From: Oscillospiraceae bacterium
Lineage (GTDB): Bacteria > Bacillota > Clostridia > Oscillospirales > Oscillospiraceae
DNA length: 51,412 bases
Direction of reading: 5' to 3'
Assembly: GCA_017412765.1 (NCBI GenBank)
Contig: JAFPWN010000002.1
Location: 1 to 51,412 of the forward strand
Numbering within the stretch: position 1 is the first letter of the stretch; each line of letters opens with the position of its first letter. This document shows positions 1 through 51,412 of this stretch, piece after piece. The translations under genes were made by a program, and so were the position numbers. The notes beneath the pieces are model-generated. The model saw nothing but the letters and a program-made list of their open reading frames with translations. It was not told where the DNA came from and searched no databases.

Positions 1-54
1 ATTGTTCTTGTATAGATTATAATACAAACTTTCAACTTTAGCAATATAAAGAAA

Positions 55-78
55 GGAACCTGCCAGTCGGCAGGTTCC
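55..78 (-). terminator. Palindrome P1, probable terminator after gpx and repeat A
   Basis: A perfect 10-bp inverted repeat, GGAACCTGCC, encloses the 4-base loop AGTC. Read on the minus strand it is followed by a T-rich run (TTTCTTTATATT), as expected for an intrinsic terminator. A near-identical palindrome (245-268) lies on the other side of the 141-bp repeat unit, so this hairpin may belong to a larger composite element or to a duplicated terminator. Confidence 0.6.
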
Positions 79-98
79 GAAGAGTGTAGACAAAAAGA

Positions 99-239
99 AA
101 AAAGCGTTGGATAAAGGAGGCGGGGATCTGTGAAGGGGCCGGCCGAGAGGCCCCTTCACGTCGCATAGCCCGCCCGCAGGCGTCATATTTTGCGCTCCGA
201 GAGCGCAAAATATGTTCGATGCGGAGACTTTGTCGACGC
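99..239 (+). repeat. Double-hairpin interspersed repeat, copy A
   Basis: This roughly 141-bp unit runs from AAAAAGCGTTGG to GTCGACGC and is repeated almost identically, in inverted orientation, at 9791-9930. It contains two strong hairpins. The first is GTGAAGGGGCC/GGCCCCTTCAC (130-140 and 149-159). The second has a perfect 14-bp stem, CATATTTTGCGCTC/GAGCGCAAAATATG (184-197 and 201-214), around a 3-base loop. No credible protein is encoded. The unit sits between the stop of the minus-strand gpx gene and palindrome P1. It resembles a small non-autonomous MITE- or REP-like element; no transposase is nearby to support that, so the class is inference. Confidence 0.75.
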
Positions 240-244
240 ATTGA

Positions 245-268
245 GGAATCTGCCGACTGGCAGGTTCC
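245..268. repeat. Palindrome P2, near-copy of P1
   Basis: GGAATCTGCC/GGCAGGTTCC with a 4-base loop, differing from P1 (55-78) at one stem base and in the loop. The similarity extends to short flanks (AGGAA on the left, GA then G on the right). P1 and P2 therefore bracket repeat A as direct repeats of about 28 bases. There is no T-run on either side, so by itself it is a poor terminator for gpx, whose stop codon is at 277. Confidence 0.7.
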
Positions 269-276
269 GAGGTATT

Positions 277-816
277 TTACAGAAGCGATTTGATGCACGC
301 CTCAACGTCCGCCATATCGGCTGTCGGCTCAAAGCGGGCTGCGACGTTTCCCTCACGGTCGATGATGAACTTTGTGAAGTTCCACTTGATGTCGGGCTTC
401 TTGTCCCAATCGGGATCCTTCTCACTGAACATCTTTTCAAGAAGCGCCTTATAGGGGTGCTCGTTGAAACCCTCAAAGCCCTTCTCGGACTTGAGATAGG
501 TATAGAGCGGAAGCTCGTTTTCGCCGTTGACGTCGGCTTTCTTCATCTGCGGGAAAGTAGTGTTGAAGTGCATAGTGCAGAATTCATGGATCTCATCGTC
601 AGAGCCGGGCGCCTGACCGCCGAACTGGTTGCACGGAATGTCAAGGATCTCAAGCCCCTTTTCGTGATAATCGCGGTAAAGCTGCTCTATCGGAGCGTAT
701 TGAGGCGTAAAACCGCAGCCGGTGGCGGTGTTTACGACCATTATCACCTTGCCCCTGTAATCGGCAAGGTCAAGCTCCTGCCCTCTCCCGGTCATAATTT
801 TGTAATCATAAATCAT
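277..816 (-). CDS. gpx: Glutathione peroxidase family protein
   Basis: A 179-residue cytoplasmic thiol peroxidase of the glutathione peroxidase/BsaA family, which reduces hydrogen peroxide and organic hydroperoxides, in bacteria usually with thioredoxin as donor. The peroxidatic residue is cysteine 34 in NTATGCGFT, where animal enzymes have selenocysteine. The family's CNQFGGQ and WNFTKF segments are present, and the length is typical. The start ATG has GGAGGG six bases upstream. It has its own promoter and is divergent from the polyphosphate operon, a neighbourhood that suggests stress defence. Its 3' region is occupied by repeat A and the P1/P2 palindromes. Confidence 0.93.
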   Translation of the reverse strand: MIYDYKIMTGRGQELDLADYRGKVIMVVNTATGCGFTPQYAPIEQLYRDYHEKGLEILDIPCNQFGGQAPGSDDEIHEFCTMHFNTTFPQMKKADVNGENELPLYTYLKSEKGFEGFNEHPYKALLEKMFSEKDPDWDKKPDIKWNFTKFIIDREGNVAARFEPTADMADVEACIKSLL

Positions 817-868
817 ATAAATCCCTCCGTTAATCTGATAGCGTGATATTTAATTTTGCTATATCAGA

Positions 869-897
869 ATTATACCACAGAACGCAATAATAATCAA
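869..897 (-). promoter_or_regulatory. Sigma-A-type promoter of gpx
   Basis: On the minus strand TTGATT (892-897) and TATAAT (869-874) are separated by exactly 17 bp, upstream of the gpx ribosome binding site. Confidence 0.75.
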
Positions 898-954
898 CAC
901 TCAAATAAAAAATGACAAAACTACACATTTATTTTATTTATTTCTCTTATTGTA

Positions 955-983
955 TTGACTAAAACTGCACTTTAGCGTAAAAT
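955..983 (+). promoter_or_regulatory. Sigma-A-type promoter of the polyphosphate operon
   Basis: TTGACT (955-960), a 17-bp spacer, then TAAAAT (978-983). It lies about 60 bp back to back with the gpx promoter and gives a leader of roughly 60 nt before the pap start at 1053. Confidence 0.7.
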
Positions 984-1052
984 TAAATAGTCATATTGTA
1001 TGCTCACAGCCTATATTGCTCTGATAATTTAGTCATAATGGAGAGATTGGAC

Positions 1053-2513
1053 ATGAGTAAAAAAGAAAACAAAGACGCTGTTAAATCCGAAATTTCCGAG
1101 CTTAAGGGAAAGCTGCTCTCACTTCAGCAGCCGCTCAGAGCTGCTAAGCTGCCGGTCATCGTACTCGTTGAGGGTTGGGCTTCCGCCGGAAAAGGCAGTC
1201 TTATCCGCGAGCTCATAAGCGACATAGACCCGCGCTTTTTCAATGTAGTGTCTCCCAAGATCGAGTCTGAGCAGTCTCGTCGTTACCCCGCCCTCTATCC
1301 CTATGCTCTCAGCATTCCGGAAAACGGGCAAATTATGTTCTTCGATTCCGGCTGGATGGAGGAAGCCGTCCGCAAGTATCTCCACAGAGATATCACTAAG
1401 GACGAATACAAGGCTCGTATTCGCACGGTAAACGAGTTTGAGCGTCAGCTCAGAGACGGCGGGTACGTTATCGTCAAGCTTTTCCTTGACATTGACAGGG
1501 ACGAGCAGGCTCGCCGAATGAACGCTCTGCGCGAGAACTACGAAACCGAATGGCGCGTAACGAGCGAGGATCTGTGGCAGAGTCACGAATATAAGCTCTT
1601 CCGCGAGACGTATAATGAATTTATGGATAAGACTGACGGCGCCGCAAAATGGCACATTCTCAACGGCGGCGACAGGCGCACTGCGATACGCGACGCTTTC
1701 AAGATCATCGTCTCATCCATCGAAGAAGCCATCGAAAGCGGAAAATACGTCGGAAAGCCCTTTGATGAGGACTTCCCCCTTAAGGAGATGCCGCTTCTAA
1801 AGGACGTAGACCTCTCCCCGACGATCGACGACGAGGCGTACAAAAAGGAGCTCAAAAAGCTTCAGGGCAAGCTAAAGGAGCTTCACAACGTCATATACAG
1901 AAAGCGCATACCCGTCGTTATCTGCTACGAGGGCTGGGACGCCGCGGGAAAGGGCGGAAACATCCGCCGCATCACAAAATCTCTTGACCCGCGCGGCTAC
2001 GACGTTAAGCCCATAGCCTCTCCCGAGCCGCATGAGCTGAACCGCCAGTATCTCTGGCGCTTCTGGAACCGTCTTCCGCGCTCCGGACATATCGCGATCT
2101 TCGACCGGACGTGGTACGGCAGAGTAATGGTCGAGCGCCTCGAGGGCTTCTGCTCCGAGCTTGACTGGAAGCGCGCGTACAACGAGATAAACGAGTTCGA
2201 GCGTCAGCTCACCGATTGGGGTGCAGTCGTGATCAAGTTCTGGATACATATCGACCAGGACACGCAGCTCGCCCGCTTCACCGACAGGCAGAACACGCCG
2301 GAGAAACAGTGGAAGCTCACAGACGAGGACTGGCGCAACCGCGAAAAGTGGCCTCAGTATGAGATTGCGGTCAACGAAATGCTTCAAAAAACGAGCACGA
2401 AGAACGCGCCGTGGCACATTATCGAGTCTAACGACAAGAAATACGCCCGAATCAAGACTCTCAAAATAGTAGTTGACGCCCTCGAAAAGGCGTGCAAAAA
2501 TCAAGAGCTGTAA
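1053..2513 (+). CDS. pap: Polyphosphate:AMP phosphotransferase (two-domain PPK2)
   Basis: A 486-residue protein made of two tandem PPK2 (P-loop) domains, as in the PAP class that transfers phosphate from polyphosphate to AMP. Walker A sequences are EGWASAGKG at residues 40-48 and EGWDAAGKGG near 293. The C-terminal half has the Walker B-like FDRTWYGR near residue 349. The N-terminal half has FDSGWM at that place, lacking the usual W-Y-x-R, so the second domain is probably the catalytic one. I chose the ATG at 1053 because GGAGAG lies seven bases upstream; an in-frame ATG at 1038 is less well placed. The next gene, ppk1, follows after 14 bases. Confidence 0.92.
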   Translation: MSKKENKDAVKSEISELKGKLLSLQQPLRAAKLPVIVLVEGWASAGKGSLIRELISDIDPRFFNVVSPKIESEQSRRYPALYPYALSIPENGQIMFFDSGWMEEAVRKYLHRDITKDEYKARIRTVNEFERQLRDGGYVIVKLFLDIDRDEQARRMNALRENYETEWRVTSEDLWQSHEYKLFRETYNEFMDKTDGAAKWHILNGGDRRTAIRDAFKIIVSSIEEAIESGKYVGKPFDEDFPLKEMPLLKDVDLSPTIDDEAYKKELKKLQGKLKELHNVIYRKRIPVVICYEGWDAAGKGGNIRRITKSLDPRGYDVKPIASPEPHELNRQYLWRFWNRLPRSGHIAIFDRTWYGRVMVERLEGFCSELDWKRAYNEINEFERQLTDWGAVVIKFWIHIDQDTQLARFTDRQNTPEKQWKLTDEDWRNREKWPQYEIAVNEMLQKTSTKNAPWHIIESNDKKYARIKTLKIVVDALEKACKNQEL

Positions 2514-2527
2514 AGGAATTAGTTTGT

Positions 2528-4657
2528 ATGTCAGCAAAGGAAAAGAAAAACGAAGGCGAAAAAGTTTATATCAACCGCGAGATCAGCTGGCTGCACTTCA
2601 ACGAGAGAGTTCTCCTTGAGGCGGCGGACTTGTCCGTACCCCTGCTCGAGCGGCTGAAGTTTCTCATGATATATCAGTCGAATCTTGAGGAATTCTTCCG
2701 CGTCAGGATCGGCATACACACCCACCGGGAGATGCTCGCTCCCGAAAAGTGCGACCCGATCTCCGGGATGTCCCCTACTCAGCAGATTGAAGAGGTCGTG
2801 CACATAGTCCGCGAGCAGCAGTCGCTTCTTGAGAGCATCTGGAAGAATATACGCAAGGAGCTCAAGGAAAATAAGATCGAGATCCTTGATTTCAATAAGA
2901 TCAGCAAGGTCGATGAGCTGATGAGCAAAAAGCTCTTCGGAGATATAAAAGACCTTCTCTTCCCCGAGATCATTGATATGCGCCAGCCGCTTCCGTTCTT
3001 CTGGAGCGGCGAGCAGAACATCATCGCGTTTCTCGGCAGGAACACGGAGCAGTCGCTTGCGATAATTCCGCTGCACAGAGTTCCGGCGTATATGAGCTTT
3101 GAGATCGAAGGCAGCCAGAAGATTGTTTTGACTGCCCAGCTCGTGCGTCACTTTCTCCCGCTTCTGCTTAAAAAGGAGCAGATAACGCAGTCCTGCGTGA
3201 TCGACGTCACGCGCAATGCCGACGTTTTCCTCTCCGATACGGATACGAGCTTTGACAAGGACTTCCGTCAGGACGTTTCGACAATGCTCTCCAAGCGCAA
3301 ACGCGAGATGCCCGTCAGAGTCCGTATCGACGGCAAGCTCACCGACTCCGCGCGCGCGGCTCTCATAAAAAAGCTCCGCATTCCCGAGAGAAACGTTTTT
3401 ACCCAGAACATTCCCTTCGACCTCTCGTTCCGCTCCTGCATCAACGGAGCGCCGGGCTTCAAATACGAGGACAGAAGACCCGCGAGAGATGTGGGGCTCA
3501 AAAAGGGCGAGTATTTCAAATACATAGAGAAACACGATCTCGTTCTGAGCTTCCCGTTCCAGAGCATGATGAGCTTTGTCGATCTCATCTATGAGGCTGC
3601 GGACGATCCCGACGTGCTTTCAATAAAGATAACGCTGTACCGTATGGCGGCGAGCAGTAAGATCGCAGCTGCGCTCGCATACGCCGCAGACAGAGGCAAG
3701 GATGTGACTACGCTTCTCGAGCTGCGCGCGCGCTTTGACGAGCAGAACAACATCGACTACTCCGAAATGCTCGAGGATGTCGGCTGCACGGTCATATACG
3801 GGCTTCCGAATCACAAGGTCCACTCGAAGCTCTGTGTGATCACCCGCCAGAAGGACGGCAATATATCCCACATAACACAGGTAGGAACCGGTAACTACAA
3901 CGAGGTCACCGGCGAGCAGTACACCGACCTCAGTCTTATCACCGCGAACGAGGCAGTTGGTCTTGAGGCGGAAGCGACCTTTGCTGCGCTTATGAACGGC
4001 GAGATCCCGCCCGAGGCGCACTCTCTGTGGATCGCTCCCCTCTCCTTCAAGCCGCGGCTTATCGAATTTCTTGACCGCGAGATCGAAAAGGGCAAGCGCG
4101 GCAGAGTTGCCATCAAGTGCAACGCGCTCAATAACCTCGACGTTATGGAAAAGCTCATCGAGTGCTCTCAGGCAGGAGTCAAGGTCGAGCTGTTCATCCG
4201 CGGAATCTGCTGTCTGAAGCCCGGTATCCCCGGCAAGACCGATAATATAACGGTCAAGAGCGTAGTCGGCCGTTGGCTTGAGCATTCGCGCATTTACAAG
4301 TTCGGCGAGGACGACGACGAGCGGATATTTATCGGCTCCGGCGATATGCTGAACCGCAATCTTGAGCGCCGCGTCGAGGCGTTTATCGAGGTCAGAACTC
4401 CGGAAACCAAAGCGCAGATGAACACGGTGCTCGACGCGCTCCGCGCCGACAAGGAGAAATCCCGCGTTATGCAGTCCGACGGCACCTATATCCGCGAAGA
4501 GGGCGGCGAGGGCACCTCATCGCAGGAGGCGCTTTACAGATACTTCTCTAATTATAAGGTAAGCCTTGCTGAAGCGCATGAAGAAAAGCATGAGGCGCCG
4601 GTCGAAGATGAGCCGAAGCTCGGCTTCTGGGACAGGATAAAACAACTTTTCAAATAA
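2528..4657 (+). CDS. ppk1: Polyphosphate kinase 1
   Basis: A 709-residue PPK1, the enzyme that reversibly polymerises the gamma-phosphate of ATP into inorganic polyphosphate. The N-terminal signature INREISWLHFNERVL starts near residue 15. The two histidines of the phospholipase D-like catalytic pair are visible: H432 in NHKVHSKLC, matching the autophosphorylated residue, and H586 in LEHSRIYKFG. The start is the ATG at 2528, with AAGGAA about nine bases upstream. It sits between the PAP gene and the ROK kinase, so polyphosphate synthesis and use are encoded together. Confidence 0.96.
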   Translation: MSAKEKKNEGEKVYINREISWLHFNERVLLEAADLSVPLLERLKFLMIYQSNLEEFFRVRIGIHTHREMLAPEKCDPISGMSPTQQIEEVVHIVREQQSLLESIWKNIRKELKENKIEILDFNKISKVDELMSKKLFGDIKDLLFPEIIDMRQPLPFFWSGEQNIIAFLGRNTEQSLAIIPLHRVPAYMSFEIEGSQKIVLTAQLVRHFLPLLLKKEQITQSCVIDVTRNADVFLSDTDTSFDKDFRQDVSTMLSKRKREMPVRVRIDGKLTDSARAALIKKLRIPERNVFTQNIPFDLSFRSCINGAPGFKYEDRRPARDVGLKKGEYFKYIEKHDLVLSFPFQSMMSFVDLIYEAADDPDVLSIKITLYRMAASSKIAAALAYAADRGKDVTTLLELRARFDEQNNIDYSEMLEDVGCTVIYGLPNHKVHSKLCVITRQKDGNISHITQVGTGNYNEVTGEQYTDLSLITANEAVGLEAEATFAALMNGEIPPEAHSLWIAPLSFKPRLIEFLDREIEKGKRGRVAIKCNALNNLDVMEKLIECSQAGVKVELFIRGICCLKPGIPGKTDNITVKSVVGRWLEHSRIYKFGEDDDERIFIGSGDMLNRNLERRVEAFIEVRTPETKAQMNTVLDALRADKEKSRVMQSDGTYIREEGGEGTSSQEALYRYFSNYKVSLAEAHEEKHEAPVEDEPKLGFWDRIKQLFK

Positions 4658-4675
4658 ATTACGGAGGATTGAATA

Positions 4676-5635
4676 ATGGCAAAAAAATACAATATCTGCC
4701 TCGACGTAGGCGGCACTAAGGTGCTCGGCGCGATCTTCAACGAGAATGACGAGATCATCTTTCGCCTGAAAAAGCGCTCCAAGAGCGGCGGCGAGGGCTC
4801 GCAGGACGTTGAAAAGGTCATCGTCAGCGTAGTTGAGGAGATGATCAAGGAGTCCGGCATAGATAAGAAGGAGCTGAATGCCATCGCCTCCTGCGCACCC
4901 GGCGTGATCGACCAGGACAAAGGCATCGTTGTTTTCACTCCCAATCTCCCCTGGCGAAACTACGACATCCGTGCTTCTATGGAAAAGAAGTTCGGCGTTC
5001 CGTTCTACGTCGGAAACGACGTTAATCTCGGCGTTCTCGGCGAGTACAAATTCGGCGCTGCGAAGGGATATAAGAATATCGTCGGCTTTTTCGTCGGAAC
5101 GGGCATGGGCGGCGGCCTTATACTCAACGGCGAGCTTTTCACCGGAAATCAGTTCAAGGGCGCGGAGTACGGTCATATGATCCTCGACCCGGAGGGACCG
5201 CTCTGCAACTGCGGTCAGCGCGGATGCCTCGAGGCGTTCTCCTCCAAACAGGGCATGAGCGCGTATATTCGTCAGCAGGTCGCGCGCGGCAGAAAAACCG
5301 TGATGGCGGAGCACGTTATTGACGGAGTATTCCGCTCAAAGCCCCTCAAAAAGGCGCTTAAGGAGAAGGATGAGGTCGCAACAGAAGCCGTTGACAGAGC
5401 CTGCCACTATCTCGCAGTCGCCACCGGCAATATGATAAACACCATCAGCCCTGACCTCGTCATCTACGGCGGCGGCGTTATCGAGGCTGTCGGCGACGTC
5501 TTCCTCAGGAAAATTCTTGCTGAGGTCGATCGCTACTGCATGCCGCAGATCAGAAACACCGTGGACATCAAAATCGCCGAGCTTGGCGACGATTCGATTC
5601 TCTACGGCGACCTCGCGCTTATAAATGGACTATAA
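4676..5635 (+). CDS. ROK family sugar kinase (glucokinase-like)
   Basis: A 319-residue ROK protein. The N-terminal phosphate-binding loop is LDVGGTKVLGA, the GTGMGGG nucleotide loop lies near residues 141-147, and the zinc motif is C177-x-C179-x4-C184 (CNCGQRGC), preceded by the family's E-x-G-H. It lacks a helix-turn-helix, so it is a kinase and not a repressor. The usual substrate would be glucose or another hexose, with ATP as donor. Its place as third gene behind PAP and PPK1 raises the possibility of polyphosphate as phosphoryl donor, known for some actinobacterial ROK glucokinases; the sequence itself does not prove this. GGAGG precedes the start. Confidence 0.88.
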   Translation: MAKKYNICLDVGGTKVLGAIFNENDEIIFRLKKRSKSGGEGSQDVEKVIVSVVEEMIKESGIDKKELNAIASCAPGVIDQDKGIVVFTPNLPWRNYDIRASMEKKFGVPFYVGNDVNLGVLGEYKFGAAKGYKNIVGFFVGTGMGGGLILNGELFTGNQFKGAEYGHMILDPEGPLCNCGQRGCLEAFSSKQGMSAYIRQQVARGRKTVMAEHVIDGVFRSKPLKKALKEKDEVATEAVDRACHYLAVATGNMINTISPDLVIYGGGVIEAVGDVFLRKILAEVDRYCMPQIRNTVDIKIAELGDDSILYGDLALINGL

Positions 5636-5643
5636 AAGTTTGA

Positions 5644-5674
5644 CCGCACGGCGATGAACCGTGCGGTTTTATTT
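5644..5674 (+). terminator. Terminator of the pap-ppk1-ROK operon
   Basis: CCGCACGG/CCGTGCGG hairpin with a 7-base loop, followed by TTTTATTT. It starts nine bases after the ROK stop codon and touches the distal end of the convergent prsW reading frame. Confidence 0.88.
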
Positions 5675-6377
5675 AATATTGAAAATGGAATTTATCCTCG
5701 CGCGAGAGCTTCTTTACAAGATTATACGCGACGAGGAACAAAACGGATACAAAAACTATAAAGATGATCGAATAAGCGTCAGCGTCAAGCGTCGCGATAA
5801 AATCGTAGCAGCCGTGGATAAACGCGGGAACCACAAGCGCAAGGACGCTGTTCTTCCTGGACTTTTCCTTGTAGGCCCAAAGGTCATATCTCTTCGCTGC
5901 GCCGTACTACGCGCCCATGAAAACGCCGAAGCAGGCGTGTCCCGGAACGGCGGTCACGGCTCTGAGCGCAGCCGTGCTGAGGCCGTATTCAAAGACGTAG
6001 CCGATGTTCTCCCAGAGCGCAAAGCCGAGTGAGACAGTCACCGCGTACACGACTCCGTCGAACTGGCAGTTGAAGGCCGGATTCTTCCAGGTCTTATATC
6101 TCAAAACGGCGTATTTGAAGCCCTCCTCCGCGTAACCAACGATTATGAAGTATAGTATCGCGTTATAAAGCGTCGTTTCCTCGGTAAAAAACATATTCAA
6201 GGCATAAATTCCTATCCGCTCGGCGTATGAAGCGAGAGTCGTCGAGATTATTCCGAGGAAAACAAGCGAGATTATAAGACCTATCGGTTCCGGCTCGAGT
6301 CTGTCCGCCTTGTAGATTTTTACGAGAAGAAATATCGCGGGTATGACAGCCGCCGCAATTAAAATATATCTGAGCAT
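5673..6377 (-). pseudogene. PrsW-type intramembrane protease gene interrupted by in-frame TAG
   Basis: Read from the ATG at 6377 (GAGG seven bases upstream), the frame encodes a membrane protein of the PrsW/CPBP-like glutamic or metallo-protease superfamily. It has several hydrophobic segments, the first motif EEGFKY and the second WENIGY, then PGHACFGVFMGA, and stops at a TAG (5907-5909) after 156 codons. Beyond the TAG the same frame continues for 77 more sense codons to a TAA at 5673. That part reads YGAAKRYDLW and then PAFIHGCYDF, the family's third motif (H-x3-D), plus a final membrane segment. Full length would be about 234 residues, normal for PrsW. The short product would lack the third motif. 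Either a recent nonsense mutation, read-through, or a sequence error explains this. Confidence 0.85.
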
Positions 6378-6449
6378 AATTAAGCCTCGCAAACTTTAAT
6401 ATTTCAAATATCTATTATACTATCCGGGTATGATAAATGCAAGTTTTTA

Positions 6450-6478
6450 TTGTTTAATTAAGGTTTCGATGCTATAAT
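6450..6478 (+). promoter_or_regulatory. Sigma-A-type promoter of the GT2-GtrA gene
   Basis: TTGTTT (6450-6455), 17 bp, TATAAT (6473-6478), in the divergent region between prsW and the glycosyltransferase. The AAGGAGG ribosome binding site follows at 6496. Confidence 0.75.
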
Positions 6479-6510
6479 TAGCCAAACAAAGAGAAAAGGA
6501 GGTGGCGTAA

Positions 6511-7527
6511 GTGAAATGCGCTGTACTTATTCCCTGCTATGAGCCGGACGAAAAGCTGACAAAGCTCAGCAGATCGCTGTCAGAAAAAGGCCTTTTTACG
6601 CTGATTGTTAACGACGGAAGCACAAAGAATCTCGAGATATTTGACGAGTGCTCTCTATTACCGAATATCGTAGTTAAAGGCTATGAAGTTAACCGCGGCA
6701 AGGGTCATGCGCTCAAGACCGGCTTTGCGTATCTCCGCTCGATGGGGTTCGACTCCTGCGTAACAGCCGATTCGGACGGTCAGCACACTCCCGATGATAT
6801 AATCCGCATTATGGCAGAGCTTGAAAGGACACCGCAAAAGCTCATTCTCGGCGTGCGCGACAAGGGGCTTATGCCGCCGAAATCGAAGATCGGAAACGAG
6901 ATGACCTGCAAGCTCTTCCGGCTCCTTTACGGCGTCCGCCTTACCGATACCCAGACCGGACTTCGCGGTATCCCCTTTTCAAATTATGACGGGCTGATGG
7001 CGATCAGAAGCGAGAGATATGAGTACGAGATGGAGATGCTCATTGATTCCGCCAAGCTCTTTTCCGGCATAGTCGAGATCCCGATAGAAACGATCTATAT
7101 CGAAGATAATCGCGGCTCGCATTTCCATCCTATCAAGGACGGCGCGAAGATTTACTCCGTTCTCTTCGGAAAGCTTCCGATCTTTCTCGTTTCAAGTCTC
7201 TTGGCGTTCATTATTGATTATAGTCTTTTTAATCTGTTTTATTACGTCATTTTCAAAAGCTCGATCATTTCAACAGTCATTGCCCGAGCTATAAGCGGAA
7301 GCGCAAATTATCTCATAAATCGCAACGTAGTTTTCAAGGGCAACAACGAAAAGTACACCTTCTGGAGATACTGGACGCTTGCGCTTTGCATTCTTGCGGC
7401 AAATCTGCTCCTTATACGGCTCCTTGTTGATATCGCAGGTCTGCCTGCTTTCCTCGCAAAGATAATCGTAGAAGTGATTTTGTATATCGTGAATTTCATA
7501 ATCCAGAACAGATGGACACACAAATGA
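6511..7527 (+). CDS. Glycosyltransferase family 2 fused to a GtrA-like membrane domain
   Basis: A 338-residue protein with a cytoplasmic GT2 domain (about 1-220: PCYEPDEKL, NDGS, and the metal-binding region ADSDGQH) followed by about four membrane segments of GtrA type (about 225-338). Such proteins usually move a sugar from a nucleotide sugar onto a polyprenyl phosphate, or help flip the product, for cell-wall or teichoic-acid glycosylation. The start is a GTG with AAGGAGG eight bases upstream. It is a single gene between its promoter and the terminator at 7555. The acceptor and sugar cannot be read from the sequence. Confidence 0.88.
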   Translation: MKCAVLIPCYEPDEKLTKLSRSLSEKGLFTLIVNDGSTKNLEIFDECSLLPNIVVKGYEVNRGKGHALKTGFAYLRSMGFDSCVTADSDGQHTPDDIIRIMAELERTPQKLILGVRDKGLMPPKSKIGNEMTCKLFRLLYGVRLTDTQTGLRGIPFSNYDGLMAIRSERYEYEMEMLIDSAKLFSGIVEIPIETIYIEDNRGSHFHPIKDGAKIYSVLFGKLPIFLVSSLLAFIIDYSLFNLFYYVIFKSSIISTVIARAISGSANYLINRNVVFKGNNEKYTFWRYWTLALCILAANLLLIRLLVDIAGLPAFLAKIIVEVILYIVNFIIQNRWTHK

Positions 7528-7554
7528 TTCTCCGCATAAAGCGACGAACGTAAA

Positions 7555-7597
7555 AACCCCTTGAGCCATACAGGTTCAAGGGGTTGCGTCTTTTCTT
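7555..7597. terminator. Bidirectional terminator between GT2-GtrA and MATE genes
   Basis: AACCCCTTGA/TCAAGGGGTT stem around an 11-base loop; T-rich on the plus side (TCTTTTCTTTTT) and A-rich on the left (so T-rich on the minus strand). It can serve both convergent genes. Confidence 0.85.
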
Positions 7598-7620
7598 TTT
7601 GAAACGGATCATCGGCGGAC

Positions 7621-9408
7621 TTACGCGTTAATTGTCAGTGAAACGACGTTAAGGTGATATGAATAGCTGTATATTATTTCCTTTGCGATACGCTGAACCA
7701 TGGTAACGCCGATTTTTGCAAAGGTTTCGTCATCGCGTTCGAACAGCAGCGGATTATACGGTTCATCGTAGTTGCGAAGAATAATCTCTATCTTTTCCGC
7801 ATCGCGGAAAGCTTTTATGTCCATATATGACTTCTTCCCTGCTTTGCCTGACTCCTTACAGTGATTCAGATAGTCCGCGGCGATCTCCTCCATGCAGAGC
7901 GCTACGGTGTAAGCCGTCTTTGGCTGCGCCCCGTGCTCCATGAAAAAGCTCTGAAGCTTCTCAGACACGAACGTAACGTCCTCCGCTTCCATCGGAATGC
8001 TCACGTCAAGCGCGACAGTACGTTCCGAGTCCTCCTTAAGCGCCAGAAGCTTTTGAAGCGGTACGGGAAAAGCGCGGTTTACAATGGCAAACACAAGATA
8101 AAACACGACAAAGAACGGAATGAAGTTGAAGCCCATTGCAAGCCAGACGCCCGTTATGCCGAAAGCCCGGCTCATAAACGGTATAAGCAGCGGATACAGA
8201 ACGCTGTCCGGCACGACCGCCACGAGCAGCGAGAGCATAAGATGACCTGTGGATTCGTAAACGGCGTTGAAGGTGAAAGATACCACCGCAAGCAATCCGC
8301 TGATAGCGAGCAGGATCACACCCATGTGCGCGTCCGCGTTCTCACCCACGTGATAGAAGTCGAGAAGCGGGTTTTTCAGTATGAACAGCACAACCGCCAT
8401 ACCTGCCGCATAGATAAGACCGATCCTCAGTGCTGCAGTAAAGGTCTTTTTAATTCCCTCGTTGTCGCGCCCGCCGTGCAATATGCCCACGAGAGGCTCG
8501 CTTGCGTAGAAAGTACCGCGCCCGACAGTGCGGATGATACTCCATAGCGTCTTAATGATAGACACTAACGCAAGTACGCCGGTGCCGTCCACAAACGAGG
8601 AGAGGATCAGATGGTTGACGATCGAACCGCTGACAGAATCCAGCATGTTGTCTGCGGATGAAGGAAGTCCCTTTCTCAGCATATCAAGCGAATCAGTGAT
8701 ATTTTTCTTGTTCAGAGGATAAAACTTGAATTTTACGCGGATCTTCCTGCGGCGCATCATCAGCCACGCAACAAGTGTCTGCGCCAGCGTCGCCATCGCG
8801 GAGCCTGCGCCGAGACCCGCGATGCGGAGCTCTTCCGGCAGGATATTGATGAAGATCATTGAGGTGACGACATTGACTGCCACGCAGATGACGCTTGTGA
8901 TCATGCGGTCAGTCTGATAACCGTAGGTCGCCATGACCATCTGCAAGAGAGAGCCCAGGCTGAAGAACAATATCATCAGACAAGCCGTCTGAATGTACAG
9001 TCTGCCCATGCGTACTGCCTCGGCAGAGGCCTTGTCAGCGCCTGCAAGCCCGAGAATAAAGTCCGTGCCAAAGATACAGATCGCCAGAAAGATCAGGTCT
9101 ACAAGGATCGTAAAAACCAGCGTTACCGAAAAGACGCGCTGATAATCTTTCATATCGCTGCGGCCCATGGATTCCAGCAGCTTAAGAAAGCCGCCCTGAA
9201 GGATCATGCCTGTGAAAGAGAGCATAAGTCCTATGATCGGCATACCGAGCGCCACGCCTGCTACAGCGTCGGAGCCGAGAAAGTGCCCCGCCACTATGGT
9301 ATCCACCATGAAGGTCATGGATTGCACAAGAGCATATACCATGCAGGAGGGCATGACCTTTCTTACCGTGCTTGCCGACAGCACGTTTGATTGTAATTCT
9401 GTTTTCAA
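7621..9408 (-). CDS. MATE family transporter fused to an RsbW-like ATPase domain
   Basis: A 595-residue protein. Residues 1 to about 445 form a twelve-segment MATE efflux transporter (for example VQSMTFMVDTIVAG at the N-terminus). The last 140 residues are soluble and look like a GHKL/HATPase domain of the anti-sigma kinase RsbW type: CMEEIAADYLNH resembles the N-box, NYDEPYNP the D-x-G region, and KIGVTMVQRIAKEIIYSY the G2/lid part. MATE pumps normally export drugs or metabolites with Na+ or H+; the ATPase tail may regulate or signal. The start is a TTG, with GGAGG eight bases before it. It has its own promoter. Confidence 0.85.
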   Translation of the reverse strand: MKTELQSNVLSASTVRKVMPSCMVYALVQSMTFMVDTIVAGHFLGSDAVAGVALGMPIIGLMLSFTGMILQGGFLKLLESMGRSDMKDYQRVFSVTLVFTILVDLIFLAICIFGTDFILGLAGADKASAEAVRMGRLYIQTACLMILFFSLGSLLQMVMATYGYQTDRMITSVICVAVNVVTSMIFINILPEELRIAGLGAGSAMATLAQTLVAWLMMRRRKIRVKFKFYPLNKKNITDSLDMLRKGLPSSADNMLDSVSGSIVNHLILSSFVDGTGVLALVSIIKTLWSIIRTVGRGTFYASEPLVGILHGGRDNEGIKKTFTAALRIGLIYAAGMAVVLFILKNPLLDFYHVGENADAHMGVILLAISGLLAVVSFTFNAVYESTGHLMLSLLVAVVPDSVLYPLLIPFMSRAFGITGVWLAMGFNFIPFFVVFYLVFAIVNRAFPVPLQKLLALKEDSERTVALDVSIPMEAEDVTFVSEKLQSFFMEHGAQPKTAYTVALCMEEIAADYLNHCKESGKAGKKSYMDIKAFRDAEKIEIILRNYDEPYNPLLFERDDETFAKIGVTMVQRIAKEIIYSYSYHLNVVSLTINA

Positions 9409-9498
9409 GTATATTGCCTCCTATATTGTACTGAACGGATCACTTTTTCTCCTCCTGATCGTTCAAAAGGATAGTCTCTCAGTTCAGTTTGTGCCCGT

Positions 9499-9527
9499 AT
9501 AATAGCATAGAAAATGATGGATTGCAA
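9499..9527 (-). promoter_or_regulatory. Sigma-A-type promoter of the MATE gene
   Basis: On the minus strand TTGCAA (9522-9527) and TATTAT (9499-9504) are 17 bp apart. The expected leader before the TTG start at 9408 is about 85 nt. Confidence 0.65.
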
Positions 9528-9755
9528 CATAATTGTTTCTCTTAAGCATAAAGCGCCGCCTCAGAGCGAGGATTATGATATTTTCGGCGACAGACTCGAC
9601 GTCGTTGCCCGCGCCGTCAGGCTCATCCCCGGCAGCTATGACAGAACTATCGCGAGGCTCAAGAGCCAGCTCAATGCTTTTTGTCAATTATTTCATATAA
9701 ATCTCCTTTCGCGCAGATTTCTTTTGCGGAGATTAGTTAAATATTAAAAAGCGCA
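9528..9755. other. Gene-free stretch with a possible decayed small reading frame
   Basis: No convincing gene is present. On the minus strand a good ribosome binding site (AAGGAG, 9703-9708) precedes ATG AAA TAA (9688-9696), and the same frame then stays open for 67 codons (LTKSIELALEPRDSS and onward) to 9484. On the plus strand an overlapping 77-codon frame (9514-9747) has codon use like real genes but no ribosome binding site. I recognise neither product. This may be a gene remnant or chance. Confidence 0.3.
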
Positions 9756-9789
9756 CTGAAACAGACGGGCGCTCGCTCGTCTGTTTCAG
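9745..9789 (-). terminator. Terminator after the SLH gene and repeat B
   Basis: A 12-bp stem CTGAAACAGACG/CGTCTGTTTCAG (9756-9767 and 9778-9789) with a 10-base loop. On the minus strand it is followed by GCTTTTTAATATTT. It directly abuts the GTCGACGC end of repeat B, as palindrome P2 nearly does for repeat A. Confidence 0.8.
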
Positions 9790-9790
9790 C

Positions 9791-9930
9791 GCGTCGACAA
9801 AGTCTCCGCATCGAACATATTTTGCGCTCTCTGAGCGCAAAATATGACGCCTGCGGGCCTGTGTGCGACGTGAAGGGGCCTCTCGGCCGGCCCCTTCACA
9901 GATCCCCGCCTTCTTTATCCAACGCTTTTT
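9791..9930 (-). repeat. Double-hairpin interspersed repeat, copy B
   Basis: Inverted copy of the unit at 99-239. The two differ at only a handful of positions, mainly the short joint between the hairpins, which also carries a one-base length difference, and the loop of the second hairpin. Both stems are intact, including the 14-bp stem. The unit lies between the stop codon of the SLH gene (9970) and the terminator at 9745-9789, that is, in the 3' untranslated region of that transcript. Confidence 0.78.
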
Positions 9931-9969
9931 CCTTAAACGCTTTGAGAGCGGATCAGGGATATTTGTCCT

Positions 9970-11850
9970 TCAGCCCTTCAGAACCTGAAGCGCGCGGTAG
10001 GTTACGGCTATCGCCTGTTCGACAGTCAGCGCGTCATCCGGCTTGAACTCGCCGGTGCCAACGCCCTTGAACACGTTTACAGTTGCCGCCCAGCCGAGCT
10101 CGGAATCCACCCAATGACCGCTCACGTCGGTGAAGGAATGCGTATAGCCGGAGGTGTCGGTACCGAGAAGCTTTGCACATCTCGTAAGAATTGCCGCAAG
10201 CTGGGCGCGGGTAAGACTGTAATCGGGTCCGAATTTGCTGTTTCCAATTCCTTTTATAAGTCCGAGAGCGTTCGCGGCGAACACGTTGTAATCCGTCGTG
10301 TCTGTGAATGCGCTCCAATCAATTTCCGCGCCTTTTTCGCTGAGAAGAGCAGAAATGCTCTTGCCGCTTGCCTCGGTAATAAGGTTTATAAACAGCTCTG
10401 CAACGTCCGCGCGGCTTACCTCAGAGGTGTAGTTCTTCTGGAGATTTTCAGGAACGAGCCCAAGCTCTATTGCCGCCGAAACTTCTTCGACAGCCCACGA
10501 CGACGGCGTTTCCTCCGTAGTGCCGTCACTCTCGGTGGTGCCGGAGAGTGCCGTTCCGTTCACATAGAGCGTATAGCCGTTTGAGATCACGTTTGCTGCC
10601 GAGCCGGTGAAGGAGGAGATATAGGTATCTGCGGTGAGCACCCATTTAGAAGTGCTGTCGAGCGTAACGCTGACCTTTCCGACGGAGCTTGACACGCTTG
10701 TTCCCTTGCCGTTTGTGATACTGCCGCTGATTGCGCCGGTATAAACAGAGCCGTCAGCGAGGCTCATTGTGAGCGTGGAATCGCTTCCGACGAGGATAGT
10801 ACCCTCGAGAGTCTGAGCGTCGGCATTAAGGGCGGCGATATTGCTTCCTCCGCTCCAGCCGTCGTCGCAGACGGAGAGAAGCACATTGTCAGCATCGTTG
10901 TTCACGATGTCAACGCCTGACAGCGTGATGACTGCGTTGGTGTTGGTAACATGGAAAACGTGACCGTTATTGCTTGTCAGCGTGCCGCCGGTCATAGCGA
11001 AGTGGGATGAGCCGCTGTCGGCGTCGCCGGACATCGACTGGTAGATCATGATCGTATCATAGAAGGTCGCGTTGCCGTTCAAGGCGTTGTTCGTCGCGGT
11101 CAGATCGCAGTCTGTAAGCTCGATGGAGCCGGTGCCTTCGATGCAGACGCCCTCTGATTTATTGGAAACAAGAGTCGCGTTCGATACCTTTACGTCTGCT
11201 GTTGAATAGATCGCCGGCGAGCCAAGACCGTTCGATGTGTATGTTCCGCCGTCAACCGTTACCCATCCGCCGCCCCGGTCAGTCCTTATGGGTGCAGACG
11301 AGCCGCCGGAGGTGGTAATTGTCAGATTGGTCGCATTCGTAGTGCCGCCGTAGGTCGTCATTATGCCGCCGGAGCCGCTTCCGGTTGTGGTGATGACCGT
11401 GTCGGAGATGTTTACCGTCGTACCGTCGCCCGTTGCGTTAGTTGAGCCGCTGTTTGCGCCGTAGGAGAATACGCCGTTCGCGCCTGCGGCAGTTGTGGTG
11501 ATCGTGCCGCCCGAAATATTCGCCGTTCCGCCGCCCTTAACCATCACGCCGGAGTTGATTCCATAGAAGCTGTAATTATCCGAAGCGGATGTTCCGCCGG
11601 ATTTTGTGACCGTCGGGCTTGTGATCGTGACCGTGCCGGTGGTATTTATAAGAAGCGCGTTCTCATCGGCGGAGGTCGAGGTATATGTTTTTCCGCTCTC
11701 GGTAGTCGATGAGGTTATGGTATTGGCGCCTGACCACGAAACCGAGCTTGAGCTGCCTCCTCCCGGAGGCGCGGCAAATGCGCCCGCCGCCATTGAGGCG
11801 CAGAGGGCGATTGCGGATAAAATGCTGATTGCTTTCCTTGCGATTTTCAT
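9970..11850 (-). CDS. SLH-anchored surface protein with a beta-helix-like repeat region
   Basis: A 626-residue secreted protein. A signal peptide (MKIARKAISILSAIALCAS, ending near AFA at residue 27) leads into about 410 residues rich in Thr, Ser, Gly, Asn and Val. Short strands of this region (TVTITSPTV, TANISGGTIT, TTVNISDTVIT) look like rungs of a right-handed parallel beta-helix. The C-terminus holds three SLH modules (about 455-626), for example FTDVSGHWVDSELGWAATVN, which bind pyruvylated secondary cell-wall polymer. It follows rsgI by 15 bases with AGGAGG eight bases before the ATG, so it is probably third in a sigI-rsgI-slh operon. The ligand is unknown; adhesion or polysaccharide binding is inference. 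Confidence 0.85.
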   Translation of the reverse strand: MKIARKAISILSAIALCASMAAGAFAAPPGGGSSSSVSWSGANTITSSTTESGKTYTSTSADENALLINTTGTVTITSPTVTKSGGTSASDNYSFYGINSGVMVKGGGTANISGGTITTTAAGANGVFSYGANSGSTNATGDGTTVNISDTVITTTGSGSGGIMTTYGGTTNATNLTITTSGGSSAPIRTDRGGGWVTVDGGTYTSNGLGSPAIYSTADVKVSNATLVSNKSEGVCIEGTGSIELTDCDLTATNNALNGNATFYDTIMIYQSMSGDADSGSSHFAMTGGTLTSNNGHVFHVTNTNAVITLSGVDIVNNDADNVLLSVCDDGWSGGSNIAALNADAQTLEGTILVGSDSTLTMSLADGSVYTGAISGSITNGKGTSVSSSVGKVSVTLDSTSKWVLTADTYISSFTGSAANVISNGYTLYVNGTALSGTTESDGTTEETPSSWAVEEVSAAIELGLVPENLQKNYTSEVSRADVAELFINLITEASGKSISALLSEKGAEIDWSAFTDTTDYNVFAANALGLIKGIGNSKFGPDYSLTRAQLAAILTRCAKLLGTDTSGYTHSFTDVSGHWVDSELGWAATVNVFKGVGTGEFKPDDALTVEQAIAVTYRALQVLKG

Positions 11851-11865
11851 ATTGTTTTCCTCCTG

Positions 11866-12819
11866 TTATTTTATGTTATCCGGGTTTGGCTCCCCTAAGG
11901 GATGCTCGCCGGGCATTTCTATTGTCGGCATTTCGGGTCGCTCTCCCATAGGCGGCTCACCGAACTCCGGCTCTTCCTGCATCTCCGGACTTTCACCAAA
12001 TTCATTCGCCGGATTCGGCATCTCCGGTCTCTCACCCATTGGCTCCTCCGGGATTTCGGGTCGCTCTCCCATAGGCGGCTCCGCTGCGTTTTCTTGTAGG
12101 GGCTCTTCTCCGTGCCCGCCCATCGGCGTCTCCGGCGTCTCCGGTCTCTCTCCCATCTGAGGCTCCTCCGTGCTCTCTTGTAGGGGTTCTTCTCCGTACC
12201 CGCCCATAGGCTCAGGCGGGTTTTCCTCGGTGAAGCGCTCAAAAGCGAGCCTGCCGCCGCTCATTTCGAGCCTTTCCGCCTCACTCCGCTCATCGCGGCT
12301 TACCTCAAAGGTGTGAACCTCAGTGCTTTCGTCCACCGCCTCGCGGACTGCGCTTTCAATTTTCTCCGCCGCTCCGCTGTCCGAGGTAACTCCGGCGATG
12401 ACCGGCTCAGAAGGCTCATCCTTCTTCATATGTGTGACGGCATCCTTCACGGCGTCGTCCATTTTTTTGCCCCGTATATCTTTTTCAAGCTCCAGAGCTA
12501 TATCTCCAGACTTGTCGTTCATCGGCTTTACTCCGATTACTCTGCCGAGGTGGTTTACGGATACCTCAACGCTCGTCTCACCCACATCGAGGGAGACGTA
12601 CTCCGCGGCATCCACGCTCAAATATGCGTAAGAGCCGCCGAGCAGCGCAAGCGCTATCACCGCCGCCGCAGCAGAGCGAAGCCAGGGGCTTCGGCGTTTA
12701 CGGACTGAAAATTCTATCGTATCTCCGACCTCGCATCGGAGCGTGGTGGTATCGAAAACGCCGTCCTCACGCAGGACTGCGGCAAGACCGCCGCGCTTTT
12801 CAAGCACTATCGCTTTCAT
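11866..12819 (-). CDS. rsgI: RsgI-like membrane anti-sigma factor with a disordered extracellular tail
   Basis: A 317-residue partner of SigI. Residues 1-40 form the cytoplasmic RsgI N-terminal domain, residues about 49-67 are one membrane segment (AAAAVIALALLGGSYAYL), and residues about 70-195 are the conserved juxtamembrane extracellular domain (starting near EYVSLDVGETSVEVSVN). From about residue 205 the tail is low complexity, rich in Pro, Glu, Met and Gly with repeated PMGERPEMP units. In Clostridium thermocellum the RsgI C-termini often carry carbohydrate-binding modules; in Bacillus subtilis the tail is intrinsically disordered. This one is of the second kind. Its ATG overlaps the sigI stop (ATGA), with GGAGG seven bases upstream. 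Confidence 0.85.
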   Translation of the reverse strand: MKAIVLEKRGGLAAVLREDGVFDTTTLRCEVGDTIEFSVRKRRSPWLRSAAAAVIALALLGGSYAYLSVDAAEYVSLDVGETSVEVSVNHLGRVIGVKPMNDKSGDIALELEKDIRGKKMDDAVKDAVTHMKKDEPSEPVIAGVTSDSGAAEKIESAVREAVDESTEVHTFEVSRDERSEAERLEMSGGRLAFERFTEENPPEPMGGYGEEPLQESTEEPQMGERPETPETPMGGHGEEPLQENAAEPPMGERPEIPEEPMGERPEMPNPANEFGESPEMQEEPEFGEPPMGERPEMPTIEMPGEHPLGEPNPDNIK

Positions 12820-13532
12820 CCGTTTTCCTCCTTAACATAGGATAAGTACGACGCAAGTATCGGAAAATCTCCGTCAAGTATCTCCGCCGAGGCGATTATA
12901 TATTTCCTGTGGCGGTCGAGTATCTTACGGACAACGCCGCTTTTTTCGCTGAGCTCCTTAACGGGAAGAAGCCTTCTGAGCCTCATCGCCGCCATCAGAA
13001 TCACGCTTGCGACGAGCGTTCTTATAGCTGTGCCGCAGCTTCGCTTCGTCTTTTCCGCCTTTGGGGAAGCCTCCGCAAGGTCGAAGAACGAAAAGCCGTA
13101 CTCCGAAAGAATCTCCTGCATTTCCGCGATCTCCTCATGGGCCTTTGCGCCGGAGTCGTCAGCCATTGACACCTCGGCGACCCTTTGGCGAACGCTGAGT
13201 TCAAGCGCGCCCGACTCGTCCTCCTCAAGCTCGCCCTCAAAGGCGGCGGGTCGGACAGTCAGCTCTGCGCTGTGCCGTCCCTCGCTCCTCATATAATCCG
13301 TGAGCCTGCGGCGAATGACCACCGAGGCGATGGAGCGAAACGAGCCCTTCTCGCCGTCGAAGCCTTCGACCGCCTCATTGAACGCCATAAGCGCTATCGA
13401 CCACTCATCGTCCGACTCCGTTATAAATCTGCCGCACGTTCTTGACGCGAGAGTGAGGATCCATCTTTTATTCTCCCGGACAAGCTCCTCAAAGTCGAGT
13501 CCACTGTAATTTGCGCCGAGCACAAGCTCCAT
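12816..13532 (-). CDS. sigI: RNA polymerase sigma factor SigI
   Basis: A 238-residue sigma-70-like factor of the SigI family. The region-2 core is clear: ESDDEWSIALMAFNEAVEGF, then KGSFRSIASVVIRRRLTDYMRSE. The C-terminal part (KELSEKSGVVRKILDRHRKYIIA) is the DNA-reading helix-turn-helix typical of SigI. SigI factors are held by RsgI at the membrane and respond to heat, cell-wall or polysaccharide signals. I prefer the ATG at 13532, about eight bases after AAGGCGG; a GTG at 13541 is possible. It is translationally coupled to rsgI and has a SigI-like promoter of its own, which suggests autoregulation. Confidence 0.88.
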   Translation of the reverse strand: MELVLGANYSGLDFEELVRENKRWILTLASRTCGRFITESDDEWSIALMAFNEAVEGFDGEKGSFRSIASVVIRRRLTDYMRSEGRHSAELTVRPAAFEGELEEDESGALELSVRQRVAEVSMADDSGAKAHEEIAEMQEILSEYGFSFFDLAEASPKAEKTKRSCGTAIRTLVASVILMAAMRLRRLLPVKELSEKSGVVRKILDRHRKYIIASAEILDGDFPILASYLSYVKEENG

Positions 13533-13609
13533 TATCGTCACCGCCTTCCTTGTTTTTCCTAAATAATAAGGTCAGCGCCTTAAACGGGGCTTAATTTGCT
13601 ATTATTTTA

Positions 13610-13640
13610 TTCGGTAAAGCCGAGAAATTTTTCGGGGTCG
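13610..13640 (-). promoter_or_regulatory. SigI-type promoter of sigI-rsgI-slh
   Basis: On the minus strand CGACCCC (13634-13640) is followed, 20 bases after ACCCC, by CGAA (13610-13613) and then TAAAATAAT. ACCCC and CGAA match the -35 and -10 elements described for Bacillus subtilis SigI promoters. The leader before the ATG at 13532 would be about 70 nt. Confidence 0.65.
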
Positions 13641-13656
13641 AAAAAAGTTTTTGCAG

Positions 13657-13687
13657 CGACCCCATTTTTTGCGCCGCTCTCTGCGAA
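13657..13687 (+). promoter_or_regulatory. SigI-type promoter of the secreted beta-helix gene
   Basis: CGACCCC (13657-13663), then CGAA (13684-13687) exactly 20 bases after ACCCC, the same spacing as the divergent promoter on the other strand. The two CGACCCC elements face away from each other and are 16 bp apart. The leader before the ATG at 13744 would be about 50 nt. Confidence 0.65.
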
Positions 13688-13743
13688 TCAATAGGCAGAA
13701 GGAAAAAATTCCTCGAAAATCAAAACGAAAGGCGGTAAATAAA

Positions 13744-15471
13744 ATGAAAAAAACAGTTATTAAATCAGCGGCGGCAGTAGGTGTTTGCCTCGCGCTCGCA
13801 GTCGGAGCGGTTTCAGTCGGAGCGGCAGGCTTCGGACGCGCATTAAATAATGAGAAGCAGCCGGAGGCTTTCGACGGCGCTCCCCAGCAGGAGATGCAGC
13901 TTAACTGCCAGCAGCCCGGCGGTATGCAAACACAGTTCGCGGGTCAGCAGCAGCCGGGCGGTCAGCCGATGGACTTCGGCGGAATGCAGATGCAGCCGGG
14001 CGGAGGCTTCGGAATGCAGCCTATGACGCCAAATCAGCAGATGGGCGGCTTCGGTCAGGACTCCCAGCTCCCCGCTATGCCAAGCGACAACGGCGGCTTT
14101 GGTCAGGACTCCCAGCTCCCCGCCATGCCGAGCGACAACGGCGGCTTCAATCAGAACAGCCGGCTTCCCGCAATGCCGGGCGACAACGGCAGCTTAAATC
14201 AGAACTCCCAGCTCCCTGCTATGCCGAGCGATAACGGCGGCTTCAATCAGAACTCCCAGCTCCCCGCTATGCCGAGCGATAACGGCGGCTTCGGTCAGAA
14301 CAGCCAGCTCCCCACTATGCCGGGTGAAAACGGCGGCTTCAATCAGAACTCCCAGCTCCCCGCTATGCCGGGTCAGCAGAACGTCGCGGTGCAGTCCTCC
14401 GCATCCGAGGCAGGTGAGGTTGTCGAGGGCGTGACATCGAACAGTGCCATGAACCTCGAGGCGGATTACGCAAACGCAGTCACCTACATGATGACCGACG
14501 AGAATAACTCTGTCAAAATAACCGAGTCCGGCACCTACATCGTTACCGGCTCCTGCGCCGACGGCAATATCACAGTCAAAAAGGGCACGACCGGCGTAGT
14601 TCTCGTTCTCAAGGATCTCAACCTCGCCTCCTCTACCGGAGCGGCGGTATCTCTCAACAAAGAGAGCGAGGTCAAGGTCATTATTGAAGGTACAGTAACC
14701 CTCACCGACAACGAAGACCCCGCCGACGAGGAGTCCACGGACGCCGACGTTGCAGACGCTTACGACGGCGCGGCGCTCAAGGTAAAGGCAAACAGCGCCG
14801 CCTATATCGCAGGCTCCGGCACTCTGAACATCGTCGGCAACGCCAAGAACGGCATCAAGGGCGGCGATGACGCGAGCATCGTCATTGACGGCGTTACCCT
14901 CAACGTCACCGCTGTAAACGACGGCATCAATGTAAACTATGACCTTGCAATTCTCAGCGGCACCGTCACAGTCTCCGCTTCTGACGATGCGATCCACGCA
15001 GACCACATTCTCACCATCGGCGCAGACAGCACAAATCCCACCGTCACAGTCAAGCAGAGCACCGAGGGTCTTGAGGGAACCGTAGTCAACGTTGTGAGCG
15101 GTAAAATCACCATCAATTCCTCTGACGACGCAATCAACGCGGCAAATGCCGACGGAGCCTACGAGGGCGTGCTCGGTTATTCCGTGAATGTTACGGGCGG
15201 CAGCGTCACGATTATCTCCGGCGGCGACGGCGTTGACTCCAACGGAAACGTAAATCTCATTTCCGGCACTATGAGCATCCGCAGTTCGTCCGTCGGCGGC
15301 GAAGCCGGCATCGACTACGACGGCAGCTGTTACATCTCATCCGATTTCGTTCTCAATAATCAGAGCGGCGTATCAGGTCCCGACATGATGGGCGGTATGA
15401 TGGGCGGTATGCCCGGAGAAATGGGCAGCATGGGTTCCTTCGGCGGTCAGATGGGCGGATTCGGAAGATAA
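13744..15471 (+). CDS. Secreted carbohydrate-binding beta-helix protein (Cthe_2159/DUF4353-like)
   Basis: A 575-residue exported protein. A signal peptide (MKKTVIKSAAAVGVCLALAV) is followed by a Gln/Gly/Pro/Met-rich stretch with seven tandem 16-residue repeats (GGFGQDSQLPAMPSDN and variants, residues about 101-212). Residues about 235-540 are a beta-helix-like domain with rungs such as SGTLNIVGNAKNGIKGGDD and SGTVTVSASDDAIHADH. This pattern matches the DUF4353 family, whose member Cthe_2159 binds cellulose and acidic sugars. The tail is Gly/Met-rich. I chose the ATG at 13744, eight bases after AAAGGCGG and in front of the signal peptide. It is divergent from sigI and shares a SigI-type promoter motif, so it is probably in the SigI regulon. 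Confidence 0.85.
   Translation: MKKTVIKSAAAVGVCLALAVGAVSVGAAGFGRALNNEKQPEAFDGAPQQEMQLNCQQPGGMQTQFAGQQQPGGQPMDFGGMQMQPGGGFGMQPMTPNQQMGGFGQDSQLPAMPSDNGGFGQDSQLPAMPSDNGGFNQNSRLPAMPGDNGSLNQNSQLPAMPSDNGGFNQNSQLPAMPSDNGGFGQNSQLPTMPGENGGFNQNSQLPAMPGQQNVAVQSSASEAGEVVEGVTSNSAMNLEADYANAVTYMMTDENNSVKITESGTYIVTGSCADGNITVKKGTTGVVLVLKDLNLASSTGAAVSLNKESEVKVIIEGTVTLTDNEDPADEESTDADVADAYDGAALKVKANSAAYIAGSGTLNIVGNAKNGIKGGDDASIVIDGVTLNVTAVNDGINVNYDLAILSGTVTVSASDDAIHADHILTIGADSTNPTVTVKQSTEGLEGTVVNVVSGKITINSSDDAINAANADGAYEGVLGYSVNVTGGSVTIISGGDGVDSNGNVNLISGTMSIRSSSVGGEAGIDYDGSCYISSDFVLNNQSGVSGPDMMGGMMGGMPGEMGSMGSFGGQMGGFGR
14044..14379 (+). repeat. Seven 48-bp tandem repeats inside the beta-helix gene
   Basis: Seven in-frame units of 48 bp encode variants of GGFGQDSQLPAMPSDN. 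The variation (Gly/Asn at position 4, Asp/Asn at 6, Ser/Gly at 14) is scattered among units, which suggests repeated duplication and exchange. The copy number is likely to vary between strains. Confidence 0.9.
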
Positions 15472-15497
15472 GAAAGAAAAACTCCGTGTATAATAAA

Positions 15498-15535
15498 AAA
15501 AGTCCCGAAATCATACGATTTCGGGACTTTTTGTG
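15498..15535. terminator. Bidirectional terminator between the beta-helix gene and leuB
   Basis: AAAGTCCCGAAAT/ATTTCGGGACTTT stem with a short loop, A-rich on the left and T-rich on the right, between two convergent genes. Confidence 0.9.
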
Positions 15536-15565
15536 TAAGGAAGTCGGATAATACTCCTACTTTAA

Positions 15566-16636
15566 TTATATTCTCTTAAGTATCTCTGCCGTCATCTCAG
15601 CGCAGGAAAGCGGCGTATCGTCGTTTGAGGCGATGTCCGCCGTTCTGTAGCCTGCGTCAAGCGCGCCGTTCACGGCATTCTCAATATCGTCCGCCTCGGC
15701 GCCGAGACCGAAGGAATATCTGAGCATCATCGCGGCAGAGAGAACGGTCGCTATCGGATTTGCCTTGCCGGTACCGGCAATATCCGGCGCAGAGCCGTGT
15801 ATCGGCTCATAGAGTCCGCGCGTTCCGTCGCCTAAAGAAGCGGAAGGCAGAAGGCCGATCGAGCCGGTGATCTGACTTGCCTCGTCGGAGAGGATATCGC
15901 CGAACATATTCGTCGTTACAAGCACGTCGAACTGGCTCGGGTCGCGCACAAGCTGCATCGCGGTGTTATCCACGAGCATATCCCTTACCTCAACGCCCTC
16001 GTATTCAGCCGCGATACGGTGAACAGTCTCGCGCCAAAGGCGGCTCGTTTCAAGCACGTTCGCCTTGTCCACGCTGATGACCTTGCCTCTGCGCTTCTGA
16101 GCCGCGCCCATTGCGACGCGGGCGATGCGCTCGATCTCCATTACGGAATACGCCTCGGTGTCATAGGCCTCCGCGCCGTACTTTCCCTCTCTCCTGCCGC
16201 GCTCTCCGAAGTAAATACCCCCGGTCAGCTCGCGCACCATCAGCAGGTCGAAGCCTTTTTCCACGATATCGGCTCTGAGCGGACATTTGCCGCTGAGCGC
16301 CTTGTAAAGCCGGGCGGGGCGGAGATTTGTATATAGTCCGAGCGCCGCGCGAAGGCCGAGAAGCGCCCTTTCCGGTCGGATATTTCCGGGAAGCGTATCC
16401 CATTTCGGTCCGCCGACAGCTCCGAGAAGTACGCTGTCGGAGTTGAGGCAGCCATCTACGGTTTCCTTCGGAAGCGGCTCGCCGGTCGCGTCGATTGCGC
16501 ACCCTCCGGCAAGGTATGACGCGAAATTGAAAGTATGACCGTACTTTTCCCCTATCTTTTCAAGTACGGCAACGGCGGAATCTACGATCTCAGGCCCGAT
16601 CCCGTCGCCCTTGACGAGCGCGACATTGTATTCCAT
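15566..16636 (-). CDS. leuB: 3-isopropylmalate dehydrogenase
   Basis: A 356-residue enzyme that oxidises and decarboxylates 3-isopropylmalate with NAD+ in leucine synthesis. Family landmarks are VKGDGIGPE at the N-terminus, [19 protein letters not shown], the substrate region [11 protein letters not shown], and the NAD-binding segment [20 protein letters not shown]. The ATG at 16636 shares one base with the leuD stop (TGATG), with AGAGG upstream; a GTG one codon earlier is less likely. It is the last gene of leuACDB. Confidence 0.97.
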
Positions 16637-17127
16637 CACTTGTTACCTCTGTTTCTGAGATACGGCAGCAGACCGCCGTTTTCGATTATGACGTTTATAA
16701 ACTCCGGAAAAGGATTTGCCTTGAAGCTCTCGCCCGTAGTTTTGTCAGTTATAATTCCGGTCGCAAAATCGACGGAAACGACGTCGCCGGATTTTATTTT
16801 TTCAGCAGCCTCCGGGCACTCGAGGATCGGAAAGCCGATATTTATTGAGTTGCGGTAAAAAATACGCGCAAAGGACGCCGCGATAACGCAGCTTATGCCG
16901 CTTGCCTTGATAGCGATCGGAGCGTGCTCGCGGCTTGAGCCGCAGCCGAAGTTCCAGCCGCCGACCATGATATCTCCGGGCTGAACCTTACCGGCAAATG
17001 AGACGTCGATGTCCTCCATGCAGTGCTTTTTCAGCTCGTCAGGACTCGGATTGTTCAGATAACGCGCGGGGATTATAACGTCGGTATCGATATTATCGCC
17101 GTATTTGAATACTTTTCCTGTGATCAT
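16636..17127 (-). CDS. leuD: 3-isopropylmalate dehydratase small subunit
   Basis: A 163-residue swivel-domain subunit that pairs with LeuC to isomerise 2-isopropylmalate to 3-isopropylmalate. It shows [17 protein letters not shown] and the substrate loop [17 protein letters not shown]. The short length is that of the LeuD2/HacB-like type that accompanies a ~420-residue LeuC. AAGGAGG lies seven bases before the ATG, and the gap to leuC is 12 bases. Confidence 0.96.
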
Positions 17128-17139
17128 TTCTGCGCCTCC

Positions 17140-18399
17140 TTAAATGTCCTCGGGGCTTGCAAGCACGCCCATGACGGCGCTCGCCGCCGCGACCGCGGGA
17201 GATGCGAGGATTACCTCGCTGCCGACGTGACCCATTCTGCCGACAAAGTTGCGGTTAGTCGTCGAAACAGCCCTCTCACCGTCCGCCATACAGCCCATAT
17301 GTCCGCCGAGGCACGGCCCGCAGGTCGGCGTCGAGAACGCGCAGCCCGCTTCGAGGAAGATCTCGGTCAGTCCTTCTTTGAGGCACTGCATACTCACCTG
17401 CTGTGTCGCGGGGATCACGATACAGCGTATGCCCGGCGCGACCTTGCGTCCTTTAAGAATATCGGCGGCTATACGCAGGTCGGAAATGCGGCCGTTCGTG
17501 CAGGAGCCGATCACTACCTGGTCGATCTTCATGCCCTTGACCTCGTCTATCGTGCGGGTGTTTGAAGGCAGGTGCGGAAGCGACACAGTCAGTCTGAGCG
17601 ACGAGAGATCGATCTCAACAACGCTCTCATACTCCGCGTCATCGTCCGCCTCGTATTTCTTCCACGCCCGGTCTACCCTGCCGCCGACGTACTCGACGGT
17701 CTTTTCGTCAACGGGGAATATCCCGTTCTTTCCGCCTGCCTCGATAGCCATATTGGCAATCGTGAAGCGGTCGTCCATACTGAGCTCTCCGACCCCTTCG
17801 CCGGTGAACTCGAGCGATTTATAAAGCGCGCCGTCAACTCCGATAAGTCCGATAAGGTGCAGAATAACGTCCTTGCCGGAAACAAATTTCGGCATTTTCC
17901 CGGTCAGCACGACCTTTATCGCAGACGGAACCTTGAACCAGTTCTCGCCCGAAGCCATACCCGCCGCCATATCGGTCGAGCCAACGCCGGTAGAGAACGC
18001 GCCGAGCGCGCCGTAAGTGCAGGTATGGCTGTCGGCTCCGATCACAAGCTCTCCCGGGGCGACTAAGCCCTTCTCGGGAAGAAGCGCGTGCTCAATGCCC
18101 GCCTGACCGACGTCGTATATGTGCGTTATATTATGTTCAGATGCAAATTCTCTCGCCTTTTTGCACAGCTCAGCGGATTTTATATCCTTGCATGGCGTGT
18201 AATGGTCGAGAACTATCGCGATTTTTTCGTTATTGAAAACGCTCGTGAATCCCGCGACGCGGAAAACGTCAACTGCAACCGGCGTGGTTACGTCGTTGCC
18301 GAGAACGAGGTCGAGCTTTGCCTCGATCAGATCTCCGGCTTTTACGGACGGAAGTCCCGCGTGTTCAGCGAGAATCTTCTGAGTCATCGTCATACCCAT
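17140..18399 (-). CDS. leuC: 3-isopropylmalate dehydratase large subunit
   Basis: A 419-residue aconitase-family subunit that carries the [4Fe-4S] cluster. The cluster cysteines are visible in [12 protein letters not shown] and in [12 protein letters not shown], and [15 protein letters not shown] is the family's substrate segment. The length fits the shorter LeuC2/HacA-like type. GGAGG lies seven bases before the ATG. It follows leuA by 12 bases. Confidence 0.96.
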
Positions 18400-18411
18400 G
18401 ATCGTTCCTCC

Positions 18412-19932
18412 TTAATTTGAGGCGCAGAGCTTATTGATCGCTCGGATATAAGCCTTTATGCTCGCCTCCATAATATCTGTCGAGAGACCGCGGCCCGTAT
18501 AGTTTTTGCCGCCGGACGTAAGCCTTAGCGTTACGTCTCCGAGAGTGTCCTTGCCCTCTGAGATAGAGTGAATATCGTAAAGCTCGAAGCTGTGCTCCGG
18601 CGGATTTACGATATTGTCCATAGCCTTGAAAGCGGCATCGATCGGGCCGTCACCGAGAGCTACGCTCTCGAACTTCTCGCCGTTCTTCCTGAGGCAGACC
18701 GTGCAGGTCGCGGTGGTGAAATTCGACGTATGCACGCTGAACCAGTCGAGCTCATAGCCGCTGCCTGACGCCGCAGATTCCTGAACGCTCCTCGAGGTTG
18801 CAAGCGCAGTGAGATCGGCGTCTGTAACACTCTTTTTCTTGTCGCACAGAATCTTGAACTGCTCAAAGCACTTCTGAAGCTCGTCGGAGTCGAGGTTATA
18901 TCCGAGCTCCTTGAGGCGCTCCTCGAGCGCGTGTTTTCCCGAGTGCTTTCCGAGGACTATACTTCCCTGCGGAATGCCGAGCGATTCCGGGGTAAGGATC
19001 TCATAGGTCTTTTTGTTTGCGAGAACACCGTGCTGGTGTATGCCGGCCTCATGCGCGAAGGCGTTTTTGCCGACTATCGGCTTGTTCAGCGGAGCGCGCT
19101 GACCGATTATATTGTAGATCACTCGGCTCGTGTGATATATCTGCGTAGTGTCGATCCTCGTTTCAAACGGGAACTCGTCGCGGCGGGTGTTAATAGCCAT
19201 TACAGCCTCCTCGAGCGCAGTATTTCCCGCGCGCTCGCCGAGACCGTTTACAGTACACTCTATCTGCCTTGCGCCGCCAAGAACGCCGGCAAGACTGTTT
19301 GCAGTCGCAAGTCCGAGGTCGTTATGACAGTGTACGGAGAAAATCGCTTTATCACTGTTCGGAACGGTATTCCGGAGGTATTCGATCAGCTCCCGCATCT
19401 CCTGCGGCGTCGTATAGCCGACTGTATCGGGAATATTGACTGTCGTAGCGCCGGCTGAAATCGCGGCTTCAACTACCCTTGCGAGGAATTCTCTGTCGCT
19501 TCTCGTCGCGTCCTCGGCGGAAAATTCGATATTCGAGCAGTATTTCTTCGCGTGAGCGGTCATAGTGCGCGCGGCCTCAAGCACCTCGGCGGGCGACTTT
19601 TTAAGCTTATACTGCATATGCAGGTCGCTCGTAGCGATAAAGAGATGTATTCTCGGGTCTGCGGCGTGCTTGACGGCGTCCCACGCAGCGTCTATATCCT
19701 TTACGTTTGCTCTCGCAAGCGAAGCGACCGTGCAGTCCTTCACCGTGGAAGCAATGGTGCTGACAGACTCGAAGTCGCCGGGGCTTGAGATCGCAAAGCC
19801 GGCCTCGATAACGTCAACGCGCAGCTTTTCGAGGCACTTTGCTACCTCTATCTTCTCTTTGAGATTCATTGAACAACCCGGAGACTGTTCGCCGTCTCTC
19901 AGCGTAGTGTCAAATATTGTGATCTTGTCCAT
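18412..19932 (-). CDS. leuA: 2-isopropylmalate synthase
   Basis: A 506-residue enzyme that condenses acetyl-CoA with 2-ketoisovalerate, the committed step of leucine synthesis. The catalytic TIM barrel shows DTTLRDGEQSPG and the metal-binding HCHNDLG. The C-terminal 120 residues are the LeuA dimer/regulatory domain that mediates leucine feedback. The true start is the ATG at 19932, seven bases after AAAGGAAG; an upstream TTG would place the ribosome binding site inside the gene. It is the first gene of leuACDB. No leader peptide or T-box is visible. Confidence 0.96.
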   Translation of the reverse strand: MDKITIFDTTLRDGEQSPGCSMNLKEKIEVAKCLEKLRVDVIEAGFAISSPGDFESVSTIASTVKDCTVASLARANVKDIDAAWDAVKHAADPRIHLFIATSDLHMQYKLKKSPAEVLEAARTMTAHAKKYCSNIEFSAEDATRSDREFLARVVEAAISAGATTVNIPDTVGYTTPQEMRELIEYLRNTVPNSDKAIFSVHCHNDLGLATANSLAGVLGGARQIECTVNGLGERAGNTALEEAVMAINTRRDEFPFETRIDTTQIYHTSRVIYNIIGQRAPLNKPIVGKNAFAHEAGIHQHGVLANKKTYEILTPESLGIPQGSIVLGKHSGKHALEERLKELGYNLDSDELQKCFEQFKILCDKKKSVTDADLTALATSRSVQESAASGSGYELDWFSVHTSNFTTATCTVCLRKNGEKFESVALGDGPIDAAFKAMDNIVNPPEHSFELYDIHSISEGKDTLGDVTLRLTSGGKNYTGRGLSTDIMEASIKAYIRAINKLCASN

Positions 19933-19953
19933 TCCGGCACTTCCTTTTAGCAA

Positions 19954-19998
19954 TTTACAGTTGTAAAGTATTTTATTACTTTAAATCGAATTTGTCAA
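19954..19998 (-). promoter_or_regulatory. leuA promoter with two overlapping palindromes
   Basis: On the minus strand TTGACA (19993-19998) and TAAAAT (19970-19975) are 17 bp apart. Two inverted repeats surround the -10 box: AAAGTA/TACTTT (19965-19970 and 19977-19982) spans it, and TTTACA/TGTAAA (19954-19959 and 19962-19967) lies at the expected transcription start. Either could be an operator for a repressor. Confidence 0.75.
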
Positions 19999-20011
19999 CT
20001 TTTATTCTGAC

Positions 20012-20046
20012 GCAGAAAAAGCGCCTCTCCGAGCAGGAGAAGCGCT
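20012..20046 (-). terminator. Terminator of the radical SAM-flavodoxin operon
   Basis: AGCGCTTCTCC/GGAGAGGCGCT hairpin on the minus strand with one internal mismatch, followed by TTTTTCTG. It starts just after the stop codon at 20052. Confidence 0.85.
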
Positions 20047-20051
20047 GTGCT

Positions 20052-20588
20052 TTATGAATTTCTGCCGAGCGCGCGAGCCTTCAATAGCGCGGGATGGTCG
20101 GGCTTCTCGCCAGCCTCGGTCACGCCGCCCATAAAAACGCTACCGGAGAAACCGGCTCTTTCAAAGCACTCGATCCAGCCGCCGAGGCCGCTGATCGCTC
20201 TCTCCGTCGTTTTCTCGTCCTCGTCGGTCGCGGACGAGAGAAAGTAAACGTCCGTGAACGCGTAGTCGCTCGGGTAAAGGGGATTCATGCGGTCAAGAAG
20301 CGTCTTAAGCTGACCGGACATCTCATAATAGTAGATCGGCGTGGCAAATACAAGAACGTTCGCGTTAAGCATCTTCTGACATACCTCGTCAGCGTCGTCG
20401 CGGATAACGCAGCGCCCGGTCTTCTGACAGGCGAAGCAGCCGCGGCAGAAATTTATCGTTTTGCCGCGCAGAGATATGAATTCCACGTCGTGACCGGCTT
20501 CCTTTGCGCCCTCCGCAAAGCTGAGGGCAAGCGCCTCAGAATTGCTGTTCTTTCTCGGGCTTGTGGAAATAATAAGGACCTTTTTCAT
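20052..20588 (-). CDS. Flavodoxin-fold NAD(P)H-dependent FMN reductase/iron-sulfur flavoprotein
   Basis: A 178-residue flavoprotein. The phosphate loop STSPRKNSNSEALA binds FMN near the N-terminus. CRGCFACQKTGRC (residues about 48-60) is the cysteine cluster seen in flavodoxin-family iron-sulfur flavoproteins of Clostridia, and ATPIYYYEMSGQLKTLLDR is the second FMN contact region. Such proteins pass electrons to quinones, nitro compounds or unknown partners. Its start overlaps the preceding stop by ATGA, so it is coupled to the upstream membrane-protein gene. Confidence 0.85.
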   Translation of the reverse strand: MKKVLIISTSPRKNSNSEALALSFAEGAKEAGHDVEFISLRGKTINFCRGCFACQKTGRCVIRDDADEVCQKMLNANVLVFATPIYYYEMSGQLKTLLDRMNPLYPSDYAFTDVYFLSSATDEDEKTTERAISGLGGWIECFERAGFSGSVFMGGVTEAGEKPDHPALLKARALGRNS

Positions 20589-20977
20589 TTCTGCCTCCTG
20601 TTGAGTTCTTTTTCAATTTTATTGAGAGTGTTGAAAAATCTGTATGTCGCAACCGCAGGACCGAAAAGCGGCAGTCCGATGACGTTCCACCAGAACATAT
20701 GCCGCCACGAGGTGTGCTTTCCCTCTATGCCGAGCTCGATTGCCTTGGCTTTCAGCTCCTCGGCTATCCTCGCCATCCAGACGAGCGTATAGATAAACAT
20801 CGTCGGTATTCCCAAGAGGTACGCCTGCCAGTAGGGCATTATCTTATGCCCGAGGATATATTCGATCTCATCCTGCAAGCCGCCGAACGGCATATAAAGC
20901 AGGAAAAATAAGCCTGCTGTGAAGAAGTCAATAAACCCGAGAAGAAACCCCGGCCGCGACGTATGTTTGAAGGTCAT
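20585..20977 (-). CDS. Small membrane protein of unknown function
   Basis: A 130-residue protein with two or three hydrophobic segments (residues about 15-35, 52-70 and 105-120, the last beginning WWNVIGLPLFGPAVATYRFF). I do not recognise the family with certainty; the layout resembles DUF4234-type membrane proteins. The ATG at 20977 begins one base after the radical SAM stop codon, and the end overlaps the flavodoxin start by four bases, so all three genes form one coupled operon. Confidence 0.7.
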   Translation of the reverse strand: MTFKHTSRPGFLLGFIDFFTAGLFFLLYMPFGGLQDEIEYILGHKIMPYWQAYLLGIPTMFIYTLVWMARIAEELKAKAIELGIEGKHTSWRHMFWWNVIGLPLFGPAVATYRFFNTLNKIEKELNRRQK

Positions 20978-20978
20978 T

Positions 20979-21842
20979 TCAGAATAATCCTGTCTGCTCG
21001 TAGTTCTCCGGAAAGTCATTCATATACGCAAAGCACTCCTCCGGAGTTGAAATAATAGCATTTCTGCCGCAATAATCTTTAAATATCCTCATAAGTCTGC
21101 CTGAATTCGGACTCGGCAGCTCGTAAGCATTTCCGTACTCCCGGATATACCTCTCCTTCAGACCTGGAAAGTGTCTGTCAAGAGCGTCATAGTAGTATTC
21201 ACGGTCGCCGTCGCGCAGGGTAAGTCCCATGCCGAATGAGATAATGCCTTTGACGCCTGCGTCACCGCAGGCACGGAGCAAGGACGTGATGTTATCTTCC
21301 GTATCGTTTATGTACGGAAGTATCGGGCTCAGCCATACGACCGTCGGTATTCCCCTTTTTCGCATCTCATGCAGAACTTCTATCCGTCTCTCCGTAGTGC
21401 AGACGTTCGGCTCGATTATGCGGCAGAGGGCTTCGTCATAAGTAGTCAGCGTTATCTCGACAACGCATTTTGCGCTGCGGTTGATGCTGTCAAGAAGGTC
21501 GATATCGCGGAGAATGAGATCGGATTTAGTCTGTATCGCCGCGCCGAAGCCGTACTTTTCGATAATTTCAAGGCAGCGGCGCGTCAGCTTCAGTTCTTTT
21601 TCGCAGTGCATATAAGGGTCGGACATTGAGCCGGTGCCGATCATGCATCTTCTGCGCTTTGCTTTCAGCGCTTTTTCAAGCAGCTCGGGCGCGTTACGCT
21701 TGACTTCAATATCCTCAAACCGATGATTGAAGCCGTAACACAGGCTTCTGCTGTCGCAGTAAATGCAGCCGTGAGTGCAGCCGCGGTATATGTTGATCCC
21801 GTTTTTAGATGACAGTATTCCTTTAGCCTCGACAAAGTGCAT
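20979..21842 (-). CDS. Radical SAM protein of the SPL/Rv2578c-like group
   Basis: A 287-residue radical SAM enzyme. The cluster motif C-x3-C-x2-C is CTHGCIYC near residue 22, preceded by NIYRGC. GTGSMSDPY and the strands VVEITLTTYDE and GIPTVVWLSPILPYIND fit the spore photoproduct lyase-like group whose substrates are mostly unknown. It leads the operon with the small membrane protein and the iron-sulfur flavoprotein, which could supply electrons. A strong promoter lies upstream. Confidence 0.85.
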   Translation of the reverse strand: MHFVEAKGILSSKNGINIYRGCTHGCIYCDSRSLCYGFNHRFEDIEVKRNAPELLEKALKAKRRRCMIGTGSMSDPYMHCEKELKLTRRCLEIIEKYGFGAAIQTKSDLILRDIDLLDSINRSAKCVVEITLTTYDEALCRIIEPNVCTTERRIEVLHEMRKRGIPTVVWLSPILPYINDTEDNITSLLRACGDAGVKGIISFGMGLTLRDGDREYYYDALDRHFPGLKERYIREYGNAYELPSPNSGRLMRIFKDYCGRNAIISTPEECFAYMNDFPENYEQTGLF

Positions 21843-21871
21843 AACATCACCGCCGCAAACTATGATAAATA

Positions 21872-21900
21872 ATTATATCATCAGAAATAAAGAATTTCAA
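21872..21900 (-). promoter_or_regulatory. Sigma-A-type promoter of the radical SAM operon
   Basis: On the minus strand TTGAAA (21895-21900), 17 bp, TATAAT (21872-21877). Confidence 0.8.
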
Positions 21901-21980
21901 TAAAATCGGCGGTTTTACGCGCTGTAATTCTGATGTCAGTCCCTCTGGCATAACCTTTATCTGCACGGAGAAATCCGACG

Positions 21981-23129
21981 TCATTCGGTCTTATAAGCTC
22001 CCGCACTCTCGCTCTCTTCACGGAGAGCAAGTTTTTTTATATATTCAAGGTTATCTATCGGCAGGCTCACGCTGCGCCCCTCCCAGGCAGAGAGATACGC
22101 GGCGTTTATCAGCATCAGCGTATCTGCTCCCTCTGCGCCGGGGGAAATGAGGGCCTCCCCGCCTTTTATTGCTGAGGCAAAGTTTCTAAGCATTTTCTCA
22201 TAGGCTTTTCCATCGTCGCAGAAGGAAAAGCTCTCGGACGATTCCGATAGTTCCTGTCTTGCAGTGACAAGCGCTCTCTTAGAGTATTCGCGGGTATCCT
22301 CGCTGAGCCTGGTGATGGTCAGAGTATCTCCTTCGAGCAGAATTCTCCCCCTTGTGCCGACGATCTCAAGCCGTTCGGTGACTGTTCCCTCGCCGGTAGA
22401 GAGTATAAATGTCCCGGAAACATTATCGGGATAGCTCATAACTATTGTTGATTCGTCGTCCACGGAAAAAGAGTTGTATTTTCCAAAGGGTATGCGGGCG
22501 AATATCGACTCCGGCATACCGAAGAGCCATATCCATAGGTCGAGAATATGGTGTCCCTGGTTTATGAGAGCTCCGCCGCCCTCGCCCCTCCAGCTGCTTC
22601 TCCACGAGGCTGACGAGTGGTAGTACTCTGTGCGGAAAAAGCAGGTGTGGATGAGACTGATCCTTGTAAGCTTTCCGATCTCGCCGCTCAGAAGCAGCTC
22701 TTTGATCTTTATATGCTTCGCGTAGGTTCGCTGGTGGCACATAATCGCATAGATCCTCCCGGTCTTTTCAGCCACCTCCGCCATTCTGATCGCGTCCGCC
22801 GCTGCAACACCCGCCGGCTTGTCGCACATAACGTGCGCGCCGGACTCCAGCGCCCTAATCGTCATCGCCGGATGCAGCTGGTGCGGTGTAACCACGAGCA
22901 CTGCGTCAAACTCATCCCGGTGCTCATACAGCTCATCCTCGCTGCCGCAGACCCTTACAGCCTTGCGGAGCGCTCCTGCCGCCCAGTCTCTTGCCGTCTC
23001 GCTGTGACAGCAGACGGCAGTAAGCTCAAGGCCGTCAACTGCGCCGGAGTCTATCAGCTCGGCGTATCTGCGTCCCATAGCACCTGTGCCGATAACGGCG
23101 CATCGTATTCTGTCATTCTGAGCTTTCAT
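21981..23129 (-). CDS. Gfo/Idh/MocA family oxidoreductase (third in row)
   Basis: A 382-residue NAD(P)-dependent oxidoreductase. The Rossmann fold starts CAVIGTGAMGRRYAEL, and HVMCDKPAGV holds the family's E/D-K-P motif (here D-K-P) near residue 110. GGGALINQGHHILDLWIWLFG contains the catalytic histidine region. Substrates are usually sugars, inositols or their derivatives. The ATG at 23129 overlaps the upstream stop (ATGA); GGAGG lies four bases before it. It is the last gene of the AKR-ccdA-gfo operon. Confidence 0.9.
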   Translation of the reverse strand: MKAQNDRIRCAVIGTGAMGRRYAELIDSGAVDGLELTAVCCHSETARDWAAGALRKAVRVCGSEDELYEHRDEFDAVLVVTPHQLHPAMTIRALESGAHVMCDKPAGVAAADAIRMAEVAEKTGRIYAIMCHQRTYAKHIKIKELLLSGEIGKLTRISLIHTCFFRTEYYHSSASWRSSWRGEGGGALINQGHHILDLWIWLFGMPESIFARIPFGKYNSFSVDDESTIVMSYPDNVSGTFILSTGEGTVTERLEIVGTRGRILLEGDTLTITRLSEDTREYSKRALVTARQELSESSESFSFCDDGKAYEKMLRNFASAIKGGEALISPGAEGADTLMLINAAYLSAWEGRSVSLPIDNLEYIKKLALREESESAGAYKTE

Positions 23130-24199
23130 TTTACCTCCTGCGTATCCCACGGCATCCTGCGGGAGCTTATCTTATCCCACGGCGACCTCTCCGCCTCTTT
23201 AATAAGCGCCCAGAAATACGCGTCTCTCAGCGCGTCTTTGAAATCGTATGGCTCCGGGCCGCCGCGCAGGTATTCTCCCATGTCCATGAGCATCGAAGAA
23301 ACAGCAAACTCATCCTGCGTGCTGTCAAGGCGCAGACCGGGTCCGCGGTCAGCAGGATCTGCAAATAAATACCTCGAAGCTAAAGCCCGATATTTTTCCG
23401 GAACAGTCGCCGCCAGCCGCTTTTGCTTAGGAATGTTCTCACTGTCTAAATATAGTATCGTATCGTCGCTCCACTCGCCCCTGTCGCACCTCAGCGTCAG
23501 ATGTCTTGATCTGATGAACGAGCGGTACTGTACCCCGGAAAAATCGTAGACAGCTCGCTTTCCGGAAGAGAATACTATGTACAATACAGTGTGCTGTTTC
23601 TCGGCTAAATGCCCATCGGTCACGGGACCAAGTCTGGAATCCGTCTCGACTATTGGAAAGGCGGCTGTCTCCCCGCGAACGGTATATGCCTCGTCCTGTA
23701 CGAGAAACAGTCTGCGTATAAGGCTCGCCGCGTGGTAATCGTGGGCGACGGAAAGATAGAGCGTCTGCGGCGTGCCTAAAAGCCCGCTGTCCAGCGCGTA
23801 AAGCCCCTCTGTTAAAGAGGGATACCGCAGGTACTGCTCGCAGAAAATTATTCTGAGCCTCTCGGCTTCACGTGCGTTCCAAAGCTCAAGAAGCTCATCG
23901 CCGCTTGTCCCCGCCGGTGTCTCCGCAAGAACGGCATATCCCCGCCTTGCCCAAAGGCAGGCGGTTTTAGCTATGGAATCCTTGTTTACGGCAATAACAA
24001 CAAAGTCCGGTCTGAAGCTCTCTGCCTCATCAGAAGAAACTGTGGCCATCGTGCCGGTCTTTATTCTCATAAGCTCAGCCTTCTCATCGGAGCGGCAGAG
24101 AAACAGCGCCTCGAAAAGCTCGGGATTTCCTGCCGCGATCCTGCCGTAAAGCTCCGCCCGATAACCAGAGCCGACGATCAGAAATCTCAGTTTATTCAT
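23126..24199 (-). CDS. Divergent Gfo/Idh/MocA family oxidoreductase (second in row)
   Basis: A 357-residue protein with an N-terminal Rossmann segment (RFLIVGSGYRAELYGRIA) and AVLAETPAGT where the family normally has E-K-P. The lysine is replaced by threonine (E-T-P), and the usual GGG-x-D/H helix is not evident, so it may be non-catalytic or act on an unusual substrate. It overlaps the upstream gene by 8 bases and the downstream gene by 4. Confidence 0.75.
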   Translation of the reverse strand: MNKLRFLIVGSGYRAELYGRIAAGNPELFEALFLCRSDEKAELMRIKTGTMATVSSDEAESFRPDFVVIAVNKDSIAKTACLWARRGYAVLAETPAGTSGDELLELWNAREAERLRIIFCEQYLRYPSLTEGLYALDSGLLGTPQTLYLSVAHDYHAASLIRRLFLVQDEAYTVRGETAAFPIVETDSRLGPVTDGHLAEKQHTVLYIVFSSGKRAVYDFSGVQYRSFIRSRHLTLRCDRGEWSDDTILYLDSENIPKQKRLAATVPEKYRALASRYLFADPADRGPGLRLDSTQDEFAVSSMLMDMGEYLRGGPEPYDFKDALRDAYFWALIKEAERSPWDKISSRRMPWDTQEVK

Positions 24200-25169
24200 A
24201 GGAAAAGCGCATCCCCCACTTCCGGCGTACGTCGTCCATAAGGCGCATCAATGCGACGCTCTGCTCAGGAGAGTGAATTTTGCTGTGGGTTCTCCCCTCT
24301 TTAACGCAGTTTGTCGCCTCGCGTATCTCATACTCAAAGCCGTTTATCTCCGGCCTGCACTCTATCGAGAACTCTTCGCCGCAGTTTGGGCGAACCGTCA
24401 TCTTATAGGCGCCCTGAAAGTCCGGGATATATATCGCCGCCTCGTCAAAGAACAGAGCTGCCCGCCGCTCGATCTGCATTCCGATAGTCTGCACCGACTG
24501 CGCGGTTTTTCCGCCCGGATATACAAGCTGCAGGGCGCTGAACTCGTCCGTGCCGAACTCATTCATCCTTACAAAGGAATCAAAAGACTCAGGATTCGAG
24601 CCCATAATCATATTGAGAAAGCCGAGATTGTAAATGCCGATATCCAGAAGCGCGCCGCCGCCCAGATCGGATCTGAACTTGCGCTCCCGCCTTGCACCCG
24701 CAGCTGTGAAGCCGTATTCACAGCGGGCGTGTCGAAGCTCGCCGTAGCGCCTGTCGGAGACGATATCCAGTATTCTGCCGTAAAGCGGCAGAAAGCGGGT
24801 CCACAATCCCTCCATAAGAAAAACTCCCCGCTCGTCTGCAAGCTTATAAAGCCTCTCCGCCGCCTCAGCGTTCGTTGTAAAAGGCTTTTCGCACAGAACG
24901 TGCTTGCGCGCGCCAATGCAGGCAAGTGTGTTCTCCTCGTGCAAACTATTCGGTGTCGCGATATAAACCGCGTCAACCTCGTCATCGGAAAGAAGCTCCT
25001 CATAGCTGCCATAAGCTTTTGCGATACCGCAGCTCTCTGCAAATGCTCTCGCCTTTTCAATGCTCCGGGAGCCGACGGCGGCAAGACTTTCGCCCTCTTC
25101 GCCCATAGCGTTTACGGTCCTCGCAAATTTTGACGCGATATTACCCGTTCCCAATATGCCCCATTTCAC
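24192..25169 (-). CDS. Gfo/Idh/MocA family oxidoreductase (first in row)
   Basis: A 325-residue enzyme with the Rossmann start WGILGTGNIASKFART, the catalytic HVLCEKPFTTNA (E-K-P) near residue 90, and GGGALLDIGIYNLGF. The arrangement MEGLWTRFLP is seen in the dihydrodiol dehydrogenase/glucose-fructose oxidoreductase-like subgroup. It begins 20 bases after ccdA-tlpA ends. Confidence 0.9.
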   Translation of the reverse strand: MKWGILGTGNIASKFARTVNAMGEEGESLAAVGSRSIEKARAFAESCGIAKAYGSYEELLSDDEVDAVYIATPNSLHEENTLACIGARKHVLCEKPFTTNAEAAERLYKLADERGVFLMEGLWTRFLPLYGRILDIVSDRRYGELRHARCEYGFTAAGARRERKFRSDLGGGALLDIGIYNLGFLNMIMGSNPESFDSFVRMNEFGTDEFSALQLVYPGGKTAQSVQTIGMQIERRAALFFDEAAIYIPDFQGAYKMTVRPNCGEEFSIECRPEINGFEYEIREATNCVKEGRTHSKIHSPEQSVALMRLMDDVRRKWGMRFSYE

Positions 25170-25188
25170 ATTATCGCTCTCCCTTGCC

Positions 25189-26475
25189 TTAACTGCTTTT
25201 CACCGTCTCTTCGATTATATATCGCATGGAGTTAAGATCCATCGCCCCCGGCACATAACCATAGACGTTACCCTCAGCGTCGATCATAAAGGTCGTCGGT
25301 ATGGCGCTGATGCCGTAGGCCATCATCAGCTCGCCGGTAGAGTCCATAAGCACCGGATAGGTGTATCCGTTTTCATCAAGAAAGTCCCTTATCTCTTCCT
25401 CGCTGCCCTCGCCGTTGAAGCCAGGTGTTGCGACGGAGAGTATAACCGCAATCTCACTGTCTGCCCCGTACTCCTCGTAAAGCTTCTGGATATCCGGCAT
25501 CTCGCTCCTGCACGGCGGGCACCATGTAGCCCAGAAGTTCAGAAAAATAACGCGGCCTCTGTAATCCTCAAGCTTATGTGTCGCGCCGTACTGATCGAGA
25601 AGCTCAAAGTCCACTGCCGGAACAGTCTGCCGATCAGCGACTTCTTCATTCTCCTCAGGCGCCGCAGCCTCCTCAGTATCAGGAGCAGGAGCTTCGTTCG
25701 TCTCATCGGGCTGCTCTGAAGCCTCCGCCGCCGTTTCCGTTTCGCGCGTTGAAACTCGGGCAAGAAAGCCCGTCACGCTGTTCATATATCCCGTAACCAT
25801 AAGAAGCCCCATCAAGATAAGAAGAACGCCGCCGATTTTAGCCGTGTAGCGTACAACTCCGCGGTGCTTTTTTATAAGCTCCAAAAGCCCGGTAGTAAAT
25901 ACACCCAGCAACAGAAAGGGTATCGAAAAGCCGAGGGTATAGAGTGCCAGCAGGAGATATCCCCCTGCCCTGTCGGACGTTCCTGCCGCCATAAGGAGAA
26001 CGCTTGAAAGCGCAGGCCCCACGCATGGAGTCCAGGCAAAGCTGAACAAAAAGCCCATTATGAGAGCAGCAAGCGGCGACATAGCCATTCTGTCAATTGT
26101 GAAAGGCAGCCGCTTTTCTTCACTGAGGAGTCCCCTGCCGCCGAATGCTCCGAGCTGATACAGCCCGAAAAGAATAACGATCACCCCGCCTATTCTGGCA
26201 AAAAGAACCCTGTTTCTGCCGAAAATGCTGCCGATCAGCGACATTCCGAGCCCGAGAAGGAATATTGCGAAGCTGACGCCTATCACAAAAAATAGCGTAT
26301 TCAGAAATACTCTGCCCTGTCTTTTTGCCGCGCTCTCATCTTCCGCAGGCGCTCCGCCGGAGAGATATCCGAGGTACAGAGGGATAATCGGCAGAACGCA
26401 TGGTGAAAAGAAGCTTAGAAGTCCCTGTATAAAGACCGCAAAACCCGAAATGCCGGCTGAAATATTAATGCTCAA
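25189..26475 (-). CDS. CcdA-TlpA fusion (thiol:disulfide electron transfer protein)
   Basis: A 428-residue protein in two parts. Residues about 1-245 are CcdA/DsbD-type, six membrane segments with the redox cysteines in FFSPCVLPIIPLYLGY and AWTPCVGPAL. After an acidic, Ala/Glu/Pro-rich linker (about 250-285), residues 290-428 form an extracellular TlpA/thioredoxin domain with W-C-P-P-C near residue 318. CcdA would carry electrons from cytoplasmic thioredoxin to the fused domain outside. The start in frame is a TTG, 12 bases after GGAGG. An out-of-frame ATG seven bases earlier opens only a five-codon ORF (MGLEH) that overlaps it. Confidence 0.9.
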   Translation of the reverse strand: MSINISAGISGFAVFIQGLLSFFSPCVLPIIPLYLGYLSGGAPAEDESAAKRQGRVFLNTLFFVIGVSFAIFLLGLGMSLIGSIFGRNRVLFARIGGVIVILFGLYQLGAFGGRGLLSEEKRLPFTIDRMAMSPLAALIMGFLFSFAWTPCVGPALSSVLLMAAGTSDRAGGYLLLALYTLGFSIPFLLLGVFTTGLLELIKKHRGVVRYTAKIGGVLLILMGLLMVTGYMNSVTGFLARVSTRETETAAEASEQPDETNEAPAPDTEEAAAPEENEEVADRQTVPAVDFELLDQYGATHKLEDYRGRVIFLNFWATWCPPCRSEMPDIQKLYEEYGADSEIAVILSVATPGFNGEGSEEEIRDFLDENGYTYPVLMDSTGELMMAYGISAIPTTFMIDAEGNVYGYVPGAMDLNSMRYIIEETVKSS

Positions 26476-26501
26476 GGCCCATTTTCACCTCCTGCGCCGC
26501 C

Positions 26502-27695
26502 TCACCTTGACGACGGTTTTCTGAACATGAATTTTCTGACTGCGTTGATGCCCAGCTTATATGGCAGCGGCCGCAGCGCTCTGTCCGCCTCCCTGAGCTT
26601 TTCGCGTATCGGAATATTCTGCGGACAGTGCTTTTCGCATTTTCCGCACTGTATGCACTGTGTGGCGAAGGCCGGCTCCTTAGTCAGTCCGACGGTCTGA
26701 GCATACTGGAAGCGGCCGGCAGACTTTGACTCTATGTACATGGCGTTATAGCAGCGGAAGGCTCCGGGTATATCCACGCCCTTTGGACACGGCATGCAGT
26801 ACCTGCACCCGGTACAGCCGACCTTCTCCTTTTCCCTGATCATTGATGAGATCTCAGCGACGGTTTTATAATCATCCTCTGTGAATTCTCCCGCCTTCGC
26901 CTCCGAGGCGATCCGGCAGTTTTCCTGCACCATATCTATGGAGTTCATGCCGGAAAGCACCACCGTCACCTCCGGCTGATTGTAGAGCCAGCGAAAGCCC
27001 CACTCCGCCGCCGACCAGCCGCGGGAGCTGTTCTTTACGACTCTCTTTGCACCATCCGGCAGCATATTGACGAGCTTGCCGCCCCTCAGCGGCTCCATGA
27101 TAACTACGGGGATGCCCTTCGCGGCGGCGGCTCTCAGTCCGTCAACTCCGGCCTGTGCGTACTCGTCAAAGTAGTTGTACTGTATCTGGCAGATATCCCA
27201 GCTGTAGTCGTTCAGTATCGTGAGGAAGTTTTCGGTATTCCCGTGATAGGAAAACCCGATGTTTCTGATGGCGCCGCAGCGTTTTTTCTCCTCTATCCAG
27301 TCGATTATGCCGACGCTCTTGAGCTTTTCCCACATGGCGACGTCCGTGACATGGTGCATGAGATAGTAGTCAACGTGGTCCGTGCGGAGCCGGGCAAGCT
27401 CCTCATTGAAATATCTGTCAATGGCGGCTGCGCTGCCGATAAGGTACTGCGGAAGCTTCGTCGCGATGTTCACCTTGTCCCGGATGCCGTTGCGCTCGAA
27501 GATTTCGCCGATTGCCGCCTCACTGCCGGGATAGATGTATGCCGTGTCAAAGTAGTTGACACCGGCGTCAAAAGCGGTCATGATCTCCCTCTCCGCCTTT
27601 TCAATATCGATTCCTCCGCCTTTCTTTGTAAAACGCATACAGCCGAAGCCGAGGATCGAAAGCTCGCTGCCTGTTTTATCTTTCCTGTACTGCAT
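26502..27695 (-). CDS. Aldo/keto reductase with C-terminal ferredoxin-like domain
   Basis: A 397-residue protein. Residues 1 to about 280 are an aldo/keto reductase barrel with the catalytic tetrad regions GVNYFDTAYIYPGSE (Asp, Tyr), NIATKLP (Lys) and YYLMHHV (His). The C-terminus carries two cysteine clusters, CTGCRYCMPCPKG near residue 293 and CIQCGKCEKHCPQNIP near 345, for iron-sulfur centres. This is the common anaerobe type. The ATG at 27695 has GGAGG eight bases upstream. It leads the operon with ccdA-tlpA and three Gfo/Idh/MocA genes. Confidence 0.92.
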   Translation of the reverse strand: MQYRKDKTGSELSILGFGCMRFTKKGGGIDIEKAEREIMTAFDAGVNYFDTAYIYPGSEAAIGEIFERNGIRDKVNIATKLPQYLIGSAAAIDRYFNEELARLRTDHVDYYLMHHVTDVAMWEKLKSVGIIDWIEEKKRCGAIRNIGFSYHGNTENFLTILNDYSWDICQIQYNYFDEYAQAGVDGLRAAAAKGIPVVIMEPLRGGKLVNMLPDGAKRVVKNSSRGWSAAEWGFRWLYNQPEVTVVLSGMNSIDMVQENCRIASEAKAGEFTEDDYKTVAEISSMIREKEKVGCTGCRYCMPCPKGVDIPGAFRCYNAMYIESKSAGRFQYAQTVGLTKEPAFATQCIQCGKCEKHCPQNIPIREKLREADRALRPLPYKLGINAVRKFMFRKPSSR

Positions 27696-27729
27696 TCTTT
27701 CCACCTCCATAACGTGTCGCTGCCGATAT

Positions 27730-27772
27730 AAAAAATTGCAGGATCTCCAACCGTTATAAGTTGAATCCTGCA
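27730..27772 (-). promoter_or_regulatory. Terminator-like hairpin in the AKR operon leader
   Basis: On the minus strand TGCAGGAT/ATCCTGCA arms (27765-27772 and 27737-27744) with an inner CAAC/GTTG pairing are followed by ATTTTTTATA. The predicted transcription start is only about 8 bases before the hairpin, so it stands in the leader of the AKR mRNA and could attenuate transcription. Confidence 0.55.
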
Positions 27773-27786
27773 CTCTATCTTATTGT

Positions 27787-27815
27787 ATAATACCATCTTC
27801 CAGTCAAATCTTCAA
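27787..27815 (-). promoter_or_regulatory. Sigma-A-type promoter of the AKR operon
   Basis: On the minus strand TTGAAG (27810-27815), 17 bp, TATTAT (27787-27792). Confidence 0.65.
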
Positions 27816-27950
27816 GGGGAATATGAGAAAAATATTCGCCGCAGCGGAGCTCGGCAAGATCGATCTTATGAGAATTAAAAAGCGCTGAGAAACGCCTCTC
27901 AACGATCGCCTGCTCCATACAGTTTTTTTGCATTGTTTTTTCCAATTTCT

Positions 27951-27979
27951 TTGACAATTTACCGGAATAATTTTAATAT
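27951..27979 (+). promoter_or_regulatory. Sigma-A-type promoter of the polysaccharide deacetylase gene
   Basis: TTGACA (27951-27956), 17 bp, TAATAT (27974-27979). Transcription should start near 27986, just before the leader hairpin at 27993. Between this promoter and the AKR promoter (27816-27950) I see no gene. Confidence 0.78.
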
Positions 27980-27992
27980 TCTAACAACAATT

Positions 27993-28020
27993 CCTCCTGC
28001 ATAAGCTTATTTGCAGGAGG
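27993..28020 (+). promoter_or_regulatory. Leader hairpin that buries the deacetylase Shine-Dalgarno
   Basis: A perfect 9-bp stem, CCTCCTGCA (27993-28001) with TGCAGGAGG (28012-28020), and a 10-base loop. The whole GGAGG ribosome binding site is in the 3' arm, eight bases before the ATG. The hairpin begins about seven bases from the predicted 5' end of the mRNA. Confidence 0.7.
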
Positions 28021-28028
28021 GATAAATC

Positions 28029-28820
28029 ATGAATATTTTTGAAAAAGCTCTAAATTGTTTTAAATCACTAAAAACCAAGGAAAAGCGCACTCTGCTTGGG
28101 ATTACTGCCGCACTATGTGCAGTAGCGCTTATCACTTTCGCAGATACGCCCAGATTCATCGCGGCTTCGGCGGCGAAGAAACAGCTTCCGATCTATTGCG
28201 TCGAGCGCGATCAGAAAATGATCTCCATATCCTTCGACGCGGCATGGGGTAATGAGGACACCCAAACGCTGATCGATACACTTGCAAAGTACAACGTAAA
28301 GGCTACGTTCTTTGTCATCGGGCAGTGGGCGGAAAAATACCCCGAAAGCGTCAAGGCTCTATCGGACGCCGGGCATGAGGTCATGAATCACTCGAACGAT
28401 CACGCCCACTTCAACTCACTTTCAACTGATGAGATAATCTCAAACCTCAAGGCGGCAAACGACAGGATCGAGGCTGTCACCGGCGTTCGACCTACCCTAT
28501 TCCGTCCTCCGTACGGAGAATATGACGATCACGTTATAGCCGCCGTGCGCTCAACGGGCATGGAGCCGATACAGTGGAGCGTTGACTCCCTCGACTGGAA
28601 AGACCTCAGCGCAAAGGAAATAACAAAGCGAGTGACGGCAAAGGTCGAGCCCGGCAGCATAGTTCTGTTTCACAACGCCGCAAAGCACACGCCGGAGGCT
28701 CTGCCTGCGATACTCGAATACCTGATAAGCGAGGGCTACACGATAGTGCCGATCTCCGAGCTGATCCTTCCGTCGCCTTACACGATAGACCATACCGGCA
28801 AACAGATCGCGGCAAAATAA
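28029..28820 (+). CDS. Polysaccharide deacetylase, PdaB-like
   Basis: A 263-residue protein with an N-terminal membrane anchor (about residues 22-40) and an extracellular NodB domain. SFDAAWG holds the catalytic Asp in the form typical of PdaB-type proteins, HSNDH supplies the two zinc histidines, and RPPYGEYDDHV and VLFHN are the further motifs. Such enzymes remove acetyl groups from peptidoglycan sugars; PdaB acts in spore maturation. Translation may be controlled by the hairpin covering its ribosome binding site. Confidence 0.88.
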   Translation: MNIFEKALNCFKSLKTKEKRTLLGITAALCAVALITFADTPRFIAASAAKKQLPIYCVERDQKMISISFDAAWGNEDTQTLIDTLAKYNVKATFFVIGQWAEKYPESVKALSDAGHEVMNHSNDHAHFNSLSTDEIISNLKAANDRIEAVTGVRPTLFRPPYGEYDDHVIAAVRSTGMEPIQWSVDSLDWKDLSAKEITKRVTAKVEPGSIVLFHNAAKHTPEALPAILEYLISEGYTIVPISELILPSPYTIDHTGKQIAAK

Positions 28821-28842
28821 TATGCTTGCTGCCACAAACTTC

Positions 28843-28871
28843 TTGAAGCTTCCGACAAAATCTGCTATAAT
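28843..28871 (+). promoter_or_regulatory. Sigma-A-type promoter of the lipoprotein gene
   Basis: TTGAAG (28843-28848), 17 bp, TATAAT (28866-28871), 55 bases before the lipoprotein start. Confidence 0.75.
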
Positions 28872-28926
28872 TTAATTTAATAGGTTCAATATCTTGAACT
28901 GACAGTACGATTTTGGAGGAAAAGAT

Positions 28927-31068
28927 ATGAAGAAAACGATAGCGCTTATTCTCTCGCTGGTCTTTATTCTCAGCGCGCTCGCAGGCTGTGCCGCCGCGCC
29001 GGAAAAGGCCCCCGATAAGCCCGCAGAAAACACCGCTCCGGCGGAAACGCAGAAACCGGAAGAAACAAAGCCTGAGGAAGTCGCTCCGGCAGAGCCTGAT
29101 ACCGCCGCTAAGGACGTTTACTCCGCGGACGGCGACGTTATTTTCGAGGATAACGGCTTCAAGGTAACAACCGCCGGCACGGACATAGACCCCACGGACG
29201 CTGAGGAGCCGACGATCATCTGGCTCGACGTTGAGAATAACAGCGAAAAATATCAGTATCTCGGCGTCACCGGCGGCGTGATCAACGGCTACGCGGGCAC
29301 GGTAGTATTCGGTGACTTCCTGATGGAGGACGGCGAATACTACGGCGCGAGCTACGATTTCGGCACCACTATTCCGTCCGGCACATCGAAAAGAGTAGCT
29401 CTCGGTTATTATCCGCTGAGAGTTCCCGGCATCGACGGCGACACGCTCAAGGAGCTCAGGTTCTTATTCACCTGCGCGGAAGATGAGTACACATGGTACG
29501 ATTATGTTTCCGAGCCCGTTACCATCAGCCTCGGTGAGAAGGTTGAAAACCCGGATATCAAAACACTCGGCAACGTTGTATTTGATAACGAGGATATAAC
29601 GATCGTTTTCGGCGAGCAGGACTACGATGATTACTGGGGTCCCGAGATCCCGATGTACATTGAGAACAAGACCGATTCCTACGTCGCCGTATTCGCCGAC
29701 ACTGCCGAAGTAGACGGTATCGCCTGCGACTATATGTACGCCGGGGTAAACTTCTCGCCGAAATCCTGCGCTTACACTATGATCAGCTTCGACGGCGAGG
29801 CGCGCGAGCTTCTCGGCGTAGAGAATCTCACGATCAATTTTGAATTCACTGCATCCGACAGCATTCAGACCCTCAGCATGGCTCCCACCGTAGCGCTCGA
29901 CCCCATTACCGCTATCTTCCCCGCGCAGGTTTGGGGCAATTATGAGGTTGACGGCGTTAAATTCGACATCAAGCCGAAGGTCAACAGCCTTGTAACGGTC
30001 GAGATTGCTGAGAAAAACGACAGAGGCTTGCTCTTCACCGTCTATGAGACCGCTTCCAAAGAGGCCACCGGATTTGAAGGTGCAGGCGAGCTGTTCGGAA
30101 TCGGCAAGGTTACCGCGGATAAGCTTCACGAGATGCTCTGCGGCGATATGTCAGGCGCCGACGTCTTCGGCAAGGACGAGGATGGCAACTACTACATCTT
30201 CTACCACCCCACCGACGTTCGATTCGACCGGGCAGAAGGCGACGATTGGACAAGCGGCTGGGCTCAGTGGGGTATGCTCCAGGAATGGGCAAACAACGTA
30301 CCTGATCTTATTGAGCTGAAAAATGATCTCCAGCACGTCAGTTACACCAACTCTGAGGTCGATATTATGCTCGCCCGCGCCGCCTGGGATGATGAAACGA
30401 CCTACACTCTCACCGGAAACGAGTACGGCACAGTTGAGACCGATAGCTTCGACGCCACTGCTTACATCGATTTCCTTCTCACACATATGTTCTATCTGAC
30501 CGACGTTGAGGAGATGCCCGAGAGCGATTTCATTTCCGTCAACTTCCCCGAAGAGAAGGTCAGACTTGACTTCTTTGAGGAACCCGGCGGCTACGTCCGT
30601 TACGTGACCGAGGATTACGAGCTTCTCTATGCGGCTGCGTGGGAGGACGAAGAGCTCAGCACTATCTCCGTCATCGAGAGCATGTATTACGCAGCTTGCG
30701 AAAAGGCAGGACTTAAAGAGGCTGACCACAGCCTCGACGCCTTTGAGGGCGCGTGGTATGAGCAGATCGCCGGTCGCTGCGAGCTGATCGTAGAAAAGAC
30801 CGTCGTACCGAGCAAGGTCTACGTTACCGTAAGATGGCCGGAGAGCTACAACATCATGAACGTCTGGAATATGACCGCCACTCTTCTCGACGGAAAGCTC
30901 GAGTATCATAACGCCGAGTATCAGAAGGTAGAGATCGACGAGGACGGCAATGAGATAACCACCGATATGGACTGGGGTCTCAGCGGAACCATTTCCCTTG
31001 ACAGCGGCGAGCTTGTCTGGCATAACGATAATTCCGACGATACCGAGGATACGAGATTCATTCACTGA
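28927..31068 (+). CDS. Large acidic lipoprotein of unknown function
   Basis: A 713-residue protein with a lipoprotein signal (LSALAGC, acylated Cys near residue 21) and a Pro/Glu/Ala/Lys-rich linker to about residue 60. The rest is acidic and rich in aromatic residues. Residues about 65-200 and 205-330 look like two related beta-sandwich units (compare DVIFEDNGFKVTTAG with NVVFDNEDITIVFGE), each with a line on folding next to other chains (WLDVENNSEKYQYL, MYIENKTDSYVAVF). The last ~150 residues (FEGAWYEQIAGRCELIVEK) may be a lipocalin-like barrel. I do not recognise the family. GGAGG precedes the start. It is a single gene between promoter and terminator. Confidence 0.8.
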   Translation: MKKTIALILSLVFILSALAGCAAAPEKAPDKPAENTAPAETQKPEETKPEEVAPAEPDTAAKDVYSADGDVIFEDNGFKVTTAGTDIDPTDAEEPTIIWLDVENNSEKYQYLGVTGGVINGYAGTVVFGDFLMEDGEYYGASYDFGTTIPSGTSKRVALGYYPLRVPGIDGDTLKELRFLFTCAEDEYTWYDYVSEPVTISLGEKVENPDIKTLGNVVFDNEDITIVFGEQDYDDYWGPEIPMYIENKTDSYVAVFADTAEVDGIACDYMYAGVNFSPKSCAYTMISFDGEARELLGVENLTINFEFTASDSIQTLSMAPTVALDPITAIFPAQVWGNYEVDGVKFDIKPKVNSLVTVEIAEKNDRGLLFTVYETASKEATGFEGAGELFGIGKVTADKLHEMLCGDMSGADVFGKDEDGNYYIFYHPTDVRFDRAEGDDWTSGWAQWGMLQEWANNVPDLIELKNDLQHVSYTNSEVDIMLARAAWDDETTYTLTGNEYGTVETDSFDATAYIDFLLTHMFYLTDVEEMPESDFISVNFPEEKVRLDFFEEPGGYVRYVTEDYELLYAAAWEDEELSTISVIESMYYAACEKAGLKEADHSLDAFEGAWYEQIAGRCELIVEKTVVPSKVYVTVRWPESYNIMNVWNMTATLLDGKLEYHNAEYQKVEIDEDGNEITTDMDWGLSGTISLDSGELVWHNDNSDDTEDTRFIH

Positions 31069-31083
31069 TAAATATAGCGAGAT

Positions 31084-31117
31084 CCCCTCAGCGCTTTTTA
31101 TGCTGAGGGGGTCTTTT
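31084..31117 (+). terminator. Terminator of the lipoprotein gene
   Basis: CCCCTCAGC/GCTGAGGGG stem (31084-31092 and 31102-31110) followed by GTCTTTT. It ends against the stop codon of the convergent histidine phosphatase gene. Confidence 0.88.
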
Positions 31118-31845
31118 CAGTCAATTCTGTCTCCGTTTCCGTAGACCTCGCAGAATCGGGCCGAAAAGCTCGGCTCCTCGCCTGCGGAGTACAAATGCGA
31201 AATATCGCCTATTGCGGCTGCGCGAAAGCTTGCGATGCCGGGTCTGCGCTCCTCCGAATACACTGTCGTCACAGAGCTCGGCGCCATCGCCGTTCCGTGC
31301 CAAAGTATCATCGGAGAGACGTTCATAAGATGGCTCAGAAGCACGCAGGTAACGCCGAAATGGCAGAAAAAAGCAAGCGTATCTGTATTCGGGCTTACAG
31401 CGTTATAATACAGTCCGTTTCTGACGTAGCCATGTTCAGCTAATACTGCGTCAAATTCGCGCGTAACACGCTCATAGGACTCCTTTATCCCCGCCGCCCT
31501 GAACACCTCGTTTTCAGCCCAGAGATCGCGCGCAAGCAGTCTTTCGTCCTTCAGCCAGTCCTGCGGAAGCCAGTCCCACGCAACTCCCGGGCGCATATTT
31601 CTGTCCTGACGCTCTACCGCGGGGCCGAACTCCCTCAGCCAGTCGCAGGGCGTCGCTTCCCTTTTCATCTTATCAAGCGTCGGAAGTGAGGTCGCCCTTG
31701 CCCTGCCCATCGTGGAAACGTAGAAATCGGTAATATCCATCTTCGATAAACGCAGAGAGAGCAGCTCCGCCTCCCTCTGTCCTTTATCGGTAAGCCAGTC
31801 GCGCTCGTAGTCAGGGTCTCCGTGGCGTATAAAAAGCAGCTTCAT
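31117..31845 (-). CDS. Histidine phosphatase superfamily protein
   Basis: A 242-residue phosphoglycerate-mutase-like phosphatase. The catalytic R7-H8-G9 stands in LLFIRHGDP, followed by KGQREAELLSLRL, and the second histidine is in FFCHFGVTCVLL. The substrate is not evident. It is a single gene; GAAGG precedes the ATG. It is convergent with the lipoprotein gene and divergent from the exonuclease. Confidence 0.88.
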   Translation of the reverse strand: MKLLFIRHGDPDYERDWLTDKGQREAELLSLRLSKMDITDFYVSTMGRARATSLPTLDKMKREATPCDWLREFGPAVERQDRNMRPGVAWDWLPQDWLKDERLLARDLWAENEVFRAAGIKESYERVTREFDAVLAEHGYVRNGLYYNAVSPNTDTLAFFCHFGVTCVLLSHLMNVSPMILWHGTAMAPSSVTTVYSEERRPGIASFRAAAIGDISHLYSAGEEPSFSARFCEVYGNGDRID

Positions 31846-31896
31846 GAATTTCCTTCACCTTATTTTCTATTTATTTGTTTATCTGATCCTTTTAAC

Positions 31897-31925
31897 TTGA
31901 TTGCGGAACATGCGCGGTGTATTAT
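31897..31925 (+). promoter_or_regulatory. Sigma-A-type promoter of the exonuclease gene
   Basis: TTGATT (31897-31902), 17 bp, TATTAT (31920-31925), 30 bases before the start codon. Confidence 0.65.
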
Positions 31926-31954
31926 ATCAGCAGAAAGAGAACGGAGAAAAAGAA

Positions 31955-32521
31955 ATGAAAAGATACATCGCATTTGACGTCGAAACGCCGAATCACCTGA
32001 ACGACCGCATGAGCGCCATCGGTATTACGGTCATTGAGGACGGCGAGATCGTAAACGAATACTACACTCTTGTAAATCCCGATACTTATTTTGACGCCTT
32101 TAACGTCGAGTTGACCGGAATAACTCCCGAATCGGTTATTTCAGTTCCGAACTTCCCTGCTCTGTGGGCTGAGATAGAGCCGATCATGGACAGCGGAGTG
32201 CTGATAGCGCACAACGCGCCTTTTGATATGTCAGTGCTCGCCAAGTGTCTCAGAGCGTACGATATCGAATGGAAGAGCTGCGCGCCTTACGCCTGCACCT
32301 GTCAGATGGGCCGCCGGCTTCTGCACAATCTCCCGAATCACCGGCTCAACACCATAAGCGACTATCTCGGCATAGAGCTTGACCACCACAACGCCGGAAG
32401 CGACAGCCGCGCCTGCGCAGAGATCCTGCGGTATTATATGCGCCTCGGCGTCAGTATATCGAAGTTCGAGCGGATCTACGATCTGCGATACGGCAGAACG
32501 CTCTCAGGCTCATACAGGTGA
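31955..32521 (+). CDS. DEDDh 3'-5' exonuclease (DNA polymerase III epsilon-like)
   Basis: A 188-residue RNase T/epsilon-type exonuclease. ExoI motif is AFDVETP (D-x-E), ExoII lies in AHNAPFDMSVL, and ExoIII is DHHNAGSDSRACAEIL (H-x4-D). The ATG at 31955 follows GGAGAAAAAGAA; in-frame codons upstream lie between the promoter and the ribosome binding site and are unlikely to be used. Proofreading or repair function is inference from the family. It ends seven bases from the convergent folC stop. Confidence 0.88.
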   Translation: MKRYIAFDVETPNHLNDRMSAIGITVIEDGEIVNEYYTLVNPDTYFDAFNVELTGITPESVISVPNFPALWAEIEPIMDSGVLIAHNAPFDMSVLAKCLRAYDIEWKSCAPYACTCQMGRRLLHNLPNHRLNTISDYLGIELDHHNAGSDSRACAEILRYYMRLGVSISKFERIYDLRYGRTLSGSYR

Positions 32522-32528
32522 GCGTCTT

Positions 32529-34289
32529 TCAGAAAAGCTCTTTCTTTATTATTTCCAAAACTCTTCTTTCGCGGAGTATCATGTCGGCATATTTGCCGCG
32601 GTACTCCGCATCATTTTTTATCGCTTCGTCAAGCGATAGCCACTCCGGCTCAAAGCCCTCCTCGCGCTCGTAATCGTCAAGCCTGCGCTCGCACTGTCCC
32701 GCCGTTTCGCAGGTATAGTAGAAATTATCCTGTAAAAAGATGTCGTCTTTCTGACCTCTCAGTGCTCTGTGGACGATTCCGAATGGCTTTACGGACTCCG
32801 GCGCGATGAGGCAGCCGGACTCCTCGCCTACCTCACGGGCAAGCGCTTCGAGATGGCTCTCGCCCGGTTCTATTCCTCCGCCCGGGAATTTGCAGAACCC
32901 AAGCGATCTTGAGCGCACCATGAGAATTTTGCCGTCGCGAACGATGATCGCTCGAACGGACGGTCTCACAAACCAGTCTGCGCTCTCATCATAGTCGCGC
33001 TTGTCCATCGAAAAGAGCTCGCGCATATCAAAGCCCTCGACCGCGGCTCTGACCTCGTTCTGAAAGTAGAGCGTTCCGAGGCAGCATACAGCGCCCTCCC
33101 TGCCGGCAAGGTGCCGCGCTATCGAAACGCCGGCGCTTACGGTATCAGCGGCGATCGCCCTTGCGCCGCGCTTGCGAAGCCTGTCACACAGCTCGTTTTT
33201 CGCAAGTGCGCGCGGATAATTGAGCGGCACGCAGACAAAAGAGTCCGAAGCGCGCAAAAGCTCCGTGATGATCCCGTCTACGTCCTTGTCCGCCATCACT
33301 GCGGCAACGAACACCAACCTCTTTCCGCCCTCCTTTTCAAGAAGGCTGTCCACCGTCGCCCTGCAAGCCTGCGGATTGTGCGCGCCGTCCAGGATAATAT
33401 CCGGGTCAGAGCTTAACAGCTCAAATCTTCCCCTCCAGCTCATGCGTTCAAGCCCGTCGCGGATCGCCTCGTCGGAAACAAGCCACCCGATATCCGAGAG
33501 CGCTCTCAAAGCGGTGATTGCGTTTGCGGCGTTATACGGCTGATAAGCGCCCGCAAGCGGAAGACGGATGTTCTCAAGCCCGTCGTATGAGAAGAGGCAT
33601 GATCTCATTCCGCTTCCGAGGATACTGAGCCTACTCATGTCGGTTTTAATATACCTCGCGCCCTCAATGCGGCAGCGCTCCGAGATAACGCCCTCCGCCT
33701 CATCGGAATTGCCGAAGCTGACGGCAACCGAGCCTCGTTTGATAATCCCCGCCTTTTCGCGCGCTATATCAGTAACAGTGCTTCCCAGCAGCCTTGTGTG
33801 GTCAAGACCGATCGCGGTAAAAACGCACACCTCAGGCGACGGAATGACGTTAGTAAAATCGTTTTTGCCGCCGAGACCGCACTCGATCACCGCGATATTG
33901 CAGCCCCTGCGCGCAAAGTACGTCAATCCGAGCACTGTCACAAGCTCGAACTCCGAGAGCGGCTCGCTCTCAGCCTCGACAACCGGCTGAAGCTCCGATA
34001 CGAGCTCAGCAAGGCTGACATCGTCAATATCCGCGCCGTCAACCCTGATCCTCTCGTTAAAGCGCGTAACAAACGGCGAGGTAAAAAGCCCCGTGCAGTA
34101 TCCGGCAGCCCGAAGCGCGGATTCGATCATAGCCGAGGTCGAGCCTTTGCCGTTCGTTCCCGCAACGTGTACGTATCTCAGCTTCTTTTCCGGTGAGCCG
34201 AGCTTTTCAAGGAGCTTCTGAGTTGCCGAGAGCGGTCGCTTTGTGCGAGAAAACGAATGTATATACTTTATTGCTTCATCGTAATTCAT
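32529..34289 (-). CDS. folC: Folylpolyglutamate synthase/dihydrofolate synthase fused to a NUDIX hydrolase
   Basis: A 586-residue two-domain protein. Residues 1 to about 425 are FolC, an ATP-dependent Mur-ligase-like enzyme that adds glutamate to folates: P-loop HVAGTNGKGSTSAMI, LFTSPFVTRFNERI, ECGLGGKNDFTNVI, and DGAHNP in the C-terminal part. Residues about 440-586 are a NUDIX domain with a complete box (G-x5-E-x7-R-E-V-G-E-E-S-G, about 469-491). NUDIX enzymes cut nucleoside-diphosphate-linked compounds; one of them, NudB, removes pyrophosphate from dihydroneopterin triphosphate in folate synthesis. The ATG at 34289 follows GGTGA; an ATG at 34301 directly abuts the upstream terminator. Confidence 0.9.
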   Translation of the reverse strand: MNYDEAIKYIHSFSRTKRPLSATQKLLEKLGSPEKKLRYVHVAGTNGKGSTSAMIESALRAAGYCTGLFTSPFVTRFNERIRVDGADIDDVSLAELVSELQPVVEAESEPLSEFELVTVLGLTYFARRGCNIAVIECGLGGKNDFTNVIPSPEVCVFTAIGLDHTRLLGSTVTDIAREKAGIIKRGSVAVSFGNSDEAEGVISERCRIEGARYIKTDMSRLSILGSGMRSCLFSYDGLENIRLPLAGAYQPYNAANAITALRALSDIGWLVSDEAIRDGLERMSWRGRFELLSSDPDIILDGAHNPQACRATVDSLLEKEGGKRLVFVAAVMADKDVDGIITELLRASDSFVCVPLNYPRALAKNELCDRLRKRGARAIAADTVSAGVSIARHLAGREGAVCCLGTLYFQNEVRAAVEGFDMRELFSMDKRDYDESADWFVRPSVRAIIVRDGKILMVRSRSLGFCKFPGGGIEPGESHLEALAREVGEESGCLIAPESVKPFGIVHRALRGQKDDIFLQDNFYYTCETAGQCERRLDDYEREEGFEPEWLSLDEAIKNDAEYRGKYADMILRERRVLEIIKKELF

Positions 34290-34301
34290 ATTCTTCACCA
34301 T

Positions 34302-34330
34302 AAAAAACGGCGGCGCCATCGGACGCCGCC
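34302..34330 (-). terminator. Terminator between xerD and folC
   Basis: On the minus strand GGCGGCG/CGCCGCC (34324-34330 and 34309-34315) is followed by GTTTTTT. The T-run ends at the first possible folC start codon, leaving no room for a separate promoter, so folC expression would depend on read-through. Confidence 0.85.
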
Positions 34331-34335
34331 TGTTT

Positions 34336-35238
34336 TCAGTTAGCCATAGGATGCGCCTTGTTGTAGACGTCCCTGAGTTCCTTTGAAATTACCTGCGTAT
34401 AGACCTGAGTAGACGAAATGTCAGCATGTCCCATCATCTCCTGCAGCGCGTGAATGTCCGCGCCGTTTTCAAGCAGATGAGCTGCGAAAGAATGCCGCAG
34501 AGTATGCGGAGTTATGTCCTTTTCGATGCCCGCCTTCTCCTGATAGACCTTTATAACCTTCCAGAAGCCCTGCCTCGTCATTCTCATGCCGTTGACGTTT
34601 ACGAAAAGGGCTGTTTCATCCGGCGAAGCGATCATATTCTCACGCACAGACTCGATATATTCCCTGAGAGCCTTAACAGCCGCGGGATACATCGGAACAA
34701 GCCGCTCCCTGCTGTCTGAATGGATACGAAGCATACCTGCGGAGAGGATCGCATCGTCAACGTCAAGATTGATAAGCTCGCTGACCCGAATGCCTGTGGC
34801 ATAAAGCACCTCAAGCATCGCTTTATCGCGGTATCCCTTCATATCAGTGAGGTCAGGCTGCTTCAGAAGAAGCTCAACCTCCTTGCCGGTGAGTATCTGC
34901 GGCAGCTTTTTGACAGTCTTTTCAATGACTACGTCCTTAACGGGATTCGAGCCGCAGTAACCGTTCTCAGCACCAAAAGAGTACAGGGCGCGGAGAGAAG
35001 CCGCAGAACGGGAAATCGTAGCCGCGCTCTTGCCGTTGCGGCGAAGCCAATCCATATACGAATTTACAACGGCATTGTCAACTTTTTCGAGATCAGGCCC
35101 GCCCGAAAGCTTAAGGTAATCGGAAAACTGGCGGATATCTCTCATATATGAAGCAAAGGTATTGACAGAAGCGTGCTTAACGCTGCTGAGATAAGCGCCG
35201 AAAGCGTCATAAAAGCTGAGTTTCGCCAAGACCTTCAC
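34336..35238 (-). CDS. xerD: Tyrosine recombinase XerD
   Basis: A 300-residue recombinase of the XerC/XerD type that resolves chromosome dimers at dif. The N-terminal SAM-like domain covers residues 1-95. Catalytic residues visible are R151 (TGIRVSEL), H245 and R248 (HTLRHSF), H271 (GHADISSTQVY) and the nucleophile Y280. The usual beta-hairpin lysine (G-K-G-x-K-E-R-L-V-P in homologues) is missing: the segment reads SDSRERLVP. It follows the spoIIM-like gene by eight bases, an order known from Firmicutes, which supports a housekeeping gene and not a phage integrase. Confidence 0.9.
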   Translation of the reverse strand: MKVLAKLSFYDAFGAYLSSVKHASVNTFASYMRDIRQFSDYLKLSGGPDLEKVDNAVVNSYMDWLRRNGKSAATISRSAASLRALYSFGAENGYCGSNPVKDVVIEKTVKKLPQILTGKEVELLLKQPDLTDMKGYRDKAMLEVLYATGIRVSELINLDVDDAILSAGMLRIHSDSRERLVPMYPAAVKALREYIESVRENMIASPDETALFVNVNGMRMTRQGFWKVIKVYQEKAGIEKDITPHTLRHSFAAHLLENGADIHALQEMMGHADISSTQVYTQVISKELRDVYNKAHPMAN

Positions 35239-35246
35239 CTCTCTTT

Positions 35247-35780
35247 CTAAATAAATAGCGGCACGGAGAAAAATTCAAGCGCTCCGATTGCAAAAATGAT
35301 CGCAAACAGAAGCGCCGAGAATTTTATGTATTCTCCAAAACCCGAAGATGATTTTAACTCCGGAATAAATAATTTCTGAATAATACACGATGACGATCTG
35401 AGTGCGAAAAAAGCAAAAGTAATAAATACAGAACACGACGCGGCTGATGCCGCAAAGAATATCCAGTACGCAGATCCGAAGCCGAAGAAACCGAGCATAT
35501 AATAAGCGCACAGAGCAGCGGAGAAGCCACGAAGGACGCTCAAAACCGGGATCAGCAGAACACCGGAAGCAGAAAACCCGAGAAAGAAAGCCGCCAACAG
35601 AAAAGCAAGCAGTCCGATAAAAACAGAAATAAATCCTGAAGCAATAAAATCAGAATCACTCGGAATAACCGCTGCGGACGAGAAAAAGCAGACAGCAACA
35701 CCGAACGCGCTGCCCAGAATAAAAGAACCGATAATGACGGCAAAAAAAGCCAACCCACGAGTACCACAGCTTAAGCGCAT
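35247..35780 (-). CDS. spoIIM: SpoIIM-like sporulation membrane protein
   Basis: A 177-residue, very hydrophobic protein with about five membrane segments. The central FLGFSASGVLLIPVLSVLRG fits the SpoIIM/DUF95 family, in which SpoIIM works with SpoIID and SpoIIP in engulfment during sporulation. The position just upstream of xerD is shared with Bacillus and Clostridia (in Bacillus with fur between). The ATG at 35780 follows GAGGTGA; a GTG at 35789 is possible. Stop codon is TAG. The identification rests on general pattern plus neighbourhood. Confidence 0.65.
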   Translation of the reverse strand: MRLSCGTRGLAFFAVIIGSFILGSAFGVAVCFFSSAAVIPSDSDFIASGFISVFIGLLAFLLAAFFLGFSASGVLLIPVLSVLRGFSAALCAYYMLGFFGFGSAYWIFFAASAASCSVFITFAFFALRSSSCIIQKLFIPELKSSSGFGEYIKFSALLFAIIFAIGALEFFSVPLFI

Positions 35781-35789
35781 GCAAATCAC

Positions 35790-36111
35790 CTCAGCTGAAT
35801 TATACTGACGCGTGAGCCGGTTTATGTCAATAATTTTTATCCTAATAAATAATAATACAACTGTTTATTTTTTGCAACCGATTTGACCAATTTTTTCAAT
35901 TTTTGTGAATTATGCCGAAATATTATGTTAACAGCGTTATGTAAACGTATTTTAACTTCCCGAATAAAGATAAGCAAAATCAAGGATTTATAGCAATATT
36001 TAGTTTACATATTGTAATATAGCACAACATATAGGTAATCATTCTGTATTTATGTCAACTTCCAAAAATGATAACTCACTGTATTATTCTTATCTTAATA
36101 TACAATCCGTA
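35790..36111. other. AT-rich gene-free region
   Basis: No gene is visible. A TATAAT (minus strand, 35799-35804) stands before spoIIM, with a TTGACA (35825-35830) at a 20-bp spacing, too long for a good sigma-A promoter; a sporulation sigma factor is possible. The remainder is strongly A+T rich and has no hairpin I can support. Confidence 0.5.
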
Positions 36112-36342
36112 TTATCTTTTTCGGCGTTTTGTACTATTGCCTTTTCCTGCTCTCCATATTGCGAGCGCCGTTATCGCGGCGATCATTATCGCAAGCGACA
36201 GCACCGCTCTGGCAAGTTCCGTTCCGATCGTTCCCCTCTGCATCAGAACTGCGCCGAGAATTACGATCAGGGCAAACGCGGCTGCCGCGCCGCCCGCTAT
36301 CCTCCCTACCCTCTTCAGAATTTTAACTGTATCTTTGGACAT
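36112..36342 (-). CDS. Small two-helix membrane protein
   Basis: A 76-residue protein with a short basic N-terminus, two hydrophobic segments (about residues 18-35 and 45-62) and a basic tail ending KRRKR. I do not recognise a family. The ATG at 36342 has GGGGAGG seven bases upstream; that site is the 3' arm of the terminator hairpin that follows yajC, so translation and read-through are linked. Confidence 0.6.
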   Translation of the reverse strand: MSKDTVKILKRVGRIAGGAAAAFALIVILGAVLMQRGTIGTELARAVLSLAIMIAAITALAIWRAGKGNSTKRRKR

Positions 36343-36391
36343 AAAAAATCCTCCCCTTTTTATCCTGTAATAAAGGATATTCAAGGGGAGG
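36343..36391 (-). terminator. Terminator after yajC whose 3' arm is the next gene's ribosome binding site
   Basis: On the minus strand CCTCCCCTT/AAGGGGAGG (36383-36391 and 36350-36358) with an inner TATCC/GGATA pairing, then ATTTTTT and immediately ATG. The GGGGAGG in the 3' arm is the only Shine-Dalgarno of the 76-residue gene. Confidence 0.8.
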
Positions 36392-36406
36392 CTGTTTATT
36401 CTATTT

Positions 36407-36796
36407 TTATTTTGAGGATTTATCCTCTTCGGAGTCCTTCTGCTTGCCTACGGTGGAAACTCCCCACTTTGCAAGCTCTACGCGAACTCTGTCCTCGCTC
36501 GTTTCGATGGTGATGAAGTCATCCTTCATGTCAACGACCTTGCCAACGATACCGCCGATAGTGGTCACGGTGTCGCCGACGGAGATGCTGTTGCGAAGCT
36601 CCTCAGCTTCTTTGCGGCGCTTGCGCTCCGGGCGGATCATAAGGAAGTACATGACAGCCACGATAACTACAAGATAGATGATTGTGAAAACCGGGCTTAT
36701 GGCTGCCGCTTCGCCGTCAGCAGCGGTGGTGGCGCAGCCTGAAAGCGCGAGGGCGAGCATAAGTACGGAGATGAGTACTGCGGTAAATTTCTTCAT
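36407..36796 (-). CDS. yajC: YajC, Sec translocase accessory subunit, with lipoprotein-type signal
   Basis: A 129-residue protein. The YajC core is plain: membrane segment FTIIYLVVIVAVMYFLMIRP followed by ERKRRKEAEELRNSISVGDTV and TIGGIVGKV. YajC associates with SecDF in protein export. Unlike the standard ~90-110-residue YajC, an N-terminal signal peptide with a lipobox (ALSGC) precedes the membrane segment, and the C-terminus is charged. The ATG at 36796 has GGAGG seven bases upstream. It lies near the end of the long right-to-left operon. Confidence 0.9.
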   Translation of the reverse strand: MKKFTAVLISVLMLALALSGCATTAADGEAAAISPVFTIIYLVVIVAVMYFLMIRPERKRRKEAEELRNSISVGDTVTTIGGIVGKVVDMKDDFITIETSEDRVRVELAKWGVSTVGKQKDSEEDKSSK

Positions 36797-36828
36797 ATTG
36801 TTGCCTCCAATGTTTTTTGACTCTCCTA

Positions 36829-37845
36829 TTATACATATTCCCTGCGGATATTGCAAGGATTATTTATTTCATCAGACTCAATGAATACGGCATTTTTTAT
36901 CCCGAACTCACCCTTTAACGCTTCGATATTCGCTCTTTTCTGACCGACAGCCTGACTTGTTCTTCCTCTTGGCACGATAAATCGCAAGGTTTTTCCCCTG
37001 TCGGAATCTGAAACGAGCTTTTTCTCCGCCCGCAGGTATCTGACGTTCTCCGCAAGCTCCCGAAGCGCGGGGTGATACGCGCCTCCGGCGGCATCACCGC
37101 CCGACAAATCCTCAGTAGGATTTAGCCCGAAGCGCACGACTGTGATGCCCGCTTTCTCAAATATGTCGAGCAGATCCGCGCCAAGCTCGACCGCTTCCTT
37201 AACGCTGTGCTCGCGGTACTCTCCGCTCCGCCACATTTCAAACAGCTCCGTGTCCTTGACTACTACGGTAGGATATATCCTCACGCCGTCCGGTTTAAGC
37301 TCGCAAAACCTCCGAGCCGTTGCAACGCTCTTTTGCGGAGTGTCGCCCGGAAGCCCGGTCATCATCTGGAGGATCAGCTCAAAGCCCGCTTCCTTGACGA
37401 GCTTTGCCGCTCTCTCCGCGCACTGAGCAGTATGTCCGCGTTTACTGAGAAGCAGAACCTCCTCGTCAAGCGACTGAATACCAAGCTCAACCGTGCGCAC
37501 GTTGAATCGCTTCAGACGAGCTGTCACGTCCTCGTCTATCGCATCGGGCCTTGTGCTCAGGCGAATGTCGCCTATCTTGCCGCTGAGAATATAAGGCTGC
37601 ACCGCGCCGAGAAGCTCCTCCTGCATTTCTTTCTCTACTGCCGTAAAGCTTCCGCCGTAGAAAGCGACGGTCTTGTCTGTATCACGGGGAAGAAAGCTCA
37701 GCGCCTCCTCTATTATCTCAACCGTTTTTTCGGCGGTCGCAGGCTCGGACTCGCCGGATATGCGCCTCTGGTTACAGAACACGCAATCGTGCGGACAGCC
37801 GAGGTGCGGCACAAATATCGGGATGATACTGCGCTTAGGCGTCAT
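36829..37845 (-). CDS. Elp3-like radical SAM protein
   Basis: A 338-residue radical SAM enzyme with C-x4-C-x2-C cluster cysteines in GCPHDCVFCNQ near residues 17-24. FYGGSFTAVE, ELGIQSLDEEVL and MTGLPGD are typical of the YhcC/Elp3-like group. It lacks the acetyltransferase domain of true Elp3. Many Clostridia keep such a gene directly after rnc, as here (ATGA overlap). The function is not known; tRNA modification is a guess. Confidence 0.88.
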   Translation of the reverse strand: MTPKRSIIPIFVPHLGCPHDCVFCNQRRISGESEPATAEKTVEIIEEALSFLPRDTDKTVAFYGGSFTAVEKEMQEELLGAVQPYILSGKIGDIRLSTRPDAIDEDVTARLKRFNVRTVELGIQSLDEEVLLLSKRGHTAQCAERAAKLVKEAGFELILQMMTGLPGDTPQKSVATARRFCELKPDGVRIYPTVVVKDTELFEMWRSGEYREHSVKEAVELGADLLDIFEKAGITVVRFGLNPTEDLSGGDAAGGAYHPALRELAENVRYLRAEKKLVSDSDRGKTLRFIVPRGRTSQAVGQKRANIEALKGEFGIKNAVFIESDEINNPCNIRREYV

Positions 37846-38513
37846 TTGAGTATATTGAGCGCCGCTTTCGCGGCCTCCTGTTCAGCGAGCTTTTTTGATT
37901 TACCGACTCCCACCGCAAGGGTCTTGCCGTTCAGCACAGCCGCGACAGTAAAGACCTTGGCGTGGTCGGGTCCCTCCTCACCCATCTCATCATAGGTGAG
38001 ATGCTGACCTGGCTTGCGCTGTACAAGCTCCTGAAGGCGCGTCTTATAATCAACAAGAAGCGCGTTGTCATCTATTACGAAATTTGAAATAATGAGGTCG
38101 TTTATTAGTCTGTCGGCCTCGTCATAGCCGGAATCAAGGAATACTGCGGCTATAACCGCCTCCATAGCGTCGGCGCTGATCGACGGGCGGCTGCGCCCGC
38201 CTCCCTTCTCCTCACCCTTGCCGAGCAGGAGCTTTTCACCGAGACCGAGCTCTTTTGCCGCCTTGGCGAGATTCTCCTCGCAGACCATCTCCGCGCGCAG
38301 GCGCGTCATCTTCCCCTCTGGAAGATTCGGATAGTTTTTATATAAGTACGTTGCAACTGAGAACCCGAGTACGGAGTCTCCGAGAAATTCGAGTCTTTCG
38401 TTGCACTCTCCCTCTGATTTATTCTCGTTTGCGTAGGATGAGTGCTTTAGAGCCTTTTTCAAAAGCGACTTATCCTTGAATTTGTAACCGAGCTTTTTTT
38501 GAAGCTCCTCCAT
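37842..38513 (-). CDS. rnc: Ribonuclease III
   Basis: A 223-residue double-strand-specific endoribonuclease used in rRNA and mRNA processing. The signature NERLEFLGDSVL and the second acidic patch ISADAMEAVIAAVFLD form the active site. Residues about 155-223 are the double-stranded RNA-binding domain (YKTRLQELVQ, then KSKKLAEQEAAKAAL). The ATG is three bases after the plsX stop. No acpP gene lies between plsX and rnc. Confidence 0.96.
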   Translation of the reverse strand: MEELQKKLGYKFKDKSLLKKALKHSSYANENKSEGECNERLEFLGDSVLGFSVATYLYKNYPNLPEGKMTRLRAEMVCEENLAKAAKELGLGEKLLLGKGEEKGGGRSRPSISADAMEAVIAAVFLDSGYDEADRLINDLIISNFVIDDNALLVDYKTRLQELVQRKPGQHLTYDEMGEEGPDHAKVFTVAAVLNGKTLAVGVGKSKKLAEQEAAKAALNILK

Positions 38514-38515
38514 CC

Positions 38516-39535
38516 TTATTCCCCTACCTTCATCAGTTCAATGTTTTCCTCGATCGCGCCGCATATGTTATTCTCGGCGCACTTCATCGCCTGATAGACG
38601 GCGGAGCGGATATCCTTCGCCTTGCTCGATCCGTGCGCCTTGATAACCGGCTTTGCGATACCGAGAAGCATCGTACCGCCGACCTCAGATGCGTCAAAAA
38701 GCTTTTTGAATGCCTTTAACCCGTCCTTGACTATAAGCGCAGCGAGCTTTGTAAAGGCGCTCTTTGTGAAGATACCCTTTATTTCACCCATGGCGAAAAT
38801 TCCGAGCCCCTCGGCGCCCTTGAGAAGCACGTTTCCTGTAAAGCCGTCCGTCACAAGCACGTCGCAGTCGCCGGTAAAGGCGCCGCGCGCCTCGACGTTT
38901 CCGACAAAGTTAATCCTGCCCTCGTCTCCCGCCGCCTTGAGCAGCTTGTACGTCTCGCGCTGAAGCTCAGTGCCCTTCGTTTCCTCCGTGCCGATATTGA
39001 GCAGCCCGACTCGCGGACTTTTGATTCCCTTGAGCTTCGACATATAGAAGTGGCCCATATACGCAAACTGGAGAAGATACTCCGGCGTACACTCGGCGTT
39101 TGCGCCGCAGTCGAGGAGCAGAAATCCCCCGTCCTTGCCGGGCATAGACATACTGAGAACTGCGCGGCGCACGCCCTTGATGCGCTTGACAAGCAGCGTC
39201 GCTCCTGAGAGCAAAGCTCCGGTCGAGCCTGCGGATACCATGGCGTCGGCCTTGCCCTCCTTGAGCATTCTGAGTCCGACGGTCATGGAAGAATCCGGCT
39301 TAACGCGGCACGCAGTAGCCGGGTCGTCCTCCATCTCGACTATCTCTGTCGCGTTCATTATCTCAACACCGGCAGGGATCTCGGAATAGCCGAGCTCATT
39401 GAGGCATCTTAGTATTTCCTCAGTTTTTCCGGTCAGGACTATCTCACAGGAAAACTCCTTGTTTGCGTCTATCGCGCCCTTTACTATCTCAAGCGGGGCG
39501 TTATCACCGCCCATAGCGTCAACGATTATCTTCAT
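38516..39535 (-). CDS. plsX: Phosphate acyltransferase PlsX
   Basis: A 339-residue enzyme that makes acyl-phosphate from acyl-ACP for phospholipid synthesis. Family landmarks are [19 protein letters not shown] at the N-terminus, [29 protein letters not shown] and [12 protein letters not shown]. It overlaps the end of trmFO by 17 bases, with GAGGAG before the ATG. Confidence 0.96.
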
Positions 39536-40826
39536 TGATTTTCTCCTCTATGATTGCAAGTGCTCTCTCGGAAATGGCGAGATTCTTGTTTCTCTTGCCC
39601 TTGACTCTGTGGTCAAGCGGCGTGATTATCCCAAAGTTTACGTTCATCGGCTGAAAATCTCCGACGCTTCCTCCGGAAACGTACAGACTGAGAGCGCCGA
39701 TAGCAGTCTCCTGCGGGAAATCCATCGGTGAGAGCCCGAGAATCTCTCTCGCGCATTCGATTCCCGCGAGCATGCCGGACGCCGCTGACTCGATATAGCC
39801 CTCAACGCCGGTCATCTGACCGGCAAAGCTTATTCTCGGGTCCGATCTGAGTCTGTAATAGCGGTCAAGCAGACGCGGAGAGTCGAGATACGTATTTCTG
39901 TGCATAACTCCGTAGCGCACGAATTGAGCGTTCTTAAGCGCTGGGATCATCGTAAAAACGCGCTTCTGCTCAGGAAATTTAAGGTGCGTCTGGAAGCCGA
40001 CGATATTGTATAGAGTACCGTCGGAATTGTCCATTCTGAGCTGAACTACGGCATACGGCTCTTTCCCCGTCCTCGGATTTACAAGTCCGACGGGCTTCAG
40101 CGGCCCGTAGCGCAATGTGTCAATGCCTCGGCGGGCCATGACCTCGACGGGCATACATCCCTCGAAAACGCCGCCGTCGTCAAAGCCGTGAAGCTGCGCC
40201 TCCTCAGCAGAGCAAAGCTCCTTTACAAAAGCATCGTACTCCTCGCGCTCCATCGGGCAGTTAACGTAGTCGGCAGTACCCTTGTCATATCTGGAAGCCA
40301 TCCACGCGGACTCCATGTCAACGCTCTCAAGCGTAACAATCGGCGCGACTGCGTCGAAAAAGTGCAGCCCCTCTCCGCCGGTGAGAGCGGCGATCTTATC
40401 CGCCATAGCGCCGTCGGTCAGCGGCCCGGTGGCGATAATCACACGTCCATCGGGAATATCGGTGATCTCATCGCACACAACGGTGATATTCGGGTGATTC
40501 TTTATTTTTTCAGTTACCGCTCTCGAAAAGTCATCTCTCGCTACGGCAAGCGCACCGCCTGCCGGAACTTTGTTTTCATCGGCGGCGGTCATGATAACGC
40601 TGCCGAGTCTGCGCATCTCCTCTTTGAGAAGTCCGATAGCGTTAGTAAGCTCATCTGAACGGAGTGAATTCGAGCAAACGAGCTCTGCAAAATCGTCCGA
40701 AACGTGCGCCGGAGAGTGCTTCTTCGGCTTCATCTCACAGAGTGTGACATTTATTCCGCGCTCGGCAAGCTGCCACGCCGCCTCACAGCCGGCAAGTCCG
40801 GCTCCCACAACTGTCACGCCGCTCAT
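39519..40826 (-). CDS. trmFO: Folate-dependent tRNA (uracil-54) methyltransferase TrmFO
   Basis: A 435-residue FAD enzyme that methylates U54 in the T-loop of tRNA using methylenetetrahydrofolate. The dinucleotide-binding start is [27 protein letters not shown] holds the conserved cysteine; [18 protein letters not shown] is the C-terminal FAD region. Its start overlaps the topA stop (ATGA). The topA-trmFO pair is common in Firmicutes. Confidence 0.96.
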
Positions 40827-43072
40827 TCTGATTTGGTCGACTTGCGTGAGGTCGTTTTCTTCGCGGTCGTGGTCTTTTTGGCGGCAGTCTTTTTTGCCGT
40901 TGATTTCTTTGCCGTCTTTTTTGTTTTTTCCGTCTCAGCGGAGGCGTCGGCAGTCGCGGTCTTGCGCTTGTAGCCGCGCTTATCCTCCGGCAGGAATCGG
41001 CTGCATTCCTCGTTTATGCAGAAGGGCTTTGACGCGCCGCGCCCGCTGCGCTTAAAGAGCGTCTTTCCGCACTCGGGGCAGTTATCCTTTGTCGGAACGT
41101 CCCACGTCATGAAGCCGCAGTCCTTGCCTCTCTCACAGGCATAATATTTATAACCCTTCTGGCTCGTGCGCTGAAGTATGCGGCTGCCGCATTTCGGGCA
41201 TTTGCCGGGCATCTCAACGACGATAGGCTTCGTGAACGTACACTCAGGAAAACCAGGGCAGGCAAGAAATCTGCCGAATCTGCCGGTTTTGACGACCATC
41301 TTTCTTCCACAGACGTCGCATACCTCGTCAGACTCCTCAGCAGGTACCTTGATATACTCGCCCTCAAGAGCCTTTTCCGCGCTTGTGAGCGCGCTGTCGA
41401 ACGGGCCGTAGAACTCTCTCAGAACTTCCTTCCACGGCTTTTCTCCCTTTTCAACAGAGTCAAGCTCCTCCTCCATACGGGCGGTGAAGCCGATATCTAC
41501 GATATCCTTGAATCTGTCCTCCATAAGCTTCGTAACGACCTCGCCGAGAGGGGTCGGACGGAGCGCCTTATTCTCCTTTACAACGTATTCGCGGTCTAAA
41601 ATTGTCGAAACCGTCGGTGCGTAGGTACTCGGACGGCCGACTCCGGACTCCTCCATAGCCTTTACGAGCGTAGCCTCGGTGTACCTTGCGGGAGGCTGGG
41701 AGAACTTCTGCTCCTCGATAAACTTTACAAGGCTGAGCTTTTCGCCCTCCTTCAGGTCGGGAAGCGGAATCTCGCGCTCGTCGCTCTCCTCGTCCCTGCC
41801 CTCCTCATAAATTGCGGTAAAGCCGGCGAATTTGACGCTTGTGGCGTTTGCGCGGAAAACGTGACCCTTAGCCTCGCAATCGACTGTCACGCTGTCATAT
41901 ATTGCCGGCGACATCTGACTTGCGATAAAGCGGTTCCAGATAAGTCTGTATAGTCTGTACTGCTCGGGAGTAAGGCTCGTTCTGACCTTTTCCGGCGTGA
42001 GAAACGGGTCGGATGGTCTGATAGCCTCATGCGCGTCCTGAGCGGAATTTTTGGATTTAAAGCGGCGCGGAGAGCCGGGATAATATTCCTGTCCGTAGCG
42101 CGACGATATGAGCTGCCCTGCGGCCTTGAGCGCCTCCTCGGAGATTCTTAGCGAGTCTGTACGCATATAAGTGATAAGACCAACGGTGCCCTCGCCCTCG
42201 ACGTCAACGCCCTCATAGAGCTGCTGAGCGACGCTCATCGTGCGGCGGGTCGTCATCGAAAGCTTTCTCGACGCCTCCTGCTGAAGAGTGCTCGTTATGA
42301 ACGGAGGCGCCGGGTTGCGGCTCTTATCCTGCTTCTTTACGGTTTTAACGATAAATTCGGCGTTTTCAAGCTCGCGCTTTACGCTCTCGACCTCGTCGAT
42401 GCTCTTAAGCTCGCGCTTTTTTCCGTTATAGCTGTAGTATCTTGTCAGAAACTCTACGCTTGCGCCGTTTCTGAGTCTTGCGTCGAGATGCCAGTACTCC
42501 TGCGGAACGAAGCTTCTGATCTCGTTTTCTCTGTCTACAACCATTCTCGTTGCGACAGACTGGACTCTGCCGGCGCTCAGTCCGCGGCGGATCTTCTTCC
42601 AGAGGAGCGGAGAGAGCTTGTAGCCGACGATGCGGTCAAGAATTCTTCTCGCCTGCTGTGCGTCAACAAGGTCTATGTCGATCTTGCGCGGATGGGTTAT
42701 GGAATCCTGCACTACGCGCTTTGTTATCTCGTTGAAGGTCACTCTGTAAACCTCGCTGTCCGGAATGCCGAGCAGCTGCTGAAGGTGCCAGCTTATCGCC
42801 TCGCCCTCGCGATCCGGGTCGGTCGCGAGATAGACGGTCTTTGCGCTCTTGGCGGACTTTTTCAGGTCAGCGATGGTATCCTCTCTGCCCTTGACCGGGA
42901 TATACTGCGGCTCGAAGTCGCCCTCGATATCAACTCCCATGGTGCTCTTCGGCAGATCTCGCAGGTGTCCCATCGACGCGACGACCTTATAATCCGGTCC
43001 GAGATATTTCATGATAGTCTTAGCCTTGGCAGGCGACTCAACTATAACAAGATTTTTTGCGCTTGGTGCCAT
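40823..43072 (-). CDS. topA: DNA topoisomerase I
   Basis: A 749-residue type IA topoisomerase that relaxes negative supercoils. The N-terminal TOPRIM domain has [12 protein letters not shown] and [13 protein letters not shown]; the active-site tyrosine is in [14 protein letters not shown] near residue 305. Three C-terminal zinc fingers follow ([16 protein letters not shown] and CPECGKTL), then a Lys/Thr/Ala-rich tail of about 45 residues, which resembles DNA-binding tails of high-GC topoisomerases. GAGG precedes the ATG. Confidence 0.97.
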
Positions 43073-43085
43073 TATGATGCCTCAC

Positions 43086-44315
43086 TTATGATATTTTAAT
43101 ATGTGCCGTATATCTCTTTCCTGCGTTCTGAGTAACGTAGCCGCTGATCTCCATCATAGTCAGAGCAGCCAAAACCTCCTCTGCGGGAAGTCCGGTGCGC
43201 TCGATCACGGTGTCGATATGGATATTCGGCTCAGTCATTGACTTGATTATAGCGGTTTCCTCAGAGTTTAATTCCTCAGGAGCCACCGATATTTCAATAT
43301 AATCCTCGTTATCGGGCTTGTCAACCGCTTTTTTCTCCGATTTATGCCTGTTTTTGTTCGTTTCCTCCTCTTTCGGAAGCTCTTCGTCGAGAAGCAGCTT
43401 TCTTCCGTATTCATCAAGCTCATAGGTCTTTTTCGGCTTGCCGAGCTTATAAGGGAACTTCAGCAGGTATTCGGAGAGAACGTCCTTGCCGTTAAAAATC
43501 GGAGTCGCTCCCTCTCTTATAAGATCGTTGGACCCGCGCGAAACTCTGCTGTCGGCAGAGCCGGGAAGCACGAAAACGTCGCGCCCCTGATCCGCTGCTC
43601 TGCGCGCGGTAATAAGCGCGCCGGAGCCTTCCGGAGCCTCAACGACGAGAACTCCTACGGCGAGTCCGCTCATGATCCTGTTTCTTATAGGAAAGTTTCT
43701 GCCCTCCGGCTCAGTGCCGGGAGGAAATTCGGAGATAAGGCAGCCGCGGTGGATAACGCTTTCGTACATATCCTCGCTGAATCTCGGATAAACTACGTCG
43801 ATGCCGTTTCCGAGAACTCCGACCACCTTGCCGCCCGCGCGCATTGCGCCCTTAGCCGCTGCGGAATCTATTCCCCGCGCCAGACCGGTTATGACAAGTC
43901 CGCCTCCGCGAGCTATTTCATAGCCGAGCTTTTCGCTCATCATAACGCCGTAGCTTGAGCATTTGCGCGTACCTACTATCGTTATTGCCGCTTCCTCGTC
44001 AATGAGCGGAAGTCTGCCCTTGACGTAGAGCACCATCGGCGGGTCGAATATCTGCTTCAGTCTGTGCGGATAAACGCCGTCGGCAAAGGTAATGACGTCT
44101 ATGTAGTTTTCCTCACAGTCCCCGAGTATCTTATTGACGCGCGCCATCCCCTTGTCAAGGATCGGAGCGCAGTCAAAATCGAATGAATTGAGATCTTCCT
44201 CTCTTGTAAAATAGACCTTTTCCGGACTTCCGAAATAGTCAATAAGAGCATACCTGTTGGAAAGCGAGATCCCCCGCTTTTCCGCGAGCCATATCCAGTA
44301 TTTCAGCTCTGCCAT
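43086..44315 (-). CDS. dprA: DNA processing protein DprA
   Basis: A 409-residue protein that loads RecA on single-stranded DNA during natural transformation. The Rossmann-like core shows IVGTRKCSSYGVMMSEKLG, ITGLARGIDSAAAKGA and EFPPGTEP with FPIRNRIMSGL. The C-terminal ~65 residues form a winged-helix domain (EEVLAALTMMEISGYV). It lies next to topA, a frequent Firmicutes order. GGGAG precedes the ATG. Confidence 0.95.
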   Translation of the reverse strand: MAELKYWIWLAEKRGISLSNRYALIDYFGSPEKVYFTREEDLNSFDFDCAPILDKGMARVNKILGDCEENYIDVITFADGVYPHRLKQIFDPPMVLYVKGRLPLIDEEAAITIVGTRKCSSYGVMMSEKLGYEIARGGGLVITGLARGIDSAAAKGAMRAGGKVVGVLGNGIDVVYPRFSEDMYESVIHRGCLISEFPPGTEPEGRNFPIRNRIMSGLAVGVLVVEAPEGSGALITARRAADQGRDVFVLPGSADSRVSRGSNDLIREGATPIFNGKDVLSEYLLKFPYKLGKPKKTYELDEYGRKLLLDEELPKEEETNKNRHKSEKKAVDKPDNEDYIEISVAPEELNSEETAIIKSMTEPNIHIDTVIERTGLPAEEVLAALTMMEISGYVTQNAGKRYTAHIKIS

Positions 44316-44327
44316 GCTCTCATCTCC

Positions 44328-45074
44328 CTAAAGATTATCCTTTGTCATTTCCCACATGAGTATCGCCGCCGCAACAGAGGCGTTCAGCGACTCACAGTAC
44401 GGCGTCATAGGTATTATAATCGTTCCGTCGCAGAAAGAGATCATCTCCCGCGTGAGTCCTCTGCCCTCGTTGCCAACGGCAACGGCGCAGCTTCTGAGAT
44501 CGATTTTTCTGACGTCAGCAGCGCTGTCGCTGAGCGCGGCGGCGTAGACCGGCGTTTTGCCTTTTATCATGGCAAGCTCGTCGAGCGACGTTTTGTAAAC
44601 CGGTTTTTTGAAAGCCGCGCCCATAGTAGCGCGTATAGTTTTCGGGCTGTACGGATCGGCGCAGTCCCCGACAAGCACGACCTGCCTCACTCCGAAGGCA
44701 TTGGCTGTGCGGATAACCGAGCCGACGTTTCCGGGATCCTGAATATTCTCAAGAATTATCGCTCCATCAAGCGACTCCAGCTCTCCGAACTCCGGCGTTT
44801 TTGCCGAGAAAACAACGCTCTGCGGGGTCTTTTGCGTAGATATTGATTCGATAATCTCTCTGTCGGTTTCATAGACGACCGCGCCTGCCGGGACTATACG
44901 ATCAAGCGCGCCTGAGGTGAAGATTTCGCGGATCTCTATTCCTGCGGCAATCGCTTCCTCGAGCAGTTTTCCCCCGTCGCAGAGCATTTCCCCGCACATA
45001 GCTCTGTATGATGCATCCGCTCCGAGGCGCTTCAAGTGCTGCACACGCTCATTTTTGCGTGAGGTTATCTTCAT
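44328..45074 (-). CDS. TrmH/SpoU family RNA 2'-O-methyltransferase
   Basis: A 248-residue SPOUT enzyme. An N-terminal substrate-binding region (KNERVQHLKRLGADASYR) precedes the knotted domain with ILENIQDPGNVGSVIRTANAF, VAVGNEGRGL and IIIPMTPYCESLNASVAAAIL, the three family motifs. The target, rRNA or tRNA, cannot be told. The stop codon is TAG, showing that TAG ends translation here. It begins two bases after the upstream gene ends. Confidence 0.92.
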   Translation of the reverse strand: MKITSRKNERVQHLKRLGADASYRAMCGEMLCDGGKLLEEAIAAGIEIREIFTSGALDRIVPAGAVVYETDREIIESISTQKTPQSVVFSAKTPEFGELESLDGAIILENIQDPGNVGSVIRTANAFGVRQVVLVGDCADPYSPKTIRATMGAAFKKPVYKTSLDELAMIKGKTPVYAAALSDSAADVRKIDLRSCAVAVGNEGRGLTREMISFCDGTIIIPMTPYCESLNASVAAAILMWEMTKDNL

Positions 45075-45076
45075 TT

Positions 45077-45583
45077 TCAGTCGCTCGACGAAACCGATGA
45101 AGAAGCTGCGGCAGCCTGCGCCTCAAGAACGGCGTCAATAGCAAGCACCGCGCCGAGAGCCGTAAGTACGTCTGCGCTGTTGGCAAGGTCAAGCTCATAG
45201 GTATCGCCCCAGCTCATCCACTTCTTGTGAACGGAAACTACGGAATTGCCGCGCTCGTCGATAATGTTGTAGTCATGCTCCCAGAACGTGCCGTCGATCT
45301 TCCAGTTAATACCGTTGATCTCATACTTCGGCTTAAGGAATGAGAAAAGCTGGTGTATCTCGAAGAGATATTTATCTCCGGAATAGACGAGAAATCTCGG
45401 GAAAAGGGACAAGACCTTCTGCTTAAGGAAAAGAACCTCCTTGCCGCTCAGATCATATACGTGAAACTTCTTTCCGATGGAGAAAAATTCGCCCTCGACG
45501 TTGTAGACCGGATTTCCAAGCTCATCGGTAACGGAGAACTTGTCCTTGAGAGAAAATACCTTCTGTTTAATAAAAAGCTTCAT
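45077..45583 (-). CDS. LURP-one-related (Tubby C-terminal-like) protein
   Basis: A 168-residue protein with the 12-strand pattern of the LURP-one/YxjI family: FIKQKVFSLKDKFSVTDELG, FFSIGKKFHVYDLSG, and later HDYNIIDERGNSVVSVHKK. The family's role in bacteria is unclear; phospholipid scrambling or binding has been proposed for relatives. A short Ala/Ser-rich tail ends the protein. The ATG at 45583 has GGAGG eight bases upstream. It heads the long operon through yajC. Confidence 0.82.
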   Translation of the reverse strand: MKLFIKQKVFSLKDKFSVTDELGNPVYNVEGEFFSIGKKFHVYDLSGKEVLFLKQKVLSLFPRFLVYSGDKYLFEIHQLFSFLKPKYEINGINWKIDGTFWEHDYNIIDERGNSVVSVHKKWMSWGDTYELDLANSADVLTALGAVLAIDAVLEAQAAAASSSVSSSD

Positions 45584-45689
45584 GATTATTGCCTCCTGAT
45601 AAATTTTATATTCCCCAATCCACACCCTCGCCCGCAGGCCAATGCATGGTAGTAAATATACGAAATAAGAATACAGATATACGATGTCT

Positions 45690-45800
45690 GAGCATAAGGC
45701 ATAAAGACAGGGATTCGAACCCCTCCCTGCTCAGCGGGCACCATACAGTGTCTGTAATGACTCACAGACGGGAGTTTTGCATTCGCTCCTGCGGGTTACC
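45690..45800. other. Structured intergenic stretch with a T-arm-like motif
   Basis: On the minus strand GGTTCGAATCC, the usual tRNA T-arm signature, stands inside CAGGGA/TCCCTG arms. An outer CTGAGC/GCTCAG pairing and a further GTCTGT/ACAGAC hairpin are nearby. No cloverleaf with an acceptor stem can be formed, so this is not a standard tRNA. It may be a tRNA remnant, a structured leader of the operon starting at 45583, or chance. Confidence 0.35.
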
Positions 45801-45809
45801 ATCATAAGA

Positions 45810-46262
45810 TCATTTAAGTTCCGTTATCCAGTTCGCTTCCTGAATCGCGTTATCTGTGGCGCGAAGCTCCTTCGCAAGCTCATCCGCCTTCTTCTGGACT
45901 GCCTTTACGTCAACGGCAGGAAGAAGCTTTATTTCGGTGCGAGACGCTCTTCTCGCGATCTGACTTGCCGCGCCGACAAGATCGCGGTATGCCGCAAGCT
46001 GAACCTTGAGAACGTCGCGCGAGGCGATCAGATCTGTGATAGTCGCTCCGTTTATCACCGTTTCGCAGTTAGTGCGGTTGATTCGCGCGATAAGCTCCCG
46101 GAGTCTTGAAAGGCACCCGTCAAGCTCTCTGATAAGCTCATAGGGGTCCTCCGCAGAGCTCTCACCTTCCTGAACGATTGCGTTATTATAAAGCCTTGAC
46201 CTCAGCGATTCGATCCTTGCGTTAAGATCCGCCCTCTCCTGAAGCGCCTCTGCAAGCTTCAT
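45810..46262 (-). CDS. DIP1984/septicolysin-like protein
   Basis: A 150-residue, mainly helical protein (KLAEALQERADLNARIESLR, later ELDGCLSRLRELIARINRTN). The pattern fits the DIP1984 family, sometimes labelled septicolysin, of unknown function. The helices are charged and coiled-coil-like; there is no signal peptide. The ATG at 46262 has GAGGTGA upstream, and a consensus promoter lies at 46315. Confidence 0.8.
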   Translation of the reverse strand: MKLAEALQERADLNARIESLRSRLYNNAIVQEGESSAEDPYELIRELDGCLSRLRELIARINRTNCETVINGATITDLIASRDVLKVQLAAYRDLVGAASQIARRASRTEIKLLPAVDVKAVQKKADELAKELRATDNAIQEANWITELK

Positions 46263-46314
46263 CGGTATCACCTCTATATAATAAAATGCAGGCATAAAAA
46301 CCCAATTTCTGTGA

Positions 46315-46343
46315 ATTATACCATATAAAATAAAAATTTACAA
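46315..46343 (-). promoter_or_regulatory. Sigma-A-type promoter of the DIP1984-like gene
   Basis: On the minus strand TTGTAA (46338-46343), 17 bp, TATAAT (46315-46320). Confidence 0.78.
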
Positions 46344-46360
46344 GGCGGGAATACAATATA

Positions 46361-46389
46361 TTGAAAATGTTTCAGAAATGTGGTAAACT
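46361..46389 (+). promoter_or_regulatory. Sigma-A-type promoter of the GNAT gene at 46449
   Basis: TTGAAA (46361-46366), 17 bp, TAAACT (46384-46389), back to back with the DIP1984 promoter. A small GCCGG/CCGGC hairpin lies in the leader. Confidence 0.65.
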
Positions 46390-46448
46390 TATTCCGTAAG
46401 AGATCGCCGCTTGTGCCGGTTTTTACCGGCTGACCGCTAAAGAGGAAT

Positions 46449-47054
46449 ATGGAAAAGCTTGAATATATTACCGATCCGGCAAGGGCTTGCTTTCTGAGCT
46501 ATCACAAAAACGAGAATACCGAGTTGCCGTCCAATATGCGCGTAGTACGCGGCGACGACTATAAGCCCGAGCTGTACAAGGGCTTTGACGACACCGTTTA
46601 CACAAAGCTTATTCTGCGTGACAAGCAGATTGACGAGCCCGTTTATCCGGAGGGCTTCAAGCTTGTCACACCCACCAAGGAACAGCTGACCGCTCATATC
46701 GCCCAGTGCTTCCCCGACGGTGAAACGCCGGACAGCATCGACCTCTGGCGGTATATGGAGTATTTCATGGTTGCGCTTGTCGATGTTACCACGGGCCGCA
46801 TCGTCGCTTCCGCCGCAGCCGACGTAGACTTCGGCGTAAAGGAAGGCTCCATAGACTGGGTCGAGGTCTCCCCCCGCTATCGCAGAAAGGGTCTCGGAAC
46901 ATATCTCGTAACGGAGCTTATCTACCGCTTCCGCAGATTTTCGGACTTTATATCTGTTTCAACGAAAGATTCCGCTGCTCTCGCTCTGTTTCTGAAATGC
47001 GGATTCCGTGAGGATTGCGCGTGGCATATTCTGAAAGCCAAAAAGATCGTATAA
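46449..47054 (+). CDS. GNAT family N-acetyltransferase
   Basis: A 201-residue protein whose C-terminal half is a GNAT fold: VEVSPRYRRKGLGTYLVTEL is the acetyl-CoA loop (R-x2-G-x-G), and ALALFLKCGFRED is the last helix. The N-terminal ~90 residues are not recognisable. The acceptor is unknown. AAGAGG precedes the ATG. Confidence 0.85.
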   Translation: MEKLEYITDPARACFLSYHKNENTELPSNMRVVRGDDYKPELYKGFDDTVYTKLILRDKQIDEPVYPEGFKLVTPTKEQLTAHIAQCFPDGETPDSIDLWRYMEYFMVALVDVTTGRIVASAAADVDFGVKEGSIDWVEVSPRYRRKGLGTYLVTELIYRFRRFSDFISVSTKDSAALALFLKCGFREDCAWHILKAKKIV

Positions 47055-47059
47055 AATTT

Positions 47060-47087
47060 GGGCTGAGTAATTCTCAGCCCATTTTTT
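47060..47087. terminator. Terminator between the two convergent GNAT genes
   Basis: GGGCTGAG/CTCAGCCC with a 5-base loop, followed by ATTTTTT; the minus strand has AAATTTT after the stem. The 3' arm includes the stop codon of the minus-strand gene. Confidence 0.9.
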
Positions 47088-47541
47088 CTTCCATAATCAT
47101 TGAAAGCGGCTCTAATCCGAGAGATTTATAAAACGTGATCGCTCCCTCGTTGAACGCCCAGACGTTAAGCTCCACGTTCGTGCAGCCGCGCTCTGAAGCG
47201 TAATCGCGGACGTAATTGTAAAGAGCCGTGCCGATCCCCCTGCCTCTCGCTCCCTCATGAACGCACAGGTCATGTATGAAGAGGATCCGCCTGGCGAATG
47301 TATTTCCGGTTTCCTTTCTGTCACGTATCTCGCAGAAAGCGTGACCGAGGACTCTCTCTCCGTCGTCATAGACGAAGACAGGCTCACTGTCGTTTCGGAT
47401 AATCTCGCGCAGCTCATCGGTCGTGAATTTCTTTGCGCCGGGCTTGAAAATATCCGGTCTGCCCTCGGCGTGTACACCGTGGACCTCAAAAAGAAGCTCG
47501 GTGAGCGCGTCAAAGTCAGCTTCTGTCGCCCGTCTTATCAT
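47074..47541 (-). CDS. GNAT family N-acetyltransferase
   Basis: A 155-residue GNAT protein: MIRRATEADFDALTELLFEV at the start, LCVHEGARGRGIGTALYNYV as the acetyl-CoA loop, and AITFYKSLGLEP at the end, like small-molecule or RimI-like acetyltransferases. The ATG at 47541 overlaps the upstream stop (ATGA), with GGAGG five bases away. Its last codons lie inside the terminator hairpin. Confidence 0.88.
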   Translation of the reverse strand: MIRRATEADFDALTELLFEVHGVHAEGRPDIFKPGAKKFTTDELREIIRNDSEPVFVYDDGERVLGHAFCEIRDRKETGNTFARRILFIHDLCVHEGARGRGIGTALYNYVRDYASERGCTNVELNVWAFNEGAITFYKSLGLEPLSMIMEEKMG

Positions 47542-48188
47542 GTTATCCTCCACTTCCCGTCGGGATACAAATCTATGCACCCAAGCTCTTCACTTAAGAG
47601 TTTTCCGGCATAGTCCCTGACCTTGAATTTGTTGTAATACCGGTAATCCTCGCCCATCGTTCCGTCAGAAACGCCATCCTCATACCATGCGCTGAGGTAT
47701 ATTATACCGTTTTCGATGAACTCAAGGCTTTCGTTCGGTTCAAGCGGTATCTCAAAGCGCTCGGGAAAATACGAAACGAGCTTATCTCTCTGGCTCACAA
47801 TGTGTACCGGATAACCGCAAAGCGAGAGATTATACAGCTCGACGCCCTCAAGGCTCAGCTCATGCACACTCTCCGGTTCTTTTCCGAAATCGTACCTGAT
47901 CAGGCTAGCAGCGAAAGAGTTGAAGTCAACGCGAAGAAAGAAAATACCGCCGTCTATGATTATCGGGATGCCGTACAGCACGTTTTTCGTCAGTTCAAAC
48001 GGCGTTTCTGTCTCTCCCGTTTCTGTGTCAAGGAAGCTGATGACCGCGCCCTTGTACTCTCCGCTATTAAGGATCTCGGGAATATCGTAAAAATCCTCAT
48101 AGCCCGAACGGTGATAGTAATACCTCGTCTGCCCCCGAATCGGATCGAAGCAGGAGCCGTCCCGAGCTGGTGTTCTGATAAGTTTCAT
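47538..48188 (-). CDS. Hypothetical protein
   Basis: A 216-residue soluble protein rich in Tyr, Glu and Ile, with a repeating beta-strand feel (GAVISFLDTETGETETPFEL, GIPIIIDGGIFFLRVDFNSF). I do not recognise a family; a beta-propeller fragment is one possibility. It begins one base after the hydrolase stop and overlaps the GNAT gene by four bases, so the three genes are coupled. No clear ribosome binding site of its own is visible. Confidence 0.7.
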   Translation of the reverse strand: MKLIRTPARDGSCFDPIRGQTRYYYHRSGYEDFYDIPEILNSGEYKGAVISFLDTETGETETPFELTKNVLYGIPIIIDGGIFFLRVDFNSFAASLIRYDFGKEPESVHELSLEGVELYNLSLCGYPVHIVSQRDKLVSYFPERFEIPLEPNESLEFIENGIIYLSAWYEDGVSDGTMGEDYRYYNKFKVRDYAGKLLSEELGCIDLYPDGKWRIT

Positions 48189-48189
48189 A

Positions 48190-49191
48190 TTATTTAAGGT
48201 GCTGCCTGAAGAAATCCTTGAGCTTGTCAAACGGAATCGCGCCGGTCTTTCCTCCGTCATAGAGGTCGGTATGCGACGCTCCGGGAATGACGAGAAGCTC
48301 TTTGTTATCGTCGTATCTGCTGTCGCGGATCATATCCTCATACGCGTCCCTGCCGAAATAGAAGGAATGAGCCTTGTCGCCGTGGACGATTATCACAGCG
48401 GAGCGGATCTCGTTTGAATATTTCAGGATAGGCTGATTTATAAAGCTCTCGCAGCCGATAATGTTCCACCCGCCGTTTGAATTCAGCGATCTTTCGTGAT
48501 AACCGCGCGGGGTCTTGTAGTAGTCATAGTAATCCTTGACAAAGAACGGCGCGTCCTCCGGAAGCGGATCAACGACTCCGCCGCCGAGCTTATATACTCC
48601 GTTTCTGAGGTCGTCGAGCCTCTGCGCGCACATTGCTTTCTTCTTCTCATAACGTGCTTCCTCGCTGTCCTCTGAGTCAAAATAACCCTTGGCATTTATA
48701 CGCGTCATGTCGTACATCGTCATTACCGCCGTCGCCTTTATGCGCGTATCAAGCGCCGCCGTGTTGAGCGCCATGCCGCCCCATCCGCAGATACCGATTA
48801 TTCCGACGCGCTCGGGATCGACCATATCGCAGAGGGAGAGATAATCCACCGCCGCCATAAAGTCCTCGGTATTGATATCAGGTGATGCCATAAAGCGCAC
48901 GTTTCCGCCGCTCTCACCGGTAAACGAGGGATCGAAAGCTACCGAAACAAAGCCGCGCTCAGCCATTGTCTGTGCATAAAGCCCGGAGCACTGCTCCTTG
49001 ACAGCGCCGAACGGACCGCAAACGGCGATTGCCGGCAATCTGCCCTCGGCACATTTAGGATAGTACAGATCCGCCGCAAGAGTTATGCCGTAGCGGTTTA
49101 CGAACGTCACTTTGCGATGATCAACGTTTTCGCTCTTCTGAAACGTCTTGTCCCAGCTTTGAGATAAAGATAGTTCTTCCTTTTTTATCAT
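48190..49191 (-). CDS. Alpha/beta hydrolase, YcjY/dienelactone hydrolase-like
   Basis: A 333-residue hydrolase. The oxyanion region AVCGPFGAVKEQCSGLYAQ is followed by the nucleophile elbow GICGWGG and the histidine in PGASHTDLYDG. At the elbow a Cys-Gly replaces the usual x-Ser, as in GICxxGG members of this group, where the nucleophile may be Cys or displaced. Substrate unknown. It has a perfect consensus promoter and is probably first in an operon with the hypothetical protein and GNAT gene. Confidence 0.82.
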   Translation of the reverse strand: MIKKEELSLSQSWDKTFQKSENVDHRKVTFVNRYGITLAADLYYPKCAEGRLPAIAVCGPFGAVKEQCSGLYAQTMAERGFVSVAFDPSFTGESGGNVRFMASPDINTEDFMAAVDYLSLCDMVDPERVGIIGICGWGGMALNTAALDTRIKATAVMTMYDMTRINAKGYFDSEDSEEARYEKKKAMCAQRLDDLRNGVYKLGGGVVDPLPEDAPFFVKDYYDYYKTPRGYHERSLNSNGGWNIIGCESFINQPILKYSNEIRSAVIIVHGDKAHSFYFGRDAYEDMIRDSRYDDNKELLVIPGASHTDLYDGGKTGAIPFDKLKDFFRQHLK

Positions 49192-49223
49192 AATCAGTAC
49201 TCCGATCTAGTTTATTCCGACCT

Positions 49224-49252
49224 ATTATATTTAATTAATTCTCCGGTGTCAA
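49224..49252 (-). promoter_or_regulatory. Consensus sigma-A promoter of the hydrolase operon
   Basis: On the minus strand TTGACA (49247-49252), 17 bp, TATAAT (49224-49229), both matching the consensus. Between 49253 and 49434 I see only short broken frames and no gene. Confidence 0.85.
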
Positions 49253-49434
49253 TACAGTTCAGCATCTGATCATATTCCGCGTTTGAGAGTACAGTATCTG
49301 AGCTCGCAGACTTTATCAGTCAAATCCTCATTGGCGTAAGCTGCCAATCCGACAGAGTCCACTTTTGCTCTCATTTATCGCAGGAAACCATGCTCAGTTA
49401 AATCCGTCATAGTTAATTCTTAATATCTGATGTT

Positions 49435-49944
49435 TCATTGATGAACTGCAATCAAAGCAATCAGTGCCATCGCGCCGGAAAGTACAGCTGAGATAAGCGC
49501 CATGCCAAGTGTTCCCATAAGCCATTTCCGCTTTTTGTCCTCCGCCGTGATATACGGCATTAAATCCTCTGTGCCGGGTATTATCCACGCTTTTGTGTGA
49601 CCCACCCAATACTCGTCAATCAGTAAGCGGTCGATGAGATTCATGATAGAGAGAATCGCAAAGCTCTGCAAAAAACCCGCTATAAACCCTCTCGCGCCGT
49701 TAACAATATAAACGCATACTGTCACGTAAACAAGATATCCCGGAAGGCACAGGCTTCTGAACAATATACCGCGCTTTCGAATACTCTCCCGTGTCGCAAG
49801 CCCGAGCTTTACCACTCTGTCCTGCACCTTTTGATCGTAGAGATGTACCATTCTGATCGCGCCGCCGCGTATGCCGAGCGCACAGATAAGATACAGAAGA
49901 AATCCAAGTCCGAGACCCTCTGTGATCAGTTTTACCGCAAGCAT
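49435..49944 (-). CDS. Membrane protein of unknown function
   Basis: A 169-residue protein with about four hydrophobic segments (residues about 5-28, 62-80, 84-102 and 143-165) and a charged loop (KLGLATRESIRKRG). I do not recognise a family. The ATG overlaps the upstream stop as TAATG, with GGAGG seven bases upstream. It is last in the methyltransferase operon. Confidence 0.75.
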   Translation of the reverse strand: MLAVKLITEGLGLGFLLYLICALGIRGGAIRMVHLYDQKVQDRVVKLGLATRESIRKRGILFRSLCLPGYLVYVTVCVYIVNGARGFIAGFLQSFAILSIMNLIDRLLIDEYWVGHTKAWIIPGTEDLMPYITAEDKKRKWLMGTLGMALISAVLSGAMALIALIAVHQ

Positions 49945-50393
49945 TATTTTTCCTCCGAATTATTCGTCTCGAGCGCCGAGAGCAAGCTTTCTTTCAAATT
50001 TCTCACCGGAAACTCATATTCAAATCCTGCGTCCGCGCCGAAGCTTTTGACGGAAATTGTCATGAACAGCGCAGGGATTCGTTTTGCGATTCCAAGAACT
50101 GTGATTGCGCGCCTCAAGTGCGGAGCAAACGCAGCAGCAAAGCGCTGAAAGTGCTCGCGGATATACCACGCCGCCCTCTCCTCGTTGATCCCGTCCTCTC
50201 TGAGAGCCTCATAGACCGCGATTGCCGGATAGATCCGCTGAAAAGTGTGCGCGCGGAGTGCCTTGGTATCGGCGGCATTCTCTTGGCACAGCTCCTCGAA
50301 GCGTCTCTGTGCTTTAGCTGCGATCCTCCCTGCGCGTTCTTTTCCGATCTCCTCCGCGGCAATTTTGCAGGTCGATTTTATAAGCCTCTGCAT
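49944..50393 (-). CDS. ATC hydrolase-like protein, possibly shortened
   Basis: A 149-residue helical protein. The segment FQRIYPAIAVYEALREDGIN resembles the L-2-amino-thiazoline-4-carboxylate hydrolase family, which is usually longer. The C-terminal part of that family, with its cysteine and acidic motif, is absent here: the frame ends after about 30 residues of unrelated sequence. The start is coupled to the methyltransferase stop (TAATG). The assignment is tentative. Confidence 0.55.
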   Translation of the reverse strand: MQRLIKSTCKIAAEEIGKERAGRIAAKAQRRFEELCQENAADTKALRAHTFQRIYPAIAVYEALREDGINEERAAWYIREHFQRFAAAFAPHLRRAITVLGIAKRIPALFMTISVKSFGADAGFEYEFPVRNLKESLLSALETNNSEEK

Positions 50394-51016
50394 TATTTTC
50401 TTGCCAGAACGGTGATCCACGGCTTTGCGGGATGATGATCGGCTGTGACTTCAGAGAAGCCTGCGGCTTTCAGCGCAGACTCTATCTCCTCCGAGGTATA
50501 ATTTTTCATACCATCGATGATCTTCTCAAATTTCAGACTTGTGGGGTCGGTTCCGTCCGACTCGTTACAGATCATAAAATATCCGCCTTTTTTCAGAACC
50601 CTTGCGACCTCGGCAAAGCACTTCTCAAGACCTGGCCAGAAGTAAATAGTTTCAAACGCAGTTGCAAGCTCGTACTCCCCTTCCGGAAGAGTGAGCTTCG
50701 AAACGTCGCCCTGCAGAACCTCGCAGCGACCGGCTGCGATCATTTCTTTGTTGTAATCCTTTGCTTTCTCCACGGAAAGATCGGAATAGTCGACCGCAGT
50801 TACTCGCGCTTTCGGATATCTTTTCATAAGCTCGCCGGCGTTCCTCCCGCCGCCGCAGCCGAGATCGACCGCTTTCTCCGGCGCGATTACAGGAAGATGC
50901 GTAAATCCCCAATCCGCCATTTTCGCGTGACCGGAGTTCATCGTCCCAAGCATCATTTTTCCGAGGAAACCCTCCGGCTTCCTCGTCTGATTAAAAAAAC
51001 TTTTTGCAATACTCAT
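50393..51016 (-). CDS. Class I SAM-dependent methyltransferase
   Basis: A 207-residue Rossmann-like methyltransferase of the UbiE/COQ5 type. Motif I is AVDLGCGGGRNAGEL; TAVDYSDLSVEKAK and LQGDVSKLTLPEGEYEL follow, then VLKKGGYFMICNE. The substrate is unknown. The ATG at 51016 follows GGGAGG by seven bases. It is first of three coupled genes. Confidence 0.88.
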   Translation of the reverse strand: MSIAKSFFNQTRKPEGFLGKMMLGTMNSGHAKMADWGFTHLPVIAPEKAVDLGCGGGRNAGELMKRYPKARVTAVDYSDLSVEKAKDYNKEMIAAGRCEVLQGDVSKLTLPEGEYELATAFETIYFWPGLEKCFAEVARVLKKGGYFMICNESDGTDPTSLKFEKIIDGMKNYTSEEIESALKAAGFSEVTADHHPAKPWITVLARK

Positions 51017-51232
51017 TTTCAGACCTCCCAAGATAATAGCTGTGTTTTTACCTATTCAATTCTTGAAAAAAAGAAATGCGCAGTTCGTTTGAGTCTTTTT
51101 TAACCTATCTGAGAAAGAGTCAATTCAAAAGCTTTTCAAGCTGTATTTTAACTGCATAAAAATCATCGTGTAAGCAATAGGTTAGAGACAACTAACTTTG
51201 AATTGATTATATTCCTCTTTATTAAGAAAATC
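51017..51232. other. Gene-free region left of the IS66-type element
   Basis: No gene is visible. On the minus strand a TATTAT stands about 25 bases before the methyltransferase start, with a TTGAAT at a 15-bp spacing, a weak promoter. A TTCAA/TTGAA inverted repeat (51055-51067) lies in the same place. Confidence 0.4.
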
Positions 51233-51412
51233 AGTAATCGCTAAATAAGTGGTACCCTATGCAAAAGCGCCATCATCGTCTAAAATGTGTGCAAAGTGTT
51301 CTGGAAAGACTAGGTACGTTCCGAAACGTTCCGGAAATTTAAGGACAGAATAATACACAGGAGGCAGACGATGCAGGTTAACGAGATAAAGCACGCAGCA
51401 AAACTTGAGGTA
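51233..51412 (+). mobile_element. Probable left end of an IS66-family insertion sequence
   Basis: GTAATCGCTAAATAAGTGG at 51233 begins with GTAA, as IS66-family terminal repeats do, and an IS66-type tnpA start lies 138 bases further on. The other end is outside the window, so the terminal repeat and target duplication cannot be tested. An alternative end would be GTAAGCAATAGG at 51170. Confidence 0.45.
51371..51412 (+). CDS. tnpA: IS66-type TnpA N-terminus (cut by window end)
   Basis: Only 14 codons are present: MQVNEIKHAAKLEV. This is the usual beginning of the small TnpA accessory protein of IS66-family elements in Clostridia. AGGAGG lies six bases before the ATG. Confidence 0.65.
   Translation, partial: MQVNEIKHAAKLEV

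Follow-up and report, generated by a model that had tools for sequence, protein, structure and literature searches.

Putative back-to-back SigI promoters between sigI and a Cthe_2159-type surface-protein gene in an Oscillospiraceae bacterium

For Bacillales, one report gives the SigI promoter consensus as ACCCCC--AA-15N-CGAA----T, which implies a distance of 20 bases from ACCCC to CGAA, and describes SigI factors as self-regulating (PMC4711584). The C and G of the SigI -10 motif are placed at -14 and -13 in another study (PMC10575876). In SigI6, H171 enters the -35 minor groove, and its change to Ala abolished activity in a B. subtilis system. For the anti-sigma factors, a further report leaves the start of signalling by RsgI8 unidentified and states that the absence of self-cleavage does not completely block RsgI of B. 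subtilis (PMC12203970). Here we compare these systems with a sigI locus of a rumen-type Oscillospiraceae bacterium (GCA_017412765.1, contig JAFPWN010000002.1), using the whole stretch of 51,412 nucleotides analysed (the window) together with related loci and genomes.

A first-pass annotation had placed a pair of SigI-type promoters between sigI and a secreted beta-helix gene, and profile matches bear out the identity of the neighbors as SigI-like, RsgI_M and PF14262. The sigI gene (12816..13541, minus strand) is SigI-like by sequence models: NCBIfam SigI models match its product with a best score of 179 bits and E-values down to 8.5e-53, all below the curated cut-offs, and Pfam Sigma70_r2 scores above its cut-off. 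Directly 3' lies rsgI (11866..12819, minus strand), encoding an anti-sigma factor with an RsgI_M domain and a Met/Pro/Gly/Glu-rich tail. Only 15 bases after rsgI starts a gene for a secreted SLH-domain protein (9970..11850, minus strand; order kept in two relatives), which probably shares an operon with sigI-rsgI. On the other side, a gene at 13744..15471 (plus strand) encodes a secreted Cthe_2159-type protein with an N-terminal repeat region; it matches PF14262 with 133.4 bits against a gathering score of 25.8, and no solved chain was matched by its sequence at E 0.001. Cthe_2159 itself folds as a beta-helix and binds cellulose and pectate. As called, the sigI ORF opens with a GTG (window 13530-13541) just 2 bases from a ribosome-binding-like GGAAGG; because of the distance to this element, the ATG at 13532 looks the likelier start and may be the true one.

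Read directly, the plus strand carries CGACCCC at 13657-13663 and, after 20 bases, CGAA at 13684-13687, and the minus strand carries CGACCCC at 13640-13634 and, again after 20 bases, CGAA at 13613-13610. The two outward-pointing heptamers are 16 bp apart, exactly as the annotation had described, and form a perfect inverted repeat (GGGGTCG-N16-CGACCCC); the annotation's assignment of ACCCC and CGAA to SigI -35 and -10 elements agrees in motif and spacing with the published Bacillales consensus. The candidate SigI-type promoter of the sigI-rsgI-SLH operon spans 13610..13640 (minus strand; CGACCCC, A-run, CGAA) and that of the Cthe_2159-type gene 13657..13687 (plus strand; CGACCCC, T-run, CGAA); the length of the 16-bp spacer between the heptamers (13641..13656) is kept in three species, and some of its bases vary. 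On the sigI side the AA of the extended -35 is present and the T of CGAA----T comes one base late; on the Cthe_2159 side that T is in place and TT replaces AA, with a T-run where the published consensus has an A-run. Because the C of the -10 motif sits at -14 in SigI open complexes, transcription is predicted to start at about 13599 (minus strand) and about 13698 (plus strand), so that 99 bp separate the predicted starts and 20 bp the ACCCC boxes.

The two paired sites are the only ACCCC-N20-CGAA strings on either strand of the whole window. When the 202-bp region 13542-13743 was shuffled 60,000 times with dinucleotides preserved, 18 shuffles contained the string on one strand and 74 on the other, and no shuffle had it on both. 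Calling this region intergenic assumes that the rightward gene starts at ATG 13744; a TTG start assigned mechanically at 13651 would place the plus-strand site inside the gene. At 13450-13800 we found no sigma-70-type promoters (shuffle mean 0.5) and two terminator-like matches (shuffle mean 0.7).

Close relatives retain this arrangement. Among 34 genomes of the genus, three, counting that of the window, have a SigI of at least 91% identity; in both of the others the genes stand in the same order and the two boxes, each with its 20-base distance, are preserved. The conservation that the annotation had called for is therefore present in two of two close relatives with the gene pair, and neither of them has lost a box. 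Within the window's own genome, the pattern ACCCCNNWWWN14-15CGWA has six matches versus five in the reversed control, the other four all lying within ORFs of at least 246 aa; this count is not above chance, and the argument is built on where the boxes lie and on their conservation. A search for further CGACCCC/CGAA targets in the same genome, also proposed earlier, yielded none: 10 of 11 off-locus matches to CGACCCC-N16-22-CGAA fall within ORFs of at least 188 aa, and the remaining one (L007), in no ORF of at least 100 aa, is a palindrome that we judged to be terminator-like and rejected as a regulon site.

SigI relatives were identified in 63 of 400 family genomes (E 1e-15). For comparisons among loci we used the best 80 of at least 552 confirmed SigI matches, together with the window; these 80 come mostly from Oscillospiraceae and Lachnospiraceae of the rumen and gut, a minority being from other Clostridia, and they overlap the 400-genome set (L119 is G004 and L120 is G003), so the two sets are not independent. 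An unbiased dyad search, in which all 4-mer pairs with gaps of 8-30 were counted before sigI in 80 of the 81 regions (one was too short), ranked CCCC-N20-CGAA first, with occurrences in 38 of the 80 regions drawn from the best 80 of at least 552 loci and the window; in five shuffled sets the top pair reached 10 to 15. The sites of one genome can also agree in a variant form: CGTA stands at both sites in G220, and N19-CGTA at both in G034, two cases noted outside any systematic count.

The second box can be followed with its gene. Among the best 80 of at least 552 sigI loci and the window, ACCCC-N19/20-CGWA lies upstream of 11 of 13 Cthe_2159-type genes near sigI, the exceptions being L129 and the weak, 25-bit L177, versus 10 of 611 other ORFs; the reversed control gave 0 of 13 and 3 of 611, respectively. 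SLH genes of the same loci (best 80 of at least 552, plus the window) have no motif of their own (0 of 7). We then have a broader view from profile A2, built from 13 rows of the Cthe_2159 type, with which 23 genes were found in the 400 family genomes at E 1e-80; this search leans to sigI-linked genes because the profile was built mostly from them. All 12 genes scoring at least 381 bits, the window's included, carry CGACCCC-N20-CG[A/T]A; the next in-frame ATG was found in 11 cases and follows the box after 56-78 nt. These 12 genes belong to 10 genomes, all of which have sigI (10 of 10, versus 63 of 400 overall). None of the 11 weaker paralogues (at most 307 bits; two of them in sigI genomes) has the box, and the reversed control gave 1 of 23.

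Half of the top genes (6 of 12: one each in G338 and G380, two in G405 and two in G112) are on a contig other than that of sigI, which in draft assemblies is no proof of distance from sigI. Outside the 23 genes, the L097 gene (G278) also has the box and lies on a contig other than that of sigI. A separate look at 30 PF14262 loci in 15 genomes found the motif in five, of which L094 and L096 are linked to sigI, L095 and L097 are on other contigs, and L090 has the motif inside a long ORF. Motifs, spacing, conservation and association with this gene family are all direct observations. We regard the way the box travels with the gene, to other positions in other genera, as the strongest sign that it would serve the gene and does not belong to the divergent geometry.

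Taken together, the two SigI promoters for sigI and the surface-protein gene are very probably real, and SigI probably drives the beta-helix gene as well as the operon to which sigI belongs. With high confidence we favor the reading that they are back-to-back SigI promoters from which SigI, once released by RsgI, would transcribe sigI-rsgI-SLH in one direction and the Cthe_2159-type gene in the other. In the proposed sequence of events, an outside signal would inactivate RsgI and free SigI; SigI with RNA polymerase would read CGACCCC and the A/T run as the -35 element and CGAA as the -10 element; and transcription would proceed one way into sigI-rsgI-SLH and the other way into the gene of the Cthe_2159-type surface protein. 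Binding of the boxes by SigI, control of SigI by RsgI, and the signal are the parts of this scheme that we infer. What SigI switches on is probably a modest response at the cell surface, consisting of the beta-helix protein and the SLH protein.

The divergent geometry is a different matter. The annotation had proposed that SigI activates both genes as one unit, an autoregulated divergent switch. Auto-activation of sigI with co-activation of the beta-helix gene remains the best reading, given the spacing, the relatives and the travelling box; a special divergent switch is not supported, the divergent order of sigI and the beta-helix gene having been seen only in the window and its two relatives. 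The mirror pair with its 16 bp was likewise seen only in these three. At the other loci looked at, the Cthe_2159-type gene lies upstream in the same orientation, follows rsgI or sits on a different contig, and the mirror geometry is, judging from these comparisons, local to the window's lineage.

Both sites could also be real SigI promoters that overlap sterically and compete, making an either/or device in place of joint activation. Given starts separated by 99 bp and ACCCC boxes by 20 bp, the upstream contacts of the two polymerases would be expected to overlap, and the 16-bp length is conserved in three species; in other lineages, however, the promoters are separate, so function does not depend on competition, and we consider this reading unlikely. 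Far less probable is that a dimeric regulator uses GGGGTCG-N16-CGACCCC as an inverted-repeat operator, next to which the CGAA strings occur only by accident: the two heptamers do form a perfect inverted repeat, but before related genes elsewhere a single box stands at a fixed distance from CGWA and needs no mirror partner, and the divergent boxes of one relative (L110) are 86 bp apart. Chance resemblance within an A/T-rich intergenic region, to which a short motif not above its control genome-wide might point, has a negligible probability in view of the shuffles, the recurrence of the motif across genera and the contradicting association of box and gene. The L110 boxes (L110:6747-6894), a second divergent SigI-type pair located upstream of sigI, are flanked by a homologue of the window's SLH protein that has no Pfam domain and by a phage-lysozyme-like gene. 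L167 also has a divergent pair, for which the nearest gene found for the second box is clpP, about 630 bp off.

Apart from the back-to-back promoters, the comparison of loci revealed a SigI-type string within the coding sequence of sigI itself, in 23 of 81 genes (best 80 of at least 552 loci, plus the window); L172, L160, L169 (Mobilitalea sibirica), L178 and L191 are examples, with 18 further sigI loci. The window's sigI lacks this internal form. The string is spelled by the codons NTA CCC CGA AAA ... CAY CGA AAR, encoding VPRK....HRK, and is 74 to 244 nt, mostly about 119 nt, from the called start of the rsgI ORF. The spacer codons vary, and in a few of the 23 strings the first CGA is replaced by CGT or CAA, or the second by CGT. 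By counting along the alignment (chain number is paper number + 1), the residues correspond to S213-K221 of SigI6, in the helix-turn-helix part that reads the -35 element. Codon choice is strongly skewed here. Pro occupies this place in 35 genes (from the best 80 of at least 552 and the window); with expectations taken from these same 35 genes, one Arg position has CGA in 22 of 31 cases (expected 3.7) and the other in 22 of 35 (expected 3.9), while CCC is used in 30 of 35 (expected 9.3) and GTA in 20 of 25 (expected 6.3). Of 109 columns, the two CGA, the CCC and the GTA columns make up four of the five under the strongest constraint.

Internal and upstream copies were not seen together in this set; an upstream box stands, for example, before sigI of Butyrivibrio proteoclasticus (L190). 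Within a reach of about 420 nt before sigI, an upstream box is present in none of the 23 genes with an internal string versus 31 of the 58 others (best 80 of at least 552, plus the window; Fisher p 1.5e-6, a test that ignores relatedness). Leaving out four loci with less than 250 nt upstream gives 0 of 22 versus 30 of 55 with the same p of 1.5e-6 (from the best 80 of at least 552 and the window). The strict motif is neither upstream nor internal in 27 of the 81 genes (best 80 of at least 552, plus the window), of which L126 and L128 have less than 250 nt of sequence before sigI. On a tree of these loci (best 80 of at least 552, plus the window), for which the alignment columns of the trait itself were retained, the internal form requires some 10 changes, of which well-supported branches force six or more, and sister pairs can differ, for example L170 with the internal and L192 with the upstream form. 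A class-wide search found the internal string in 4 of 391 genomes (reversed control 0); all four matches (L199-L202) are in sigI genes whose 3-kb loci show no further box. In L151 and L159 the internal string occurs together with a box before the Cthe_2159-type gene, which indicates that the motif is in use there. It seems fairly likely that SigI feedback has two layouts that swap in evolution, with the promoter either upstream, serving sigI and rsgI, or inside sigI, serving mainly rsgI. If true, the internal copy would be a promoter encoded in the gene of its own reader, and the swap would turn positive into negative feedback. Neither an intragenic nor an internal sigI/rsgI promoter appears as a phrase among the literature matches listed, and we regard the internal string as a stronger side finding.

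The proteins of the window's lineage depart from described SigI and RsgI at two places. The residues with which SigI6 reads the -10 element (R97, R98, D101 and R104) align, by counting, with R78, R79, D82 and R85 of the window's SigI. H171 of SigI6 aligns with A162, and His is absent from this place in all 76 readable rows of 81 (best 80 of at least 552 loci, plus the window); therefore, the -35 element cannot be read exactly as by SigI6. We also looked for a link between the type of run and the residue at the H171 place, where no row has His: of 65 sites outside sigI genes (chance sites included), 23 have an A-rich stretch behind ACCCC, 29 a T-rich one and 13 neither type. In RsgI, 48 of 81 rows have NPS (best 80 of at least 552, plus the window) where the window has DVGETS; of the same 81 rows (best 80 of at least 552, plus the window), NPS is missing in 26 and seven are visibly misaligned. 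RsgI proteins of the window's lineage (L119-L134 and others) have no Asn-Pro at this place, which we take to be the self-cleavage site; if so, the first step of RsgI cleavage in this lineage should differ. A SigI branch lacking the His essential in SigI6 and an RsgI branch lacking Asn-Pro are both suited to the published Bacillus subtilis reporter system.

Other genes behind the motif give some indication of what SigI may control in relatives. Six of 18 proteins run against Pfam are VTC-domain proteins whose genes lie behind a motif (L123, L139, L148, L149, L164 and L095), and one VTC gene behind a SigI-type box has DUF4956 adjoining. Motif-bearing neighbors in L145, L152, L155, L179, L181 and L185 have no, weak or general Pfam matches. 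The window's genome has two VTC genes, at which the patterns used (CGACCCC-N16-22-CGAA and ACCCCNNWWWN14-15CGWA) found no box. CotH, polyphosphate polymerase and DUF4956 genes are named as companions of Gram-positive Pel loci in one study (PMC7112168). A surface-matrix role is a plausible suggestion, because the VTC targets in relatives resemble these companions. If the main reading is correct, Cthe_2159-type surface proteins of rumen and gut Clostridia would thereby be tied to a defined sigma factor, and the box offers a handle for finding the SigI regulon in uncultured genomes.

How does this locus compare with known systems? Control of the Cthe_2159 family (PF14262) by SigI is not among the literature matches listed. 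As with the accessory genes of Gram-positive Pel loci, VTC-domain genes occur in relatives, in one case with DUF4956 adjoining, and here they stand behind SigI-type boxes; the window's genome has VTC genes but no strict box outside ORFs beyond the paired locus. With SigI-RsgI of Bacillus subtilis and other Bacillales, the window shares tandem sigma and anti-sigma genes and the 20-base ACCCC...CGAA before sigI; it adds a second, divergent promoter for the Cthe_2159-type gene, and its promoters have an A/T run of either polarity. The window's SigI resembles by sequence the SigI factors of the Clostridium thermocellum SigI/RsgI systems for cellulosome regulation, with SigI1 (8i23) and SigI6 (8i24) as solved relatives, but it has Ala in place of the minor-groove His of SigI6. 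The C. thermocellum consensus has an A-tract, 13-14 N, CGWA and a variable specificity region, unlike the window, and the window's RsgI, unlike that of C. thermocellum, has RsgI_M alone by Pfam, without a sugar-binding domain. Carbohydrate-related targets, putative in the window, are common to the C. thermocellum SigI sets and the window.
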